A stretch of DNA of 64,000 nucleotides. It comes from Bifidobacterium breve (GTDB lineage: Bacteria > Actinomycetota > Actinomycetes > Nanopelagicales > Nanopelagicaceae). Both the position numbers and the translations under genes were made by a program. This document shows positions 1-64,000 of this stretch, one piece after another (the stretch's first letter is position 1; every line of letters starts with the position of its first letter). Location of the stretch: NCBI GenBank assembly GCA_945885625.1, contig CAMCYS010000007.1, forward strand, positions 1 to 64,000, written 5' to 3'. The notes beneath the pieces are model-generated. The model was not told the DNA's origin. It saw nothing but the letters and a program-made list of their open reading frames with translations, and did not search any database.

Positions 1-309
<309 letters not shown>

Positions 310-676
310 AAGTTTTTCTGGCATACATGACATAAACAACTGTCGTTATTTTTTGTCTTTACCAAAGGAAATCAACGAGTATTAGCTTTTTTTCAGTATA
401 AATACTGAAGTTCTAATACTTCGATGAAGTATTAATTTAGAAGATGGTTATTAGAAATTTGCATGACTAAATAGGCCATCTTCTGGCATTGACTTATGGC
501 ACGCTGTTGAGTTCTCAAGGTACGGATGCGCACTGCGTCCAGGAATCTCTTCCTTTTTTCAGGGCAGACTCGCAAATCTAGTGCATAGACGCTCACGCGG
601 TCAAACCGCACTCGATCGAGCCTAATTTTGCGGGAATCCTATGCCGTTCGGCCTAAATCGTCCGTTTCACAGCAAG
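310..676 (-). other. 16S rRNA leader with hairpins and boxA-like element
   Basis: This AT-rich non-coding stretch lies between the rrn promoters and 16S. It contains an element CCTTGAGAACTCAACAG (498-520, minus strand) resembling the conserved actinobacterial rRNA leader/antitermination (boxA) region. It also contains a perfect 9-bp hairpin TAATACTTC/GAAGTATTA (414-434), a perfect 8-bp hairpin TTCAGTAT/ATACTGAA (392-409), and a longer-range repeat AGAAGATGG (439-447) with CCATCTTCT (476-484). These fit an RNase III-type processing leader, which is inference. No coding potential was seen. Confidence 0.7.
575..604 (-). promoter_or_regulatory. rrn promoter P2 (proximal)
   Basis: On the minus strand a -35 box TTGACC (599-604) is followed by an 18-base spacer and a -10-like TAGATT (575-580). 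It shares its exact -35 hexamer with the stronger distal promoter. The tandem arrangement upstream of 16S is typical of rRNA operons. Confidence 0.55.
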
Positions 677-683
677 GAGCGTA

Positions 684-712
684 ACTATAGGCAGTAGAAC
701 GTGGCAGGTCAA
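684..712 (-). promoter_or_regulatory. rrn promoter P1 (distal)
   Basis: On the minus strand TTGACC (707-712), a 17-base spacer and TATAGT (684-689) form a near-consensus housekeeping sigma promoter. Transcription would start near 677 and run into the 16S leader. A perfect inverted repeat (710-731) overlaps the upstream half of the -35 box. Confidence 0.8.
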
Positions 713-731
713 ATCGCCTTGGAGCGATTTG
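710..731. repeat. Inverted repeat overlapping the rrn P1 -35 box
   Basis: CAAATCGC (710-717), a 6-base centre, then GCGATTTG (724-731) form a perfect 8-bp palindrome. Its proximal arm covers three bases of the -35 hexamer. It lacks a T-run, so it looks more like a protein-binding site or chance than a terminator. The remaining stretch to the tyrS stop (732-890) shows no gene and no convincing terminator. Confidence 0.5.
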
Positions 732-890
732 CTGAGGTGTAGGACACATGATTCGGTATCCGATTGAATATACGAAGAAGCTCTAAAACCATTGATTTAT
801 AGGGGTTTCAGGGCTTTTCCGACGAAAAAAGGCACCACTAAACGGTCTATTTTGGAGCCAGTTTTGAATCGCTTGGGTGAGCCGATCGGG

Positions 891-2165
891 CTAATCGACT
901 AATTCGACAGCTGCCAGATCGCGCTTTCCTTTGCGTAAAACTGCATATTTTCCGCATAAAAAGTCAGATTCTGACGGGGTGAAGTCTTCAGTAGCCACTT
1001 TGGCATTGTTTAAATATGCGCCACTTTCTTTCACGATACGACGAGCTGCAGACTTTGAATCTACAACCCCAGTTGCTGCAAGCAAATCAACCCAAGTTGG
1101 CATTGGTTCGCTTCGTTTCACAGTTGTGTGCGGTAATTCTGAAAGTGCTGCAGTTAAAGTCGCTTCGTCTAGCTCGGAAAGTTCACCCTGACCAAAGAGT
1201 GCCTTTGCCGCCGCTTCAACACGGAGACATGTTTCGGGTGAATGTACAAGTGAAGTTAACTCGCGAGCTAACTCGCGGTGCGCGGTGCGCGCTCCTGGAT
1301 TTTCATTATGAGCTTTTTCGAGTTCGGTAATTTCAGCATGCGATTTGAATGAGAAAACCTTCAAAAAATTGATTACATCTTTATCATCGGTATTTAACCA
1401 ATACTGGAAGAAGGCATACGGTGAGGTCATCTCTGGATCAAGCCAAACACTTCCGCCTGCTGTCTTACCGAACTTAGTTCCGTCAGCTTTCGTAAGAAGT
1501 GGAATCGTTAGCGCATGTGCGCTAGCCTGCTCAACTTTGCGAATAAGATCGAGGCCCGCAACGATGTTACCCCACTGATCAGAGCCACCCATTTGAAGTG
1601 TGCAGTTATGACGACGGAAAAGTTCTAAGTAATCGTGAGCTTGCAAAACTGAATAGGAAAACTCAGTGTAAGAAATACCACTTGCTTCTAATCGAGCAGA
1701 AACTGAATCCTTCGAGAGCATTTGATTAACGCTGAAATGTTTTCCGATATCACGCAGAAACTCAATGGCAGAAAGCGGTGAGGTCCAATCAAGATTATTC
1801 GCCATAATTGCTGCATTCTTGGGCGCGCTAAAATCTAAGTACTGTGAGAGCTGCGTCTTAATGCGTTCAACCCAGTTTGCGACAGTCGTTTCAGTATTTA
1901 AAGTGCGCTCTTCGTTCTTGCCACTTGGGTCACCCACTAGTCCGGTAGCTCCACCAACCAGAGCGATAGGTGTATGGCCAGCGAGTTGAAAACGACGCAA
2001 AACCAATAGAACAACTAGGTTGCCGACATGCATGCTGGGCGCAGTCGGATCAAAGCCAATATAAAGAGTGGTTGGTTTCTTCAGCGCCTCAGCTAACGCT
2101 GCCTCATCGGTGGTCTGAGCAATTAGCCCACGCCAACGAAGATCGTCTAATAGCTCTGATTTCAT
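891..2165 (-). CDS. tyrS: Tyrosine--tRNA ligase
   Basis: TyrS is a class I aminoacyl-tRNA synthetase that charges tRNA-Tyr in the cytoplasm. The 424-residue product is of normal bacterial length. A Rossmann domain carries the HIGH-type motif in PSMHVGNLV (near residue 45) and the KMSKS-type loop KFGKTAGGS (near 230). The tyrosine-binding segment MGGSDQWGNI and a C-terminal S4-like RNA-binding domain (from about 355) are also visible. Its ATG overlaps the argH stop (ATGA, 2162-2165), so it is the last gene of the arg transcription unit and is translationally coupled. The next gene downstream is 16S rRNA, with its own promoters. Confidence 0.96.
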   Translation of the reverse strand: MKSELLDDLRWRGLIAQTTDEAALAEALKKPTTLYIGFDPTAPSMHVGNLVVLLVLRRFQLAGHTPIALVGGATGLVGDPSGKNEERTLNTETTVANWVERIKTQLSQYLDFSAPKNAAIMANNLDWTSPLSAIEFLRDIGKHFSVNQMLSKDSVSARLEASGISYTEFSYSVLQAHDYLELFRRHNCTLQMGGSDQWGNIVAGLDLIRKVEQASAHALTIPLLTKADGTKFGKTAGGSVWLDPEMTSPYAFFQYWLNTDDKDVINFLKVFSFKSHAEITELEKAHNENPGARTAHRELARELTSLVHSPETCLRVEAAAKALFGQGELSELDEATLTAALSELPHTTVKRSEPMPTWVDLLAATGVVDSKSAARRIVKESGAYLNNAKVATEDFTPSESDFLCGKYAVLRKGKRDLAAVELVD

Positions 2166-3619
2166 GCGCTCATCATGCCTGAAAAGGCAGCTTGCTGGCT
2201 GCTTATTAACTTTATGAATTCACTATTTTTGGAAGTTAGATTCTTAAGTTGGATGGCAACTTCAGAAGGTGCGGTTCCGCCGGCAGTTGTGCGAGATGAG
2301 AGTGCGCCAGCGACAGATAGCACTTCGCGCACTCCCCCAGTAAGTGATGGGTGAATAGCGAGAAACTCGGCGTCGGTTAACTCATGAAGTTCACGATTGC
2401 TCTTCTCACAGAGTGCAACACATTCTCCAGCTGCCTCATGCGCCTGTGAGAACGGAATATGCGCGCGAACTAGGAAGTCGGCAATTTCAGTTGCCAGCGA
2501 GAAGCCAGTCGGTGCAGCTGCTGCCATCTTCGCGCGATCAAAATCAGTAGTTGCAATCATTCCGGAAACTGCGGGCAGCAGGATCAACAAAGTTTCAATG
2601 CTGTCGAAGAGTGGTTCTTTATCTTCTTGTAAGTCACGATTGTAGGCAAAAGGTAAACCTTTCAACATGGTCATGACGCCAGTTAAGTTACCAACCAAGC
2701 GGCCAGCTTTACCGCGAGCCAACTCGGCAATATCTGGATTCTTTTTCTGCGGCATGATCGATGATCCAGTTGAATAAGCATCGGCCACTTTGGCCCAACC
2801 GAATTCAGTAGTTGCCAAGATGCACCATTCTTCACCGATGCGCGAAAGGTGAATGCCGATAGTTGCCAAAATAAACAACGCTTCAGAAACAAAGTCACGA
2901 TCACTAACACCATCAATACTGTTTTGGGCAGATTGTGCGAAACCAAGTTCAGCAGCTGTGGCTTTTGGATTAAGTGGCAACGATGATCCAGCTAGAGCCC
3001 CAGAACCGAGTGGGCTAACTGATGAGCGAAATAACCAATCACAAATTCGACCTAGATCGCGTTGAAAAGCATGTGCATGTTTAGCAATTTCATGGCCGAA
3101 GATAACTGGTTGTGCATGCTGCAGATGCGTAAAACCTGGTGCAGGTGCGTCGGTGTATTCGCCAGCTTTAGCAATGATTACCTCGCAAAGTTGCGTAAGT
3201 TCCGCAGCAATGGCCAACATATGATCGATGGCATATAAACGTAGGTCGGTGGCAACTTGATCATTGCGAGAACGACCCGCCCTAATCGCTCCCCCGATAG
3301 CGCCAATCTTTTCGGTTAAGCCACGTTCTAACGCACTATGAACATCTTCATCAGATTCAATTGGCGTGAATTCTCCATTCACCACTTCAACTTGCAGCTC
3401 TTTCAAGGCGCTACGAAGTTTTGAAACAGTTTCGGCGGGCAATAGCCCAGAGTTCTCAAGTACAGATAAGTGAGCCAGCGATGAACGCAAGTCATAAGGC
3501 GCTAACCGCCAATCGAATTGCACGCTGCGAGACAAGGCAAAGAGAGCATCGCTAGGGCCATCGGCAAAACGGCCACCCCACAAAGCTCCGCCGGTATTGG
3601 CATCTCCGGTGCTCATCAC
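2162..3619 (-). CDS. argH: Argininosuccinate lyase
   Basis: ArgH splits argininosuccinate into arginine and fumarate, the last step of arginine synthesis. The 485 residues match the fumarase/aspartase superfamily. The signature GSSIMPQKKNPD (about residue 290) and the substrate-binding segments SRNDQVATDLRL and GFTHLQHAQP are visible. It overlaps argR by 4 bp upstream and tyrS by 4 bp downstream. The start is MMSTGD; either of two adjacent ATGs is possible. argG, the usual upstream partner, is not next to it. Confidence 0.96.
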   Translation of the reverse strand: MMSTGDANTGGALWGGRFADGPSDALFALSRSVQFDWRLAPYDLRSSLAHLSVLENSGLLPAETVSKLRSALKELQVEVVNGEFTPIESDEDVHSALERGLTEKIGAIGGAIRAGRSRNDQVATDLRLYAIDHMLAIAAELTQLCEVIIAKAGEYTDAPAPGFTHLQHAQPVIFGHEIAKHAHAFQRDLGRICDWLFRSSVSPLGSGALAGSSLPLNPKATAAELGFAQSAQNSIDGVSDRDFVSEALFILATIGIHLSRIGEEWCILATTEFGWAKVADAYSTGSSIMPQKKNPDIAELARGKAGRLVGNLTGVMTMLKGLPFAYNRDLQEDKEPLFDSIETLLILLPAVSGMIATTDFDRAKMAAAAPTGFSLATEIADFLVRAHIPFSQAHEAAGECVALCEKSNRELHELTDAEFLAIHPSLTGGVREVLSVAGALSSRTTAGGTAPSEVAIQLKNLTSKNSEFIKLISSQQAAFSGMMSA

Positions 3620-4098
3620 TTACCTCCGCTTTTTGAGTTGGCTAATCCTAAGATCTTCTTTGCTAAAGCACTGCCACCAGTTGCAGTGTCGGCTACGACG
3701 ATGACGGTGTCATCTCCAGCCACAGTTCCAATCGCACTGGCTAATTTTCCAGATTGGGAAAGTCCATCAATAGCACTAGCCAACATCTGCGCTGCCGCAA
3801 TTGGCGTTCTAATGACGACCAAATTTCCACTAGGGGTCGCAGTAAGCACAAGTTCGCTCGGGAAAGTATTTTTAGTTGAGATTGGCTGTGAATCAGTAAG
3901 TGCATAAACCATTTCACCATCACGGTTTCTTACCCGAATAGCACCAATATCTTCTAGGTCTCGGCTAGCAGTTCCTTGTGTGACTACAAAACCTTGTTTC
4001 TTCAGTGCCTTCACTAAATCAGATTGCGAGGAAATCTTTTCAGTACCAATTAATTTGGCTACTACTGACTTGCGCGCATTGGCGCTATTGGCATTCAT
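3616..4098 (-). CDS. argR: Arginine repressor ArgR
   Basis: ArgR is a hexameric, arginine-sensing DNA-binding protein that represses arginine biosynthesis. The 160-residue product has an N-terminal winged helix (SQSDLVKALKKQGFVVTQGT, with ASRDLEDIGA after it) and a C-terminal oligomerisation/arginine-binding domain containing IGTVAGDDTVIVVAD. It is embedded between argB and argH with 4-bp overlaps, so it is probably autoregulated through the ARG boxes upstream of argC (5901-5931). Confidence 0.94.
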   Translation of the reverse strand: MNANSANARKSVVAKLIGTEKISSQSDLVKALKKQGFVVTQGTASRDLEDIGAIRVRNRDGEMVYALTDSQPISTKNTFPSELVLTATPSGNLVVIRTPIAAAQMLASAIDGLSQSGKLASAIGTVAGDDTVIVVADTATGGSALAKKILGLANSKSGGK

Positions 4099-4880
4099 GC
4101 ATGCACCAATGTTCCGCCGCGACCAGCTAGTGCCAGCAATAAATTCTCAGCATTGTTACCGTCAATAATTCTTACCGCTTTCGCGCCCGCTGCAATTGCA
4201 GCCAGACAAGCTGCAACTTTAGGGGCCATTCCCCCTTGGAAATCATTTTTCATCTTTGCTAATTCGGCTACTGAAACTTCAGAGATGATCGACGCGGGGT
4301 CTGGGAAATCACGGTAGATACCGGCGACATCAGTCAGGACAATTAAGATTTCCGCATTTAAGCCACCAGCAATCGCAGCTGCTGCCAAATCTGCATTTAC
4401 ATTTAACCCATTATCTGAACCGATTTCATTTGCAAGCGGTGAAACAACTGGCGTGAACTTCTCTTCGAGTAGCAATTCAATCATCTCGGTATCTACCTTG
4501 GTAACTTCACCGACCAGTCCTAATTCGGCCGGTGTACCGTCAACAATCTTGGTCATTCGAATTCCTTGCAACGTATTTCCATCACGACCAGAAATGCCCA
4601 CAGCATTGACACCTGATTTACGTAAATTTGAAACCACACTCGTGCAAACTTCACCCGCTAGAACACTTTGCACAATTTCGAAAATCTCGGGTGTGGTCAC
4701 TCGAAAGCCACCAATACTTTGGCTTTGGACTCCAGCTGACACAAGAGCAGCATCAATTTGCGGTCCGCCACCGTGCACGATGACCAACTCGAGTCCCTGT
4801 GAAATCGCAACTGCGACTGCTTGAGCAAACGCACCGCTCTCATCTTTCATGGCATGACCGCCGTATTTAATGACGATCAA
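4095..4880 (-). CDS. argB: Acetylglutamate kinase
   Basis: ArgB phosphorylates N-acetylglutamate, the second step of the acetylated arginine route. It belongs to the amino acid kinase family. The N-terminal IVIKYGGHAM is the nucleotide-binding Lys/Gly segment, LVIVHGGGPQIDAAL binds acetylglutamate, and GLNVNADLAAAAIA and LTDVAG are conserved. I place the start at TTG 4880, which overlaps the argC stop as TTGA and gives 261 residues, as in short-form ArgB such as that of E. coli. A longer reading from TTG 4928 would add 16 residues that also encode the argC C-terminus and do not resemble ArgB. Confidence 0.92.
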   Translation of the reverse strand: MIVIKYGGHAMKDESGAFAQAVAVAISQGLELVIVHGGGPQIDAALVSAGVQSQSIGGFRVTTPEIFEIVQSVLAGEVCTSVVSNLRKSGVNAVGISGRDGNTLQGIRMTKIVDGTPAELGLVGEVTKVDTEMIELLLEEKFTPVVSPLANEIGSDNGLNVNADLAAAAIAGGLNAEILIVLTDVAGIYRDFPDPASIISEVSVAELAKMKNDFQGGMAPKVAACLAAIAAGAKAVRIIDGNNAENLLLALAGRGGTLVHA

Positions 4881-5896
4881 ACGCCTAGTCCTAACGTTGC
4901 CAGGCCAGTATTTTCTAGGAGTCCGCAAATCAAATTGGCATTCTGAATTGCCTGACCTGCTGCACCTTTGCCTAAGTTATCGATTGCGGCTGAAATAATT
5001 AGTCGATTAGTACGCGAATCTACTGCCACCTGTAAGTGAACATGATTACTGCCAATTACTGAGTTGGTTTTAGGCATTTGTCCGATCGGCAAGACAGTAA
5101 CAAATTCATTCGCCGCATAGACCTTGGTGTATAGAGCGTGCATTGTCTCGGTTGTCGCACTTAAAGTTAACTTCGCTGTGACGGTACTTAAGATGCCGCG
5201 TGGCATCGGTGCCAAAATTGGCGTAAACGAAATCTTTACATCGCTGCCCGCAATATGTGTAAGCGCTTCTTCAACCTCAGGAGTGTGCTGATGTACTCCC
5301 CCAAATTTATATGAGGAGAGGGAGCCCATTACTTCACTGCCAAGCAAGTTAACTTTCGCACTTCGGCCCGCTCCTGTCGTGCCCGAGGCCGCGACCACAA
5401 CTATGTCCTGGATATCAATTAGTTCTAGTGCTGGCGCAATTGCTAAGGAAATAGAAGTTGCGTAACAACCTGGATTTGCCACTCGAGTAGATTTCGCAAT
5501 GACTTCACGTTGGCCTGGTAGTTCTGGCAAGCCATAGGTCCAAGTTCCGGCATGTGTTCCCCCGTAGTACTGCGCCCATTTTTCAGCGCTAGTAAGTCTG
5601 AAATCTGCTCCTAGATCAATAACTTTAAGGTTTGGATCAAGTTGCGCAATCAGCGCCGCGGATTCACCATGTGGTAGAGCCAGGAAAACTAGGTCGCAAG
5701 CATTAACTTTCGCGAGTTCAAAGGCTTCAAACCGACGATCCCCCAGCTTGGCTAACTGTGGCGCTACTGATGTAATCAGTTCGCCCGCATTTGAATGCGC
5801 TGTAATCACAGTTGGTTCAAAATTTGGATGGTCTAACAGAAGTCTGAGCAGCTCAGTTCCGGCATAGCCACTAGCGCCAACGATTGCTATTTTCAT
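4877..5896 (-). CDS. argC: N-acetyl-gamma-glutamyl-phosphate reductase
   Basis: ArgC reduces N-acetylglutamyl phosphate to the semialdehyde with NADPH. The 339-residue product starts with the dinucleotide-binding IVGASGYAGTELLRLL and has the active-site cysteine in RVANPGCYATS (about residue 147). It is the first gene of argC-argB-argR-argH-tyrS. The ATG at 5896 has no Shine-Dalgarno; a -10-like hexamer lies 7 bases upstream, suggesting a leaderless mRNA. The usual neighbours argJ, argD and argF are missing between argC and argR. Confidence 0.95.
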   Translation of the reverse strand: MKIAIVGASGYAGTELLRLLLDHPNFEPTVITAHSNAGELITSVAPQLAKLGDRRFEAFELAKVNACDLVFLALPHGESAALIAQLDPNLKVIDLGADFRLTSAEKWAQYYGGTHAGTWTYGLPELPGQREVIAKSTRVANPGCYATSISLAIAPALELIDIQDIVVVAASGTTGAGRSAKVNLLGSEVMGSLSSYKFGGVHQHTPEVEEALTHIAGSDVKISFTPILAPMPRGILSTVTAKLTLSATTETMHALYTKVYAANEFVTVLPIGQMPKTNSVIGSNHVHLQVAVDSRTNRLIISAAIDNLGKGAAGQAIQNANLICGLLENTGLATLGLGV

Positions 5897-5900
5897 AGGA

Positions 5901-5931
5901 ATAATTATGCAGGTTTATGCATAATTATGCA
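5901..5931. promoter_or_regulatory. ARG boxes and argC promoter
   Basis: The perfect palindrome TGCATAATTATGCA (5918-5931) is preceded by a second copy of ATAATTATGCA (5901-5911) exactly 20 bp away. This matches the pair of helically phased ARG boxes bound by hexameric ArgR. On the minus strand TTGCAT, 17 bases, then CATAAT (5904-5909) form a promoter within the boxes, and the argC ATG follows after 7 bases. ArgR binding would therefore cover the core promoter. The whole spacer between pheT and argC is only 38 bp. Confidence 0.8.
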
Positions 5932-5934
5932 AGA

Positions 5935-8379
5935 TTAAGAACGAACCGTTGCCCCGTACAGTTTGGCCGCATTTGCCACAGCGGCCTCGCGAGCGGCAGT
6001 AATTTCCTCACCAGTTAGCGTGCGATCAGGGGCTCGGAATGAGAGCGTGAACGCCAGCGAGATCTTGCCATCGCCGATCTTGTCGTAGCGGTCAAAAAGC
6101 ACGATTGATTCGAGCAGGTCCCCTGCCCCACCAACTAAAGCCTGCTCAAGTGCGGCCGCAGAAACATCGGCGGCCACGACAAGTGCAACATCTTGAACTG
6201 CAATTGGCATCGAACCAATCACGGCAGCTCTAACCGTGTCGCTAACAGGGAGTGCATCTAAATTAATAACTAGTGCGCATGAACGTGGTGGCAAACCGAA
6301 CTCAGAACAAACGCGCGGATGAAGTTCGCCGGCATGTGCCACAGCTTTGCCATCTACTAATAGTTCAGCACAACGCCCGGGATGCCAAGGTGCAAAATCA
6401 GACCGCTCAACGGTGTACTGCAGACCGCAAAGATCTAGAACAGTTTGTGCTTCAGCAACTGCGTCTGCCCATTCATATGCGCGCGCTTTAGTGCGCCAAT
6501 TATCACCCGTTGTTTTGCCGACAAAGATTGCACCTAGATGAATTGGTTGTGGTGGAACGCTGTCGAAAATTGCTTTAATCGTTGTTGCATCTGGCTTACT
6601 GCCTAATGGCGGAAATAAACCATCAACTAATTTTGTGGTGTTTCGGAAAATCGCCCCAATTTCAAAGAGGGCGAAATCACGAGCACCTCTAGAAAGATTT
6701 CGTTGGGCTGCTGCGATTAATCCTGGAATCAAATGCGTACGCATTAAAGGCGTTTCTTCGGACATTGGGTTAGCAATTCGGAATGTGGCCGCACGATCGC
6801 CGGTGTAATTCAGGGCCTTCATGGTTGATTCAGCGACAAAAGGAAAATTTTGAACTTCGGTTAACCCGCGTGCTGCAAGCGCTGCCGCAATTGTGCGTCG
6901 GCGTAGTTGAACCGGCGTTAGCGTTGCAGCGTATGGACTGCGTGGCAGAATCGATGGAATCTGGTCGTAGCCAACTATGCGGGCTACTTCTTCGACTAAA
7001 TCTGCCGGAATTTGTAGGTCGCCCCGCCAAGAAGGCGGATCAACTTTCCAACTCTTGGTGTCCACATCGCAACCTACAGTTGTCAGTGCCTTGGCAATAA
7101 CTTCGTTAGATAGATCAGTACCCAAGCGGTCGTTTACATACTTAGGATCTATATCGATGATCGCCGGATATCTCTCTTCGCCGTCAACCGAAGTGCCGAC
7201 ATAGGTAGCCCCACCCAACGAGATCATTAACTCGGCTGCCCGAGCTGATGCGAACTCAGCTAAGGATGGATCAACGCCGCGTTCTAGACGACGAGATGCC
7301 TCAGTTGAAAGCTTGTGACGACGCGAATTCTTAGCAATAGCAATTGGATCAAAGCGAACAGCTTCAATCGCAATCGTTGTGGTGCTTTCGGTGATCTCAG
7401 AGTCGAGCCCACCCATCGTGCCCGCGAGAGCTAATACTTGTTTTGAATCGCGCACTACAAGATCACTTGAAGCTAGTTCTCGTTCTTGGCCATCAAGGGT
7501 GGTGAACTTGCTCTTATCTTTGGCATAAGTAATCTCAAGTCCATTAACAATTTTGGCACGATCAAAAGCATGTAGTGGTTGACCCAGCTCGATCATTACA
7601 TAGTTAGTGACATCTACCGCAAGTGAAATCGAACGCATGCCGACCTTCTCAATGCGGCGACTCAACCAAATAGGCGATGGTGACTTTGGGTTGACGTTAT
7701 CAAGAGAACGCAATACGGCGATCATTGCGCCATCTAAAATCTTTATTGGGGTTGTGCTGTCGGAATCAGCAAACGTTAAAGACTTAGCGTGCGCAATCGG
7801 ATCTGTAAAAGTTAAATTCAAGGCACCAGCAATTTCGCGAGCTGCGCCACGAATACTTAAGGCATAACCACGATCTGGGTTCACTGCGATGTCGAAAATT
7901 GTGTCGTTAATTTGAAGTAACTCGATTGAGTCTTGCCCGACTGACGCAGATCCTTCGGCTAGCACGATAATGCCAGAATGGTCTTCGCCTAAGCCCAACT
8001 CTTTGGAAGAACAGATCATGCCATTACTAGTCTTGCCATAAGTCTCGCGCGCACTAATTGCGAAGTTTCCTGGCAGTACCGCTCCTGGCAGAGCTGCAAC
8101 AACTAAATCATTTACGGCGAAGTTACGAGCACCGCAGATTACAAAACGGGTTTGGCCCTCGTTGCAATCTAATTCAACGTAGCGAATTGGTTTCTTATGT
8201 TCAGCTAATTCTTCAATCGCAATGACTCGAGCAACGACCAGCGGCCCAGTTAGATCAGCGCCTTGCTTGATCACATCTTCAATTTCAAAGCCAACTCGAA
8301 CGAAGGCATCGGCAATTACCTCATCAGTAATGCCAGTGAGGTCTACAAAGTCATTAACCCAGGAACGTGGAATTCTCAT
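5935..8379 (-). CDS. pheT: Phenylalanine--tRNA ligase beta subunit
   Basis: This is the large subunit of the (alpha-beta)2 PheRS, involved in tRNA-Phe binding and editing of misacylated Tyr. At 814 residues it has typical length. It shows an N-terminal tRNA-binding EMAP-like domain (about 40-150), the B3/B4 editing region, a B5 domain, and a C-terminal ferredoxin-fold anticodon-binding domain (from about 720, ending SFRAPDRTLTGEE). Its ATG directly abuts the pheS stop (overlap at 8379), so pheS-pheT are coupled. Confidence 0.96.
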   Translation of the reverse strand: MRIPRSWVNDFVDLTGITDEVIADAFVRVGFEIEDVIKQGADLTGPLVVARVIAIEELAEHKKPIRYVELDCNEGQTRFVICGARNFAVNDLVVAALPGAVLPGNFAISARETYGKTSNGMICSSKELGLGEDHSGIIVLAEGSASVGQDSIELLQINDTIFDIAVNPDRGYALSIRGAAREIAGALNLTFTDPIAHAKSLTFADSDSTTPIKILDGAMIAVLRSLDNVNPKSPSPIWLSRRIEKVGMRSISLAVDVTNYVMIELGQPLHAFDRAKIVNGLEITYAKDKSKFTTLDGQERELASSDLVVRDSKQVLALAGTMGGLDSEITESTTTIAIEAVRFDPIAIAKNSRRHKLSTEASRRLERGVDPSLAEFASARAAELMISLGGATYVGTSVDGEERYPAIIDIDPKYVNDRLGTDLSNEVIAKALTTVGCDVDTKSWKVDPPSWRGDLQIPADLVEEVARIVGYDQIPSILPRSPYAATLTPVQLRRRTIAAALAARGLTEVQNFPFVAESTMKALNYTGDRAATFRIANPMSEETPLMRTHLIPGLIAAAQRNLSRGARDFALFEIGAIFRNTTKLVDGLFPPLGSKPDATTIKAIFDSVPPQPIHLGAIFVGKTTGDNWRTKARAYEWADAVAEAQTVLDLCGLQYTVERSDFAPWHPGRCAELLVDGKAVAHAGELHPRVCSEFGLPPRSCALVINLDALPVSDTVRAAVIGSMPIAVQDVALVVAADVSAAALEQALVGGAGDLLESIVLFDRYDKIGDGKISLAFTLSFRAPDRTLTGEEITAAREAAVANAAKLYGATVRS

Positions 8380-9386
8380 CAGAGGCCAACTCCAAACTGA
8401 CGAGTGAAACGTAAATCGCCTTCAACAATTTCGTGGAGATCAGTAATTCCGTGACGCACCATCAAGGTGCGTTCAAGACCCATACCGAAAGCAAAACCAC
8501 TGAACTCCTTGGTATCCACGCCACATGTCTCGAGCACCTTTGGATTAACCATTCCGCAGCCGCCCCACTCAATCCAGCGACCATTGAAGAAGACATCAAC
8601 TTCGGCACTTGGCTCGGTGAACGGGAAGAACGATGGGCGCAACCGAGTCGTGACATCAGGCCCAAACATGTGACGCGCGAAATTATCAAGAGTGCCCTTT
8701 AAGTGAGCCATAGAAATACCACGGTCAACAACTAGACCTTCGACTTGATGGAAAACCGGACTATGCGTTGCATCTAATTCATCAGCCCGAAAAGTGCGCC
8801 CAGGGGAAACAATGTAAATAGGTGGTTCGTTTGTAAGCATTGTGCGAATCTGTAAGGGCGAAGTCTGCGTACGCAGGACTAGCCCCGCGCTAAGTGGCTC
8901 AACGAAGAATGTGTCCTGCATAGTACGAGCAGGGTGATCAGCCGGAATATTTAAGGCATCAAAATTCAACCAACTCGATTCAAGTTCGGGGCCTTCGACC
9001 ACTGAATAACCTTGGGCTAAGAAGAAATCGCTGATGTCATTTTTGATAATTGTAATTGGGTGCAGTCCCCCAGCATGAGCGAGCTTTGCTGGAAGTGTTA
9101 TATCTACAACTTCTTCTAGCAAGATCTTCTGATCGCGCGCAGTCTCTAATCGCGCAGTTTCATCGGCTAAGGCAGAAGCTATCGCAGCCTTAGCCTCACC
9201 AATAATTTTTCCAAAAGAAGCTTTATCTTCCGGTGAAAGTGAACCCAGGCCACGACTCGCTAATGAGATGGGAGCTTTATCGCCAGTGTGGGCTAACCGA
9301 GCCGCCTTGAGTTCATCGAGGTCGCCAGCGGCTGCAAATGCCGACATGGCAGCGCTGACCCATTCGTTGATTTCCTGCGGATTCAT
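8379..9386 (-). CDS. pheS: Phenylalanine--tRNA ligase alpha subunit
   Basis: This is the catalytic subunit of PheRS. The 335-residue product has an N-terminal coiled-coil arm (about 1-90) and the class II synthetase core. Motif 2 is seen around RTFRADELDATHSPVFHQVE and motif 3 around GFAFGMGLERTLMVRHGI. Upstream there is no Shine-Dalgarno but TAGACT (9394-9399) lies 7 bases before the ATG, a possible leaderless promoter. The preceding methyltransferase gene ends only 24 bp away, so read-through is also likely. Confidence 0.96.
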   Translation of the reverse strand: MNPQEINEWVSAAMSAFAAAGDLDELKAARLAHTGDKAPISLASRGLGSLSPEDKASFGKIIGEAKAAIASALADETARLETARDQKILLEEVVDITLPAKLAHAGGLHPITIIKNDISDFFLAQGYSVVEGPELESSWLNFDALNIPADHPARTMQDTFFVEPLSAGLVLRTQTSPLQIRTMLTNEPPIYIVSPGRTFRADELDATHSPVFHQVEGLVVDRGISMAHLKGTLDNFARHMFGPDVTTRLRPSFFPFTEPSAEVDVFFNGRWIEWGGCGMVNPKVLETCGVDTKEFSGFAFGMGLERTLMVRHGITDLHEIVEGDLRFTRQFGVGL

Positions 9387-9393
9387 GAGCTGA

Positions 9394-9399
9394 AGTCTA
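9394..9399 (-). promoter_or_regulatory. Candidate -10 of a leaderless pheS transcript
   Basis: TAGACT on the minus strand ends 7 bases before the pheS ATG, and no ribosome binding site is visible. It matches the pattern shared by other unit-leading genes here. No clear -35 was found. Confidence 0.4.
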
Positions 9400-9410
9400 C
9401 TTGGTCGACT

Positions 9411-10208
9411 TTACTTATCGTCGGCAATTTTTGCCGTTAACTCGAATAAAACTATCGAAACTGCTGCTGAAAGATTGAGACTTTCGGCATTGCCAGCCAT
9501 TGGTATTGCTAGCTTCTGAGTCGCTTGAGGTACTTCAAGTTCAGTTAGTCCTCGAGCCTCATTTCCAAAAATCAAAACTGTATTTTGAGTAATCAAAAAA
9601 TCACGAATAGATTTTTTGCCATCTGCCGACAGGGATGCAAAGTTTAGACCTGGGATAGTTGTTGTAAGCAGATCGAGTGATATTCGTTCGAAAACTGGCA
9701 GGTGCCAAAGCGACCCGGCGGTTGAACGAACTACCTTAGGCGAATACATATCAACGCTACCTGGCGAGGTGATTACAGCCGTAGCGCCTAGTGCATCTGC
9801 TGATCGCAAGATGGTGCCGGCATTTCCAGGGTCTTGAATTTCGTGTAAGTACAGCAAAATTGATTTGCCCGATAACTTCAAATTTTCCAATTGCGGATTC
9901 GGGATCTTGCAGATGGCCAGAATGCCTTGCGGTGAGATTGTTTCACTCATTGCCTTCATGACGGCATCGGTTACATCTTCACATTTAAACTTTGCTAAAT
10001 CGATTTGGTCATTCTCAAGTCGCAAGCGCCCATTGGCAGTTAAATACAGAACATCGACTTGATCAGTAGCTTTAGCCTTAATGGCTTCGCGCACAAACTG
10101 CGCACCTTCGGCAACATAACGCGCACTTTCGCGACGTTCTTTGGCGCCCTTAGAACTGATAAGAGCCTTCACTCGCGCGATATGCGGCGAGTGAAGGCTC
10201 TCGATCAT
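9411..10208 (-). CDS. SpoU/TrmH-family RNA 2'-O-methyltransferase
   Basis: This 265-residue protein has the SpoU knot-fold signature. Motif 1 is QDPGNAGTILRSADALGA (about residue 125), motif 2 is SPKVVRSTAGSLW, and motif 3 is ESLNLSAAVSIVLFEL near the C-terminus. The N-terminal section resembles the substrate-binding domain of TsnR/RlmB-type 23S rRNA methylases. It lies between rplT and pheS, a location where actinobacteria commonly carry such a gene. The exact methylated nucleotide cannot be told from sequence. AGAAG just before the ATG may serve as a weak ribosome binding site. Confidence 0.88.
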   Translation of the reverse strand: MIESLHSPHIARVKALISSKGAKERRESARYVAEGAQFVREAIKAKATDQVDVLYLTANGRLRLENDQIDLAKFKCEDVTDAVMKAMSETISPQGILAICKIPNPQLENLKLSGKSILLYLHEIQDPGNAGTILRSADALGATAVITSPGSVDMYSPKVVRSTAGSLWHLPVFERISLDLLTTTIPGLNFASLSADGKKSIRDFLITQNTVLIFGNEARGLTELEVPQATQKLAIPMAGNAESLNLSAAVSIVLFELTAKIADDK

Positions 10209-10231
10209 TACTTCTAGTTTCGATTAACGAA

Positions 10232-10591
10232 TTAAAGTGCAGCTAAAGTCTTGCGAGCAACTTCAACTAGCGCCTTGAAAGTCGCTGGATCATTAGTTGC
10301 TAGCTCTGAAAGTAAACGGCGATCAACTTCAACGCCAGCTTCCTTTAGACCTTGGATCAAACGGTTATAAGTAAGACCGTTTTCACGAGCTGCCGCATTG
10401 ATACGTTGGATCCAGAGACGACGGAAATCACCCTTCTTATCCTTGCGATCGTTGAAGGCATAAACCATTGAGTGAGTAACTTGCTCTTTCGCCTTTGTGA
10501 AAAGACGTGAACGTTGACCGCGGTAACCGCTGGCACGTTCTAGAGTTGTACGACGCTTCTTGGCTGCGTGGACTCCGCGCTTTACTCTCAT
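10232..10591 (-). CDS. rplT: 50S ribosomal protein L20
   Basis: L20 is a basic 119-residue protein needed for early 50S assembly. The start [15 protein letters not shown] and the segments [12 protein letters not shown] and [14 protein letters not shown] are diagnostic. A good AAGGAG precedes the ATG. It is the third gene of the universally conserved infC-rpmI-rplT operon, 11 bp after rpmI. Confidence 0.97.
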
Positions 10592-10602
10592 TTAAGTACT
10601 CC

Positions 10603-10800
10603 TTACTTCAAACCAAGCATGCGCTTGGCTGTTGTTGCAACGGTTGGCTTAGCTGCGGACTCAGTGCTCAAACGTCGGGTAAGACGTGAGGACTTGCGCT
10701 CGAGTAAGTGGCGCTTTCCGGCGCGCTCATGCATAACTTTTCCGGAACCAGTAATGCGGAATGTCTTCTTCGCACCACTGTGGGTTTTCATCTTTGGCAT
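10603..10800 (-). CDS. rpmI: 50S ribosomal protein L35
   Basis: This small basic 65-residue large-subunit protein has the L35 hallmarks [20 protein letters not shown] and H-x-L-E-R-K-S. GGGAGA precedes the ATG as a ribosome binding site. It lies 23 bp after infC, in the standard operon order. Confidence 0.97.
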
Positions 10801-10823
10801 CTTGGGTCTCCCGTTGCTAGTTC

Positions 10824-11414
10824 TTATTCGGTCTCAGCAGCAGCTGCTGCGGCATCGGCTTTTGCTTTACGCGCTGCCTTTGCCTCGGCTACTGCTTCAG
10901 TCTTGCGCTTAGTTGGACCAAGCACCATTGTCATATTTCGTCCCTCTTGTTTAGGGGCGAATTCAACGAAAGCAATTTCTGCGACATCTTCGGCAAGACG
11001 TTGCAAGATCTTGTAACCGAGTTCAGGACGCGTTTGTTCGCGACCACGAAATTGCATTGTCACCTTGACCTTGTCGCCACCTTTTAAGAACTTCTCGATG
11101 TGATTCCGTTTGGTCTCATAATCGTGAGTCTCAATCTTTGGTCGCATTCGTACTTCCTTAACCACGATGTGGGTCTGGTTTTGACGTGCTTCCCGAGCTT
11201 TCTGCGCGATCTCGTATTTGTACTTTCCGAAATCCATGATCTTGCAGACTGGTGGATTAGCTTCTGGTGCGATCTCAACTAAGTCGAGACCAACTTCATC
11301 AGCCATCTGTAGTGCAACTTCGATATCGACAACGCCAACTTGTTCACCGGTGTAACCGATTAAACGAATCTGGGGTGTACGAATTCGATCGTTGATACGT
11401 GGGTCAGTTGTGAT
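10824..11414 (-). CDS. infC: Translation initiation factor IF-3, apparent AUC start
   Basis: IF-3 binds the 30S subunit, prevents premature subunit joining and checks the start codon. The full IF-3 N-domain is encoded upstream of the first ATG (11306): [19 protein letters not shown] and the following [13 protein letters not shown] segment. The only plausible start is ATC at 11412-11414, with AAAGGAG ending 5 bases before it. No ATG, GTG or TTG occurs in frame between this codon and the upstream stop at 11463-11465. This gives 196 residues, ending in an Ala-rich tail. Non-canonical starts (AUU in E. coli) are known in infC and serve autoregulation, because IF-3 itself discriminates against them. 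Confidence 0.93.
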
Positions 11415-11682
11415 TTTTGCTCCTTTAAATCGGTTTGCTTCTGGTTTGCTGGTACTTCGCGCTCAGTAACCGCGCCATGCAAAATAAGCAACCGCCAAGG
11501 AGTACTACTTCAGCTGAAATTACTTCAACTAAGTTGAACTCGCGACTTACCAGGGACCCTGGGGTCCTTAGGTGGGAGCGGTAACTCCTCTTGCAGTAGC
11601 GAACTACTGGTCTGCCGCAAAGGGTACTAGAGGGTTGGGCAAAGGCGAAATTGAACCTAATTCAGTGCAAGCAAGGCCGGGC
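11415..11682 (-). promoter_or_regulatory. Structured leader of the infC operon
   Basis: This 268-bp stretch between fabI and infC has no gene. On the minus strand it holds a 6-bp hairpin with a UUCG loop (11594-11609), GGACCC/GGGTCC (11554-11567), TTCAAC/GTTGAA (11524-11538) and the palindrome TTCAGCTGAA (11509-11518). It ends with the AAAGGAG ribosome binding site (11420-11426). I found no confident promoter or T-run terminator. A role in autogenous control by IF-3 or L20 is inference from other bacteria. Confidence 0.5.
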
Positions 11683-12447
11683 TTAGCCCATGGCATGAAC
11701 GCCGCCGTCGACGTGGATGATCTCGCCAGTGGTTTTTGGGAACCAATCAGAAAGCAGAGCCACTGCCGCTTGAGCAGCTGGCACCGGATCCGTTACATCC
11801 CAAGCTAATGGCGAGCGCGAATTCCAAACTTCTTCAAAATCGGCAAAACCGGGAATTGATTTAGCTGCCATTGTTTTGATTGGCCCAGCTGCAACTAAAT
11901 TGACTCGAATATTCTCAGCTCCTAGGTCACGAGCTAAGTAACGTGAAGTTGATTCAAGTGCAGCCTTCGCAACTCCCATCCAGTCATACTTTGGCCAGGC
12001 AACGGTTGCGTCAAAATCAAGACCGACAATCGAAGCCCCACCATTAAATAAAGGTCTGGTTGCCATTGCTAATGATTTAAATGAATATGCCGATACCTGA
12101 ATTGCAGTTGCGACATCTGCCCATTCGGTATTTAAAAAGTTGCCGCCGAGTGCAGCCTCTGGTGCAAAACCAATTGAGTGCACTACCCCGTCGAGACCAT
12201 CGACATGTTCGCGTACTCGAGATTCAAGAGCGGTTAAATCAGCATCATTAGTTACATCGAGTTCAATGACTGGCGCAGGTTGTGGAAGGCGACCAGAAAT
12301 GCGGGTAGTTAATGACATTACGCGACCATATGAAGAGAGAACTACAGTAGCCCCTTCTTCTTGCGCTAGGCGCGCGATATGAAAGGCAATTGATGCATCT
12401 GTTAAAACACCAGTTACTAATATTCTCTTACCGGCGAGAATTCCCAT
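11683..12447 (-). CDS. fabI: Enoyl-[acyl-carrier-protein] reductase (NADH), InhA/FabI family
   Basis: FabI reduces trans-2-enoyl-ACP in the last step of each fatty acid elongation cycle. The 254-residue SDR protein begins GILAGKRILVTGVLTDASIA, where the atypical glycine motif and the segment after it are typical of InhA/FabI. The catalytic pair lies in YDWMGVAKAALES. The C-terminus IHVDGGVHAMG resembles mycobacterial InhA. It follows fabG by 2 bp, giving the ketoreductase and enoyl reductase of FAS II in one unit, as with mabA-inhA in mycobacteria. Confidence 0.93.
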   Translation of the reverse strand: MGILAGKRILVTGVLTDASIAFHIARLAQEEGATVVLSSYGRVMSLTTRISGRLPQPAPVIELDVTNDADLTALESRVREHVDGLDGVVHSIGFAPEAALGGNFLNTEWADVATAIQVSAYSFKSLAMATRPLFNGGASIVGLDFDATVAWPKYDWMGVAKAALESTSRYLARDLGAENIRVNLVAAGPIKTMAAKSIPGFADFEEVWNSRSPLAWDVTDPVPAAQAAVALLSDWFPKTTGEIIHVDGGVHAMG

Positions 12448-12449
12448 TG

Positions 12450-13154
12450 CTAGTGACCCATTCCTAATCCGCCATCAACTGGAATTACCGCACCAGTTAT
12501 ATAGCTTGCTTGTGGCGATGCTAAGAAAGTGACGACATCGGCAATTTCTTCTGCTGAACAAAAACGTTGAAGCGGAACTGATTTAGCAATCTCGTCACGA
12601 CGCTTTTCATCCAAAGTGGCGGTCATATCAGTTTCGACGAAACCAGGCGCAACCACATTGGCCGTAATTCCACGGCTTCCAAGTTCACGAGCAAATGACC
12701 GTGCCATGCCGACTAATCCAGCTTTGCTCGCCGAGTAATTAACCTGCCCGGCTGAACCAGAAAGACCAACAACCGAACCAACAAAAATCAACCGGCCACG
12801 TTTTAGCTTCAATAACCCTTTTGTCGCTCGACGAGCTGTGCGAAAAGCGCCGGTTAAATTGGCATCAATAACATCTTCAAAATCTTCATCGCTCATACGT
12901 ATCGAAAGCGTGTCTTTCGTGATGCCCGCATTACACACCACAATCTCAGGTAAGCCCCATTTTTCTTCGATCAAGGCAAAACCAGCATCGACACTTTCGG
13001 TCGAGGTGACATCCATCAGAACTGACTCAAACTCAGTTGGCGCTGACCCTGATCGGTGCGTGACAATAACGTTGTAGCCAGCTGCCTTGAGAGATCTAGC
13101 AATTGCCGAACCAATACCGCGATTGCCGCCAGTGACCAATGCGATTGCGCTCAT
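12450..13154 (-). CDS. fabG: 3-oxoacyl-[acyl-carrier-protein] reductase
   Basis: FabG is an NADPH-dependent short-chain dehydrogenase that reduces beta-ketoacyl-ACP. The 234-residue product has the TGGNRGIG cofactor loop, NAGI, and the catalytic Ser-Tyr-Lys set with YSASKAG (about residue 150). It ends VDGGLGMGH, as is usual in FabG. I chose ATG 13154 (MSAIALVTGG) over an upstream TTG at 13163. No Shine-Dalgarno is visible and TAACCT lies 8 bases upstream, so the mRNA may be leaderless or nearly so. It is divergent from the DUF3099 gene. Confidence 0.92.
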   Translation of the reverse strand: MSAIALVTGGNRGIGSAIARSLKAAGYNVIVTHRSGSAPTEFESVLMDVTSTESVDAGFALIEEKWGLPEIVVCNAGITKDTLSIRMSDEDFEDVIDANLTGAFRTARRATKGLLKLKRGRLIFVGSVVGLSGSAGQVNYSASKAGLVGMARSFARELGSRGITANVVAPGFVETDMTATLDEKRRDEIAKSVPLQRFCSAEEIADVVTFLASPQASYITGAVIPVDGGLGMGH

Positions 13155-13162
13155 AGTCGGCA

Positions 13163-13207
13163 AGGTTACTCGTTACTTCTGCGTAAACCTAAGAACACAT
13201 CTACTCT
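13163..13207. promoter_or_regulatory. Divergent promoter region fabG / DUF3099
   Basis: The 59-bp spacer between the two start codons holds TAACCT (13163-13168, minus strand), 8 bases before the fabG ATG. It also holds TACTCT (13202-13207, plus strand), 6 bases before the DUF3099 ATG. Neither gene has a clear Shine-Dalgarno. Confidence 0.45.
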
Positions 13208-13213
13208 AGGCAC

Positions 13214-13480
13214 ATGGCCGAAGAAATCTATGACGTAACCAACGCCCAACGAAGCCTCACTGGCGACCAAAGCGCACGTCAAAAAAGATATTTCCTCTCA
13301 ATGATGGTCCGTACCGCTTGTTTCATTATGACCGTGATAACACCCAGTCCATATCGATGGTTCTTCTTAGCCGGTGCAATTGGATTGCCTTATATTGCCG
13401 TTGTCATCGCAAATGCTGGGCGCGAGACTATGGCTCCCGGAACTGCGGTAATCAAAGAAAAGCGACGTTCGATTTCTTAA
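13214..13480 (+). CDS. DUF3099 family membrane protein
   Basis: This 88-residue protein of unknown function is widespread in actinobacteria. It begins with a short polar region containing [20 protein letters not shown]. Two hydrophobic segments follow (about 33-48 and 51-69), the second with [14 protein letters not shown], the family's most conserved stretch. It is therefore predicted to be a small two-helix inner-membrane protein. It sits just upstream of the SURF1 gene (26-bp gap), which hints at a role near the cytochrome oxidase machinery, but that link rests only on position. Confidence 0.85.
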
Positions 13481-13494
13481 GCTCGATCTACGAT

Positions 13495-13500
13495 TAGAAT
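13495..13500 (+). promoter_or_regulatory. Candidate -10 of a leaderless SURF1 transcript
   Basis: TAGAAT ends 6 bases before the ATG at 13507 and no ribosome binding site is visible. The pattern equals that of ctaA, pyk, polA and others in this window. Confidence 0.45.
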
Positions 13501-13506
13501 CTAGTT

Positions 13507-14199
13507 ATGCGCACCCGTGAGAAGTTTTCATTTCTCAAGTCGCTTATTGCGCTAGCACTCATAGTTCTCTGCTTCATCGCAGCGGAATGGCAATATAACC
13601 GTGGCGTTGACCGACATCAGCGCAATTTCTTAATCAAAGAGAACATCGCGGCTCCAGCGATGACTTTAGGTGACGCGGCCAGTGATCTGACCAAAAATGA
13701 ATGGCGCACGGTAAATACTGACGGTGTCTTTGATGCAAACCAAACTATCTTGCTACGCAATAGATACTTCGAGGGTAAATATGGTTTTGAATTCCTCACG
13801 CTTTTTACAAGTTCGCAGGGCAAAAAATTCTGGGTTGATCGCGGTTGGATTATTGCCGGTAAAGATGCTTTAACCGCACCAGTTATTCCGTACACGCCTG
13901 CTGGCACGGTCGAGGTTACTGGTCGACTGCGGTTAGACACCTCGCTTCCTCGTGGCTCATTCTTCGCGCTACCCGCAAGCGGTTCTGGCTTAATCAGTAA
14001 ATGGAATGCTCAGAACGAAGTTGTTACCGAAGGTTTTTATCTCGACCTGCTTCGTGGATCAACTGCTGAACTAACACCTAACGTTTCGGCTCAACTACCA
14101 GAACTCAGCGATGGTCCACATATGGCATATGCACTGCAATGGGTTTTCTTTGCTGGCTTAGTCGGTTATGGACGAATCTTGATCCGTCGGTCCAGATAG
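13507..14199 (+). CDS. SURF1 family cytochrome c oxidase assembly protein
   Basis: SURF1/Shy1 proteins help insert haem A into subunit I of aa3-type cytochrome oxidase. The 230-residue product has the expected two membrane helices at the ends: residues about 9-28 (FLKSLIALALIVLCFIAAEW) and about 208-224 (YALQWVFFAGLVGYGRI). A periplasmic domain lies between them, with LRNRYFEGKYGFEFLTLF and WVDRGWI, both SURF1-typical. Its 3' end overlaps the convergent ABC transporter gene by 42 bp. ctaA elsewhere in the window supports an aa3 oxidase. Confidence 0.9.
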   Translation: MRTREKFSFLKSLIALALIVLCFIAAEWQYNRGVDRHQRNFLIKENIAAPAMTLGDAASDLTKNEWRTVNTDGVFDANQTILLRNRYFEGKYGFEFLTLFTSSQGKKFWVDRGWIIAGKDALTAPVIPYTPAGTVEVTGRLRLDTSLPRGSFFALPASGSGLISKWNAQNEVVTEGFYLDLLRGSTAELTPNVSAQLPELSDGPHMAYALQWVFFAGLVGYGRILIRRSR

Positions 14200-16050
14200 G
14201 TCTTGTCTATTATAAAGTTCGGCATATAGACCATCCCGCTCGACTAGCTCATCGTGAGTTCCACGTTCGACTATTACGCCTTTTTCAAGCACCAGAATCT
14301 GATCAGCATCGCGAACAGTGCTTAAACGATGAGCAATTACCAAACTGGTTCGACCCTTTAAAGCAGCACTTAGAGCCTGGTGCACCAGAGCTTCGTTCTC
14401 AGAGTCCAAATGAGCAGTTGCTTCATCGAGAATTACTACCTGCGGAGATTTCAAAAGTAATCGAGCAATAGCTAAGCGCTGCTTTTCGCCCCCAGATAAG
14501 CGATGCCCACGCTCTCCCACCATTGTGTCAAAGCCATTTGGCAACGAAGAAACCAGTGTCCAGATTTGCGCAGCTTCACAAGCTGCTTGCATCTCGGCCT
14601 CAGTTGCTTCGGGCTTGGCATAACGCAGATTTTCACCGATCGTGTCGTGGAACAAGTGAGCATCTTGCATTACCACGCCAATATTTTCGCGCAATGACTT
14701 CATGGTTAGTTCGCGAATATCGACACCACCAACTTCAATTGACCCAGCAGTTACATCGTAGAGGCGAGGTACCAGAGCGCTTATTGTAGTTTTGCCGGCA
14801 CCGGAAGGACCAACGAGTGCGGTCATGGTGCCTGGCTTAGCTGTGAAAGTTAGCCCATTTAGAACTACGCCACTTTCGACAGTTTCTAGTTTGGCAACTG
14901 ACTCAAGAGAGGAAAGTGAGATCTCTTCAGCTTTTGGATATGCAAACGAAACACCTTTAAATTCTATTGCGAAATCTTTACCCACTAATTCTGTAGCACC
15001 AGGTCGATCCTGCACCATCGGAGCTAAATCTAAAACTTCGAAGATGCGCTCAAAGGAGACAAGCGCAGTCATAACATCGATGCGTACATTAGATAGAGCG
15101 GTAAGTGGTCCGTAAAGCCGCGCCAACAAAGCCGTGATTGCTAACAATGTGCCCACTGTTACTGTGCCATTTATCGCAAGGTGCCCGCCAATGCCATATG
15201 CAATCGCGGTAGCGATTGCAGCAATACTAGTTAAGGCTATAAAGAATATTCGGTTGAGAAGGGCGATCTCGATTCCGATGTCAGCCACTCTACGAGCTCG
15301 GGTTCGGAAGTAGCTCTTTTCATCACTCTGTCGACCGTATAGAGAAACCAACATGGCACCTGAGACATTAAAGCGTTCGGTCATGGTTGAAGACATTTCG
15401 GCGTTTACGCTAAAGGATTGCCTGGTCAGAGATTGCAGTTTCTTCCCGACCCATTTAGTTGGGATTAGGAAAAGCGGTAAAAGCAGGAGTGAAACTATGG
15501 TGATCTGCCACGACAAAACCAACATAGTACCTATTACTAGGATCAAACTAACTGAGTTGCTAAGTACGCCAGAGAGAGTGGCAGTAAAGGCCTGCTGCGC
15601 GCCAATAACATCAGAATTAATTCGTGATATCAGCGCACCGGTCTGGGTGCGCGTAAAGAAGGCCACTGATTGCCGCTGCACATGTTCAAAAACTTGGGAA
15701 CGTAGATCGTAGATGAGACCTTCGCCGATTCTAGCTGAGAACCAACGCCCCACGATGCTGATAAGTGAATCGAAAATTGCGATGAAGGCTACCGCCACAG
15801 CTAACTTGGTGACTAAAGCACCATTTTTGGGAATCACCCCTTTATCAATAAGTTCGCGAAGCAAAAGCGGCGCAGTGACAATTAGAAAAGCCTCGATTAC
15901 AACGGTTATTAAGAAAACTATCAGGTATTTCTTATACGGCTTTGCATAGGATGCGATTCGTTTTACGGTACCTGGCTTTAACTTCTGATTTTTAACTGAA
16001 GGATCTGCAGTCATTGACCGAAAGGTCATCCAGACGGCCTGGTTTGACAT
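14158..16050 (-). CDS. ABC exporter, fused membrane and ATPase domains
   Basis: This 630-residue half-transporter has about six membrane helices (residues about 35-330) and a C-terminal ATPase domain with Walker A GPSGAGKTT, signature LSGGEKQR, Walker B VVILDEAT and switch histidine IAHRLST. It would act as a dimer, exporting a lipid, peptide or drug; the substrate cannot be inferred. An ATG at 16050 lies 3 bp after the sufT stop, which places it in the SUF transcription unit. Internal ATGs (such as the one giving MTADPSVK) are alternatives. The 3' end overlaps SURF1 on the other strand by 42 bp. Confidence 0.9.
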   Translation of the reverse strand: MSNQAVWMTFRSMTADPSVKNQKLKPGTVKRIASYAKPYKKYLIVFLITVVIEAFLIVTAPLLLRELIDKGVIPKNGALVTKLAVAVAFIAIFDSLISIVGRWFSARIGEGLIYDLRSQVFEHVQRQSVAFFTRTQTGALISRINSDVIGAQQAFTATLSGVLSNSVSLILVIGTMLVLSWQITIVSLLLLPLFLIPTKWVGKKLQSLTRQSFSVNAEMSSTMTERFNVSGAMLVSLYGRQSDEKSYFRTRARRVADIGIEIALLNRIFFIALTSIAAIATAIAYGIGGHLAINGTVTVGTLLAITALLARLYGPLTALSNVRIDVMTALVSFERIFEVLDLAPMVQDRPGATELVGKDFAIEFKGVSFAYPKAEEISLSSLESVAKLETVESGVVLNGLTFTAKPGTMTALVGPSGAGKTTISALVPRLYDVTAGSIEVGGVDIRELTMKSLRENIGVVMQDAHLFHDTIGENLRYAKPEATEAEMQAACEAAQIWTLVSSLPNGFDTMVGERGHRLSGGEKQRLAIARLLLKSPQVVILDEATAHLDSENEALVHQALSAALKGRTSLVIAHRLSTVRDADQILVLEKGVIVERGTHDELVERDGLYAELYNRQDLSGPTDQDSSITD

Positions 16051-16053
16051 GTG

Positions 16054-16365
16054 TTATACCGTGAAGCCGAGAGCGCGCAGCTGATCTCTTCCGTCGTCAG
16101 AAATTTTATCTGGGCCCCAAGGTGGCATCCAGACCCAGTTGATCTTTACATCGCTTGTAAGTGGCGCGAGTGCCTGGCGGGTTTGGTCTTCAATTACATC
16201 TTGAAGTGGGCAGGCTGCCGAGGTTAAGGTCATATTCAAAATTGCGATGTTGTTTTCGTCAACCATTACATCGTAAATTAAACCTAGATCGACCACATTG
16301 ATTCCGAGTTCCGGATCAACTACATCCTTCATCGCCTCAGTTACATCATCAATTGCTGCTGTCAT
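16054..16365 (-). CDS. sufT: SufT-like MIP18/DUF59 family Fe-S maturation protein
   Basis: This protein has 103 residues of the MIP18 (DUF59) fold. DPELGINVVDLGLIYDV near the start and LTLTSAACPLQDVIEDQTR-like segments, with the conserved cysteine in AACPL, are typical of SufT/PaaD-like proteins that help deliver Fe-S clusters. ATG 16365 is preferred over an adjacent in-frame GTG (16368) because AGGGG precedes it. It is 40 bp after sufU and 3 bp before the ABC exporter. Assignment to Fe-S work rests on family and operon. Confidence 0.9.
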   Translation of the reverse strand: MTAAIDDVTEAMKDVVDPELGINVVDLGLIYDVMVDENNIAILNMTLTSAACPLQDVIEDQTRQALAPLTSDVKINWVWMPPWGPDKISDDGRDQLRALGFTV

Positions 16366-16405
16366 CACACGCCCCTATTACTCTTTTAACTAGTTGGAAG
16401 TCTAT

Positions 16406-16846
16406 CTATAACTTGGCTTGAGCTTGTACAACGGCATCTTTATAGGCCATCCAGCCAAGTAGTGCGCATTTGATTCGAGCTGGAAACTTGGAGACACCTG
16501 CCATGGCCACAGCATCTTCGAGGATCGCATCGTCGCCCACCATAGTGCCTTTGCTCTGCATGAGTTCAGTGAAGGTGTTCAGAATCAGATCTGCCTCGGC
16601 AACACTTTTATTCAACAACAAGTCACTTAAGATTGAAACGCTTGCCTGCGAGATTGAACAACCCACGCCATCCCAGGTAATTGCTACGACTTTATCGCCA
16701 TCGAGAGCCACGTTAAGAGTTATCTCGTCGCCACAACTTGGATTCACATGGTGAACTTGAGCATCATAAGTCGCAGCTAAACCTTTGTGCTGTGGACGCT
16801 TGTAGTGATCAAGGATTACTTCTTGATAAAGGCTATCTAGCTGCAT
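16406..16846 (-). CDS. sufU: SufU Fe-S assembly scaffold / sulfur acceptor
   Basis: SufU receives sulfur from SufS in Gram-positive-type SUF systems and holds zinc at the active cysteines. The 146 residues begin MQLDSLYQEVILDHYKRPQH. The three conserved cysteines are in NPSCGDEI, GVGCSISQAS and RIKCALLGW. The start ATG at 16846 overlaps the sufS stop as ATGA, which rules out a longer upstream reading frame that lies inside sufS. Confidence 0.94.
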   Translation of the reverse strand: MQLDSLYQEVILDHYKRPQHKGLAATYDAQVHHVNPSCGDEITLNVALDGDKVVAITWDGVGCSISQASVSILSDLLLNKSVAEADLILNTFTELMQSKGTMVGDDAILEDAVAMAGVSKFPARIKCALLGWMAYKDAVVQAQAKL

Positions 16847-18096
16847 CACTTGCCACCGAAATATTGTTGCGCACCGAGAATTCCGGCAATGAGTACATCT
16901 ATATCTTGCTGGTCGTTGTAAAGATAAAGCGAAGCACGAGTAGTGGCTTGAACTCCAAGTTTGCGAGTTAATGGCCAAGCACAGTGATGACCTGTTCGTA
17001 CTGCAATTCCTTGGGAATCTAGGAACTGACCTAAATCGTGCGGATGGATTTCACCTAAGGTAAATGAAGCCACTGCTCCACGGTCAAGCATTTTGAGCGG
17101 ACCAACTAATTTAAGTTCGGGAACTTCTTGTAGGCGATTGAGAAGATAACCGCCTAATTTCTGTTCATGTTCATAAATCTCGGCCATACCGATTGCAGCT
17201 AGATAATCGAGAGCAGCAGCTAATCCAACTGCTTGAGCCATGTTTGGAACGCCTGCTTCATGTCGACGAGGCGCAGGTGCCCAAACCGCATCGGTCATTG
17301 TTACAGATTCGATCATAGATCCGCCAAAGAGAAATGGCGGTAAATCTTTAAGTAACTCGGCGCGGCCCCATAGAACACCGATACCGGTTGGACCAACTGT
17401 CTTGTGTCCAGAAAAAGCCAGAAAATCAATATCCAACTCTTTAACGTTGACCGGCATGTGTGGAACAGACTGGCAAGCATCGAGAATCACCACGGCACCA
17501 ACCTCATGAGCGCGGGCAACAATTGCGGCCATTGGATTTACGGTGCCTAAAACATTTGATTGATGAGTTAGCGCAACTACCTTGGTATTTGGCGTAATAA
17601 TTTCAGCCAAAGTTGAAAGATCTAATCGGCCATCTGGCGTTACCGCGAACCACGCTAACTCGGCACCACTGCGCCTAGACAATTGTTGCCATGGAATCAG
17701 ATTGGCATGATGTTCCATCTCAGAAACAACAATGCGATCAGCCGAAGTTAAATTAAAACGATTATCGCTTCCACCGTTGCTAAACGCGTATGCGAGTAAG
17801 TTAAGGCTTTCGGTGGCACTTTTGGTGAAGATAATCTCATCAGCACTGCCACCTAGGAAATTAGCGACAGTTTCGCGAGCACCTTCATAAGCATCGGTGG
17901 CTTCTTCAGCTAATTGATGAGCACCACGATGAACCGCTGCGTTGTGCCTGCGATAGAAATTGCTCTCAGCCTCAATAACTGAGTTTGGTTTCTGGCTAGT
18001 AGCTCCGGAATCCAAATAGACCAGCCGTTTGCCATCGCGAATAGTGCGCTCGAAGATTGGGAAATCTTGGCGCACTTCACGAGGGTCAAAGGCCAT
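16846..18096 (-). CDS. sufS: Cysteine desulfurase SufS
   Basis: SufS is a PLP enzyme that removes sulfur from cysteine and passes it to SufU. The 416-residue product shows the PLP lysine in FSGHKTVGPTGIGVLWG (about residue 225). The active cysteine is in VRTGHHCAWPL (about 367), typical of class II desulfurases. It lies 4 bp after sufC and overlaps sufU by 1 bp of stop/start. Confidence 0.95.
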   Translation of the reverse strand: MAFDPREVRQDFPIFERTIRDGKRLVYLDSGATSQKPNSVIEAESNFYRRHNAAVHRGAHQLAEEATDAYEGARETVANFLGGSADEIIFTKSATESLNLLAYAFSNGGSDNRFNLTSADRIVVSEMEHHANLIPWQQLSRRSGAELAWFAVTPDGRLDLSTLAEIITPNTKVVALTHQSNVLGTVNPMAAIVARAHEVGAVVILDACQSVPHMPVNVKELDIDFLAFSGHKTVGPTGIGVLWGRAELLKDLPPFLFGGSMIESVTMTDAVWAPAPRRHEAGVPNMAQAVGLAAALDYLAAIGMAEIYEHEQKLGGYLLNRLQEVPELKLVGPLKMLDRGAVASFTLGEIHPHDLGQFLDSQGIAVRTGHHCAWPLTRKLGVQATTRASLYLYNDQQDIDVLIAGILGAQQYFGGK

Positions 18097-18100
18097 ATAT

Positions 18101-18853
18101 TTACTTACTTACATACTCGGCATAGCCATTTGCTTCGAGCTTTTCAGCTAGCTCTGGACCGCCTTCTTCTACGATGCGACCATCAGCAAATACATGAACA
18201 AAATCTGGTTTGATATAGCGCAAGATACGGGTGTAGTGAGTAATGAGAAGGACACCTAGATCATTATCAGCCTTGGCGCGAACTACGCCTTCGGAAACAA
18301 TGCGAAGAGCATCAACATCTAAACCTGAATCGGTCTCGTCAAGAATGGCAATTTTTGGCTTCAGCAGTTCTAGCTGCATGATTTCATGACGCTTTTTTTC
18401 GCCACCAGAGAAACCTTCGTTGACATTTCGTTCGGCAAACGCAGGATCCATACTGAGTGCAGCCATAGCTGACTTAACTTCGCCAACCCAGGTACGTAAC
18501 TTTGGTGCCTCACCACGAAGCGCAGTTGCTGCAGTTCGCAAGAAGTTAGAAACTGAAACTCCTGGCACTTCGACTGGATATTGCATCGCTAGAAATAAGC
18601 CAGCACGAGCACGCTCGTCGACTGTCATCTCTAGTAGATCAACACCATCAAGGGTCACAGTGCCACCAGTGATTTGATATTTAGGGTGGCCAGCAATTGA
18701 GTAAGCCAAAGTAGATTTACCAGACCCGTTTGGCCCCATGATTGCATGGGTTTCACCGCTCTTGATGGTTAGGTCCACACCCTTCAAGATTTCAACTGGG
18801 CCATTTTCAGTATCAACTGAAACTTTAAGGCCGCGAATTTCTAGTGTGCTCAT
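18101..18853 (-). CDS. sufC: Fe-S assembly ATPase SufC
   Basis: SufC is the ABC-type ATPase of the SufBCD scaffold complex, in the cytosol. Its 250 residues contain Walker A MGPNGSGKSTLAYSIAG, the SufC-specific MQYPVEVPGVS, signature NEGFSGGEKKRHEIMQ and Walker B IAILDETDSGLD. It lies between the Rieske protein and sufS, all on one unit. Confidence 0.95.
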   Translation of the reverse strand: MSTLEIRGLKVSVDTENGPVEILKGVDLTIKSGETHAIMGPNGSGKSTLAYSIAGHPKYQITGGTVTLDGVDLLEMTVDERARAGLFLAMQYPVEVPGVSVSNFLRTAATALRGEAPKLRTWVGEVKSAMAALSMDPAFAERNVNEGFSGGEKKRHEIMQLELLKPKIAILDETDSGLDVDALRIVSEGVVRAKADNDLGVLLITHYTRILRYIKPDFVHVFADGRIVEEGGPELAEKLEANGYAEYVSK

Positions 18854-18862
18854 GACAATCCT

Positions 18863-19162
18863 CTACTTAACTTCTATGGTTACGGAATCTCCGTCAACCA
18901 CTACTGGATAAACATCAACTGGTGCTACTGCCGGAAGAGTTAGGGCTACTCCGGTACGTAAATCAAACTCTGCGCCATGTAACCAACATTCGATCTTGAA
19001 ACCTGTGACATCGCCTTCAGATAACGAGGCATCTGAGTGGCTGCAGGTATCACCGATGGCAAATACTTCGGAGCCAACGCGTGCCACGCAGATCGACTTG
19101 CCATCTTTTTCAATACGAACTGGCTTGCCCTCTAGCAAATTAGAAAAGCTTAAATCGCTCAC
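18863..19162 (-). CDS. Rieske [2Fe-2S] ferredoxin-like protein of the SUF operon
   Basis: This 99-residue soluble Rieske protein has the two cluster-binding motifs C-x-H (DTCSHSDASL) and C-x2-H (ECWLHGAEFD). It resembles the ferredoxin subunits of dioxygenases, but there is no dioxygenase nearby. Actinobacteria often have such a protein between sufD and sufC. A role as electron donor for cluster assembly or as a cluster sensor is inference. Its ATG overlaps the sufD stop by 4 bp. Confidence 0.92.
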   Translation of the reverse strand: MSDLSFSNLLEGKPVRIEKDGKSICVARVGSEVFAIGDTCSHSDASLSEGDVTGFKIECWLHGAEFDLRTGVALTLPAVAPVDVYPVVVDGDSVTIEVK

Positions 19163-20253
19163 TTCGCACCTGCTTTTTCAAGTTCTTGATCAATGCGATT
19201 CATCAGGCGATCTTGAATATCAGAGTTGCCGATTTCAGAAACAATTTCATTGAAGAAGCCACGTACAACTAAACGACGAGCATCTTCAACCGCGATACCA
19301 CGAGACATAAGATAGAAGAGTTGCTCATCATCAAAGCGGCCAGTAGTGCTCGCGTGCCCAGCGCCTACGATTTCGCCAGTTTCAATTTCCAGATTAGGTA
19401 CTGAATCTGCGCGCGCACCATCACTAAGTAGCAAGTTGCGGTTTAGCTCGTAAGTGTCAGTACCTTCGGCAGCTGCTCGAATAAAGACATCACCAATCCA
19501 GACTGTGTGTGCGTCTTGACCAGCGAGCGCGCCCTTGTAATTTACGCGGGACTTTGCATTAGGCACTAAGTGATCGACGAACATGCGGTGTTCAAAGAAT
19601 TGCCCAGCAGTTGCGAAATAAACGCCAAGCAACTCAACTGATGCGCCTTGACCCTTGAATTCAACGGTTGGAAGTAAACGAACTACATCTCCCCCGACAG
19701 TTACGATGATTGATTTGAAAGTTGCATCTCTATCCACGATGGCATGCTGACGTCCGGCATGAATCGTTTTGGAGTCCCATTCCTGCAGTGAGACCACAGT
19801 TAAGTTAGAACCAGGCTCGCAGATGATTTCAATATCTTCAGCGATTAAGTGATCACCAGTGTTTTCAATAATCACAGTTGCCTTGGCATTTGCGCCAATG
19901 CGAATCTGAACTCGAGAAAGTTCGGCATCAGTTAGCCCGCCAGCTAGTCGATAAAGGGAGATTGGCTCGGCCAGTTCAGCATTAGCGGCAATCTTGAGCA
20001 CGCTAACTTCTTTGGCAGCTTCATGAATGCGGCCCACAATTACATCGTCGGTTTTCGATTCCGCGGAAACTAGCTCGCGACCAATTCGCTCAAAAGTAAT
20101 TCCAGTAGGAGCGCTGCTAGTTAGCGCCAGGGTATTGCGAGTAGCTAACTTGAAAGTGCCATCGTGTAAGCCGCCCAGACGTTTGAGCGGAGTAAACCGC
20201 CAAGCTTCTTCGCGCCCAGTAGGCGTTAAGTAATTAGTTGTAAGGGTAGACAT
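19159..20253 (-). CDS. sufD: Fe-S cluster assembly protein SufD
   Basis: SufD pairs with SufB in the SufBC2D scaffold. The 364 residues have the beta-helix core and the C-terminal segment [16 protein letters not shown] shared with SufB, followed by VVRGFFNEIVSEIGN. The N-terminus (GREEAWRFTPLKRLGGL) is SufD-like. It starts 6 bp after the sufB stop and overlaps the Rieske gene. Confidence 0.94.
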   Translation of the reverse strand: MSTLTTNYLTPTGREEAWRFTPLKRLGGLHDGTFKLATRNTLALTSSAPTGITFERIGRELVSAESKTDDVIVGRIHEAAKEVSVLKIAANAELAEPISLYRLAGGLTDAELSRVQIRIGANAKATVIIENTGDHLIAEDIEIICEPGSNLTVVSLQEWDSKTIHAGRQHAIVDRDATFKSIIVTVGGDVVRLLPTVEFKGQGASVELLGVYFATAGQFFEHRMFVDHLVPNAKSRVNYKGALAGQDAHTVWIGDVFIRAAAEGTDTYELNRNLLLSDGARADSVPNLEIETGEIVGAGHASTTGRFDDEQLFYLMSRGIAVEDARRLVVRGFFNEIVSEIGNSDIQDRLMNRIDQELEKAGAK

Positions 20254-20259
20254 ATTTAA

Positions 20260-21669
20260 TTAACCAACCGCGCCTTCCATTTGGAGTTCGATCAAGCGGT
20301 TTAGCTCGAGTGCGTACTCCATTGGTAGTTCGCGGGCGATTGGTTCAATGAATCCACGCACGATCATTGCCATAGCTTCGTCTTCAGTTAAGCCACGTGA
20401 CATTAGATAGAAGAGTTGATCATCGCTAACTTTAGAAACTGTTGCTTCGTGGCCCATTGATACATCATCTTCACGAATATCAACATAAGGATAAGTATCA
20501 GAACGTGAAATGGTGTCAACCAATAAAGCATCACACTTAACTGTGCTCTTTGAATGATGCGCACCTTCTTGTACCTGCACTAAGCCACGGTACGAAGTAC
20601 GACCGCCACTACGAGCTACTGATTTAGAAATTACCGAAGACGATGTGTATGGAGCTGCGTGAACCATCTTGGCACCTGAATCTTGATGTTGACCTTCGCC
20701 GGCGAATGCCAATGAAAGAGTTTCACCCTTTGCGTGTGGACCCATCAAGAAAATTGCTGGGTACTTCATGGTTACCTTTGAACCGATGTTGCCGTCAACC
20801 CACTCCATAGTTGCACCTTCAGCACAAGTAGCGCGCTTGGTTACCAAGTTATAAACGTTGTTAGACCAGTTTTGAATTGTGGTGTAACGAACGCGAGCAC
20901 CCTTTTTTACGATGATCTCGACTACAGCTGAATGCAGCGAATCTGACTTGTAAATTGGCGCAGTACAACCTTCAACGTAATGGATATATGAATCTTCATC
21001 GGCGATGATTAAAGTGCGTTCGAACTGGCCCATGTTCTCGGTATTAATACGGAAATAAGCTTGTAATGGAATATCTACATGTACGCCCTTAGGAACGTAA
21101 ATGAAAGAACCACCTGACCAGACTGAAGTATTAAGGGCAGCAAACTTGTTATCGCCAACTGGAATAACGGTTCCGAAATACTCTTTAAATAGCTCTGGGT
21201 GCTCTTTTAGAGCAGTATCGGTATCAAGGAAAATTACGCCTTGCGCCGCTAAATCTTCGCGAATTGAGTGATAAACAACTTCAGACTCATATTGCGCCGC
21301 AACACCTGAAACTAAGCGTTGCTTCTCGGCTTCTGGAATACCTAAACGGTCATAGGTATTTTTAATTTCTTCTGGTAGATCTTCCCAGGTAGCTGCTTGC
21401 TTTTCAGTTGAGCGTACGAAGTACTTAATTGTGTCGAAGAAAATACCGCTTAAGTCTGAGCCCCAATTTGGCATTGGCTTCTTTTCGAAGAGGGTTAAAC
21501 CTTTTAGGCGTAGATCAAGCATCCACTGCGGCTCGGATTTCTTGGCAGAGATATCGCGAACTACTTCCTCGTTAATGCCGCGCTTTGAATTTGCGCCAGC
21601 ATCATTCTTATCGGACCAGCCGAATTCATAATTGCCGAGTCCGTCGAGTTCTGGATGTGCGATGGTCAT
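20260..21669 (-). CDS. sufB: Fe-S cluster assembly protein SufB
   Basis: SufB is the main scaffold subunit on which the nascent [4Fe-4S] cluster forms. The 469-residue product includes [25 protein letters not shown] with a conserved cysteine, and the C-terminal [17 protein letters not shown]. Its ATG overlaps the sufR stop by one base (TAATG), so the repressor and SufB are coupled. I see no intein-like interruption, unlike some mycobacterial SufB proteins. Confidence 0.96.
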
Positions 21670-22370
21670 TAGTTGCCTCTCCGAGCGTTAGTTTTGATTT
21701 CTTTATTCTTGATTACTGCATTGGGAATGTAAGTAGTACAAACACCGTCGCCATGTGCGATCGTTGCTAAACGTTGAACATGGGTACCTAGTAACGCGGA
21801 GAACGCCGCAGTTTCGGCTTCGCAAAGCTCTGGAAATTCCGCAGCGACGTGAGCAATCGGACAGTGATGCTGACAAATTTCTTCGCCCATTTTTCGTTCA
21901 ATTACTGTCGCCGCGTAACCTTGCTCAGTTAGAAAAGTTGCTAGCGCTTCAGTTTTGTTAGGAGCGCTCTTGAGCGCCTCTAAACCTTTACGCTCGATAT
22001 CATCAGCGCGCGTTTTAGCAAATGCTTGAACCAAATGTGCACCTGATTGGGCCGACATAAATTTAAGTGCCGCGACTGCTAAATCGTCGTAAGAATGCTC
22101 AAACTTTTCCCGACCTTGGTCGGTCATCACAAATACTTTGGAAGGACGACCCCGTCCGCGGGAAAGGCCAACATGAGGCTCGCGCGCTTGGAGAACGCCA
22201 TCGGCAATCAAATTATCCAGGTGGCGGCGAATTCCCGCCGGCGTAAGAGCTAACCGCTCGCCCAAAGCGACGGCAGTCGATGGACCATTCTCCAGAATCG
22301 AGCGCGCAATAGCATCGCGGGTGCGGAGATCATCTCCGGCTGGGGGTGCACTCATAATCTGGCTTTTCAC
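21669..22370 (-). CDS. sufR: SufR-type Fe-S sensing transcriptional regulator
   Basis: This 233-residue protein has an N-terminal winged helix ([20 protein letters not shown], about 35-60). Its C-terminal cysteine cluster [20 protein letters not shown], with a further Cys just after, is diagnostic of SufR. SufR proteins carry a [4Fe-4S] cluster and repress suf genes until cluster demand rises. GTG 22370 is chosen because TACATT lies 6 bases upstream, a leaderless pattern; an ATG five codons later is the alternative. It leads the operon and is probably self-repressed. Confidence 0.92.
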
Positions 22371-22376
22371 AACAGT

Positions 22377-22461
22377 AATGTATCGTAAATCGAGGGTTTC
22401 CTCTTAGTGAAACCTTAGTGATGGGCGCCTCAGGCTTGGCCGCTACCCGCTGCCATAGGGT
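22377..22461. promoter_or_regulatory. Divergent sufR / ctaA control region
   Basis: The 97-bp spacer holds TACATT (22377-22382, minus), 6 bases before the sufR GTG, and TAGGGT (22456-22461, plus), 6 bases before the ctaA ATG. Between them lie an inverted repeat GGTTTC/GAAACC (22395-22414) and two direct copies of CTTAGTG (22403-22409 and 22414-22420) 11 bp apart. These are candidates for the SufR operator, which could also influence ctaA. No binding consensus for this lineage is known to me. Confidence 0.5.
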
Positions 22462-22467
22462 TGGGCT

Positions 22468-23313
22468 ATGCCATTCCTCTACCTTTTACTGGTATTCCAA
22501 ACTGGCATTCTCTTAACTGGAGCCGCAGTGAGAATTACCGGTTCCGGACTAGGTTGTCCGACTTGGCCAGAATGCACATATGGTTCTTATGTTCCGGTTG
22601 CCGGGCAAGCAGAAGGTGCATTCCATGCCTGGATTGAATTTGGCAATCGACTATTAACTTTCTTACTTTTATTCGCAGCAGTTGCCGTAGTTATCTATGC
22701 GATTAGAAAAGCTCGGCGAGATTTGATCTGGCGTGCATTGTTACAAGTTCTCGGAATTCTCGGTCAAGGGGTTATCGGCGGCATCACCGTGCTGACAGAT
22801 TTAAATCCATTAGCGGTAGCAAGTCACTTTATTCTCTCGATATTTCTTATTGCAGGTGCGGCTTCGATAGTAGCCCGCGGACGTTCACCGCTGATCTCAA
22901 TTCGCCCTACCGAAATAAAAGTAAAGATCTTGTCACACGCGCAAGTTCTACTTACATTTATAGTGATTGTGCTTGGCACACTTGTTACTGGCTCTGGCCC
23001 TCATGCTGGCGACTTGGATGCACCTCGCCTGAAGCTCGATGAACGTGCGATTTCTTGGTTGCACGCTGATGCGGTCATTGCGCTACTTGGTGTTTCACTT
23101 GCGCTACTTGTGCTTTCGGAAATTTCACCCGAGACAAAACGCCGAGTAAAGATCTTCTTTGCCGTCACTCTAGCGCAAGGATTAATTGGTTATATTCAGT
23201 ATGTACTTGGTCTGCCTGAACTTCTAGTCATTATTCATGTGCTCGGATCAACCTTGGTCTGGATTGCGTCGTGGCGAATTTGGTTATCAATTACAACAGC
23301 AGAGCGAAGCTAG
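22468..23313 (+). CDS. ctaA: Haem A synthase (CtaA/COX15 family)
   Basis: CtaA oxidises haem O to haem A for aa3-type cytochrome oxidase in the membrane. The 281-residue product has about eight helices. The motif VRITGSGLGCPTWPEC near residue 30 and the later GTLVTGSGPHAGD repeat of the pattern are CtaA-typical; conserved histidines occur in helices at SHFILS, WLHADAV and VHVLGS-like sites. It starts without leader and lies 9 bp before tkt. The haem O synthase ctaB, usually found next to tkt in actinobacteria, is not here. Confidence 0.92.
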   Translation: MPFLYLLLVFQTGILLTGAAVRITGSGLGCPTWPECTYGSYVPVAGQAEGAFHAWIEFGNRLLTFLLLFAAVAVVIYAIRKARRDLIWRALLQVLGILGQGVIGGITVLTDLNPLAVASHFILSIFLIAGAASIVARGRSPLISIRPTEIKVKILSHAQVLLTFIVIVLGTLVTGSGPHAGDLDAPRLKLDERAISWLHADAVIALLGVSLALLVLSEISPETKRRVKIFFAVTLAQGLIGYIQYVLGLPELLVIIHVLGSTLVWIASWRIWLSITTAERS

Positions 23314-23322
23314 GAGAAGAAA

Positions 23323-25368
23323 ATGAGCCAGATGAGCGGTTGGACTGAGTTAGATGATCAGGCCGTCACCTACGCCCGCGCACTTGCAATGGATGCAGTT
23401 CAGAAGGTAGGAAACGGGCATCCTGGTACCGCGATGGCTCTCGCGCCAGTTGCTTACAACCTATTTCAACGCCACCTAGTTCATGATCCATCAGATCCAC
23501 ATTGGATTGGTCGCGATCGTTTCATTCTTTCTTGCGGCCACTCGTCAATAACGCTTTACACTCAACTTTTCTATAGTGGTTATGGCTTAGAGATGGCTGA
23601 CTTGCAGTCATTCCGTACCTGGAATTCCTTAACTCCAGGACATCCGGAATACGGTCACACCGCCGGCGTCGAAATGACCACTGGCCCTCTTGGTCAAGGT
23701 GTAGCAACTGCAGTCGGTATGGCAATGGCAGCCAGATACGAACGCGGTTTATTTGATCCAACTGCTGCCGTCGGTACATCGATTTTCGATCACACCATCT
23801 GGGTGATTTGTTCTGATGGCGATTTAGAAGAGGGCGTCAGCGCCGAAGCATCATCTCTGGCCGGTACTCAAGAGCTGGGAAATTTAGTAATTATTTACGA
23901 TGACAATCGCATTTCAATTGAAGGCGATACTCATAATGCATTCACCGAAGATGTTTCTGCGCGCTATCGCGCGTACGGCTGGCAAGTAATTGATGTTCCT
24001 GCTGCTGCCGATGGTCGCATTGATTTAGCCGCAGTTGATGCCGCCATGATTTCCGCGAAATCTGAACTTACTAAGCCATCGCTAATTCGTATGCATTCAG
24101 TAATTGCGTGGCCAGCACCAAAAGCCAAAGGAACTGCGGGCTCACATGGTTCAGCACTTGGCGCAGAAGAGATTGCTGAAACTAAAAAGATTTTAGGGCT
24201 CAACCCAGATGAACATTTTGCGCTACCTGCCGATGTCTTTTCTCATGTGCGCAAAGTTAAAGAGCGTGGCGCTCAATCACGCAAGGATTGGGAATCTCGT
24301 TTAGCATCTTGGCAAGTCAGTAATCCAAATGAAGCCGCGTTATTGAAGCGTTTGCAGAGTAAAGAACTACCTGTTGGGTGGGATTCCGAACTGCCAGTTT
24401 TTGAAGCCGGCACACAGTTAGCGACGCGTGCGGCATCTGGTAAAGCTATTAACGCACTGGCAAAGAAGCTGCCCGAACTTTGGGGCGGTTCGGCAGATTT
24501 AGCCGGTAGCAACAACACTGATATTGATGGCGGCGGTTCCTTCTTGCCTGCAACAAGTGCGATCAAGAACGCTAACCCATACGGCCGCATAGTTCACTTT
24601 GGCATTCGCGAACACGCAATGGGCTCGATTCTAAACGGCGCCGCACTTCATGGCTTGACTCGTTCCTTCGGTGGAACTTTCTTAGTCTTTAGCGATTACA
24701 TGCGCCCTGCCGTTCGATTAGCAGCGCTAATGAATATTCCAAGTACCTTTGTTTGGACGCACGATTCAATTGGTGTGGGTGAAGACGGCCCAACTCATCA
24801 ACCAATTGAGCACTTTGCCGCACTTCGGGCAATTCCAAATCTAGCTGTTATTCGCCCCGGCGATGCCAATGAAGTTAGCGTGGCCTGGCGTGAGATTGTT
24901 TCCCGCCGCTCCCCTGCTGCGATTATTCTCTCCCGCCAAAATCTCCCAGTAGTTGATCGAACTACTCATGCTTCTGCCAACGATGTCGCTAAAGGTGCGT
25001 ACATCCTGAAAGCTGCTAGTGGAAAAGCTAAAGTAACTTTGATCGCAACCGGTTCTGAAGTTTCACTAGCCCTAGATGTGGCATCTGCTTTAGAGGCAAA
25101 GTCAATTTCAACTGCAGTTGTTAGCGCACCTTGTTTAGAGTGGTTTGATGCACAACCTGCGACTTATCGTTCGACTGTTTTGCCTATTGACTCACTCAAG
25201 GTAAGTATGGAAGCGGGAATTTCACAAGGTTGGCATCGTTATGTCGGAAGCGATGGCTTAACTATTTCGCTTGAGCACTATGGTGCATCAGCTTCAGCCC
25301 CCGTCCTCTTTAAAGAATTCGGTTTTAGTGTTGAAGCAATCGTTCCAAAGATTGAGGCTGCGCTGTAA
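23323..25368 (+). CDS. tkt: Transketolase
   Basis: Transketolase is a thiamine-diphosphate enzyme that moves two-carbon units in the pentose phosphate pathway. The 681-residue product shows NGHPGTAMALAP near the start, the ThDP/Mg motif CSDGDLEEGVSAEASSLAG (about residue 160), FGIREHAMGSILNGAALHG and the GVGEDGPTHQP loop. AGGAG precedes ATG 23323. It overlaps tal by one base (TAATG). Confidence 0.97.
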   Translation: MSQMSGWTELDDQAVTYARALAMDAVQKVGNGHPGTAMALAPVAYNLFQRHLVHDPSDPHWIGRDRFILSCGHSSITLYTQLFYSGYGLEMADLQSFRTWNSLTPGHPEYGHTAGVEMTTGPLGQGVATAVGMAMAARYERGLFDPTAAVGTSIFDHTIWVICSDGDLEEGVSAEASSLAGTQELGNLVIIYDDNRISIEGDTHNAFTEDVSARYRAYGWQVIDVPAAADGRIDLAAVDAAMISAKSELTKPSLIRMHSVIAWPAPKAKGTAGSHGSALGAEEIAETKKILGLNPDEHFALPADVFSHVRKVKERGAQSRKDWESRLASWQVSNPNEAALLKRLQSKELPVGWDSELPVFEAGTQLATRAASGKAINALAKKLPELWGGSADLAGSNNTDIDGGGSFLPATSAIKNANPYGRIVHFGIREHAMGSILNGAALHGLTRSFGGTFLVFSDYMRPAVRLAALMNIPSTFVWTHDSIGVGEDGPTHQPIEHFAALRAIPNLAVIRPGDANEVSVAWREIVSRRSPAAIILSRQNLPVVDRTTHASANDVAKGAYILKAASGKAKVTLIATGSEVSLALDVASALEAKSISTAVVSAPCLEWFDAQPATYRSTVLPIDSLKVSMEAGISQGWHRYVGSDGLTISLEHYGASASAPVLFKEFGFSVEAIVPKIEAAL

Positions 25369-26462
25369 TGCAGATATCTGAGCTTGCTAAAGCTGGTTGT
25401 TCAGTCTGGTTAGACGATCTCTCTAGAGCCAAGTTAACTGGTTCAGATGCTCATTCGCTTCCGCCGCGGATTAAGAATTCCGGCGTTGTTGGCGTAACTA
25501 CTAATCCGGCAATTTTCAAAGCAGCTATCTCAGATGCGACTGAATACTCAGCCGATATAGCAGCCCTGAGCGGTAAGTCGGTCGAAGAGGTAATTACCAA
25601 GCTAACTACCGATGACGTGAGAATCGCATGCGACTTGTTCACCGATATCTACCGAACAAGTAATGGGTTTGATGGCCGAGTAAGCATTGAAGTTGATCCA
25701 CGTTCAGCACATGACACGGCCGCTACGGTCAGAGAAGGTAAAGCCCTTTGGCAAATAATTGCTCGGCCTAACGTGTTAATTAAAGTTCCAGCAACCTTGG
25801 CCGGACTTCCGGCCATCACTGAGTTAATTGGTGCTGGAGTTAGCGTGAATGTAACTTTAATATTTTCAATCGAACGCTATAGCCAAGTAATTGAGGCCTA
25901 CATCGCAGGTATCGAACTTGCCGACAAAAATGGCGTAGACCTGACTCAGATTCATAGCGTTGCTTCATTTTTCATAAGTCGCCTGGACACCGCAATTGAT
26001 CCGATTTTAAAGGCCGACGGAGGCGTTCTGGCTCATTCCCTGTTAGGGGCAGCTGCGATTGCGAATGCTCACTTGGCCTATGAGAAGTTTGAACAGGAAT
26101 TTGCGGCAGATCATTGGAACCTACTTGCAGCAAAGGGCGCAAATGTACAACGGCCGCTCTGGGCTTCAACTGGCGTTAAAGATCCAGCTTATGACGATAC
26201 TCGATATGTGCTGGAGTTAGTCGCTCCTAATACCGTGAACACCATGCCACAGAGCACGCTAGATGCGGTTATTGATCATGGAGTTTTCAAAGGGAACTCT
26301 ATTGCCGGTAAATATGAAGAAGCTCGCATTGTCTTTACTCAGTTAGCTGAACTAGGAATTTCAATTGATAAAGTCACCGCCGATTTAGAATCAGATGGCG
26401 TAAAGAAGTTTGCTGATGCCTGGATTGAACTCTTGGCCAGCGTTAAAGGAGCTATGGCTTAG
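25368..26462 (+). CDS. tal: Transaldolase
   Basis: Transaldolase transfers a dihydroxyacetone unit through a Schiff base. The 364-residue TalB/mycobacterial-type protein contains GVTTNPAIFKAAI, the active lysine in NVLIKVPATLAGLPAI (about residue 140) and VASFFISRLDTAID. It is coupled to tkt upstream (TAATG) and to pgi downstream (TAGTG). This tight order supports a non-oxidative pentose phosphate unit. Confidence 0.95.
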   Translation: MQISELAKAGCSVWLDDLSRAKLTGSDAHSLPPRIKNSGVVGVTTNPAIFKAAISDATEYSADIAALSGKSVEEVITKLTTDDVRIACDLFTDIYRTSNGFDGRVSIEVDPRSAHDTAATVREGKALWQIIARPNVLIKVPATLAGLPAITELIGAGVSVNVTLIFSIERYSQVIEAYIAGIELADKNGVDLTQIHSVASFFISRLDTAIDPILKADGGVLAHSLLGAAAIANAHLAYEKFEQEFAADHWNLLAAKGANVQRPLWASTGVKDPAYDDTRYVLELVAPNTVNTMPQSTLDAVIDHGVFKGNSIAGKYEEARIVFTQLAELGISIDKVTADLESDGVKKFADAWIELLASVKGAMA

Positions 26463-27988
26463 TGTTAAAAATATCTGGTAACTCACTAACTCAGGTTGAT
26501 CGAGAGAGTGCGCTTTACAAGAAGATCACAGCGGTTAATCCGCGCTTAGCCAATAAGGACTCTGAAATTTGGGGACCGGCAGCAAAAGCTGAGGCAAGTA
26601 TTCGCCTTAACTGGATCGACGCGCCAGAGAGTTCTCGTGACCTGTTGCCACAGCTAGATGCGGTAAGTGCAAAATTCCGCAACCACAAACGCGTCGTTCT
26701 ATGCGGCATGGGTGGATCTTCCTTAGCCCCCGAAGTAATTGCAGCGACTTATCGCAAAGATTTGTTCGTTCTTGATTCCACTGATCCGGTTTATATCCAC
26801 CATGCACTAGCTGGCGACCTGCGCGAAACCGTGGTGGTGGTTGGTTCTAAGTCAGGATCAACCATTGAAACCGCCTCGCAGCGTGCGCTATTCGCCGAAG
26901 CTTTTCGCACGCTAGATTTAAACCCCATTGATCATATGGTTATCGTTACTGATCCTGGTTCACCACTAGATAAAAGTGCACGGGCTGATGGTTATACCGT
27001 AGTTAATGCCGACCCTAACGTTGGCGGTCGCTTCAGTGCTCTGACTGCATTTGGTTTAATTCCGGCTGCTTTAATTGGCGTTGATCCTTCGGTTCTACTC
27101 GATGCAGCATCTGATGCGAAGAAGCAAATTATTGAAACTGAAATCGCAATTGATATTGCCTACTTAATCAGCAACGCTGGTCAGTATTTAACGTATTGCG
27201 ATTCCGACGCCGCCCCTGGGCTTTCGGATTGGATTGAACAGTTAATAGCCGAATCCACTGGCAAGAATGAAGTTGGTCGCCTACCTGTGGTGATCGAGAG
27301 CTCGCTGGCTGCAGCTGGGGGTAACGCCTTTAGCATTGCATTTGGCGGAGATGCTGACTTAGTTATCACTGGCGAGCTAGGCGAACAGTTCTTTCTCTGG
27401 GAATGGGTTACTGCTTTAGTTGGTGCAGCACTTGAAATTGATCCTTTTAATCAACCGAATGTCACCGAGGCGAAAGAGGCGACCAGCGCGCTATTGGCCG
27501 AATGGAACGGCGCACTGCCTGATTTCAAAGCAGATGCCGTCGATGGCGCAGTTGAGATTTTCGGTGCCGGTTCTGACTTAACTTCCGCGCTGCGCACATT
27601 CTTGACCGAAATTCCAGCTGGCGGATATGTGGCAGTGATGGCATATCTCGATCGCAGCGGAGATCGAGATTTAGCAAAGTTGCGCGAAATAATTGCTCGG
27701 AAATCTAACCGGCCAGTTACTTTCGGCTGGGGTCCACGATTCTTACACTCCACCGGCCAGTTCCATAAAGGTGGTCAGCAAAATGGTGCCTTCTTGCAGA
27801 TCACTGGTGTTACTAATGGTGATGTCGTGATTCCGGGAGCGAATTACGGCTTTAAGACTTTGATCATGGCTCAAGCACTTGGTGATTTACGAGCTCTTGC
27901 CAAAAGAAAATACCCACTACTGCGATTACATTTAAGTGATCGAAGTGCGGGTATTTCTCAACTGCTAAAAGCTGCCGAAGCGCTTTAA
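26462..27988 (+). CDS. pgi: Glucose-6-phosphate isomerase
   Basis: Pgi interconverts glucose-6-phosphate and fructose-6-phosphate. The 508-residue protein has the SIS-type sugar phosphate site (VVVGSKSGSTIETASQRALF, about residue 125) and the conserved RFLHSTGQFHKGGQQNGAFL region with catalytic residues near 430. GTG 26462 overlaps the tal stop. It ends exactly where the rbpA stop begins on the other strand, with no spacer. In some actinobacteria tal and pgi are one fused protein; here they are separate but overlap by one base. Confidence 0.93.
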   Translation: MLKISGNSLTQVDRESALYKKITAVNPRLANKDSEIWGPAAKAEASIRLNWIDAPESSRDLLPQLDAVSAKFRNHKRVVLCGMGGSSLAPEVIAATYRKDLFVLDSTDPVYIHHALAGDLRETVVVVGSKSGSTIETASQRALFAEAFRTLDLNPIDHMVIVTDPGSPLDKSARADGYTVVNADPNVGGRFSALTAFGLIPAALIGVDPSVLLDAASDAKKQIIETEIAIDIAYLISNAGQYLTYCDSDAAPGLSDWIEQLIAESTGKNEVGRLPVVIESSLAAAGGNAFSIAFGGDADLVITGELGEQFFLWEWVTALVGAALEIDPFNQPNVTEAKEATSALLAEWNGALPDFKADAVDGAVEIFGAGSDLTSALRTFLTEIPAGGYVAVMAYLDRSGDRDLAKLREIIARKSNRPVTFGWGPRFLHSTGQFHKGGQQNGAFLQITGVTNGDVVIPGANYGFKTLIMAQALGDLRALAKRKYPLLRLHLSDRSAGISQLLKAAEAL

Positions 27989-28330
27989 TTATTCGTCATC
28001 ATCTCCATGTAATTTACGGAGGGCATCTGCCAGAATTTTCTCGCCTTCAGCTTCGCTGCGGCGTTCTTTAACGTAAGCCAAGTGAGTCTTGTACGGCTCA
28101 TTCTTCACAGCCGACGGTGGATTACTCTTATCTAAACCTGCTGGCAAACCACACTTTGGGCAATCCCATTCAGCTGGAATTTCCACACCTTCTTCTTTGG
28201 CAAAAGATGGCTTTACTTCGTGACCTTTACCGCACCAATACGAAACATAGAAGCGCTCAATTGATTCACCGCGTTCGGCTTCGCCCATTGGGCCGGCACC
28301 GACACGGCTTCCGCGAATTGCACTTCCCAT
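27989..28330 (-). CDS. rbpA: RNA polymerase-binding protein RbpA
   Basis: RbpA binds the group I/II sigma factor and RNA polymerase and stabilises the open complex; it is restricted to actinobacteria. The 113-residue product has the N-terminal GSAIRGSRVGAGPMGEAERG, the zinc-type core with WCGKGHE and WDCPKCGLPAG, and the sigma-interacting C-terminus HLAYVKERRSEAEGE. AAAGGAG precedes the ATG. Its presence firmly places the organism in the Actinobacteria. It shares no spacer with the convergent pgi gene. Confidence 0.97.
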   Translation of the reverse strand: MGSAIRGSRVGAGPMGEAERGESIERFYVSYWCGKGHEVKPSFAKEEGVEIPAEWDCPKCGLPAGLDKSNPPSAVKNEPYKTHLAYVKERRSEAEGEKILADALRKLHGDDDE

Positions 28331-28362
28331 TTAGAGCTCCTTTTAGAATTTGAAAATTTAAA

Positions 28363-28596
28363 TTAAGCGGATTTTAAAACAAGGCTTAGCGCGACTACAC
28401 CTGAGAACCAGAGCCCGCCAACCACAATTGTGATGCGATCAAGGTTCTTCTCAACAACTGAGGAACCGCCAAAGTTTGATGAAACGCCACCACCGAATAG
28501 ATCGGAAAGTCCGCTGCCCTTGCCCTTGTGCAGTAGAACCAAGAGAATCATCAAAATGCTTGTGATGACCAAGATGATTGAAAGTGCGAGTGTCAC
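28363..28596 (-). CDS. secG: Preprotein translocase subunit SecG
   Basis: SecG is the small accessory subunit of the SecYEG channel. From GTG 28596 the 77-residue product begins (M)TLALSIILVITSILMILL, a first membrane helix. The conserved loop LHKGKGSGLSDLFGGGVSS and a second helix follow. The GTG is chosen because GGAGA lies 8 bases upstream and the family begins here; an ATG at 28635 would add 13 residues not found in SecG. It lies between tpiA and rbpA. Confidence 0.92.
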   Translation of the reverse strand: MTLALSIILVITSILMILLVLLHKGKGSGLSDLFGGGVSSNFGGSSVVEKNLDRITIVVGGLWFSGVVALSLVLKSA

Positions 28597-28682
28597 GAAT
28601 AGTTCTCCAACTTCGAAGTGGGGTAAGGGCGCCATTCTACTTCACCAACTGCGTGTGGGCGCAATTGAGCGGTCATTTAGCC

Positions 28683-29462
28683 CTAATTTGGGTCCCCGCG
28701 GTGGTAACGAGCGATCTTTGCCAATTCTTCTGGATCTAGGCTGGCGCCGCCGATTAACGCACCATCGACATCATCCTTTTTCATGATCTCGGCAATATTT
28801 GCCGACTTAACTGAACCACCATAAAGAATGCGCATATTGTCGGCAATCTCTGGCGAGCCAATCTTGGCAACTTCAGCGCGGATCGCAGCACACACTTCTT
28901 GCGCATCCTCAGGTGTTGCTGTCTTGCCGGTACCGATTGCCCAAACCGGTTCGTAAGCAATCACAATCTTTTTTAACTCTGGCTTAGTAAATCCGGCCAA
29001 ACCGGCGCGAACCTGAGCAAGTACATGTTCAACATGTGTGCCCGCTTCGCGAATTGCTAACTCTTCGCCGCAACAGAAAATCGGAGTTAATTCATTGGCA
29101 AGTGCGGCCTTAATCTTCTTGTTAACGATCACATCGCTCTCTTTGTGAATAGCGCGGCGCTCAGAATGGCCAATGACTACAAACGTACAACCAAGTTTTG
29201 CCAACATCGAACCACTGATATCACCGGTAAAGGCGCCGCTTGCTTCAGGGGAAAGATCTTGCGCACCGTAGAGCAGACGTAAGCGATCGCCATCGATCAA
29301 AGTTTGGATTGATCGAATATCAGTAAACGGTGGAATAATCGCAACATCTACTGCGTCGTAATCTTTATCGTCGAGGCTATAAACCAATTTCTGAGCAACT
29401 GCAATCGCCTCAAGGTGATTGAGGTTCATCTTCCAGTTACCGGCCATTAGTGGCTTACGCAT
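28683..29462 (-). CDS. tpiA: Triose-phosphate isomerase
   Basis: TpiA interconverts dihydroxyacetone phosphate and glyceraldehyde-3-phosphate. The 259-residue TIM barrel has the N-terminal [11 protein letters not shown] (catalytic Lys), VIGHSERR (His) and [16 protein letters not shown] (Glu and the mobile loop). AGAGGG precedes the ATG. It follows pgk by 33 bp in the gap-pgk-tpiA order. Confidence 0.97.
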
Positions 29463-29495
29463 TTTTGCCCTCTTTCGAATTAGATTGTGTGAAAA

Positions 29496-30683
29496 TTAAA
29501 TCCCGAGCGCAACCAGACCAGGAAGTTCCTTGCCTTCTAGATACTCAAGTGAGGCGCCACCGCCAGTTGAGATATATCCGAAATCGCTATCGGCAAAACC
29601 TAGTGCACGCACAGCAGCTGCGGAGTCTCCCCCGCCTACTACGCATAGACCTGACACTTTGGTGAGCGCGCTGGCCACTTCTTTAGTGCCAGCAGAGAAG
29701 GCGGCGAATTCAAAAACACCCATTGGGCCATTCCAGAAAACAGTTTTACAACCTGTGATCGCTCTTGCAAAAGCCGCCGCAGTTTCGGGGCCAATATCTA
29801 GACCCATTTGATCTGCTGGAATTGAAGCAGCGCTAACCAGAGTTGCTGGTGAATCAGCGGCAAATGCCGGAGCTACCAAAATATCGGTTGGCAGCAATAA
29901 CTCAACGCCATTGTTCTTAGCGCGCTCGAGTAATTCTTTGACAGTAGGAATTAGATCGACCTCAACTAGAGAAGTACCAATCTCTTTTCCTTGTGCTGCT
30001 AAGAATGTGAAAAGCATGCCACCGCCAATTGCGATGACATTTACTTTTTCAAGTAAGTTAGCGATTACGCCAATCTTGTCAGAAACCTTTGCACCACCTA
30101 GAACTACGCCATAAGGGCGATCTGGGTTCTGCGTTAACTTCTTTAGCACTTCAACTTCAGCGCTAACTAAATAACCAGCTGCATTAGGCAACAACTTAGG
30201 TAAGTCATAGACCGATGCGTGCTTGCGGTGAACTGCTCCGAACCCATCGCCGACGTAGGCATCAGCTAGTTGGGCGAGTTCGCTCGCAAATGCTGCGCGC
30301 TCGCTCTCGTCTTTGCTGGTTTCAGCTGCACTAAAACGAATATTCTCTAGCAACAGTATCTCGCCAGGAATAAGTGAACTAGCAGTGGCAGTTACTTCTG
30401 GGCCAGTCACGGCAGTTGCAAATTTAATTGGCATCCCGAGCAATTCACCCAAGCGTGTTGCCACAGGGGCAAGCGAGAGCTCGGGCTTTGCTTCACCTTT
30501 TGGTCGACCTAAGTGCGCCGCAATTATTAGCGACGCACCTTGGTCCAACAAATATTGAATCGTAGGCAGCGATGCCCGAATACGACCGTCATCTTTAATG
30601 ACGCCATCTTTTAATGGGACATTGAGGTCACAGCGTAGGAATACGCGCTTTCCTTTAACTTCTAGCTCTTCGAGATGCGCCAT
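29496..30683 (-). CDS. pgk: Phosphoglycerate kinase
   Basis: Pgk makes ATP from 1,3-bisphosphoglycerate. The 395-residue two-domain protein shows VFLRCDLNVPLKDG near the N-terminus, the AHLGRPKGEAKPELSLAPVA segment, and the C-terminal nucleotide loop VGGGDSAAAVRALG with ISTGGGASLEYLEGKELPG. It starts 5 bp after the gap stop with no obvious ribosome binding site, so coupling to gap is likely. Confidence 0.97.
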   Translation of the reverse strand: MAHLEELEVKGKRVFLRCDLNVPLKDGVIKDDGRIRASLPTIQYLLDQGASLIIAAHLGRPKGEAKPELSLAPVATRLGELLGMPIKFATAVTGPEVTATASSLIPGEILLLENIRFSAAETSKDESERAAFASELAQLADAYVGDGFGAVHRKHASVYDLPKLLPNAAGYLVSAEVEVLKKLTQNPDRPYGVVLGGAKVSDKIGVIANLLEKVNVIAIGGGMLFTFLAAQGKEIGTSLVEVDLIPTVKELLERAKNNGVELLLPTDILVAPAFAADSPATLVSAASIPADQMGLDIGPETAAAFARAITGCKTVFWNGPMGVFEFAAFSAGTKEVASALTKVSGLCVVGGGDSAAAVRALGFADSDFGYISTGGGASLEYLEGKELPGLVALGI

Positions 30684-30688
30684 TGATT

Positions 30689-31767
<1,079 letters not shown>

Positions 31768-31850
31768 ACCCTATCAAAAAGGTTTACTACTACTTAGTTG
31801 CTTAGGCCGTGATAGCTCTGGCGAGCACGCTCAGAAAAATGAATCCTCGG

Positions 31851-32828
31851 TTAATTAAGTAGATCGGGCGAAAGTCCGGCCTCGGTATCTGGAATTCCCA
31901 GATCTGAAGCTCGTTTATCAGCCATAGCCAAGAGTCGACGAATTCGACCAGCAATCGCATCTTTGGTCATTGGTGGAACTGCTAGCGAACCTAACTCTTC
32001 TAGGCTGGCTTGGCCATGTTGAATGCGCAGTTCGCCAGCTTCCTTCAAATGATCTGGAATTTCTGGCCCCAGGATTTCCATGGCTCGAGCAACTCGGGCA
32101 GAGGCCGCAACCGCTGCACGGGCAGATCTGCGCAAGTTGGCATCATCAAAATTTGCTAATCGATTAGCGGTCGCACGAACTTCGCGACGCATGCGACGTT
32201 CTTCCCAAGCGAGTACTGATTCGTGCGCACCTAACCGTGTTAGTAAAACTCCAATCGCATCACCATCGCGAATTACTACTCGGTCAACCCCCCGCACTTC
32301 GCGCGCTTTTGCCACAATACCTAAACGGCGCGCAGCACCAACAAGCGCTAACGCAGCTTCTGGTCCGGGACAAGTTATTTCGAGAGAAGATGAGCGACCC
32401 GGTTCGGTAAGTGAACCGTGTGCGATGAAAGCGCCACGCCATGCTGCTTCGGCATCGCAGATGGCAGCAGAAACAACTTGTGGTGGCAAGCCACGAACTG
32501 GGCGACCATTGGCATCAACTAGACCTGTTTGGCGAGCTAACGCATCGCCTTCGGAATTAACGCGAACTACATAACGAGAGCCTTTGCGAATGCCGCTAGA
32601 TGAGAGCACTGCGAGATCGGATTCATGCCCGTAGATATCAGCAATATCTTTGCGTAGCCGGCGTGCGCTTTGGGCGGTATCTAATTCAACTTCAACCACA
32701 ATTTTGCCAGCCGCGATATGTAGGCCACCGGCAAATCGAAGGAGCGAAGAAACCTCGGCTTTACGGCAGCAAGGTTTAGTAATTGAGAGTCTGGTGAGTT
32801 CATCTTTCACAGATGCGGTCATTGCCAT
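31851..32828 (-). CDS. whiA: DNA-binding protein WhiA
   Basis: WhiA is a LAGLIDADG-derived protein with a helix-turn-helix tail that controls cell division and sporulation genes in actinobacteria. The 325-residue product has [20 protein letters not shown], the RGSRYVVRV and [13 protein letters not shown] segments, and the C-terminal helix-turn-helix around [21 protein letters not shown] choose ATG 32828 ([11 protein letters not shown]), which matches the family N-terminus, over TTG 32840. It ends the rpsA-to-whiA gene train. In a streamlined non-sporulating cell the likely role is division control (inference). Confidence 0.94.
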
Positions 32829-32832
32829 GGCG

Positions 32833-33783
32833 TTATCCAACCAGTCTTTGCTCGATGATGTGTGCCAAAACTGGGGTCAATTTTCGGACATCATGGGCCG
32901 AACTGCCTGGACCCATCGATAAATCAGCCGAAATTAGCGAACCTCCGAGTGATGAAACGATCCTTTCCAAAGCTAGCCGATCAGTTACGACATCTGAGTC
33001 GGCGACTACATAGTTGACTTTTAATTCGGGGGCATACTTATGAAATAAGTGCAGATGATCTTCGGCTGAATAGCCCGCATATTCATCGCCAACTGTATGC
33101 ACATTTGCATCAAGGTTTAACAACAGAACTTTCTTGGCTTTAGAATTAACAATCGCATCTCGCTGTGCCGGCACCATTAGATGTGGCAACACACTTGAGA
33201 TCCAGGATCCCGGACCCATCGTTATTAAATCAGCGCTACTAATTGCTGACAGCGCTTCACTTCGCGCTGCTGGGTTTTCTGGCAACAATCGTAGCGATTC
33301 TAGTTTTCCTTTAGCGGTTGCTACTTCAGCCTGGCCACGTACATTTATGCGCCCAATAGAAGAAGTAAAAGTTGCTTCAATATCCAGTGGGACGGCCGCC
33401 ATGGGCAACACTCGACCCACAACTTTCAACAGCGCTCCTACCCGATCAAGCCCTGCTACTGGATCTTCATCACGATCCCAGAGCGCTGCGAGTAAAAGAT
33501 TTCCTACTGCGTGCCCATCGAGTGGGCCTTCGCTGGTAAATCTATATTGCATGATCTCAGCCCAGCTACGACCCCATTCATCATCGGCACATAAAGCAGC
33601 CAAGGCCATACGTAAATCACCGGGTGGAAAAATCGGAAATTCTTGGCGAAGTCGACCACTTGATCCACCATTGTCAGCAACGGTGACGATCGCGGTGATT
33701 TGATCAGTGATCGCACGCAACGAGGTAAGAGTTGCTGCTAGGCCATGTCCGCCGCCTAGCGCAACAACGCGAGCTGAACTCAT
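32833..33783 (-). CDS. yvcK: Gluconeogenesis factor YvcK/CofD-like protein
   Basis: YvcK proteins are nucleotide-sugar-binding relatives of CofD that influence carbon flux and cell wall growth. The 316-residue product opens [20 protein letters not shown] and has [14 protein letters not shown] and [16 protein letters not shown], both family hallmarks. It overlaps rapZ by 4 bp upstream. Downstream, the whiA start follows the stop by 4 bases. The conserved trio rapZ-yvcK-whiA is found throughout Gram-positives. Confidence 0.93.
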
Positions 33784-34649
33784 TCGCGGCCGAGATCCCG
33801 ATGCACTGCATGCGCCGAAACTGCCAACTCAGTACTTGTCGCGCTCAATTGTTTAGCAATCTCAGTAGAGATAGCAACACTGCGATGCTTGCCACCAGTA
33901 CAGCCAATCGCAATAGTTAAATACTTCTTACCTTCGCGAATGTAGCCAGGCAACATATCTTTAATGAGTTTTACATAATCGCCCACAAATTCGGTAACGC
34001 CTTCATTAGAAAATACTCGATCGCTCACCGCTTGATCTAGCCCAGTTAAAGGTCGTAGCTCGGGCACCCAATGTGGATTTGGAATAAAGCGGCAATCTAG
34101 AACCAGATCAGCATCTACTGGAATTCCATACTTATAACCAAAACTCAAGATGTTAAGGCGAACGCCTTCGATCATTCCTTCTGCGAAAATTTCACTGGTG
34201 CGTTTAGCTAATTGATGCACATTCAAATTTGAAGTATCAATCACTACATCGGCGCTTTCGCGCAGTTCGTGCAACTTAACTCGTTCGCGATCAATGCCAT
34301 CAGAGATGCGATCACTACCTTGTAATGGATGCGGCCGGCGGGTACTTTCAAAGCGGGCAACTAGTGATTGATCTGAGGCATCTAGAAAAAGTAGTCGAAA
34401 CTGGACTCCGGCGTTCTTCAAATCTGCTAACGCCGCGTTTAAATCATCAAAGAATTTTCCACCGCGCACATCGACCACGACGGCAAGGGCTGGCAACTCA
34501 CCATCACTCGATTGTTTGGCTAACGCCGGCAGAAGAGCTGGCGGCAAGTTATCAACGACATACCAGCCCAAATCTTCCAGGGAATGCGCAACGGTTGATC
34601 GGCCAGCACCTGACATGCCGGTCAAAATCAATAGTTCGTTGCGCTTCAT
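33780..34649 (-). CDS. rapZ: RapZ/YvcJ-type nucleotide-binding protein
   Basis: This 289-residue P-loop protein has Walker A TGMSGAGRSTVAHSL at residues about 9-23 and the C-terminal GCTGGKHRSVAISTEI. In E. coli RapZ is an RNase adapter controlling glmS. In Gram-positives its homologue binds GTP/ATP and its target is less clear, so the E. coli role should not be assumed. AGGA precedes the ATG. It lies 21 bp after uvrC. Confidence 0.93.
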   Translation of the reverse strand: MKRNELLILTGMSGAGRSTVAHSLEDLGWYVVDNLPPALLPALAKQSSDGELPALAVVVDVRGGKFFDDLNAALADLKNAGVQFRLLFLDASDQSLVARFESTRRPHPLQGSDRISDGIDRERVKLHELRESADVVIDTSNLNVHQLAKRTSEIFAEGMIEGVRLNILSFGYKYGIPVDADLVLDCRFIPNPHWVPELRPLTGLDQAVSDRVFSNEGVTEFVGDYVKLIKDMLPGYIREGKKYLTIAIGCTGGKHRSVAISTEIAKQLSATSTELAVSAHAVHRDLGRE

Positions 34650-34670
34650 GCTTCTATCCTGCCGTGCCTG

Positions 34671-36590
34671 TCAAGCACCAGTAATTTCTCCAGTTGTCAT
34701 ATTTACCGTCTCGCTTCTGCCTATTTGAGCCAGTGATTGGGCAATAGTTTCAGCCAGTTTCTCGCCGATTCCAGGGGTTGTTGCCAGCTCACTTACCGCC
34801 GCTTTTCGGATCGCGGTCACCGAACCGAAGCGGTCAAGCAGAGCAGTTCGTCGCGCACTTCCAAGGCCTGGAATCTCATCAAGCAAAGATTCCAACATTA
34901 CCTTTGATCGTCTCGAGCGATGGAAGGTAATCGCAAATCTATGTGCCTCATCGCGGATTCGTTGCAGCAAATACAACCCTTCGCTGTTGCGTGGGAAAAT
35001 AAGTGGATCAGCGTTATCTGGCAGCCAAACTTCTTCTAATCTTTTTGCCAAACCGCACAATGCGATATCAGTTATTCCTAATTCACCAAGTGCTCGTTGT
35101 GCCGCGCTGACTTGCGGTTTGCCACCATCGACCACAATTAGCGCGGGTGGATAAGCGAACTTACTAATGCGTCCGCCAGTCTCGGAAACTTCTGCTAGAT
35201 CAACACTTCGGTCATCGAGCATTCGCTTGAGTCTGCGCGTAATTACTTGGTGCATAGCTCGTGTGTCATCCCAGCCTTCAGTTGTATCGATGATGAACCT
35301 GCGATATTCAGACTTTTTAGGCATGCCGTCTTCAAATACCACCATAGAGGCCACCACTGAAGTACCCGAAATATTTGAAATATCGAAACACTCAATTCGA
35401 AGTGGGGTGCGCTTTAGGCCTAGCATCTCTTCAATTTCAGTCAGCGCCTTACCTGACACCGCAGCATCAGTTGCTCGTTTGCTTACATATTGGATTAGTG
35501 AGTACTGAGCATTTCGTTTAACTGTTTCAAGTAGTTCGACTTTATCGCCGCGTTGCGGGACTTTTATCTCTACCTTTGAGCCGCTCACACCACTCAACCA
35601 TTGTTCTAAATCAGCGAGATTTTCAGGTTGCGCATTTAGGTAGATATTGCGCGGAATTGAAATCGAACCATTTCCATAGATTGAGTAAAGCAGCGAAGTA
35701 AAGACATCTTGACCTTCTAGCGCCATTTCCTGATCCACAATCCAGGATCGAGAACCTTTGATTGACCCGCGTTGCATTGAAAAAATAGAGCCAGCCGAAT
35801 GGAAACCATCTTGATACAAGGCAATGAAATCGCCATCTAAGTCATCAGAGAAATTACCTTGGGTAGATTTCTGTGCCTTCTCGAAAGACTCAATTTGATC
35901 CCTTAATCGTGCTGCTCGTTCAAATTCCTCATTCGTTGAAGCGAGCTGCATCTCTTCATGCAGCGTCGGCAGCAGATTTTCCATTCCAGCTTCCATAAAG
36001 TCATTTAATTTAAGCGCCAAACTTTGGTGATCTTCCTTAGAGATCCAACCCACGCATGGGGCAGCACACTTGCCAATATCTCCAAGTAGACATTGCCGTT
36101 TGCTTCTTTGGGCACGGCTGAAGTTCGATGACGAACAAGATCTGACTGGAAATACTTTCAGCAGGACTTCAAAGGTATTTCGAAGCGCCCAAGCATTTGT
36201 ATATGGCCCGAAGTATTTCAAACCTGGTCGCTTATCTTTGCGAGTTATGAAGATCATGGGATATTCATCATTTAATGAAATTGCTAAATAAGGGTAAGAC
36301 TTATCATCCTTAAACTGCACGTTGTACTTCGGTTGATACTGCTTTATCCAGCTAAATTCCAAGGCTAGGGCTTCTAACTCGGTACTTACTATGGTCCAGT
36401 CAACTCGCACTGCTTCATGCACCATTCGGTTGGTCTTAGTAGCTAAATTGGCTTGAAAATAGTTACTAAGCCGATTCTTAAGATTCTTAGCTTTGCCCAC
36501 ATAAATAACTTTGTCGGACTTATTAAAGAAGCGATAAACCCCCGGATGTTCGGGAATATTGCTTGGCCGATAACTTTGCGGATCTGCCAT
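34671..36590 (-). CDS. uvrC: UvrABC system protein C
   Basis: UvrC makes both incisions in nucleotide excision repair. The 639-residue protein has the N-terminal GIY-YIG nuclease (PGVYRFFNKSDKVIYVGKAKN), the UVR motif (EFERAARLRDQIESFEK), an RNase H-like C-nuclease (IECFDISNISGTSVVASMVV) and the C-terminal helix-hairpin-helix pair (LGSARRTALLDRFGSV, TTPGIGEKLAETIA). It lies 5 bp after uvrA, so all three excision subunits form one unit. Confidence 0.96.
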   Translation of the reverse strand: MADPQSYRPSNIPEHPGVYRFFNKSDKVIYVGKAKNLKNRLSNYFQANLATKTNRMVHEAVRVDWTIVSTELEALALEFSWIKQYQPKYNVQFKDDKSYPYLAISLNDEYPMIFITRKDKRPGLKYFGPYTNAWALRNTFEVLLKVFPVRSCSSSNFSRAQRSKRQCLLGDIGKCAAPCVGWISKEDHQSLALKLNDFMEAGMENLLPTLHEEMQLASTNEEFERAARLRDQIESFEKAQKSTQGNFSDDLDGDFIALYQDGFHSAGSIFSMQRGSIKGSRSWIVDQEMALEGQDVFTSLLYSIYGNGSISIPRNIYLNAQPENLADLEQWLSGVSGSKVEIKVPQRGDKVELLETVKRNAQYSLIQYVSKRATDAAVSGKALTEIEEMLGLKRTPLRIECFDISNISGTSVVASMVVFEDGMPKKSEYRRFIIDTTEGWDDTRAMHQVITRRLKRMLDDRSVDLAEVSETGGRISKFAYPPALIVVDGGKPQVSAAQRALGELGITDIALCGLAKRLEEVWLPDNADPLIFPRNSEGLYLLQRIRDEAHRFAITFHRSRRSKVMLESLLDEIPGLGSARRTALLDRFGSVTAIRKAAVSELATTPGIGEKLAETIAQSLAQIGRSETVNMTTGEITGA

Positions 36591-36595
36591 TTGAA

Positions 36596-39457
36596 CTACT
36601 TCTTCTGCTTAGCTTTTCGATTATTTGCCAAAACCGCCGCCAAGAAAGTGCCGGTATAACTAGCTTTATTCTTGGCCACTTCTTCAGGGGTTCCTTCAGC
36701 AACCAAGGTACCGCCACGGAAGCCACCTTCAGGACCCATATCAATAACCCAGTCGGAAGATTTAATAACATCGAGATTATGCTCAATTACAACGACGGTA
36801 TTGCCGGTATCAACTAATCGGTTTAGCACGCCAAGTAACTTATTCACATCTTCAAAATGCAGGCCAGTAGTCGGCTCATCAAGAACATAGATGGTGCGAC
36901 CAGTAGAGCGACGTTGCAGCTCAGTTGCTAATTTAACGCGCTGCGCTTCACCGCCTGACAGAGTTGGCGCAGATTGACCAAGTCTCACATAGCCCAAGCC
37001 AACATCGCATAGCGTCTTTAGATATCGCGCAATGGTCGGTACAGATTCAAAGAAGGCACTCGCCTCTTCAATCGGCATATCTAATACATCTGAGATCGAT
37101 TTACCTTTGTAATGAACTTCTAGCGTCTCGCGGTTATAACGCGCCCCATGGCAGATTTCGCAAGGCACATAAACATCAGGTAAAAAGTTCATCTCGATGG
37201 TAATCGTGCCATCGCCTGAACAATTCTCGCAGCGGCCACCTTTAACGTTAAAGCTAAATCGGCCTTGCTGATATCCGCGAACCTTGGCTTCAGTGGTCTC
37301 GGCAAAGAGGGCCCGTACTTTGTCGAAAACGCCGGTGTAAGTAGCAGGGTTCGAACGCGGGGTGCGACCAATTGGCGACTGATCAACGTGAACTACTTTA
37401 TCTAATAAATCAATCCCGGTAATTGTGCGGTGACGACCAGGCACAATGCGAGCCCCATTTAGCTTATTGGCCAAAGTTGAATAAAGAATGTCATTAATCA
37501 GCGTTGATTTTCCGGAACCACTCACGCCAGTTACCGAGACAAAAACTCCGAGCGGAACGCTGACTTCAATATCCTTGAGATTATTTTCTTTAGCGCCCTT
37601 AATTGTTAGCTTGCGCTTGGCATCTATGGGCCTACGAACGCTGGGAATCTCAATGGCTTTGCGGCCAGATAAATAGGCACCTGTAATTGATTCAGGTGAA
37701 TTAATCAGATCTTGATAACTACCAGAGACAACTACATGTCCCCCATGCTCGCCAGCACCTGGCCCAATATCTACGACCCAATCGGCAGCTCGAATTGTTT
37801 CTTCATCATGTTCAACCACAATCAAGGTATTTCCCAGATCGCGCAATCGAGTTAGAGTCTCAATTAAACGCACATTGTCGCGCTGATGTAACCCAATAGA
37901 AGGCTCATCTAAAACATATAGAACGCCAACTAGCCCGGAGCCAATCTGAGTTGCTAAGCGAATGCGTTGAGCTTCACCACCTGAAAGGGTGGCTGCTGGG
38001 CGAGCTAGCGATAAATAGTCCAAACCAACATCAAGTAAGAAGCCAAGGCGTGCGTGAACTTCTTTCATTACTCGTTCTGCGATCTGAGCCTCGCGCTTAT
38101 TTAGTTCAATCTGCTTTAGAAAGGCAGCACAATCATTGATAGCCAATTCACAAATTTCGGCAATATTTTTGCCACCAATAGTTACGGCTAGCACCTCTGG
38201 CTTTAAGCGTGCACCCTCGCAAGTACCACAAGGGACTTCGCGCATGTAGGACTCATAACGCTCGCGACTAAATTCGCTATCTGTTTCGGAATGTTTGCGT
38301 TGTAGAAAAGGAATTACGCCCTCAAAGCCAGTTGAGTAGTTACGGGTGCGGCCGTATCTATTCTTATACTTCACATGAACTTTATGTTCGTGGCTGTTTA
38401 AGATCGCATTACGAGCTTTTTCAGAGATCTTCTTCCAGGGCACATCAAACTTGAAAGCCACTTCTTCAGATAGGCCCTCGAGTAAGTGCATAAAGTACTC
38501 ATTAACGTGACCTGATGACCATGGCGCGATAGCTCCTTCAGAGATGCTGATCGAATCATCTGGGATTACTAAGTCAATATCTACTTCTAATTTCGTACCG
38601 ATACCAGAGCAATCTGGACAGGCGCCAAAAGGCGAGTTAAATGAGAATGATCTTGGTTCAAGTTCTTCAAACGAAAGACTGCAATCATGACACGCTAGAT
38701 GCTCGCTGAAAATTCGTTCTTTATCGCCACCTTTGGCATCAACAAAATCTAGAATCACGATGCCCTGTGCTAAACGTAAGGCAGTTTCAATTGAATCAGT
38801 TAAGCGAGATTTGGATTCAGCTTTGGCAGTTAATCGATCAATTACCACCTCAATGCTGTGCTTCTCTTGCTTCTTTAACTTTGGCGCGTCAGAAAGGGCT
38901 ACGACTTCGCCATCGATGCGTGCACGGGAATAACCTTGGCTCATTAAATCTTGGAATAAATCTAAGAACTCTCCCTTACGAGCCCGCACCACTGGCGCCA
39001 GAACTTGGAACTTAGTTGTTGCCGGCATCGTCAAAATCTGATCAACAATTGCTTGCGGTGACTGTCTAGTAACTTCCTGGCCACACTTTGGGCAATGCGG
39101 ACGACCAGCTCGGGCAAAGAGCAGACGTAAGTAGTCATAAACCTCGGTAATTGTTCCAACAGTTGAGCGAGGATTTCGGTTAGTTGATTTCTGGTCAATT
39201 GAAACTGCTGGCGATAAACCTTCAATGAAATCAACATCGGGCTTATCCATTTGCCCCAAGAACTGACGGGCATAGGCCGAAAGGGACTCAACATAGCGAC
39301 GTTGGCCTTCAGCAAAGATAGTGTCGAAAGCAAGTGATGATTTTCCAGAGCCCGAGAGCCCAGTAAATACCACCAGCGAATTTCGGGGTAGCTCAATCGA
39401 GACATCTTTAAGGTTATGTTCGCGAGCACCGCGAACTACCAACTTATCAATGCTCAT
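36596..39457 (-). CDS. uvrA: UvrABC system protein A
   Basis: UvrA is the damage-recognising ATPase dimer. The 953-residue product has two ABC modules with Walker [21 protein letters not shown] (residues about 32-51) and [20 protein letters not shown] (about 640). It also has zinc-finger cysteines ([28 protein letters not shown]) and two LSGGEAQR signatures. It starts 3 bp after the uvrB stop. Confidence 0.97.
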
Positions 39458-39460
39458 TAA

Positions 39461-41539
39461 TTAGTGACCCGCTTCTTCCATATTTCGTAGCTCGCGCTTT
39501 AACTCTTTGAGCTCATCGCGCAGACGCGCAGCAAGCTCAAAATGCAGATCTGCTGCGGCGCAACGCATCTGATCGGTGAGCGACTCTATCAAGCCCATTA
39601 ACTCTTGTCGCGGCATGGACAGAATCGACTTGGTATGAAAACCAATAGCTGGAACACCAGATTTTGATTTCTTGCCAGTTGCCAATAACTGATCGCTATC
39701 TTCGCCTTCTTTAGTAATCAGGTCAGTAATATCTGAAATCTTCTTTCGCAGTGGTTGTGGGTCAACGCCACGTTCGAGGTTATAGGCAACTTGCTTTGCC
39801 CGACGACGATTAGTTTCATCGATTGCCTTGGCCATAGATTTAGTTATGTTGTCTGCGTACATATGAACTTCGCCCGAAACATTTCGAGCCGCACGACCGA
39901 TGGTCTGAATTAGCGAGGTCGCCGACCGCAAGAAGCCTTCTTTATCCGCATCAAGAATTGCCACTAAGGAAACTTCAGGTAGATCTAAACCTTCGCGCAG
40001 CAAGTTAATGCCGATCAAAACATCGTATTCGCCGTTGCGAAGTTCGCGCAACAGTTCAACCCGGCGCAAGGTATCTACCTCACTATGCAAGTAGCGAACT
40101 CGCACTCCCCTGCCCTGTAAGTAATCCGTTAAATCCTCAGACATCTTCTTGGTCAGTGTCGTAACTAGTACTCGCTCATTTAGCTCAGCTCGCTTATTAA
40201 TCTCAAGTAATAAATCATCAATCTGACCCTTAATTGGTTTGATAACAATCTGTGGATCGACCAAGCCGGTTGGCCTGATAACTTGCTCAACCACATCGTT
40301 TTCAACTTTACCTAATTCATATGGACCAGGTGTTGCTGAAAGAAAGACTTTCGGACCAACTCGCTCTAAGAACTCATTCCAGCGAAGTGGTCGGTTATCA
40401 AGCGCGCTTGGCAGGCGAAAACCATGCTCAACCAACGTGCGCTTACGAGATGCATCGCCTTCATACATGGCACCGATTTGCGGCACAGTTACATGGCTTT
40501 CATCGATTACCAGCAAGAAATCTTCCGGGAAGTAATCAAGTAAACAGTGCGGCGCTGAACCAGTAGTGCGACCATCTAGGTGACGAGAGTAGTTTTCAAT
40601 GCCAGAGCAGAAACCTAATTGCGCCATCATCTCTAGATCAAAGGTGGTGCGCATACGCAAACGTTGTGCTTCGAGAAGTTTGCCCTGTCGTTCGAAAATC
40701 TCTAATTGAACTGCGAGCTCGGCCTCGATGTCAGCAATAGCACGCTTTATTGTTTCGGGACCAGCTGCGTAGTGAGTTGCCGGAAATACATACATCTCGG
40801 TTTCATCGCGAATGATCTCGCCCGTTAACGGGTGCAGCGTTGTGATTCGCTCTATCTCATCGCCAAACATTTCGATGCGAAGCGCCAGTTCTTCATACAT
40901 CGGGATAATCTCAATGGTGTCGCCACGAACTCTAAACGTGCCACGTTCAAAAGCCATGTCATTTCGTTTGTATTGAATATCTACAAAACGGCGAAGCAAG
41001 GTATTGCGGTCTATTTCGTCGCCTACCTTGAGCTGAATCATGCGATCTACATATTCCTGTGGTGTACCCAGACCGTAGATACAAGAGACGGTAGCGACCA
41101 CAATTACATCGCGCCGAGTAAGTAATGAGTTTGTTGCTGAGTGGCGCAACCGTTCTACTTCATCATTTACGCTGGAATCTTTTTCAATAAAGGTATCGGT
41201 TTGCGGAACATATGCTTCAGGCTGGTAGTAGTCGTAGTACGAAACAAAGTACTCAACGGCATTATTTGGTAGTAACTCTTTGAACTCATTAGCCAGTTGC
41301 GCAGCTAAAAGCTTATTTGGAGCCAAGACCAAGGTAGGGCGCTGAAGTTTTTCGACCAGCCAAGCTGTGGTTGCAGACTTTCCAGTACCGGTTGCTCCCA
41401 AGAGAACTACATCTTGAACACCGTCATTGATGCGACGGGCAATTTCTTCAATCGCTACTGGCTGATCACCAGCGGGCACATAATCACTGATAACTTGAAA
41501 TGGGCTGACTTTGCGCTGTAGGTCACTGACCGGGCGCAT
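39461..41539 (-). CDS. uvrB: UvrABC system protein B
   Basis: UvrB is the helicase-like damage-verification subunit. The 692-residue protein has Walker [17 protein letters not shown], the beta-hairpin segment [20 protein letters not shown], the helicase motif [11 protein letters not shown], and motifs V/VI around [20 protein letters not shown] and [11 protein letters not shown]-terminal UVR motif ([18 protein letters not shown]) contacts UvrC. Its ATG directly abuts the coaE stop. Confidence 0.97.
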
Positions 41540-42145
41540 TTATTTACCGTGGTTCTTAGCTAGCGGCAGAATTACGCTCTGCCAAATCTCTTCTACTTGA
41601 CGCAACAGCGAGTCTTGATCACCATCATTCTCAATTACTAAATCACAATAAGAAACGCGCTCTTCACGTGATGCCTGGGCCGCCATACGCCCAACTATTT
41701 CATGAGTCGCAAGCCCGCGCTCTTTCAACCGCTTAGTGCGCGTCTCTACATCTGCTTCAACTGTAATTGAATAATCAAAACGGTCGCCAGATTTAGATTC
41801 GACTAATAACGGGATCTCATAAATTACAACTGCATCAAGTGGTAGAGACTTCTTTGCTTCTTCGAATAACCGCTTTACCTCAGGGTGGATAATTGACTCT
41901 AAATTAGCTTTGACAGTTGGATCTGCAAAAATGATTTCGCCCAATTTACGTCGATCAATATCGCCATCTTTAAGAATTTGATCGCCAAATGTAGTAACTA
42001 CTTCATCAAAGCCTTTACTGCCTCGCTCTATTGCGGCCCGCGCTAATTGATCAGCATCAAAAACGTAAGACCCTAACTGATGGAAATACTTGGCAACATG
42101 GGATTTCCCAGCACCAATTCCACCAGTTAGGGCCACGATTAACAT
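41540..42145 (-). CDS. coaE: Dephospho-CoA kinase
   Basis: CoaE phosphorylates dephospho-CoA, the last step of coenzyme A synthesis. The 201-residue P-loop kinase has GGIGAGKSHVAKYFHQLG at the N-terminus, DADQLAR, the lid region (TRTKRLKERGLATHEIVGRM) and a C-terminal VIENDGD segment. In mycobacteria coaE is fused to or next to an extra domain; here only the kinase domain is present. It lies between rpsA and uvrB, a conserved order. Confidence 0.95.
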   Translation of the reverse strand: MLIVALTGGIGAGKSHVAKYFHQLGSYVFDADQLARAAIERGSKGFDEVVTTFGDQILKDGDIDRRKLGEIIFADPTVKANLESIIHPEVKRLFEEAKKSLPLDAVVIYEIPLLVESKSGDRFDYSITVEADVETRTKRLKERGLATHEIVGRMAAQASREERVSYCDLVIENDGDQDSLLRQVEEIWQSVILPLAKNHGK

Positions 42146-42176
42146 CGAGATTACTAACTGCTAACTAGAAGCTAAG

Positions 42177-43607
42177 TTATTCAGCAGACTCAGTTGTTAC
42201 TTCAGCTGATGGTGTCTCTGAAGTGTATGAGGTTGCCGAGTCAGAAGAAGAGTCAGCAGCTGGTTCGGCTGCAGCATCTGCTGCCTTAGCTTCGGCCTTC
42301 TGCTTCTTGTGAGCTAGAAAGCGCTCTTGGGCAAGAGCATATTGTGCTTCCCACTCAATACGCTGAGTGTCATAGCCAGGCTTCCACTCTTGAGTATCAG
42401 CATCAAAACCTTCTGGATAAATGAAGTTTCCTTCAGCATCGTAACGAGCAGCCATTCCGTACTGAGTTGGATCGAAAGCCTCGATTTCAACTTCGTGTCC
42501 TTCATTAGCTTGCTTCAATGAAAGCGAGATACGACGACGCTCTAGGTCGATATCGATAATCTTTACAAATAGTTCGTCATCAACTTGAACTACCTGCTCA
42601 GGGATCTCAACGTGACGCTCTGCTAGCTCTGAGATGTGAACTAAGCCTTCGATTCCTTCGTGTACACGAATGAACGCACCGAATGGAACTAACTTAGTTA
42701 CAACACCCGGAACAACCTGTGCGATTGTGTGAGTGCGAGCAAATGCCTGCCATGGATCTTCTTGAGTTGCCTTAAGTGAAAGCGAAACGCGCTCGCGCTC
42801 GAAATCTACTTCTAGAACTTCAACAGTTACTTCGTCGCCAACTTCAACCACCTCTGAAGGGTGATCGATGTGCTTCCAGGAAAGCTCTGAAACGTGAACC
42901 AAACCATCGACGCCACCAAGATCAACGAAGGCGCCGAAGTTAACGATTGATGAAACCACACCATCGCGTACTTGACCCTTTTGTAGTTGATTTAGGAATG
43001 TTGTGCGTGACTCTGATTGAGTCTGCTCTAGGTATGCACGACGTGAAAGAACAACGTTGTTGCGGTTCTTATCAAGCTCGATAATGCGACATTCAACTTC
43101 CTTGCCAATGTAAGGAGTTAGATCGCGCACGCGACGCATTTCAACGAGTGAAGCTGGCAAGAAGCCGCGTAGACCGATATCAACGATCAAGCCACCCTTA
43201 ACAACTTCAATAACCATGCCGACGACAACTTCGTCGCGCTCTTTCTTGCCTTCAATATCTCCCCAGGCGCGTTCGTACTGTGCGCGCTTCTTAGAAAGAA
43301 TTGTGCGGCCTTCTTTATCTTCCTTCTGTAAAACTAAAGCTTCAACTTTTTCGCCAACTTTAACGATCTCTGATGGATCTAGGTCGTGGCGGATTGAGAG
43401 TTCGCGGGCAGGAATTACGCCTTCAGTCTTGTATCCGATATCAACAAGTACTTCGTCGCGATCTACTTGAACGATTGTTCCGGTAACTAAGTCGCCGTCA
43501 TTGAAATTTCTAATTGTGCCTTCGATCGCGGCTAGGAAATCAGCGGCTGATCCGATGTCATTTACTGCAATTACTGGTGATGCTGCTTTTGTTGATGAGG
43601 TAATCAA
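42177..43607 (-). CDS. rpsA: 30S ribosomal protein S1
   Basis: S1 helps the 30S subunit bind mRNA. The 476-residue product has four S1 RNA-binding repeats (about residues 32-105, 118-185, 200-275, 285-360; for example VVSSIVNFGAFVDLGGVDGL). It ends in an Ala/Glu/Ser-rich acidic tail. I choose TTG 43607 because GGAG lies 4 bases upstream and the product (M)ITSSTKAASPVIAVNDIG lines up with other actinobacterial S1 proteins. The longer frame to 43694 runs through the promoter. Confidence 0.94.
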   Translation of the reverse strand: MITSSTKAASPVIAVNDIGSAADFLAAIEGTIRNFNDGDLVTGTIVQVDRDEVLVDIGYKTEGVIPARELSIRHDLDPSEIVKVGEKVEALVLQKEDKEGRTILSKKRAQYERAWGDIEGKKERDEVVVGMVIEVVKGGLIVDIGLRGFLPASLVEMRRVRDLTPYIGKEVECRIIELDKNRNNVVLSRRAYLEQTQSESRTTFLNQLQKGQVRDGVVSSIVNFGAFVDLGGVDGLVHVSELSWKHIDHPSEVVEVGDEVTVEVLEVDFERERVSLSLKATQEDPWQAFARTHTIAQVVPGVVTKLVPFGAFIRVHEGIEGLVHISELAERHVEIPEQVVQVDDELFVKIIDIDLERRRISLSLKQANEGHEVEIEAFDPTQYGMAARYDAEGNFIYPEGFDADTQEWKPGYDTQRIEWEAQYALAQERFLAHKKQKAEAKAADAAAEPAADSSSDSATSYTSETPSAEVTTESAE

Positions 43608-43664
43608 GTTGCTCCGTAGGGACAGATGAGTAGTAGTTCGAGTCGACCGGTTGGCCGAAAGGTA

Positions 43665-43694
43665 AGGGTAAGGGTGAGGCCGCAATGGGGTCAA
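43665..43694 (-). promoter_or_regulatory. rpsA promoter
   Basis: On the minus strand TTGACC (43689-43694), an 18-base spacer and TACCCT (43665-43670) lie upstream of the rpsA TTG start, leaving a leader of about 50 bases that contains the ribosome binding site. The -35 hexamer is identical to those of both rrn promoters in this window. Confidence 0.6.
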
Positions 43695-43737
43695 TTCGCG
43701 CTCAATCTACCCACAGTTGAGATACAAGATCGATAGT

Positions 43738-44976
43738 ATGGGCCACTTAATGAAGCGTTATCTAGAAGTACTAGCCCTGCCTCACGTCTGGACTTTGGTC
43801 TTGGCTTCATTTCCCGCACGACTTTCCTACGGCATGATCGGCCTGGGCATCTTCTTTAAAGTTCAACGTGAAACTGGTTCAGTTGCTTTCGCCGGACTAG
43901 CCATCGGTTTAAATTCTATTGGCGGATCCCTCACAGCTGGCTTTCGTGGCTATTTAATCGATAGATACGGTCAAAGTTGGCCACTTCGCATTTTCGTACC
44001 AAGTTACGCCGCCATGATTTTGGCGGTAAATATGTCAGAGTCCAAAACTTTTCTCTTAGTGATGGCAACCATCATGGGTGTCACCGCTCCCCCAATCAAT
44101 CTTTCAATTCGCCCCCTCTGGAAAACAGTTGTCTCTGGCACTCAACTTCGAACTGCCTACGCAATTGATACGTCGATGATGAATACCGCTACCGTTATCG
44201 GGCCAGTAGTTGCAACAACACTTGCTCTCTCATCTCATCCGGGAAGTGCACTTGCTGTTGCTTCGGCCTTGATGTTAATTGGCGGCACCGCAATTATGGT
44301 TTCGCAAGTTTCCCGTAATTGGAAACCAGAAGTTAAAGATAAAGGGCAGCAATCACTATGGCGCAACCCAGCCCTGCGACTTCTAATGCTGGAAGGTTCC
44401 TTCATAGGTTTCGGTTGGGGCATCTTCAACGTGGCAGTTCCGGCATTTGCCACCCTTGAGAAAGTTCCTAATCGAACTGCTTGGGTGTTTGCCGCAATGG
44501 GAATTGCCAGCATTGCTGGTGGCTTGATTGCGGGCACTCTTTCGCGTCGTACTTCTTCGCTAACTGCACTCAGACGAACTTATCTGATCTGGTTCATAGT
44601 CTCGCTGCCCATGGCCTTCACCTACCCAGGTTGGTCGATGGTGATCGGCGGTGCTTTCTTAGGTTTCGTAGGGGGTGCGATTCAAGTTTTCTATTGGGAA
44701 GTTATGGAAGCAGTTCGCCCTAAAGGTTCAGCAACTTCCTATATGGGATTACTTTGGAGCGTTGAAGGAACGATCATGGCACTCGGATCAGCAATCGGTG
44801 GTTTGCTCTGCGAAACAATAGGTGCGCAAATTACGCTTTCAATAACTTCGATATGTATCGCACTTGGTTGTATCTTCTTAACTATCGGAAAGCCACGCCT
44901 AATGGCAGCCAATAGAATTCCAACCGAAGAAGAACATTTACTCGCAATGGAAGATAACTCACCAACGACTAAGTAA
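43738..44976 (+). CDS. Major facilitator superfamily permease
   Basis: This 412-residue membrane protein has about twelve hydrophobic segments. MFS features include the loop after helix 2 with YLIDRYGQ (an RxxxDRxG-like motif A) and an equivalent second-half loop (GTLSRRTSSLTALRRTYL). It resembles drug/solute efflux permeases, but no substrate can be inferred. ATG 43738 (MGHLMKRYLEVL) is preferred over the upstream TTG 43717; a third start at ATG 43750 is possible. It is divergent from rpsA and convergent with the protease gene 18 bp away. Confidence 0.85.
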   Translation: MGHLMKRYLEVLALPHVWTLVLASFPARLSYGMIGLGIFFKVQRETGSVAFAGLAIGLNSIGGSLTAGFRGYLIDRYGQSWPLRIFVPSYAAMILAVNMSESKTFLLVMATIMGVTAPPINLSIRPLWKTVVSGTQLRTAYAIDTSMMNTATVIGPVVATTLALSSHPGSALAVASALMLIGGTAIMVSQVSRNWKPEVKDKGQQSLWRNPALRLLMLEGSFIGFGWGIFNVAVPAFATLEKVPNRTAWVFAAMGIASIAGGLIAGTLSRRTSSLTALRRTYLIWFIVSLPMAFTYPGWSMVIGGAFLGFVGGAIQVFYWEVMEAVRPKGSATSYMGLLWSVEGTIMALGSAIGGLLCETIGAQITLSITSICIALGCIFLTIGKPRLMAANRIPTEEEHLLAMEDNSPTTK

Positions 44977-44994
44977 TGATTGGTGATCAGAGGT

Positions 44995-46320
44995 CTAACA
45001 ACCTTTCGGCTTTGGCTTTACTTTACATATCGCAGTCAGTTTCTTACTCGCAACAGTAAGTGATGACTGCAGAGATTTAATCTTTGTATTCAGGGCTGCT
45101 ACTTCATTCCGAAGCGTGCTTGCTGAGTTCTCAGCAGCCAACTTTGCCTCATCAGCCAATTTAGCTTTCAACTCTGCTTCTATAGAGAGCTTGAGAGTGG
45201 TGGCGGCATCTGAATCGGACTTGACCTTAGCTTCACGTGCTAATTGAGCGTCTGAATCTGATTTTTCCTTCGCCTCTAAGGCTAACTTTGCTTCAGAATC
45301 TGATTTTTCCTTCGCCTCTAAGGCTAACTTTGCTTCAGAGTCTGATTTCGATTGATTTTCCAAAGCTGCTCTTGTGGCTAATTCTGCTTTTGCTAGGGAT
45401 TCTTTTGCGTTTTTAAGATCAGTATCAGATTGCAGTAGAGCAGAATCGCTTTTATTACTTGCTTCAACGGCTGAAGCGAAAGCCAAGTTTGCATATTTAG
45501 TAATTAAAGTTACCAATGTGTAGTAATTACCACTGAACTTAAGGCTGCACTCAGGACCAACTGTCGCATTTGCGCCACCAGTAATTACGCCAACTAAGTA
45601 AAGTTTCGTTAATGTACTCACGATTACTGGGCCACCGCTATCGCCTGAACAAGCACTCGATGTAGGACTTTTTAGGTAGACAGAATTCTTAAGAGTTGTT
45701 GGCTTAAAATCAAAATTCATTGTTGTTGTTTTTGGCTTAAGAGACATATCCCCCTCAAAAACCGTCAGTCCATAGCCATAAATTCTTACCGCAGATTTGT
45801 TTGCAATAAATGACTCAGTTTCTTCATCTGAAGCGATCGTAATGTTTGATGTGAGCACAAGTGCCTTCTCCAAAACAATAAACGCAACATCGTTATCTAC
45901 CACAATATCGCTAGAAGAATAATAAGTAGAGGTTACTTTTATCGATGATGCTTTATATTGTTCATAGATCGCACGACTTTCAGCTGCATCGTTTGTGTTT
46001 TCTAGAATTCTGCCACCGACCTTGCCATCTACTGTGAGAATCTTGAAGGAAGCTCCAGCAGGTGCAACCCATACGTTCTTTGCAAGTAAACCAGTTTCAT
46101 CTTCTGTTACACAGTGCGCAGCTGTAACAACTATACGTGGAGCGACTAGAGCGCCCGAGCAGCTCGCATAACGCTTGCCATCGGAATATTCCTTTATTAC
46201 GCTCACCACATTCGGTGTGCCAACAGCATCGACGCCGTTATAGATTGCAAAAACAGGCGCAATAGGCAGAAGGAGAGTTGAAAGCAGAACAAGTACAAGT
46301 GTTTTGACAATGAGCTTCAT
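44995..46320 (-). CDS. Secreted trypsin-like serine protease with coiled-coil tail
   Basis: This 441-residue protein begins with a Sec signal peptide (KTLVLVLLSTLLLPIAPVFA, cleavage after about residue 25). A chymotrypsin-fold (S1) domain follows, with the triad His in VVTAAHCVTEDE, Asp in DNDVAFIVLE and Ser in CSGDSGGPVIV. From about residue 285 an Ala/Lys/Glu/Ser-rich heptad-like coiled coil contains tandem copies of a 14-residue unit (KSDSEAKLALEAKE). A C-terminal Lys-rich end with two cysteines (AICKVKPKPKGC) closes the protein. It is probably released or tethered outside the cell. TAGCCT 6 bases before ATG 46320 suggests a leaderless mRNA. The substrate is unknown. Confidence 0.88.
   Translation of the reverse strand: MKLIVKTLVLVLLSTLLLPIAPVFAIYNGVDAVGTPNVVSVIKEYSDGKRYASCSGALVAPRIVVTAAHCVTEDETGLLAKNVWVAPAGASFKILTVDGKVGGRILENTNDAAESRAIYEQYKASSIKVTSTYYSSSDIVVDNDVAFIVLEKALVLTSNITIASDEETESFIANKSAVRIYGYGLTVFEGDMSLKPKTTTMNFDFKPTTLKNSVYLKSPTSSACSGDSGGPVIVSTLTKLYLVGVITGGANATVGPECSLKFSGNYYTLVTLITKYANLAFASAVEASNKSDSALLQSDTDLKNAKESLAKAELATRAALENQSKSDSEAKLALEAKEKSDSEAKLALEAKEKSDSDAQLAREAKVKSDSDAATTLKLSIEAELKAKLADEAKLAAENSASTLRNEVAALNTKIKSLQSSLTVASKKLTAICKVKPKPKGC
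45255..45338 (-). repeat. 42-bp in-frame tandem repeat in the protease gene
   Basis: Two identical 42-bp copies (45255-45296 and 45297-45338) encode the 14-residue coiled-coil unit. A partly degenerate third copy follows on the higher-coordinate side (45339 on), and related units lie at lower coordinates. The nucleotide identity points to recent duplication by slippage or recombination and to length variation among strains. Confidence 0.85.
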
Positions 46321-46326
46321 AAGTTA

Positions 46327-46332
46327 AGGCTA
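46327..46332 (-). promoter_or_regulatory. Candidate -10 of the leaderless protease transcript
   Basis: TAGCCT ends 6 bases before the protease ATG and no ribosome binding site is visible. The rest of the 95-bp spacer behind polA holds a short CCGTC/GACGG repeat and a T-run, at best a weak terminator for polA. Confidence 0.45.
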
Positions 46333-46415
46333 GTTGATTTAGGCAAAATATCTAGGTCTTAGTATCAACACTGATTACGGTGAATTAAAAACCCCTGGTA
46401 CCGTCTGACGGCTAA

Positions 46416-48962
46416 TCAGTGCGCTGCATCATCCCAGCTCTTACCCACGCCCACGTTCACATCAAGTGGCGCTTTAAGTGGATATGCCCCGCCCATCTCG
46501 TTACGAACCAAAGCAGTCAACTCTTCTAACTCTCCCTTTGCAACTTCGAAGATTAATTCGTCGTGTACTTGAAGAAGCATGCGAGACTGCATCTTTGCTT
46601 TAACCATTGCGACATCTACGTTTAGCATTGCCTGCTTGATGATGTCGGCAGCTGAACCTTGGATTGGTGAATTAAGTGCTGCGCGTTCCGCAATTTCACG
46701 GCGCATGCGATTGTCATGAGTTAAATCAGGCAAGTAACGACGGCGACCCATAACGGTTTCGGTGTACCCGACTTTGCGGGCTTCTTCGACTACATTCTTT
46801 AAGTAGTCACGGATGCCACCGAAGCGTTGGAAATAGCGATCCATTAAATCTGTAGCTTCCGGTGGTGAAATTGAGAGTTGCATCGATAGACCGAAGGATG
46901 AAAGTCCATATGCCAAGCCATATGACATAGCTTTAATTTGGCGGCGCATTTCGGGATCTACATCTTTTGCCTTAACCCCGAATACTTCAGCCGCTACTGT
47001 GGCATGTAGGTCTTCGCCACTTTCGAAGGCAGCCAGCAGATTTTCATCATGGGAGAGGTGGGCCATGATGCGCATTTCAATTTGGCTGTAATCAGCGGTA
47101 AGTAGTGTTTCATAACCTTTGCCTGCTATGAAGGCTGCGCGAATCTTACGACCTTCTTCAGTGCGCACTGGAATGTTCTGTAAGTTTGGACCAGTTGAGG
47201 AAAGGCGACCAGTGGCGGCGACCGTCTGTTGGAAGTGAGTATGAATGCGGCCGTCTTCAGCTATCTTGTTTAGCAGGCCCTCGACCGTGGTCTTTAACTT
47301 ATTGGTTTCGCGAATCCGAAGTAGTGATTGCAGTAATGGGTGCTTAGTCTTTTCAAAGAGCCATTCAAGGGATTCGGCATCTGTCGTAAAGCCAGTTTTA
47401 ATCTTCTTAGTCTTAGGAAGCTTCAATTCATCGAATAAGACAACCTGTAACTGCTTTGGAGATGCCACATTAAACTCATGGCCGGCGGCTTCGTGAGCGG
47501 CTATACTCTCGCGAGCTACTTCACCATCAAAGAACTCTTTTAACTTAGTTAGTTCTTTTTCATCTACAGAGATACCAGAGTTTTCCAGGCGAGCTAATAA
47601 GTTTGCGATAGGTAGTTCGAGTTCGACAAATAGCTTTGTTAGCGATCTGGAATCGAGTTCTTTCTGAAGTGATTCTCGCAAGGTAAAGAGCGCAGGAGCA
47701 CTCACTTCGGTTGAGCCACTTCCCCACCGTTCAAGTAGCGATGCAACGTCTTGATTTCGAACGCCAGGATTAACTAAGTAGGCCGCAATTTCGGTATCAA
47801 AAATCAAACCAGCCACTGGATGAGCTCGAGCGAGCGTTTTGGCATCATGCATAATTTTGGGAATCGAAGCATCACTGAGCCAGTCACCGAGTTCACCACT
47901 GTTAACGGTGAATGATTCACCGTTTGCCAGCGCTACGGAATAACCTGATAAGCGACCATCTGTGAATTGCGGCAGCAACGCAATCTCACCTTTAGCAGCC
48001 ATGATCTTCGTGGTCGCATCTTTCGGGGTGACTTCTTTGGCAATTTCAAATAGAGCTAGCGGTTCTTCGACTTTCTTGGCGCTCTTTGAATTTAGTAGTG
48101 GCCCCAAGCGATCTTTCAAAGTGCGAAATTCTAAGGTGGCAAAGATCGGCGCAATCTTGCTCTCTTCGATTGGTTGCCAAGCTAAATCGTTAAGAGATAG
48201 CTCAATTGGAACGTCATGAATTAGTTGAGTTAGCTCGCGGTTCTTTGCAATGGAGTCGAGATTATCGCGCAACGATTCGCCCGCTTTGCCCGCTACTTGA
48301 TCTGCTTTATTCAGTAACTCTTTCAGTGATCCGTATTCGATAATCCACTTAGCGGCGGTTTTCTCACCAACACCTGGAACTGAAGGTAAGTTATCACTGG
48401 GGTCCCCGCGTAGCGCTGCAAAATCTGGATACTGCGCAGGGGTCAACATGTACTTCTCTTCAACGGCCGCAGGTGTCATGCGCGCCATTTCGCTGACGCC
48501 ACGCTTTGGGTACAGCACTGTGGTTTTATCGTTGACTAGTTGGAAGCTATCGCGGTCTCCGGTACAGATAGCAACTTCGAAACCATCGGCTTCGGCGACT
48601 TTGGAAATGGTTGCAATAATGTCATCGGCCTCGAAGCCTTCGCGTTCGAATTGGGTGATACCAAAGGAATCAACTAGCTCGTGTAGATATGACATTTGCG
48701 AACGAAACTCATCAGGGGTCTTAGCACGATTCGCTTTATATTCTGGAAAAATCTCAGTGCGAAAAGTCTTGCGTGAAACATCAAAGGCTACGGCGATGTG
48801 CGTGGGTTTCTCTTCCTTAATCAGTGAGATCAACATGGTGGCAAAGCCATAAATTGCGTTGGTGTGCTGGCCACTGGCGGTCGTGAAATTCTCGGCCGGT
48901 AGCGCGAAGAAGGCGCGATATGCCATTGAGTGGCCATCAATTAGCAAAAGGCGCTTGGTCAT
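46416..48962 (-). CDS. polA: DNA polymerase I
   Basis: PolA fills gaps in repair and Okazaki fragment processing. The 848-residue protein has an N-terminal 5'-3' exonuclease (LLIDGHSMAYRAFFAL; EREGFEADDIIAT) and a degenerate proofreading domain in which the DxE metal site is replaced (IALLPQFTDGRLSGYS). The C-terminal polymerase has LLTADYSQIEMRIMAHLS, RRQIKAMSYGLAYGLSSFGL and LLQVHDELIFEV. Loss of proofreading residues is usual in actinobacterial PolA. TAAGAT 6 bases before the ATG suggests a leaderless transcript. Confidence 0.96.
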   Translation of the reverse strand: MTKRLLLIDGHSMAYRAFFALPAENFTTASGQHTNAIYGFATMLISLIKEEKPTHIAVAFDVSRKTFRTEIFPEYKANRAKTPDEFRSQMSYLHELVDSFGITQFEREGFEADDIIATISKVAEADGFEVAICTGDRDSFQLVNDKTTVLYPKRGVSEMARMTPAAVEEKYMLTPAQYPDFAALRGDPSDNLPSVPGVGEKTAAKWIIEYGSLKELLNKADQVAGKAGESLRDNLDSIAKNRELTQLIHDVPIELSLNDLAWQPIEESKIAPIFATLEFRTLKDRLGPLLNSKSAKKVEEPLALFEIAKEVTPKDATTKIMAAKGEIALLPQFTDGRLSGYSVALANGESFTVNSGELGDWLSDASIPKIMHDAKTLARAHPVAGLIFDTEIAAYLVNPGVRNQDVASLLERWGSGSTEVSAPALFTLRESLQKELDSRSLTKLFVELELPIANLLARLENSGISVDEKELTKLKEFFDGEVARESIAAHEAAGHEFNVASPKQLQVVLFDELKLPKTKKIKTGFTTDAESLEWLFEKTKHPLLQSLLRIRETNKLKTTVEGLLNKIAEDGRIHTHFQQTVAATGRLSSTGPNLQNIPVRTEEGRKIRAAFIAGKGYETLLTADYSQIEMRIMAHLSHDENLLAAFESGEDLHATVAAEVFGVKAKDVDPEMRRQIKAMSYGLAYGLSSFGLSMQLSISPPEATDLMDRYFQRFGGIRDYLKNVVEEARKVGYTETVMGRRRYLPDLTHDNRMRREIAERAALNSPIQGSAADIIKQAMLNVDVAMVKAKMQSRMLLQVHDELIFEVAKGELEELTALVRNEMGGAYPLKAPLDVNVGVGKSWDDAAH

Positions 48963-48968
48963 GCTCCC

Positions 48969-48992
48969 ATCTTAGGTTGATCGCGTTAGACT
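48969..48992. promoter_or_regulatory. Divergent promoters polA / thioesterase
   Basis: Only 38 bp separate the two start codons. TAAGAT (48969-48974, minus) is 6 bases before the polA ATG; TAGACT (48987-48992, plus) is 8 bases before the thioesterase ATG. Neither gene has room for both a leader and a separate promoter. Confidence 0.5.
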
Positions 48993-49000
48993 CATGGACT

Positions 49001-49420
49001 ATGACGCAGAATGAATCTTTTGATTATTTAGCAGCAATCCGTGCTCGAGGTACTGGCGAACTCGATAGCAAAATGGGGATCGAGATCATCGAAGCTTCGC
49101 CACAACGACTAGTTGGCACCATGCCAGTTATTGGTAATCGCCAACCAATGGGTCTGTTACATGGTGGCGCTAATGTTGTTTTGGCTGAGAGTTTAGGTTC
49201 GGTTGGGTCACTGATTCACGCGGGTGCGGGTCGTAAAGTTGTAGGCATAGATATCAATGCCACTCACCATAAATCTGCAACAGCAGGAATTGTCACAGGT
49301 GTCGCTACGGCTATCTCTCTAGGCAAAACCATGTGTAGTTACGAGATTGTGATTACCAATGAAATGGGCGAACGAACCTGTACGGCACGAATTACTTGCT
49401 TTATCCTTGCCGAGCGATAG
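49001..49420 (+). CDS. Hotdog-fold thioesterase (PaaI/MenI-like)
   Basis: This 139-residue acyl-CoA thioesterase candidate has the 4HBT/PaaI core NRQPMGLLHGGANVVLAESL, where the HGG motif and the following glutamate are catalytic in the family. ATG 49001 (MTQNESFDYLAAIRARG) is chosen because the longer frame overlaps polA. Actinobacterial relatives are often next to polA. The substrate (aromatic acyl-CoA or 1,4-dihydroxynaphthoyl-CoA) cannot be decided from sequence. Confidence 0.88.
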   Translation: MTQNESFDYLAAIRARGTGELDSKMGIEIIEASPQRLVGTMPVIGNRQPMGLLHGGANVVLAESLGSVGSLIHAGAGRKVVGIDINATHHKSATAGIVTGVATAISLGKTMCSYEIVITNEMGERTCTARITCFILAER

Positions 49421-49503
49421 CCGTTCTCGCTAAGGTTACGGTCGTGTAAGCGTCCGTGTGAACGTTGGGGCTTCCGACAGAACTATCAGAATTGGAGAGC
49501 GCT

Positions 49504-50790
49504 ATGGCAAAAAGTCTAACCCTCCTTACTCTAGGTAGGTCAGCCTTGCTCTTTCTTGCTCTGCTCATATTTCCAGTTCTTCTCTCATCTCCCGCGCAGG
49601 CAGAGACTCCTACAAAACTTTATGGCGTCATTACCAACTCAGAAGGTGAGCCGCTCTCAGATATTGGAATTTCAATTCTTGGTCCAGATGGATTTTCTTC
49701 TCAAGCCGCCACCAACGAGCAAGGTTTGTGGGAAGTACCGATTCTCTCCAAAGGTAGCTACAGCATCACAATTAACGTGGACGATTTACCAGAGGGACAA
49801 GCCTTAACTAATCCGGATAAGGGCACTGTAAAAGCAAATGTCTTTATGCTCGGAGTCGATCTCCGAATCCTCTTTCCGATCGGACCAGGCGTAGTTCAAT
49901 CCTCACTACTCGAGCGCTCTGCGCAACTCACTCTCGATGGAATTCTCTTAGGATTGGTTATCGCGTTAGCTGCACTAGGCCTAAGTCTTATCTTTGGAAC
50001 GACAGGTTTAACTAATTTTGCACATGGTGAGATTCTCACATTGGCAGGACTATTGACCTATTACTTGAGCGCCATAGTCGGCCTACCGGTCTTGGCTGCA
50101 GCCCCTCTGGCGGTATTACTTGGTGCTCTAATTTCTGGATTCCTGCAGGATAAATACTTATGGAAACCACTTCGTAGACGTGGCACTGGTCTTATTGCAA
50201 TGCTCGTGATTTCAATTGGCTTAGCGATATTTCTTCGATACTTCTTCCTCTTTATATTCGGTGGCGATACTCGTCAATTGCCACAATATGCCGGACAAGC
50301 AGGTATTGAGTTAGGTTTGTTAAGTTTCACTCCTAAATCGATTCTTACGACGGTCATTGGAATTCTTTTAATCCTGGGCGCAACTCTCTGGCTGCTTCGT
50401 ACGCGAATGGGTAAGGCTAGTCGCGCCGTTGCGGATAACCCCGCTCTGGCTTCAGCCTCAGGAATCGATGTGCAAAAGGTAATCCGCGCAGTGTGGATAC
50501 TTGGCGCGACCCTTGCTAGTTATGCCGGAGTTGTTGTGACTATTAATCAAGGTGTCAGCTTCTTGATGGGGCAGGATATGTTACTTCTTATTTTCGCAGC
50601 AGTGACACTGGGTGGTTTAGGAACTGCCAATGGCGCACTTGTTGGATCACTCATTATTGGTCTCTTTGTCCAGCTCTCAACGCTTTTTATACCTACCGAA
50701 CTCAAGTATGTTGGCGCTCTTATAGTTCTGATCCTTATTCTCATCATCAGACCACAAGGAATTTTGGGCAAAAAAGAGAGGATTGGGTAA
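49504..50790 (+). CDS. livH: Branched-chain amino acid ABC permease LivH with extracytoplasmic N-terminal domain
   Basis: LivH is one of the two membrane subunits of the high-affinity branched-chain amino acid importer. The 428-residue product is longer than the usual roughly 300. A signal peptide (residues 1-33, ending SSPAQA) precedes a beta-rich domain (about 34-120, with LYGVITNSEGEPLSDIGISI and ATNEQGLWEVP) that looks like a carboxypeptidase-regulatory/Cna-B-type sandwich. The permease follows (from about 135, with IFGTTGLTNFAHGEILTLAG). ATG 49504 has GGAGAG upstream; the frame extends to TTG/ATG-like codons with no support. The extra domain faces outside and might touch LivK (inference). 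Confidence 0.9.
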   Translation: MAKSLTLLTLGRSALLFLALLIFPVLLSSPAQAETPTKLYGVITNSEGEPLSDIGISILGPDGFSSQAATNEQGLWEVPILSKGSYSITINVDDLPEGQALTNPDKGTVKANVFMLGVDLRILFPIGPGVVQSSLLERSAQLTLDGILLGLVIALAALGLSLIFGTTGLTNFAHGEILTLAGLLTYYLSAIVGLPVLAAAPLAVLLGALISGFLQDKYLWKPLRRRGTGLIAMLVISIGLAIFLRYFFLFIFGGDTRQLPQYAGQAGIELGLLSFTPKSILTTVIGILLILGATLWLLRTRMGKASRAVADNPALASASGIDVQKVIRAVWILGATLASYAGVVVTINQGVSFLMGQDMLLLIFAAVTLGGLGTANGALVGSLIIGLFVQLSTLFIPTELKYVGALIVLILILIIRPQGILGKKERIG

Positions 50791-51786
50791 ATGGACTTCC
50801 TCTTTATAACCCAACAAACTTTAAGTGCAACTATCGGAGTGAACACGATTATCTTTGCGCTCGCCGCTATCGGATTAAATATGCACTTTGGCTACACAGG
50901 ATTGCTCAATTTTGGTCAGGCAGGCTTTCTAGCAATTGGGGCATATAGCGTTGCAGTTCCGGTGATTTCCTTTGGATTACCCCTTTGGGTGGCATTCCTA
51001 ATCGGAATATTCAATTCCGTAATTTTCGCGCTACTACTTGGCGTGCCAACTCTTCGTCTACGCGCTGATTATCTTGCCATCGTAACGATTGCTGCAGCAG
51101 AGATAGTTCGCCAGATCGCGCGCTCCGCAACCTTTAACTCAACGTTGGGCGGATCCGATGGAATCACCGGAAAATTTGGCGCTGACTTCTTCGCACTCAA
51201 TCCATTCAAGTCTGGGATAGATACTCCGATCCTTCGTTTTAATGCGAACGATCTCTGGGTCGTCATCACTGGTTGGTCACTTGTCGCTTTCATTGTATTT
51301 ATCATGTGGGTTATGGTGAATTCACCTTGGGGTCGTCTGATGCGAGCAATTCGTGAAGATGAAGATGCGGTCAGATCGCTAGGTAAGAATGTCTACCTCT
51401 ATAAAATGCAATCTCTTATCATCGGTGGCGTAATTGGTACATGTGGTGGCTTTGTCTACGCGCTTTCCCGTCAATCAGTACAACCTGATAATTACGGAAC
51501 GGCGCTGACGTTCTTCGCCTATACGGTCTTAATTCTTGGTGGCGCAGCCCGCGTTTTCTCCCCTGTAATTGGCGCCATGATCTTCTGGTTTTTGATTGTC
51601 TTCATCGAACAGGTGCTCCGTCAAGGTGTTTCAAATAATCTGATCCCCGATTGGCTTATTGGTGCAAATCAGGTGAGCCAGATTCGATTTATGCTGATGG
51701 GACTCGGCCTAATGCTCTTGATGATCTACCGGCCGCAAGGAATTTTTGGCGACCGGAAGGAGTTGGCTCTTGATGCAAAGGCATAG
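50791..51786 (+). CDS. livM: Branched-chain amino acid ABC permease LivM
   Basis: LivM is the second membrane subunit of the importer. The 331-residue protein has about eight to ten helices and the family signatures NMHFGYTGLLNFGQAGFLAIG and SPWGRLMRAIREDEDAVRSLGKN, which contacts the ATPase. The start follows the livH stop without a gap (TAA then ATG). It overlaps livG by 14 bp. Confidence 0.95.
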   Translation: MDFLFITQQTLSATIGVNTIIFALAAIGLNMHFGYTGLLNFGQAGFLAIGAYSVAVPVISFGLPLWVAFLIGIFNSVIFALLLGVPTLRLRADYLAIVTIAAAEIVRQIARSATFNSTLGGSDGITGKFGADFFALNPFKSGIDTPILRFNANDLWVVITGWSLVAFIVFIMWVMVNSPWGRLMRAIREDEDAVRSLGKNVYLYKMQSLIIGGVIGTCGGFVYALSRQSVQPDNYGTALTFFAYTVLILGGAARVFSPVIGAMIFWFLIVFIEQVLRQGVSNNLIPDWLIGANQVSQIRFMLMGLGLMLLMIYRPQGIFGDRKELALDAKA

Positions 51787-52633
51787 TGGAAGTGGAAGTG
51801 ATTTCGTTGAAGTCACAGCGCAAACTCCTGGTTCGGCAAAGCCAGATCCAATTTTAATTGCAGACCACATCACTCGTACCTTCGGGGGACTCACCGCTGT
51901 CAACGTTGCCCATCTTGAGATCCAGCGAGGTTCGATCACCGCGCTTATTGGTCCAAACGGTGCCGGCAAGACGACATTTTTCAATCTGCTAACTGGCTAT
52001 GACTCCCCTAACTCCGGGAGCTGGAGTTTTAATGAGATAGCGCTTAACGGAATTCCGCCACACAAGGTTGCCAGATTGGGCATGGTGCGCACCTTTCAAT
52101 TGACAAAAGCGCTCTATCGATTGACCGTTTTAGAGAATATGGCTCTTGGTGCGCGCGGACAAAAAGGTGAGTCTCTATTTACCTCTCTCTTCCCTTGGCT
52201 CTGGCGGGCTCAGGAGAAAGAGATTACAGAGAAAGCGCTCTCTATTTTGACTAACTTTAAATTGATTGAGAAGAAGGATGACTTTGCCGCAGCCCTCTCG
52301 GGCGGTCAGCGAAAGTTACTTGAGATGGCGCGAGCTCTTATGGTTGAGCCTGAGATGGTGATGCTCGATGAACCGATGGCGGGAGTTAACCCTGCCCTTA
52401 AGCAATCCCTCTTAGAACATATCAAAGATTTGCGCAATGAAGGTAAGACTGTGCTCTTTGTTGAACATGACATGGATATGGTTCGAGAGATCAGTGATTG
52501 GGTTGTCGTTATGTCACAAGGTGAAGTAATTGCAGAAGGAACGCCGACATCGGTAATGAAAAATGAGCAGGTAATCGAGGCTTACCTCGGAGCGCATCAC
52601 GATGTTGATCTCTCGGCAGAGGGCAAGAAGTAA
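51773..52633 (+). CDS. livG: Branched-chain amino acid ABC ATPase LivG
   Basis: LivG is one of two cytoplasmic ATPases of the transporter. The 286-residue protein has an unusual 30-residue N-terminal extension (MQRHSGSGSDFVEVTAQTPG). Walker A GPNGAGKTTFFNLLTGY, signature LSGGQRKLLEMARAL, Walker B VMLDEPMAGVNP and FVEHDMDMV follow. ATG 51773 has AAGGAG 10 bases upstream. It overlaps livM by 14 bp and livF by one base. Confidence 0.94.
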   Translation: MQRHSGSGSDFVEVTAQTPGSAKPDPILIADHITRTFGGLTAVNVAHLEIQRGSITALIGPNGAGKTTFFNLLTGYDSPNSGSWSFNEIALNGIPPHKVARLGMVRTFQLTKALYRLTVLENMALGARGQKGESLFTSLFPWLWRAQEKEITEKALSILTNFKLIEKKDDFAAALSGGQRKLLEMARALMVEPEMVMLDEPMAGVNPALKQSLLEHIKDLRNEGKTVLFVEHDMDMVREISDWVVVMSQGEVIAEGTPTSVMKNEQVIEAYLGAHHDVDLSAEGKK

Positions 52634-53385
52634 TGATGAACTCAATAGTTACGCCAGCTAATACGACTGAAAAATTAGTCGAAGCCAAGAACTTGATAGC
52701 GGGCTACCTCCCTGGGATTAACATCCTTAATGGCTGCAATTTATACGCCACCCAAGGGGAGCTGGTTGGAATTATCGGCCCCAATGGCGCTGGAAAATCT
52801 ACTCTTCTTAAAGCTCTCTTTGGCCTGGTCAAGGTTAGGGAAGGATCAGTCACTCTTCGGGGTGAGGAGATCACGAATATGCGCGCAGATGAACTAGTTG
52901 GGCGTGGCATCGGCTTTGTTCCACAAAGTAATAACGTTTTCCCTTCATTGACTATCGAAGAGAACCTTCAGATGGGTGCATTTCAGTCACCCTCCTTGTT
53001 TGCCGAAAGATTTGATTTTGTAACCGAGCTATTCCCCACACTTGGTACTCGGCGCAAGCAACGTGCTGGCTCTCTCTCCGGCGGTGAACGACAGATGGTG
53101 GCGATGGGACGTGCGCTGATGATGAACCCGTCAGTTCTTCTCCTCGATGAACCAAGCGCCGGATTGTCTCCTGCTCTACAAGATGAGGTATTTGTTCGCG
53201 TTCGTGAAATTAATGAAATTGGCGTTACGGTAATTATGGTTGAGCAAAATGCGAGACGCTGCCTGCAGATTGTTGATCGGGGTTATGTCTTAGATCAAGG
53301 TACGAATGCATATGAGGGAACGGGCAAATCACTCTCAACAGATCCAAAAGTTATCGAACTCTACCTAGGAACTCTGGCACGCTAA
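52633..53385 (+). CDS. livF: Branched-chain amino acid ABC ATPase LivF
   Basis: LivF is the second ATPase. The 250-residue product has GPNGAGKSTLLKALFGLV, the LivF-typical FVPQSNNVFPSLTIEENL, LSGGERQMVAMGRALM and LLLDEPSAGLSP. It starts as TAATG at the livG stop and ends just before the strong hairpin terminator at 53403-53424. No separate binding protein is encoded on this strand; livK faces it. Confidence 0.95.
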   Translation: MMNSIVTPANTTEKLVEAKNLIAGYLPGINILNGCNLYATQGELVGIIGPNGAGKSTLLKALFGLVKVREGSVTLRGEEITNMRADELVGRGIGFVPQSNNVFPSLTIEENLQMGAFQSPSLFAERFDFVTELFPTLGTRRKQRAGSLSGGERQMVAMGRALMMNPSVLLLDEPSAGLSPALQDEVFVRVREINEIGVTVIMVEQNARRCLQIVDRGYVLDQGTNAYEGTGKSLSTDPKVIELYLGTLAR

Positions 53386-53396
53386 TATTTTCATAG

Positions 53397-53430
53397 AAAA
53401 AAGGCCCCCGGAGATCCGGGGGCCTTTTCT
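53397..53430. terminator. Bidirectional intrinsic terminator livF / livK
   Basis: A perfect 10-bp GC-rich stem GGCCCCCGGA / TCCGGGGGCC (53403-53424) is flanked by six A's on the left and a T4 run on the right. It can stop transcription from livF (plus) and from livK (minus). It is the clearest intrinsic terminator in the window. Confidence 0.92.
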
Positions 53431-53446
53431 ATTTCTACTGAGCTAG

Positions 53447-54670
53447 TTACTCGCCCGCAGGAACATCACCAGAGATGAACTCTGCTGGTAGCGCCACGTA
53501 CTTGTCATTAGCTGTGTACTCGTAGATACCCATTGTTGCGTATGAAGGGTCTCCGTTATCTGCGAACTCGACTGGTCCAGAGACTCCGTCATAGTCGATA
53601 TCGACACCATCTGCGATCAATGCCTTGCACTCAGCAAAGGTCGTGCACTTAGTGCCACCCTTTGAAACAGAGACGAGGTTGTCACGGATGGTCTTTCCAT
53701 CTGTGGCTCCACCTTGCTCTGCAGCAAGTGCAATTAGGATCACTGCATCGTATGACTCCGCAGCGTATGAGAAGTCAGTTAGTTCTGGATCTACTCCAAG
53801 AAGGCGCTGTTGAAGGCTGTCATCTGCAAATACACCAGGAAGAGTCGCCTTAACGCCCTTCATGATTCCTGCAGGAAGATCCTTGTAAGCACCGCTTGAA
53901 AGGTTTCCATCAACAAGATATGTCTTTACCTTATCTGGGCCGACTCCCTGCTTGATCATCTCAGTAAGGATCTTGGCAGTCTCATCGAAACCAATAAGTG
54001 CAATAGCATCTGGCTTGGCAGCTTTCGCCTTTGCAACATCTGCTGAGAATTCAGCAGCTTGTGGATTGTAGACAATGTTTGTTGAAGTGCCTGAGAAAGC
54101 CGCTATTGCATACTTAGCAAGACCATTTCCGTAAGCATCATCTAGGTTGAGAACTACGATGTTCTTCGCGCCCTCTTTAGCCATTAGCTGACCAAGGACT
54201 GCTCCCTGGAAAGTATCTGATGGGGCGGTACGGAAGTAGTAGCCATCATCTGCATAGTTTGTGAAGTCAGGTGAGGTATTGGCTGGTGAGAAGTGAACAA
54301 TTCCAGCACTTGCAATCTTATCGATTACTGTGAAGGAAACTCCAGAAGAAGCAGCTCCAACAATTGCGCTCACGCCAGCTGAAATATGTGAGTCAGTTGT
54401 CTGTTGTGCTATGTCAGAACTTGTATCTCCAGAATCGCCACGAATGTGCTCAACATCTGCACCTAGCACTCCACCTGCTTCGTTGATTTCAGCAACTGCT
54501 AAATCAACTCCTGCGAACTCAGGTGGTCCTAGGAAAGCGAGGCTTCCTGTTTCTGGAAGAAGTGAACCAATCTTAAGTGAACTTGAACTGCTATCACTTG
54601 AGCAACCAGCTAAAACTAAGCTGGCAATTGCTGCAGCGACCACGATGGTCGCTTTATGAAATTTCTGCAT
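53447..54670 (-). CDS. livK: Branched-chain amino acid ABC substrate-binding lipoprotein LivK
   Basis: LivK delivers leucine, isoleucine, valine or related compounds to LivHM. The 407-residue product has a lipoprotein signal (MQKFHKATIVVAAAIASLVL followed by lipobox LAGC) and a Ser-rich linker. A Peripla_BP_6-type binding domain follows (KIGSLLPETGSLAFLGPPE at the start, GVSAIVGAASSGVS). ATG 54670 has GGGGAG directly upstream, which rules out the longer frame. It is transcribed toward livF, so it has its own promoter. The 162-bp spacer upstream holds no gene, and no confident promoter was found. Ligand range is not predictable. Confidence 0.94.
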   Translation of the reverse strand: MQKFHKATIVVAAAIASLVLAGCSSDSSSSSLKIGSLLPETGSLAFLGPPEFAGVDLAVAEINEAGGVLGADVEHIRGDSGDTSSDIAQQTTDSHISAGVSAIVGAASSGVSFTVIDKIASAGIVHFSPANTSPDFTNYADDGYYFRTAPSDTFQGAVLGQLMAKEGAKNIVVLNLDDAYGNGLAKYAIAAFSGTSTNIVYNPQAAEFSADVAKAKAAKPDAIALIGFDETAKILTEMIKQGVGPDKVKTYLVDGNLSSGAYKDLPAGIMKGVKATLPGVFADDSLQQRLLGVDPELTDFSYAAESYDAVILIALAAEQGGATDGKTIRDNLVSVSKGGTKCTTFAECKALIADGVDIDYDGVSGPVEFADNGDPSYATMGIYEYTANDKYVALPAEFISGDVPAGE

Positions 54671-54832
54671 TTTCTCCCCTTCGGTAATTACCATCCCAGC
54701 TGCCTTTATCTGAAAATTGAGATATGGCAACCAGACGGATCGCTGAAGCATAACCTCATCCAGCAAAAAGGTAAATCACTTCATGCGGAAATTTCACCCG
54801 ATCCCACGATTACGGCCTGACGAGATGACTCC

Positions 54833-55450
54833 TTAAATTGGGAGTTTTCTACCTTGATCTGGGTCGATTACAGCCAAGGCGACCTCTTTCATGGTGATTC
54901 GTCGATCCATGGCAGCCCGTTGAATCCAAGAAAATGCCTCGGGCTCAGTCAGGTTTAACGCCTTCATCAAAACGCCTTTAGCGCGGTCAATTACTTTGCG
55001 AGTCTCCAGCCGATCATGAAGATCTGCTACTTCTTCAGCTAGTGAGCGCATTTGAGTATGTCGACTGATTGCAATTTCAATTGCTGGCACTAAATCAGAG
55101 ATCGTAAATGGTTTAACCACGTATGCCATTACGCCAGCATCGCGTGCGCGATCAACTAACTCTCGCTGGCTAAATGCCGTCAACATTAGAACAGGGGCAA
55201 TAGAAATAATTTTTTCCGCGGCTGAAATTCCATCCAGGACTGGCATTTGGACATCAAGGATTGCCAAATCAGGTTTATGCTCATTAGCAAAAGTAATTGC
55301 TTCTTCGCCATTAGTTGCTTGCGCAATAACTTCATAACCAGCTTCTGTGAGCATTTCAACTAAGTCCATGCGGATTAAAGTTTCATCCTCGGCGACTAAG
55401 ATGCGAGTGGCGGGTGAAGTTGCACTCTTCTTACTGCTCTGTGAATTCAT
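54833..55450 (-). CDS. Response regulator with ANTAR RNA-binding output domain (PdtaR-like)
   Basis: This 205-residue protein has a receiver domain (residues about 16-135) with acidic pocket VAEDE and phosphate-accepting Asp66 in LAILDVQMPVLDG. A C-terminal ANTAR domain follows (about 148-200, RKVIDRAKGVLMKALNL and AAMDRRITMKEVA). ANTAR proteins bind twin hexaloop hairpins in nascent RNA and prevent termination. No histidine kinase is adjacent. ATG 55450 begins one base after the 3' end of a tRNA gene, leaving no room for a ribosome binding site outside the tRNA. No later plausible start precedes the receiver core. Confidence 0.92.
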   Translation of the reverse strand: MNSQSSKKSATSPATRILVAEDETLIRMDLVEMLTEAGYEVIAQATNGEEAITFANEHKPDLAILDVQMPVLDGISAAEKIISIAPVLMLTAFSQRELVDRARDAGVMAYVVKPFTISDLVPAIEIAISRHTQMRSLAEEVADLHDRLETRKVIDRAKGVLMKALNLTEPEAFSWIQRAAMDRRITMKEVALAVIDPDQGRKLPI

Positions 55451-55451
55451 G

Positions 55452-55524
55452 TGCCTCGAGTCGGATTCGAACCGACACTATGCAGTGTTTGAGACTGCCC
55501 TCTCTACCGTTGGAGTACCGAGGC
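55452..55524 (-). tRNA. tRNA with CAA anticodon (Leu-type reading) and short variable arm
   Basis: The 73-base gene folds as acceptor GCCTCGG/TCGAGGC with one G-T pair, a 3-bp D stem CTC/GAG, anticodon stem GCAGT/ACTGC with loop CTCAAAC, a variable region of only five bases (ATAGT), and T arm GTCGG-TTCGAAT-CCGAC. Discriminator A follows; CCA is not encoded. The loop places CAA at 34-36, which would read UUG (leucine). Bacterial leucine tRNAs normally have a long variable arm, so this is an atypical class I-shaped molecule. Function as a normal tRNA-Leu is likely but not certain. Confidence 0.85.
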
Positions 55525-55534
55525 TGGAAGGGCA

Positions 55535-55564
55535 ATTGTAGCGGTAAGAAATTTGGATACGTAA
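55535..55564 (-). promoter_or_regulatory. Promoter of the tRNA-ANTAR regulator unit
   Basis: On the minus strand TTACGT (55559-55564), an 18-base spacer and TACAAT (55535-55540) lie between the pyk stop and the tRNA. The expected start near 55527 is a few bases before the tRNA 5' end. The transcript would contain the tRNA followed directly by the regulator coding sequence. Confidence 0.6.
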
Positions 55565-55572
55565 CGGTTTAG

Positions 55573-57012
55573 TTAGCGATACGCCGGCGCAACGCCAGAG
55601 ATCGCATCACCAATTCGGTGTACGCGCATCGCATTGGTTGATCCTGGAATTCCAGGAGGCGAACCAGCGACGATCATTACGCTCTCGCCCACTATCCCAC
55701 GACCACTTTCGACGAGCAACGTATCCACTTGCTTAACCATTTCATCTGTATGGCTAACCATTGGCATGATCATGGACTCAACGCCCCAGGACAAAGCTAA
55801 CTGGTTATAAGTAGCCGGATCTGGCGTTAACGCCAAAATAGGAATCGGTGAGCGAAGTCGTGACATGCGGCGGGCAGAATCACCACTTTTAGTGAAGGCA
55901 ACTAAGAATTTAGCATCGACAATTTTGCCAACTTCAACTGCGGCTTTAGTAATAGCGCCACCCTTTGTCTTTGGCTGAGTACGCATTGGGCGAATTCGGT
56001 CCATCATGTCTTGCTCGGTTTTAACAATGATGCGAGACATAACCTGCACGGCTTCAATCGCAAAGGCACCAACGCTGGTTTCGCCAGAGAGCATCAGAGC
56101 ATCTGCGCCATCTAGGACCGCGTTTGCGCAGTCAGTTGCTTCAGCGCGAGTTGGCATTGAATTAGTAATCATTGAATCAAGCATCTGAGTTGCCACAATT
56201 ACTGGCTTAGCAGCTTCGCGAGCCAATTCGATACAACGCTTTTGAACTAACGGAATATCTTCAATAGGTAGTTCTACCCCCAGATCGCCACGAGCCACCA
56301 TGATGCCATCGAAGGCATCAACAATTTCTTGTAAGTTCTCAACTGCTTGTGGTTTTTCAATTTTGGCAATTACTGGGCGCCGGATACCAATTTCGTCCAT
56401 GATTGCGTGGACATCTTTAATGTCAGCAGCGCTACGAACAAATGAGAGTGCAATAAAATCGGCACCGGCTGCTAGTCCCCACCGAAGATCTTTTCTATCT
56501 TTTTCAGATAGCGCAGGAACCGAGACCGCAACGCCAGGCAAGTTAATACCTTTATTATTGCTAACAGCTCCTGGCTCGATAACTTTAGTTACAACGTCGT
56601 TGCCTTTAACTTCGACAACCTCAACTGTTACTTTTCCGTCATCAATCAAAATTCGATCTCCAGGCTTGCAATCACCAGGTAGGCCTTTATAGGTAGTGCC
56701 AACGCGTTCTTTAGTGCCCTCAACTTCATCAGCTGTGATCGTGAAAATATCTCCGCGAGCTAAATCATGTGGACCATTAGCAAAACGAGCTAAGCGAATC
56801 TTGGGACCTTGCAGATCGATCAAGATAGCAATCGGTTGGTTTGTCTCGGCGGCTACGGAGCGCACTAAATCAAGGCGACTTTGATGTTCGTCGTATCCCC
56901 CATGCGAGAGGTTTAGTCGAGCCATATTCATGCCGGCCGCAATGAGCTCATGGACTTTCTCAGAGGACTCAACAGCTGGTCCCATCGTGCAAACAATTTT
57001 GGCGCGGCGCAT
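55573..57012 (-). CDS. pyk: Pyruvate kinase
   Basis: Pyk transfers phosphate from phosphoenolpyruvate to ADP, the last step of glycolysis. The 479-residue protein begins RRAKIVCTMGPAVESSEKV and has the active-site region PVIAKIEKPQAVENLQEI and MVARGDLGVELP. The C-terminal domain may bind allosteric effectors. TAGGCT (57019-57024) lies 6 bases before the ATG without a ribosome binding site, the leaderless pattern. It lies between gltD and the CAA tRNA. Confidence 0.96.
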   Translation of the reverse strand: MRRAKIVCTMGPAVESSEKVHELIAAGMNMARLNLSHGGYDEHQSRLDLVRSVAAETNQPIAILIDLQGPKIRLARFANGPHDLARGDIFTITADEVEGTKERVGTTYKGLPGDCKPGDRILIDDGKVTVEVVEVKGNDVVTKVIEPGAVSNNKGINLPGVAVSVPALSEKDRKDLRWGLAAGADFIALSFVRSAADIKDVHAIMDEIGIRRPVIAKIEKPQAVENLQEIVDAFDGIMVARGDLGVELPIEDIPLVQKRCIELAREAAKPVIVATQMLDSMITNSMPTRAEATDCANAVLDGADALMLSGETSVGAFAIEAVQVMSRIIVKTEQDMMDRIRPMRTQPKTKGGAITKAAVEVGKIVDAKFLVAFTKSGDSARRMSRLRSPIPILALTPDPATYNQLALSWGVESMIMPMVSHTDEMVKQVDTLLVESGRGIVGESVMIVAGSPPGIPGSTNAMRVHRIGDAISGVAPAYR

Positions 57013-57018
57013 ATGTAT

Positions 57019-57024
57019 AGCCTA
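57019..57024 (-). promoter_or_regulatory. Candidate -10 of a leaderless pyk transcript
   Basis: TAGGCT ends 6 bases before the pyk ATG. The spacer to gltD is 63 bp and shows no intrinsic terminator and no Shine-Dalgarno for pyk. Confidence 0.45.
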
Positions 57025-57075
57025 TCTATTTGGAGTCTAATTAGTATCTGATTAGTTACAGGATATTGTTTTTAA

Positions 57076-58530
57076 TTAGACCATCATTGGGCGGGCGGTA
57101 GGAAGTATCGGCGCTGGCAATTGTGTATCGCCAGTTAAGTACTTATCTACCTCAGCCGCTGCGCTGCGACCTTCAGCTATCGCCCAAACAATGAGCGATT
57201 GTCCACGACCAGCATCGCCGGCCACGAAAATTCCTGCTTGAGAGCTTTGGTAATCCAAACCACGTTTAATGTTTCCGCGTTCATCTAGGTCAACTTCGAG
57301 TTGCTCGATAAGTGCTGTTTTTTCTGGGCCGGTAAATCCCATCGCCAAGAAAACAAAATCAGCCGGCAATTCTTTTTCAGTCCCAGGAACTGGCTCAAAT
57401 TTACCGTTTTCAAATTTAGTTTCGACAATCTTTAGCGCACGTAAATTTCCATTTCCATCACCCAAGAATTCTTCAGTGCTAACGGAAAACATTCGATTAT
57501 CTAACTCTTCGTGCGCACTTGAAACCCGATAAATCATCGGATATGTCGGCCAAGGTTGACCGGCCGGGCGCTCTTCAGTTGGGCGCGGCATAATCTCAAG
57601 TTGGGTAACACTTGCTGCACCTTGGCGAACTGAGGTACCAAGGCAGTCAGCGCCAGTATCGCCACCACCAAGAATTACGACATGTTTGCCGGCGACATTA
57701 ATTTCTGGTGTTTCGACTTCGCCCAAGCCCTGACGATTACCCCAAGGCAAGAACTCCATAGCTTGGTAAACGCCCTTTAGTTCGCGGCCTGGAACGTTGA
57801 TATCTCGCCACTGAGTTGCGCCAACTGCTAGAACAATCGCATCGAACTTTGTGCGCAATTGAGAACCGGTGAGCTCTACTCCAACATTAACGCCAGGGCG
57901 GAAACGAGTTCCCTCTTTGGTCATCTGGTCAAGGCGTCGATCGAGAATTGCTTTCTCCATCTTAAACTCTGGGATTCCGTAGCGAAGTAAGCCACCAATT
58001 TTGTCCGCGCGATCATAAACTGCAACGGTATGCCCTGCTCTAGTTAATTGTTGCGCCGCCGCTAAGCCAGCTGGGCCTGAGCCAACAACAGCCACAGTTT
58101 TGCCAGTTAGGCGATCAGCAATCAGGGGTTCCACGTTGCCATCTTTAAATGCTTCTTCAATGGTGCGTAGCTCAATTTGCTTGATAGTCACTGCAGTCTT
58201 GTTAATTGCAACTACACATGCTGTTTCGCAAGGCGCTGGGCAGAGCCGACCGGTGAATTCTGGAAAATTATTTGTAGCATGCAAGCGATCAATCGCCTCA
58301 TTCTTATCCCCGCGCCAAATTAAGTCATTCCATTCTGGAATCAGATTTCCAAGCGGGCAACCGGAATGGCAGAACGGAATTCCGCAATCCATGCAACGAC
58401 CAGCTTGCTTTTGAAGATCTGGAAAAGCTTGCTCTTCGTAGACTTCTTTCCAGTCCTTAATACGCACATCTACCGGACGTCGTGTTGGTACAGCACGTTC
58501 AGTAGTTAAAAATCCCTTTGGATCAGCCAT
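57076..58530 (-). CDS. gltD: Glutamate synthase small (beta) subunit
   Basis: GltD feeds electrons from NADPH through FAD and Fe-S centres to GltB. The 484-residue protein has N-terminal cysteine motifs ([18 protein letters not shown], then [12 protein letters not shown]), the FAD loop [15 protein letters not shown] and the NADPH loop [15 protein letters not shown]. Its ATG overlaps the gltB stop by 8 bp, so the two subunits are coupled. Confidence 0.95.
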
Positions 58531-61500
58531 TTGCCGCTACCTCCATTACAACTCGATCAACCGGTAATCCTTCACGGTTCGCCCGTTCGATAGCCGCAAG
58601 CACACGCGCATAATCACGAGGCATGACTAGAGTGAAACGTGTCAAAGCAGCTGGCCAATTTGCTAACAGTCCGGCAGCAACTTCGGAACCAGTTTCAACT
58701 TGGAAATCTGAAACCAAAGATTTCAGAGCCTCTCTCTGATCTTCAGGAACTGCCATCAGATCAACCATCTCGGTATTTACATTGGCAGCGTCAATATCGA
58801 GCATAAATGCCCGGCCGCCAGACATACCGGCGGCAAAGTTTCGACCAGTCGCACCCAGAACGACCACAGTGCCACCAGTCATGTACTCGCAACCGTGATC
58901 GCCAATACCTTCAACAATTGCAGTTGCGCCAGAGTTACGTACGCAGAACCGCTCGCCCACCTTGCCACGTACATAAATCTTGCCTGAAGTAGCGCCATAG
59001 CCAATTACATTTCCGGCGATTACATTTGCTTCAGATTTAAAGGTGGCTTTCTCATCAGGGCGAACTACAACCGTTCCGCCTGAAATTCCCTTAGCCACAT
59101 AGTCATTTGAGTCACCGTACAGACGAATCTTCAGACCGCTTGGAATAAACGCGCCAAGTGATTGACCGGCCGAGCCATGCAGAGTTACATCGATAGTTCC
59201 AGCCGGTAGCCCATTGCTTCCGTAACGTCGGGTGATTTCAGCGCCCAACATAGTTCCGACGGTGCGGTTAACATTTCGAACTGGCAGATCAATTTTTACC
59301 GCTTCACCCTTCGTGAGTGAGAGATCGGCAAGCTCAATTAACTTGTTATCAAGAGCTGCTGCTAAACCATGATCTTGTGTTGAAGTATTGTGTAGCGGGC
59401 TATCAACATCTGGGCGCACTAACAGTGGTGCTAAATCAAGCCCTGCTGCTTTCCAATGATTAACGGCGTCGCGAGTATCGAGGGATTCAACATGGCCAAC
59501 TGCTTCAAGCAGCGTGCGGTAGCCGAGTTGCGCCAATAGGGCGCGGACTTCTTCGGCAATGTACTCAAAGAAAGTCTCTACGAATTCTGGTTTACCACTA
59601 AAGTTTTTGCGCAACTCGGGATTTTGAGTAGCAACGCCAACTGGGCAAGTATCTAGATGACAAACGCGCATCATGATGCAACCTGAAACCACTAGTGGTG
59701 CGGTAGCAAAACCGAATTCTTCAGCACCCAGGAGCGCAGCAATAACTACATCGCGGCCGGTCTTTAGCTGCCCATCTGCCTGAACCACAATGCGATCGCG
59801 GAGATTATTAAGCAAAAGTGTCTGTTGAGTTTCGGCTAAGCCAAGCTCCCAAGGTGCGCCGGCATGCTTGAGCGAAGTAAGTGGCGAAGCACCAGTGCCG
59901 CCATCGTGACCCGAGATCAGCACAACATCGGCATGAGCTTTAGAAACGCCAGCAGCAACAGTGCCAACGCCTACTTCAGCAACTAGCTTGACGTGAACAC
60001 GTGCATTCTTATTAGCATTCTTAAGATCGTGAATTAACTGCGCTAGATCTTCGATTGAATAAATATCGTGATGCGGTGGTGGTGAAATTAGACCTACGCC
60101 AGGAGTTGAATAACGCACCTTAGCGATCCAGGGATAAACCTTGTTGCCAGGTAGTTGGCCACCCTCGCCCGGCTTAGCACCTTGGGCGATCTTAATTTGA
60201 ATGTCATCGGCATTAACTAAGTAATCTGAAGTAACGCCAAATCGCCCGGACGCAACTTGCTTAATCGAAGAACGTTTAGAGTCTCCATTAGCTTCTTTGA
60301 TATAACGAGCTGGATCTTCGCCACCTTCGCCGGTATTTGATTTAGCGCCCAAACGATTCATGGCAATCGCTAAGTTTTCATGGGCCTCTTGCGATATTGA
60401 GCCATAGGACATGGCGCCAGTTGAGAAACGTTTTACGATTTCGGAAACTGGTTCAACTTCATCAATTGAAATTGGTTGGCGAACACCGTCGGCAAATTTG
60501 AATAGGCCGCGCAAAGTCATTAAGCGATGGCTCTGTTCATCGACTCGATTTGTGTAGCGCTGAAAAATATCAAAACGCTTATTGCGAGTTGAGTGCTGAA
60601 GCGCAAATACAGTTTCTGGATCGAACAAGTGTGGTTCGCCATCGCGACGCCACTGATATTCGCCACCAGTTGGCAGACGCTTAGACCCAGGAACTTCTCC
60701 CCCAGGTGGATAGGCAATGTGATGGCGCGCAATAGTTTCTTGGGCGATGATGTCTAAACTGATTCCGCCTAAGCGAGATGTGGTGCCGACGAAGAATTCA
60801 TCGACCACATCCTGGCTAATACCGATAGCTTCAAATACTTGGGCGCCGGTATATGAGGCAATTGTTGAAATACCCATCTTCGACATAACTTTAAGTACGC
60901 CTTTGCCGAGCGCTTTAATTAAATTGCGCACAGCTTTTTCCGGTGCGATGCCTGTGATAACGCCTTGGCGAACTAGGTCCTCGGCCGATTCCATGGCTAG
61001 GTATGGATTTACCGCCGCTGCGCCATAACCAACTAATAGCGCCACATGGTGGACTTCACGCACATCGCCGGCTTCAACTACTAGCCCAACTTGGGTGCGC
61101 TTCTTCTCACGAATCAAGTGGTGGTGAACTGCTGATGTGAGCAATAAAGATGGAATAGGTGCATCTTCAGCATCGCCATCGCGGTCGGAGAGCACGATTA
61201 AGTGAGCACCATCATCGATTGCTTTAGAAACTTCGCGCTTGATTTCATCAATTCGCTTACGAAGTGCTTGACCATCGCCATTTACTGGAAATAGTCCGCG
61301 CACTACATAAGCGGCAAGTTCGGGATACTCATCGTCGGCGTTAACGTGAATGATTTTGGCTAACTCATCGTTATCGATAACTGGGAAAGCTAATGAAATT
61401 TGTCGGCACGAAGCTGGGCCAGGATCAAGCAAGTTATGTTCTGGACCAATCGAGCCACCGAGAGAAGTGACTAACTCTTCGCGAATTGCATCAAGTGGTG

Positions 61501-63040
61501 GGTTAGTTACCTGAGCGAAGAGTTGTGAGAAATAATCAAAGAGTAAGCGAGGCTTAGCTGAGATTGCAGCGATTGGCGTATCTGTTCCCATTGAACCAAG
61601 TGGTTCGGCGCCATTACGAGCCATCGGTGTAATTAATATTTTGAGCTCTTCTTCGGTGTAACCAAAGGCTCGCTGACGACGAACAACTGAAGAGTGTGGG
61701 TAAACAATATGCTCGCGTGAAGGCAGATCGGCCAATTTTACGATGCCATCTTGCAACCACTGGCCATAGTTTTCCGCATATGCCAATGAATCCTTGATTT
61801 CATCATCTTCGATTATGCGGCCAGCGGCGATATCAACTAAGAACATCTTGCCCGGTTGCAAACGGCCTTTACGGACAATCTCTTCTGGCGCAAAATCTAG
61901 GACGCCAACTTCACTAGCTAAAACAACTAAGCCATCCTTGGTGACCCAATAACGCGATGGTCGCAAACCATTGCGATCGAGCACGGCCCCAACTTGATTG
62001 CCGTCGGTGAAAGTTACGCAAGCTGGGCCGTCCCAAGGTTCCATTAATGATGCATGGAAAGCATAAAAATCTCGGCGTTTTTGGGACATTGATGCGTGAT
62101 TTTCCCAAGCCTCAGGAATCATCATCAAAACTGAATGCGGTAGTGACCGTCCACCTAAGTAAAGCAACTCAAGAACTTCATCGAAGGAAGCGGAATCTGA
62201 GCCAGACATTTCAACGATCGGGAACAACCGTTTTAAGTCACCTGGAATCACATCGGATTCAAGGAGTGATTCACGCGCACGCATCCAGTTGCGGTTTCCC
62301 TTAACGGTATTTATCTCACCGTTATGCGCAATGAATCGGTATGGGTGAGCAAGCGGCCAAGATGGAAATGTGTTGGTAGAAAAACGAGAGTGAACTAAGG
62401 CCAACGGAGATTTCACTCGAGCATCACTTAAGTCCGGGAAAAATACTTCTAACTGACCAGTTGTGAGCATGCCTTTATAAACAATGGTTTGCGCTGAAAG
62501 AGATGGGAAGTAAATATCTAATGAGTGTTCGACTCGCTTACGTAAACAAAACGCTAGTCGATCTAACTCAATTCCAGATTCGCCATTGGCTCCAGCTAAG
62601 AATAACTGTTCAAACTTTGGCATCACGCCAAGTGCCGTCTTGCCTAACGAAGATGAATCAATCGGAAGTTCACGCCACCCCAGGATAACTAGTCCTTCTT
62701 CGGCGGCAATTGCTGCGACTTCATTTTGGAAATCAAAACTTTGGCCAATAAATGCAATACCTGTCGCATAACTTCCGGCAGCAGGTAATTTAAATCCGGT
62801 AACAGCTTGGTAAAACTCATCTGGCACTCGAATTAAAATTCCAGCACCATCGCCGCTATCTGGTTCAGCCCCTGATGCACCGCGATGTTCAAGATTACGA
62901 AGAGCGGTTAGCGCTTGAGCAACAATTTCATGAGTGGCAACTTTATTTAGAGTAGCCACCATTGCAACGCCGCATGCATCATGCTCGTTTGCTGGGTCAT
63001 AAAGACCTTGTGCTGGTGGAAACTCTTTTGGGATTGCCAT
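58523..63040 (-). CDS. gltB: Glutamate synthase large (alpha) subunit
   Basis: GltB makes glutamate from glutamine and 2-oxoglutarate; with glutamine synthetase it assimilates ammonia. The 1505-residue product has a short propeptide before the Ntn glutaminase Cys ([13 protein letters not shown], about residue 23), the central domain, and the FMN/synthase domain. The [3Fe-4S] cysteines are in [20 protein letters not shown], and a beta-helix C-terminal domain ([13 protein letters not shown]) follows. The 209-bp spacer upstream (63041-63249) contains TTGACT (63174-63179) with poorly spaced -10 candidates and no gene. Confidence 0.97.
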
Positions 63041-63249
63041 TAGGTTGTCGCCAGATCCTTTGCTAATCGTTGTCTTGCGCCGTTAAAATCACGGGACAAC
63101 TTTGGCCCTGGCCTTGCTATTTACTCTCGCTTACGTGGTTGGTAAGGGTAGCAATCTATAGCCGAGATAGGTAAGTCAAATCTGTTAAAAAACTGGCAAA
63201 ATGAATGTGATCTACGCCCTGCTCTTGGGCCATGAAACCTACTGACTAG

Positions 63250-63960
63250 TTAAATTCCACTCAAATGAGCAACATGACCGATGCTTGCGGTTATTGCCAT
63301 ACCTAGGCAACCACCAATCATTACTCGCACGGTGGGTTTTAGAACCGCTGCACCTGATGAACGAGCGCTTAAGATGCCCGTGATCAAGAGCCCGAATAGC
63401 GTGAAGCCAACAATGCTCATCGCCACAGCTCCGGCAGTTGGCGCAAATGCACCAGCAAATGGAAGTAGCCCGCCCATTGTGAAACTCAGGGCCGATGCGA
63501 CTGCAGCCTGAATCGGGCGCGCTTTAGTAATTTCAAATTGACCAAGCTCATCACGTAAATGTGCCTCCAGTGGGTCTCTGGCATGCATCTGTCCGACAAC
63601 TTCGCTGGCTAACTCTCGGGTTAGACCACGTTTAACATAGATCTCAACTAATTCCAGAAACTCACCTTCGGGGTCTACCGCTAAATGCTCAATCTCAAGT
63701 AAGCGATCAGACTCTTCGACATCATTTTGGGCACGCACTGAAACATATTCACCGACTGCCATCGACATTGCACCTGCGGAAATGCCGGCGATGCCAGCTG
63801 TGATTAGGAAACTATCATCAACCCGAGCTGCTGCTAGACCAATCATTAGCGAGGCAGTTGAAACTAGGCCATCATTTGCGCCCAGAACTGCAGCACGCAA
63901 CCAGCCGGCACGATGAGTGCGGTGATCTAGGTTTCTTCGATAGACATCTTCGAGCGCCAT
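63250..63960 (-). CDS. VIT1/CCC1 family iron/manganese transporter-like protein
   Basis: This 236-residue membrane protein has the family N-terminus HRAGWLRAAVLGANDGLVST and the second-helix segment GISAGAMSMAVGEYVSVRAQND. A cytosolic metal-binding helical region (about 85-140, Glu-rich) and three further helices (from about 150) follow. Eukaryotic relatives move Fe2+ or Mn2+ into vacuoles; in bacteria an efflux or detoxification role is assumed. TAGTAT (63967-63972) lies 6 bases before the ATG. It precedes gltB on the same strand but with a 209-bp gap. Confidence 0.9.
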   Translation of the reverse strand: MALEDVYRRNLDHRTHRAGWLRAAVLGANDGLVSTASLMIGLAAARVDDSFLITAGIAGISAGAMSMAVGEYVSVRAQNDVEESDRLLEIEHLAVDPEGEFLELVEIYVKRGLTRELASEVVGQMHARDPLEAHLRDELGQFEITKARPIQAAVASALSFTMGGLLPFAGAFAPTAGAVAMSIVGFTLFGLLITGILSARSSGAAVLKPTVRVMIGGCLGMAITASIGHVAHLSGI

Positions 63961-63966
63961 ATTTGG

Positions 63967-63972
63967 ATACTA
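63967..63972 (-). promoter_or_regulatory. Candidate -10 of a leaderless VIT-family transcript
   Basis: TAGTAT ends 6 bases before the ATG at 63960 and no ribosome binding site is present. The -35 region is cut by the window edge or unclear. Confidence 0.45.
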
Positions 63973-64000
63973 CCCGATTTCAGTCGCTTTCTGGCGAGCG

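Follow-up and report, generated by a model that had tools for sequence, protein, structure and literature searches.

The window, by which we mean the whole stretch of 64,000 nucleotides that was analysed, contains the genes of a Liv-type importer in the order livH-livM-livG-livF on the forward strand, with livK opposite them on the other strand. livH is a 428-residue open reading frame (49504-50790, +) with no internal stop in its translation, and GGAGAG (49494-49499) is found shortly 5' of its ATG. It is directly followed by livM, encoding the partner permease (50791-51786, +), and then by the genes of the ATPases, livG with ABC_tran and BCA_ABC_TP_C matches (51773-52633, +, the ATG at 51773 being read from the sequence) and livF (52633-53385, +). 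As the sequence-only reading of this DNA had stated, livK is encoded separately and convergently (53447 to about 54670, -), and its product is a lipoprotein-type substrate-binding protein with an LAGC lipobox. The gap between livF and livK holds a GC-rich symmetrical hairpin with runs of A and T on its flanks (53398-53429, read by eye), which is likely to be a two-way terminator. These genes were assigned from the open reading frame list and Pfam, and the Pfam scan of LivM, LivG, LivF and LivK revealed no extra domain of note. Elsewhere in the window, a secreted trypsin-like protease (44995-46320, -) was seen by eye to have a long Lys/Glu/Ala-rich tail of repeated KEKSDSEAKLALEA units.

The transmembrane part of LivH (residues 135-428 and the stop, 49906-50790) matches PF02653 over residues 144-413 (E 1.8e-35, 122.8 bits against a cut-off of 26.8), covering profile positions 3-269 of 269. 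The scores against the NCBIfam models for LivH (PRK10740; 107.7 of the 379 bits needed) and UrtB (119 of 250.3 bits) remained below the curated cut-offs. Since neither equivalog was reached, the substrate of this LivH can be assigned only from its family; the protein is a wider-family member outside both equivalogs, for which urea or other amino acids are possible substrates. In the window's own genome, a further locus (L007, G000:C3:73967-75715) has an open frame of 906 residues holding two consecutive PF02653 matches, perhaps a fused permease pair.

Ahead of the transmembrane part, LivH carries a signal peptide, a folded domain and a tether, the first two of which had been recognized in the sequence-only reading. 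Residues 1-33 (49504-49602) resemble a signal peptide by eye, with the likely cut between AQA and ET, and have low pLDDT. Hydrophobic N-terminal starts are also found in LivH relatives, with Ala 31 kept in 61 and Ala 33 in 60 of 69 aligned rows, and we infer that the signal peptide is cut. Residues 36-128 (49609-49887) form a prealbumin/Cna-B-like beta-sandwich. In the AlphaFold2 model of full-length LivH (69 aligned sequences, mean pLDDT 89.0) residues 1-30 are low, while residues 41-130 have block means of 87-97 and consist almost entirely of strands. Modelling of the domain alone (61 sequences), which had been proposed as a check on the first reading, again gave a folded sandwich with a mean pLDDT of 94.6. 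An extra membrane helix or a disordered segment in place of the domain, the result that by the first reading would have refuted it, is ruled out by both models. Foldseek and VIA-align 2 group the domain with SdrD B1 (10ps; Z 11.6, rmsd 2.5, 94 aligned) and also with the TIE protein, UafA, pilins, transthyretin-like proteins and carboxypeptidase D (Z 9.4 for 3mn8 and 9.3 for 1qmu), and the full-length model gives the same neighbours.

The carboxypeptidase-regulatory or Cna-B-like character claimed for the domain from its letters therefore holds for the fold as well as for the sequence pattern, both of the originally quoted motifs being present in the translation. PF13620 (CarboxypepD_reg) matches residues 39-93 with E 2.2e-5 (25.2 bits) in the whole protein and E 2e-6 (28.5-28.8 bits) in the isolated domain, in both cases below the curated cut-off of 32.3 bits. 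At E <= 0.01, PF13620 matches LivH alone within the window's genome and was detected in all 61 domain-bearing rows searched, the window included (best relative E 2.4e-11). Taken with the predicted fold, this regularity means that the match is more than chance. Among solved structures, the best match by sequence profile is to a beta-sandwich in NOMO2 (E 1.1e-11). NOMO2 is a eukaryotic membrane-protein biogenesis subunit, and the match denotes fold kinship only; likewise, the shared prealbumin/Cna-B-like fold in itself shows no function. The solved domains of this type among the matches listed belong to surface adhesins, pilins, carboxypeptidases and similar proteins, whereas here the domain forms the N-terminal part of a permease in an importer. 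The structure-match lists contained no further importer permease bearing such a domain, an absence that carries no weight. The conserved positions of the domain are Gly 41, 74 and 84, Tyr 86, Asp/Asn 91, Leu-Pro 95-96 and core aliphatics. Since most of these are fold residues (Gly, Tyr/Trp and an LP.G loop), they outline neither a binding face nor a visible active site. In isopeptide-forming Cna-B domains a Lys and an Asn are conserved as a pair, together with a Glu or Asp. The LivH domain differs from them in having no such Lys/Asn pair: across 81 sequences no Lys, Asn, Glu or Cys column exceeds half, and Asp does so at two sites only.

By computation, this domain lies outside the membrane. 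No solved relative of the transmembrane part was found by sequence search; by structure, residues 130-417 of the LivH model align to residues 40-324 of BtuC (1l7v; Z 16.4, rmsd 4.4, 249 aligned). The first helix of BtuC is N-terminal and starts inside, and since this helix has no counterpart in the LivH model, LivH begins outside. The charge distribution across 81 sequences follows the same orientation, with mean K+R of 3.8 in the TM3-4 loop, 3.8 in the TM5-6 loop and 3.9 in the C terminus, and of 0 to 1.2 in the remaining loops and the stretch before TM1. Helix 1 thus runs from outside to inside, which places the domain outside, as the first reading had supposed, and tethered at the start of that helix. 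An outside N terminus also accommodates a signal peptide and an outer domain without any further helix.

The domain is not peculiar to the window. Among the matches listed for the first set of 60 genomes, a full-length match was found in 12, the window's own included, and the remaining LivH matches, bar one partial match, begin no earlier than query residue 126. Ordinary LivH proteins, in those matches, begin at about query residue 126-146 and have neither signal peptide nor domain, so that the domain is indeed missing from canonical LivH, as had been claimed; what they share with the window's protein is the PF02653 transmembrane part, the livHMGF operon and livK alongside. Within the genus the full-length match is patchy among the matches listed (5 of 37 genomes, many assemblies being incomplete). 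In a survey of the phylum, 60 of 396 genomes matched LivH at E <= 1e-60, and 54 of these have the domain, judged by a query start at or before residue 95 or, for one genome (G430), by inspection; in two of the 54 (G261 and G360) the match covers only the last part of the domain, where their contigs begin. One match cut by a contig end (G125) was left unclassified, and five lack the domain, namely G184 and four members of family f39 (G083, G208, G326 and G069). In the class, 110 of 296 genomes matched at E <= 1e-55, with 84 matches starting at residue 63 or before and 26 at residue 127 or after. Reading the late-starting matches as domain-less LivH was refuted for 25 of the 26 when the fetched sequences were inspected: a domain HMM built from 81 aligned LivH proteins found the domain in all of them, the sole exception being G184. 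The domain is therefore widespread in one clade (109 of its 110 members in the class). In family f19, only one of 81 genomes has a LivH of the domain type, and this is the domain-less G184.

The best 80 of the larger number of loci found all have the domain and a signal-like start, and the named carriers include Nonomuraea, Arthrobacter, Glycomyces, Actinoplanes, Cryobacterium, Aeromicrobium and Planktophila. The domain is found on independent contigs of many genomes, which rules out both a misplaced start codon and a chimeric assembly as its source. The domain-bearing LivH is an old, widely kept variant across Actinomycetota, and is neither an artefact nor specific to the window. It was not reported in the literature searched, in which subscription journals were partly covered. 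Two unannotated records of a plasmid collection also match. Five records (L040, L041, L045, L046 and L095) are titled Bifidobacterium breve, Fonsibacter or Rubrivirga while their LivH is nearest to that of the window or of Nanopelagicales type, and these are probably bins that bear a wrong label or mix several organisms.

A branch with 100/97 support separates 78 domain-bearing sequences and G184 from the rest of a tree built on 100 LivH transmembrane parts (L021 is absent, its cut piece being too short). Four domain-less f39 sequences adjoin this clade, although that fork is weak (84/14) and the wider placement is uncertain because of long branches in other parts of the tree. Domain presence requires two changes on the tree, the simplest account being one gain and one loss, and this suggests that the domain was gained once and lost once. 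Median dN/dS was 0.356 for the signal peptide, 0.276 for the domain and 0.177 for the transmembrane part, as estimated from 150 non-independent pairs of LivH genes 75-97% identical, of which 105, 128 and 126, respectively, were usable. By this measure the domain is under purifying selection. In G184 a signal-peptide-like start stands directly before helix 1, which fits the outside start of the protein. The LivK start at the same locus (L147, 4090-8870) has no good lipobox, reading VIAVC followed by a type I-like AQA site; in this one case only, the domain and the lipid anchor of LivK may both have been lost.

While the domain is always single, no protein having two by HMM, the segment that joins it to the membrane varies freely. 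In the window this tether is short (residues 129-134, 49888-49905), helix 1 starting at residue 135. Counted from the end of the domain to the TM1 motif it spans 18-63 residues (median 21) in the 155 proteins with both placed. This count omits 31 of 189 proteins, which had no TM1 motif match, and some of the 189 are overlapping loci that share a gene. Counted by alignment columns, the linker has 6 to 49 residues in 81 sequences. Long tethers have a high content of Gly, Glu, Ala, Ser, Pro and Asp, and are acidic in some lineages. Tandem domains had been considered for the longer LivH proteins of up to about 550 residues and were refuted; the extra length is tether and, in some, also inserts near the early helices. 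Some LivH proteins of family f17 (L198, L200 and L201) were seen by eye to have, in addition to a long tether, several tens of inserted residues between the early transmembrane helices.

In the 80 loci, the livH-M-G-F order is kept wherever the contig extends, and livK is mostly downstream and convergent, the exceptions being L101, L103 and L117, in which it lies upstream on the same strand. A lipobox was found in 52 of 67 LivK proteins, many of the others being cut by contig ends. We compared the divergence of the domain with that of its potential partners in a mirror-tree analysis of 47 of the 58 complete loci, near-copies having been removed. Given the LivG/LivF distance, the partial correlation of domain distance was 0.33 with the transmembrane part, 0.26 with LivM and 0.23 with LivK; the mean distance was 1.45 for the domain against 0.61 for the transmembrane part. 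No correlation was observed between the length of the tether and that of the LivK anchor (rho 0.13, p 0.49, n 32), in a rough test, since the automatic choice of lipobox was mistaken in a few rows where the start of LivK had been set wrongly (L109 and L093, for example).

We propose, tentatively and with rather more doubt than conviction, that the domain is a putative accessory module tethered at the outer face of LivHM, where it docks or retains LivK. It hangs outside the membrane from the start of helix 1, and so placed could raise the local encounter with, or the retention of, the lipid-anchored LivK. The nearest working parallel is the P2 domain of MalF (PMC3150292 and PMC8134467), which touches the binding protein MalE, as described in PMC3150292. 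The two systems share an extra outer domain on an importer permease. MalF-P2 is inserted between helices in a type I importer, whereas the LivH domain is N-terminal behind a signal peptide and has a tether of free length, and the transmembrane part best matches BtuC-like structures. The effect could be akin to that of MalF-P2 on MalE; however, since the tether is free to differ in length whereas the domain is retained, invariably as a single copy, the domain would act as a movable module and not as a fixed, rigid cap. In GlnPQ and OpuA the binding protein is fused to the permease, so that what hangs on the tether is the substrate-binding domain; the window's importer resembles these in having an outer domain tethered to the permease and differs in that LivK is separate.

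The outside location, the single copy and the variable leash together suggest an accessory module near LivK. In favour of docking are also the position of livK beside the operon in most loci, mostly with a lipobox, and the retention of the domain by selection that is evident from its near-universal presence in the class and its low dN/dS. Against it are the mirror-tree result, in which the domain tracks LivK no better than it tracks the transmembrane part or LivM, the failure of tether length to follow LivK anchor length, the lack of a binding face among the conserved residues, and the existence of the sister family f39 without the domain. Ordinary LivH, moreover, functions with a lipoprotein LivK without any such domain. 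The suggestion in the sequence-only reading that the domain might dock LivK is thus plausible, though the mirror-tree signal is weak and the tether test gave none, and the evidence does not single out LivK as the partner. The main rival is a role in biogenesis or stability, in which the signal peptide and outer domain aid the insertion, folding or protection of LivH or its pairing with LivM, with no contact with LivK during transport. We consider this fairly unlikely, although it would account for the slightly better tracking of the transmembrane part and LivM (small differences, drawn from 47 loci), would tolerate tethers of varying length, and is in keeping with the NOMO2 match, fold kinship as that is. 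G184 has lost the domain yet keeps the signal peptide, so entry by signal peptide may itself matter; ordinary LivH, however, manages without the domain here too.

The same reading had offered fixation of the transporter to the cell wall, and a related possibility is that the domain attaches to peptidoglycan or to some other surface protein and so positions the importer in the zone of the wall. The fold is indeed typical of Gram-positive surface proteins such as SdrD, UafA and pilins, but Pfam found no other extracytoplasmic domain in LivH, no sortase-type motif was found in it by eye, and the lack of conserved isopeptide-type columns described above also speaks against attachment, so that fixation to the wall was not borne out and envelope contact in general seems improbable. 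It is about as hard to regard the domain as a nearly dispensable passenger under weak selection: its rate of evolution is roughly double that of the transmembrane part and it has been lost at least once, but that is a single loss in 110 class carriers of the domain-type LivH, and its dN/dS is well under 1. Least probable, in our view, is a ligand-sensing or gating lid that would bind a small molecule or cover the channel mouth to tune transport. In the AlphaFold2 model the domain connects directly to helix 1 on the outer face, and transthyretin, which has the same fold (Z about 9.5), binds ligands; conserved polar pocket residues were, however, not found in the alignment, and the long flexible tethers of some lineages are ill-suited to a lid.

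Returning to docking of LivK, a broader form of the proposal, which we regard as doubtful, is that one Actinomycetota clade of Liv importers uses a permanently tethered, non-substrate-binding capture module, Cna-B/prealbumin-like and on a leash of free length, to keep lipid-anchored LivK at the importer. If true, such an importer would stand midway between those with free binding proteins and those with a fused binding domain. A widespread outer permease domain in one clade, with one known domain-less lineage, makes a natural case for the question of how importers and binding proteins meet. Branched-chain amino-acid importers belong to the transporters with above-median expression in freshwater acI actinobacteria, according to PMC5574706.

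In the 80 loci, the operon often has polA, pdtaR and pyk as neighbours. In G054 (L158, 1636-16413) the polA-pdtaR-pyk slot is occupied by an ordinary livKHMGF operon on a single strand; this genome lacks a domain-type LivH, and its own LivH is 31% identical, with no domain found. The slot therefore hosts two unlike liv operons, the ordinary one in G054 and, in many other genomes, the domain-bearing one with a convergent livK.

Follow-up and report, generated by a model that had tools for sequence, protein, structure and literature searches.

A long variable arm has been described as common to cytosolic leucine tRNAs (2023 review, PMC9976931), and it has been named as a leucine selection element (2024 review, PMC11295145). 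In E. coli the determinants of tRNA-Leu are A73, A14, A15-U48, G18G19, A20a, and D/T-loop contacts, and variants without the anticodon arm and the long variable arm remain active (Giege and Eriani, PMC9976931). Human mitochondrial tRNA-Leu(UUR) also lacks the long arm and is specified by A73 and A14 (PMC9976931). It differs from the tRNA described here in being organellar, from another lineage, and served by another synthetase.

In Streptomyces, one tRNA-Leu(CAA) is reported in each of six genomes (SCOt09 in S. coelicolor), and its shape is not mentioned (PMC4932002). A single CAA tRNA per genome is common to Streptomyces and to the genus studied here. In M. tuberculosis, tRNA-Leu-2, 3, and 5 are singled out as long-armed (PMC11541572), wording which implies that the remaining leucine tRNAs are presumably short-armed. 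A short-looped Leu(TAG) is found in a mycobacterial tRNA cluster (PMC6582537). Neither of these mycobacterial papers reports a replacement of the UUR readers or a class switch at one locus. The sequence record of Mycobacterium sp. ENV421 contains a short-armed Leu(UAA). Class I tRNA-Leu genes with a TAGCCCAA...NAGAGG core also occur in cyanobacterial tRNA arrays, and tRNA-Leu genes of actinophages are similar in sequence to those described below; these are accessory genes of arrays or phages, which need not be the sole chromosomal reader of UUR. While such sequences have surely been annotated often before, the pattern seems undescribed: no description of a class I tRNA-Leu(UUR) as a chromosomal reader in Actinobacteria was found in the literature searched, which was mostly non-subscription.

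The window, i.e., the whole stretch of 64,000 nucleotides that was analysed, carries such a gene on its minus strand. It very probably encodes a functional leucine tRNA for UUG, in a short-armed form that, in many Actinobacteria, stands in for the usual long-armed gene. This conclusion is drawn from four lines of sequence evidence: the gene is the sole CAA tRNA in a complete genome of the genus, UUR codons are read as leucine, the leucine determinants are kept, and the locus is the same for both shapes. With class II tRNA-Leu(CAA/UAA) of other bacteria (E. coli, and bldA, UAA, of Streptomyces) it has in common the anticodon, A73, A14, A15-U48, G18G19, A20a, a 3-bp D stem with a NAANGGNAGA loop, and, for CAA, the locus. 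The variable region, however, is 5 (or 6) nt long in the class I form and 13-17 nt in the class II form, and the acceptor-stem pairs differ.

Structure of the tRNA gene

ARAGORN calls a single tRNA in the window (minus strand, 55451-55524), and the Rfam tRNA model (RF00005) spans 55524-55452 from its first to its last position with 54.2 bits (E 7e-9; gathering score 29). The gene and its surroundings are as follows.

55452..55524, minus strand: tRNA-Leu(CAA) with a class I short variable region (ARAGORN, Rfam, fold, and homologue alignment)
55500..55515, minus strand: D arm CTC-CAACGGTAGA-GAG, a 3-bp stem and a 10-nt leucine-type loop
55489..55491, minus strand: anticodon CAA (ARAGORN and strand reading)
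55477..55481, minus strand: variable region ATAGT, 5 nt (strand reading; class I consensus NNAGY)
54833..55450, minus strand: conserved neighbour, which we take to be a PdtaR-like response regulator from its similarity to Mycobacterium PdtaR; one nucleotide separates A73 from its predicted ATG
55573..57012, minus strand: conserved neighbour upstream of the tRNA, presumably pyk (pyruvate kinase) by similarity
55535..55540, minus strand: -10-like TACAAT, seen by eye 10 nt upstream of the tRNA

Read along the strand, the acceptor stem is GCCTCGG/TCGAGGC and positions 8-9 are TA. The D loop contains A14, A15, G18, G19, and A20a, and a single G separates the D arm from the anticodon arm (GCAGT-CTCAAAC-ACTGC). 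By homology, U48 in the variable region should pair with A15 (Levitt pair). The T arm is GTCGG-TTCGAAT-CCGAC, the discriminator is A73, and CCA is not encoded. The cloverleaf is the minimum free energy structure (RNAfold), and 0 matches to the T-arm motif are expected in shuffled sequences. Many genomes of the same genus carry an identical tRNA (73/73), and identity across the genus is 96-100%. Aligned with one another, 16 class I homologues show pairing in 99.7% of stem cells (one row is one base short, which costs one cell); 0 of 500 shuffles are as good, and 15 of the 20 stem pairs have changed on both sides.

The variable region of 5 nt falls short of the class II arm (10 nt or more). The core is not the canonical one of class I either, which has a 4-bp D stem with a 13-22 pair: C13 stands opposite A22, and the 3-bp D stem is as in leucine tRNAs. 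With its full cloverleaf, conserved T and anticodon loops, and a score above the Rfam gathering score, the gene encodes a real, conserved tRNA and is no pseudogene. The CAA anticodon, five-base variable region, and three-pair D stem of the original prediction were all confirmed by strand reading, the anticodon also by ARAGORN, and the covariance score did not bear out the pseudogene that it had allowed for.

Leucine tRNAs and UUR codons

The genome from which the window comes (G000) is 1.44 Mb in 27 contigs and 90.75% complete. It also encodes a short-armed tRNA-Leu(UAA) (C8:35549-35621, L051) as well as long-armed Leu(UAG) and Leu(GAG). Because of this incompleteness, the full tRNA set is argued from a sister genome, G309, which belongs to the same genus and is complete (one contig of 1.33 Mb, 0 N); ARAGORN was run over all of it. 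G309 has exactly four leucine tRNAs: class I UAA and CAA (74 nt each) and class II UAG (84 nt) and GAG (85 nt). Its CAA tRNA is identical to that of the window, and the whole genome contains neither a second CAA tRNA nor any class II UUR tRNA by ARAGORN.

Of the leucine codons in 964 ORFs of G309, 39.9% are UUA or UUG. When 33 conserved proteins of this genome (ribosomal, RNA polymerase, Sec, and elongation-factor proteins) are aligned with those of E. coli, leucine is the E. coli residue at 51% of the TTA sites and at 58% of the TTG sites. These values are like the 47-56% obtained for CTT, CTC, CTA, and CTG, compared with 6-15% for the controls ATG, ATT, TTT, TTC, GTT, and GTG. The gltB and gltD genes of the window alone give 54% for TTA, 38% for TTG, and 39-55% for CTN; this is a weaker test, as ATG also gives 38%. 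The anticodon CAA thus matches a codon which the organism reads as leucine. Since UUR aligns with leucine and the short-armed CAA and UAA tRNAs are the sole UUR tRNAs in G309, the sequences indicate that UUR is leucine in this genus and that these two tRNAs must read it. The UAA partner could read UUG, too, by wobble. The first choice offered by the original prediction was that a leucine tRNA of unusual shape decodes UUG in this lineage. The closed sister genome, which has no other CAA tRNA and no long-armed UUR tRNA, and the alignment of UUG with leucine both support that choice.

Leucine identity and charging

A73, U8, A14, A15-U48, G18G19, A20a, G19-C56, and U54:A58 are all present in the tRNA (strand reading), and A73 is found in 100% of the class I set. 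Every published leucine-identity nucleotide that was checked is kept at the sequence level and the long arm alone is missing, these elements being those mapped in E. coli rather than in this organism, with the contacts themselves inferred. The D loop CAACGGTAGA differs at 3 bases from AAATGGCAGA, the D loop of the class II tRNA-Leu(UAG) of the same genome.

The one LeuRS of G309 (826 aa, region 988296-990695) aligns with E. coli LeuRS at 40% identity as far as the C-terminal domain, which is included; weaker matches in the same search resemble related class I synthetases. This single, ordinary LeuRS would charge both shapes if, as seems likely, it reads A73 and the tRNA elbow and not the arm. 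Loss of the arm may be tolerated through contacts of the class I core (A9, C12-G23, C13, and NNAGU), which would hold the L shape instead. The absence of the arm may also take away a contact point for SerRS.

An identity other than leucine is very hard to reconcile with these data. A short arm together with a CAA anticodon does match a pattern described for a human case (PMC8450103), and in the sister genome the lead in plain identity is small, with 50 matches to Leu(UAA) and 49 to tRNA-Met. However, tRNA-Met has just 49 of the 73 positions in common with the window tRNA, and by alignment score Leu(UAA) is nearest (19.7, against 11.9 for the next). The D arm is of leucine type (3-bp stem, NAANGGNAGA loop), A15-U48, A20a, and A73 are kept, a matching UAA partner exists, UUG aligns with leucine, and many families maintain the form at one locus with compensatory changes. 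Equally improbable is that the gene is a pseudogene, or that its tRNA is regulatory and does not decode (it might control pdtaR), while a second, normal CAA tRNA is encoded elsewhere. This explanation would draw on the incompleteness of the window's genome and on the pdtaR start codon lying one base past the tRNA in most genomes of the genus. Against it stand the full-length 54-bit match, the conserved cloverleaf with 96-100% identity across the genus, and the closed genome, which lacks any other CAA gene and any class II UUR gene. Moreover, the tRNA is often divergent from pdtaR outside the genus, so that its purpose is unlikely to lie in a link to pdtaR. A pseudogene, a regulatory RNA, and a different identity were all set aside. 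The original prediction had offered a different identity or a regulatory role as its second choice; that choice is not supported, as the tested leucine identity elements are all kept and the gene is the only one for a CAA tRNA.

Promoter region and pdtaR start

A strict sigma-70 scan found no promoter upstream of the tRNA. A TANRAT resembling the -10-like TACAAT can be seen by eye near the same position in sister genomes.

Within the genus, 16 of 20 readable loci have just one base, a C, between A73 and the ATG of pdtaR. This arrangement leaves no room for a pdtaR leader or ribosome-binding site, unless pdtaR is translated from a leaderless mRNA, perhaps made by tRNA processing. The other 4 loci have a pdtaR leader of 30-50 nt with an SD-like motif. 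At the other end of the window, positions 1-309 belong to a minus-strand 16S rRNA gene, of which they hold the 5' part.

One locus, two shapes

The CAA gene adjoins the PdtaR-like regulator, often lying between pdtaR and pyk, in both shapes. Class I CAA genes occupy the pdtaR locus in this genus, in the Streptomyces-like family f3, in G150 and G096 of family f4, in families f30 and f32, and in others. Most Streptomyces-like genomes sampled have a class I CAA gene at the pdtaR/pyk locus ("Streptomyces-like" being an inference). Class II CAA genes occupy the same locus in families f2, f6, f8, and f9, in G050 and G235 of f4, and in G171. G171 belongs to the same genus as the class I genomes G023 and G193, indicating a shape change within one genus. 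Comparison of the pyk locus in other Actinobacteria, which had been suggested together with the original prediction, thus reveals either a class I or a class II CAA gene at one and the same place. A PdtaR tree of 38 loci requires 7 changes of shape, at least 5 of them forced by branches with good support.

The two shapes have different core signatures. A9 is found in all 27 distinct class I CAA genes and in 26 of 27 class I UAA genes, and C12-G23 with C13 in 54 of 54 class I genes. In contrast, G9 and G12-C23 are common to all 38 class II genes, whose position 13 is either G or A.

The class I form may have arisen several times by deletion of the arm in place, with convergence at positions 9, 12-23, and 13; this is a good possibility that approaches an even chance. 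The identical locus and the 5-7 or more shape changes on the PdtaR tree agree with repeated deletion, and the signature positions are those that a class I core needs, making convergence plausible. Alternatively, and here we are more tentative, the short-armed tRNA-Leu(UUR) genes could be one family, kin to the phage and array genes, which repeatedly overwrites the long-armed gene in place through recombination or transfer, the same LeuRS serving both forms. Against repeated deletion in place stand a signature common to CAA and UAA class I genes, and similar class I leucine genes in actinophages and cyanobacterial tRNA arrays. With the signature columns left out, a tree that keeps all class I genes in one clade is likewise not rejected (p-AU 0.763), and its fit is better than that of the free search; the 58 columns used are too few to separate common origin plus overwriting from convergence.

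Distribution of the two shapes

Class I UUR-leucine tRNAs occur in 56 of the 68 sampled genomes of the class and in 35 of 41 genera, and long-armed UUR genes in 25 of the 68. No genome of this sample has both shapes for one anticodon. The 16 genomes with mixed shapes are all complementary by anticodon, and in 18 genomes both UUR anticodons are class I without any class II match. Note that exact-pattern searches miss variants, so that these exclusivity counts are exhaustive in G309 only. Among 296 genomes of the phylum, the 5-nt form is found in 72 and the long-armed form in 219; all 27 genomes in which both shapes are listed with an anticodon are complementary (by eye). The counts of 72/296 and 56/68 come from widened patterns, the strict CAA pattern being too narrow, and a BLAST search of the phylum with the 73-mer recovers close homologues only and understates the family. 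The shape is therefore not peculiar to the lineage, being common in the class; nor is it the ordinary CAA form throughout the phylum, as many relatives are long-armed at the same locus.

No class I or class II pattern matched the CAA gene of G074 or either UUR gene of G038, and their UUR readers must, judging from these searches, have another variant form. Both genomes belong to genus g4, as do G150 and G096.

The scan beyond the phylum matched a 6-nt variable region and not a 5-nt one, and says little on rarity outside the phylum. Among the matches listed, 6-nt class I Leu(UAA) genes are found in Mycobacterium, Microbacterium, Clavibacter, Nocardioides, Janibacter, Phycicoccus, and others; in cyanobacteria, Nostoc among them, densely packed tRNA arrays carry class I Leu(UAA/CAA) genes. 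Searched with a class I Leu(UAA) gene, phage sequences gave 370 matching records, 118 of them from Mycobacterium phages; many of these matches cover only part of the query. The Nostoc-type loci (e.g., L272, L274, and L277) have 12-29 tRNAs in 8 kb, and their class I Leu(UAA) and Leu(CAA) genes share the TAGCCCAA...AGAGG core with those of Actinobacteria.

Implications for tRNA biology and annotation

The job of this tRNA, reading UUG as leucine, is ordinary, and the molecule doing it is unusually shaped; many members of the class have this shape, and one locus has changed repeatedly between the two. These genomes form a natural set: within one cell LeuRS has to serve both shapes, and long- and short-armed orthologues are matched at one locus. 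Such matched orthologues make testable the use of the arm by LeuRS and SerRS, the dispensability of the arm in vivo, and the class change of an essential tRNA. If overwriting is true, an essential tRNA alternates between the two classes at a single orthologous locus. For bldA biology, the two UUR readers of Streptomyces-like genomes differ in shape. In genome annotation, filters that expect a long arm may flag genes of this kind as doubtful.

Other tRNA genes in the genus

Both genomes contain further tRNA-like genes that are odd: L060 (G000:C27:4804-4877), the second tRNA of L054, and those at 867446 and 872820 in G309. They include one call with a four-base "gact" anticodon and extra tRNAs labelled Val(GAC) with arginine-like bodies. 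A low-scoring tRNA-Gly(ACC) (A34, 37 bits) is also present in both, at L063 (G000:C11:27268-27339) and at 1070864 in G309.
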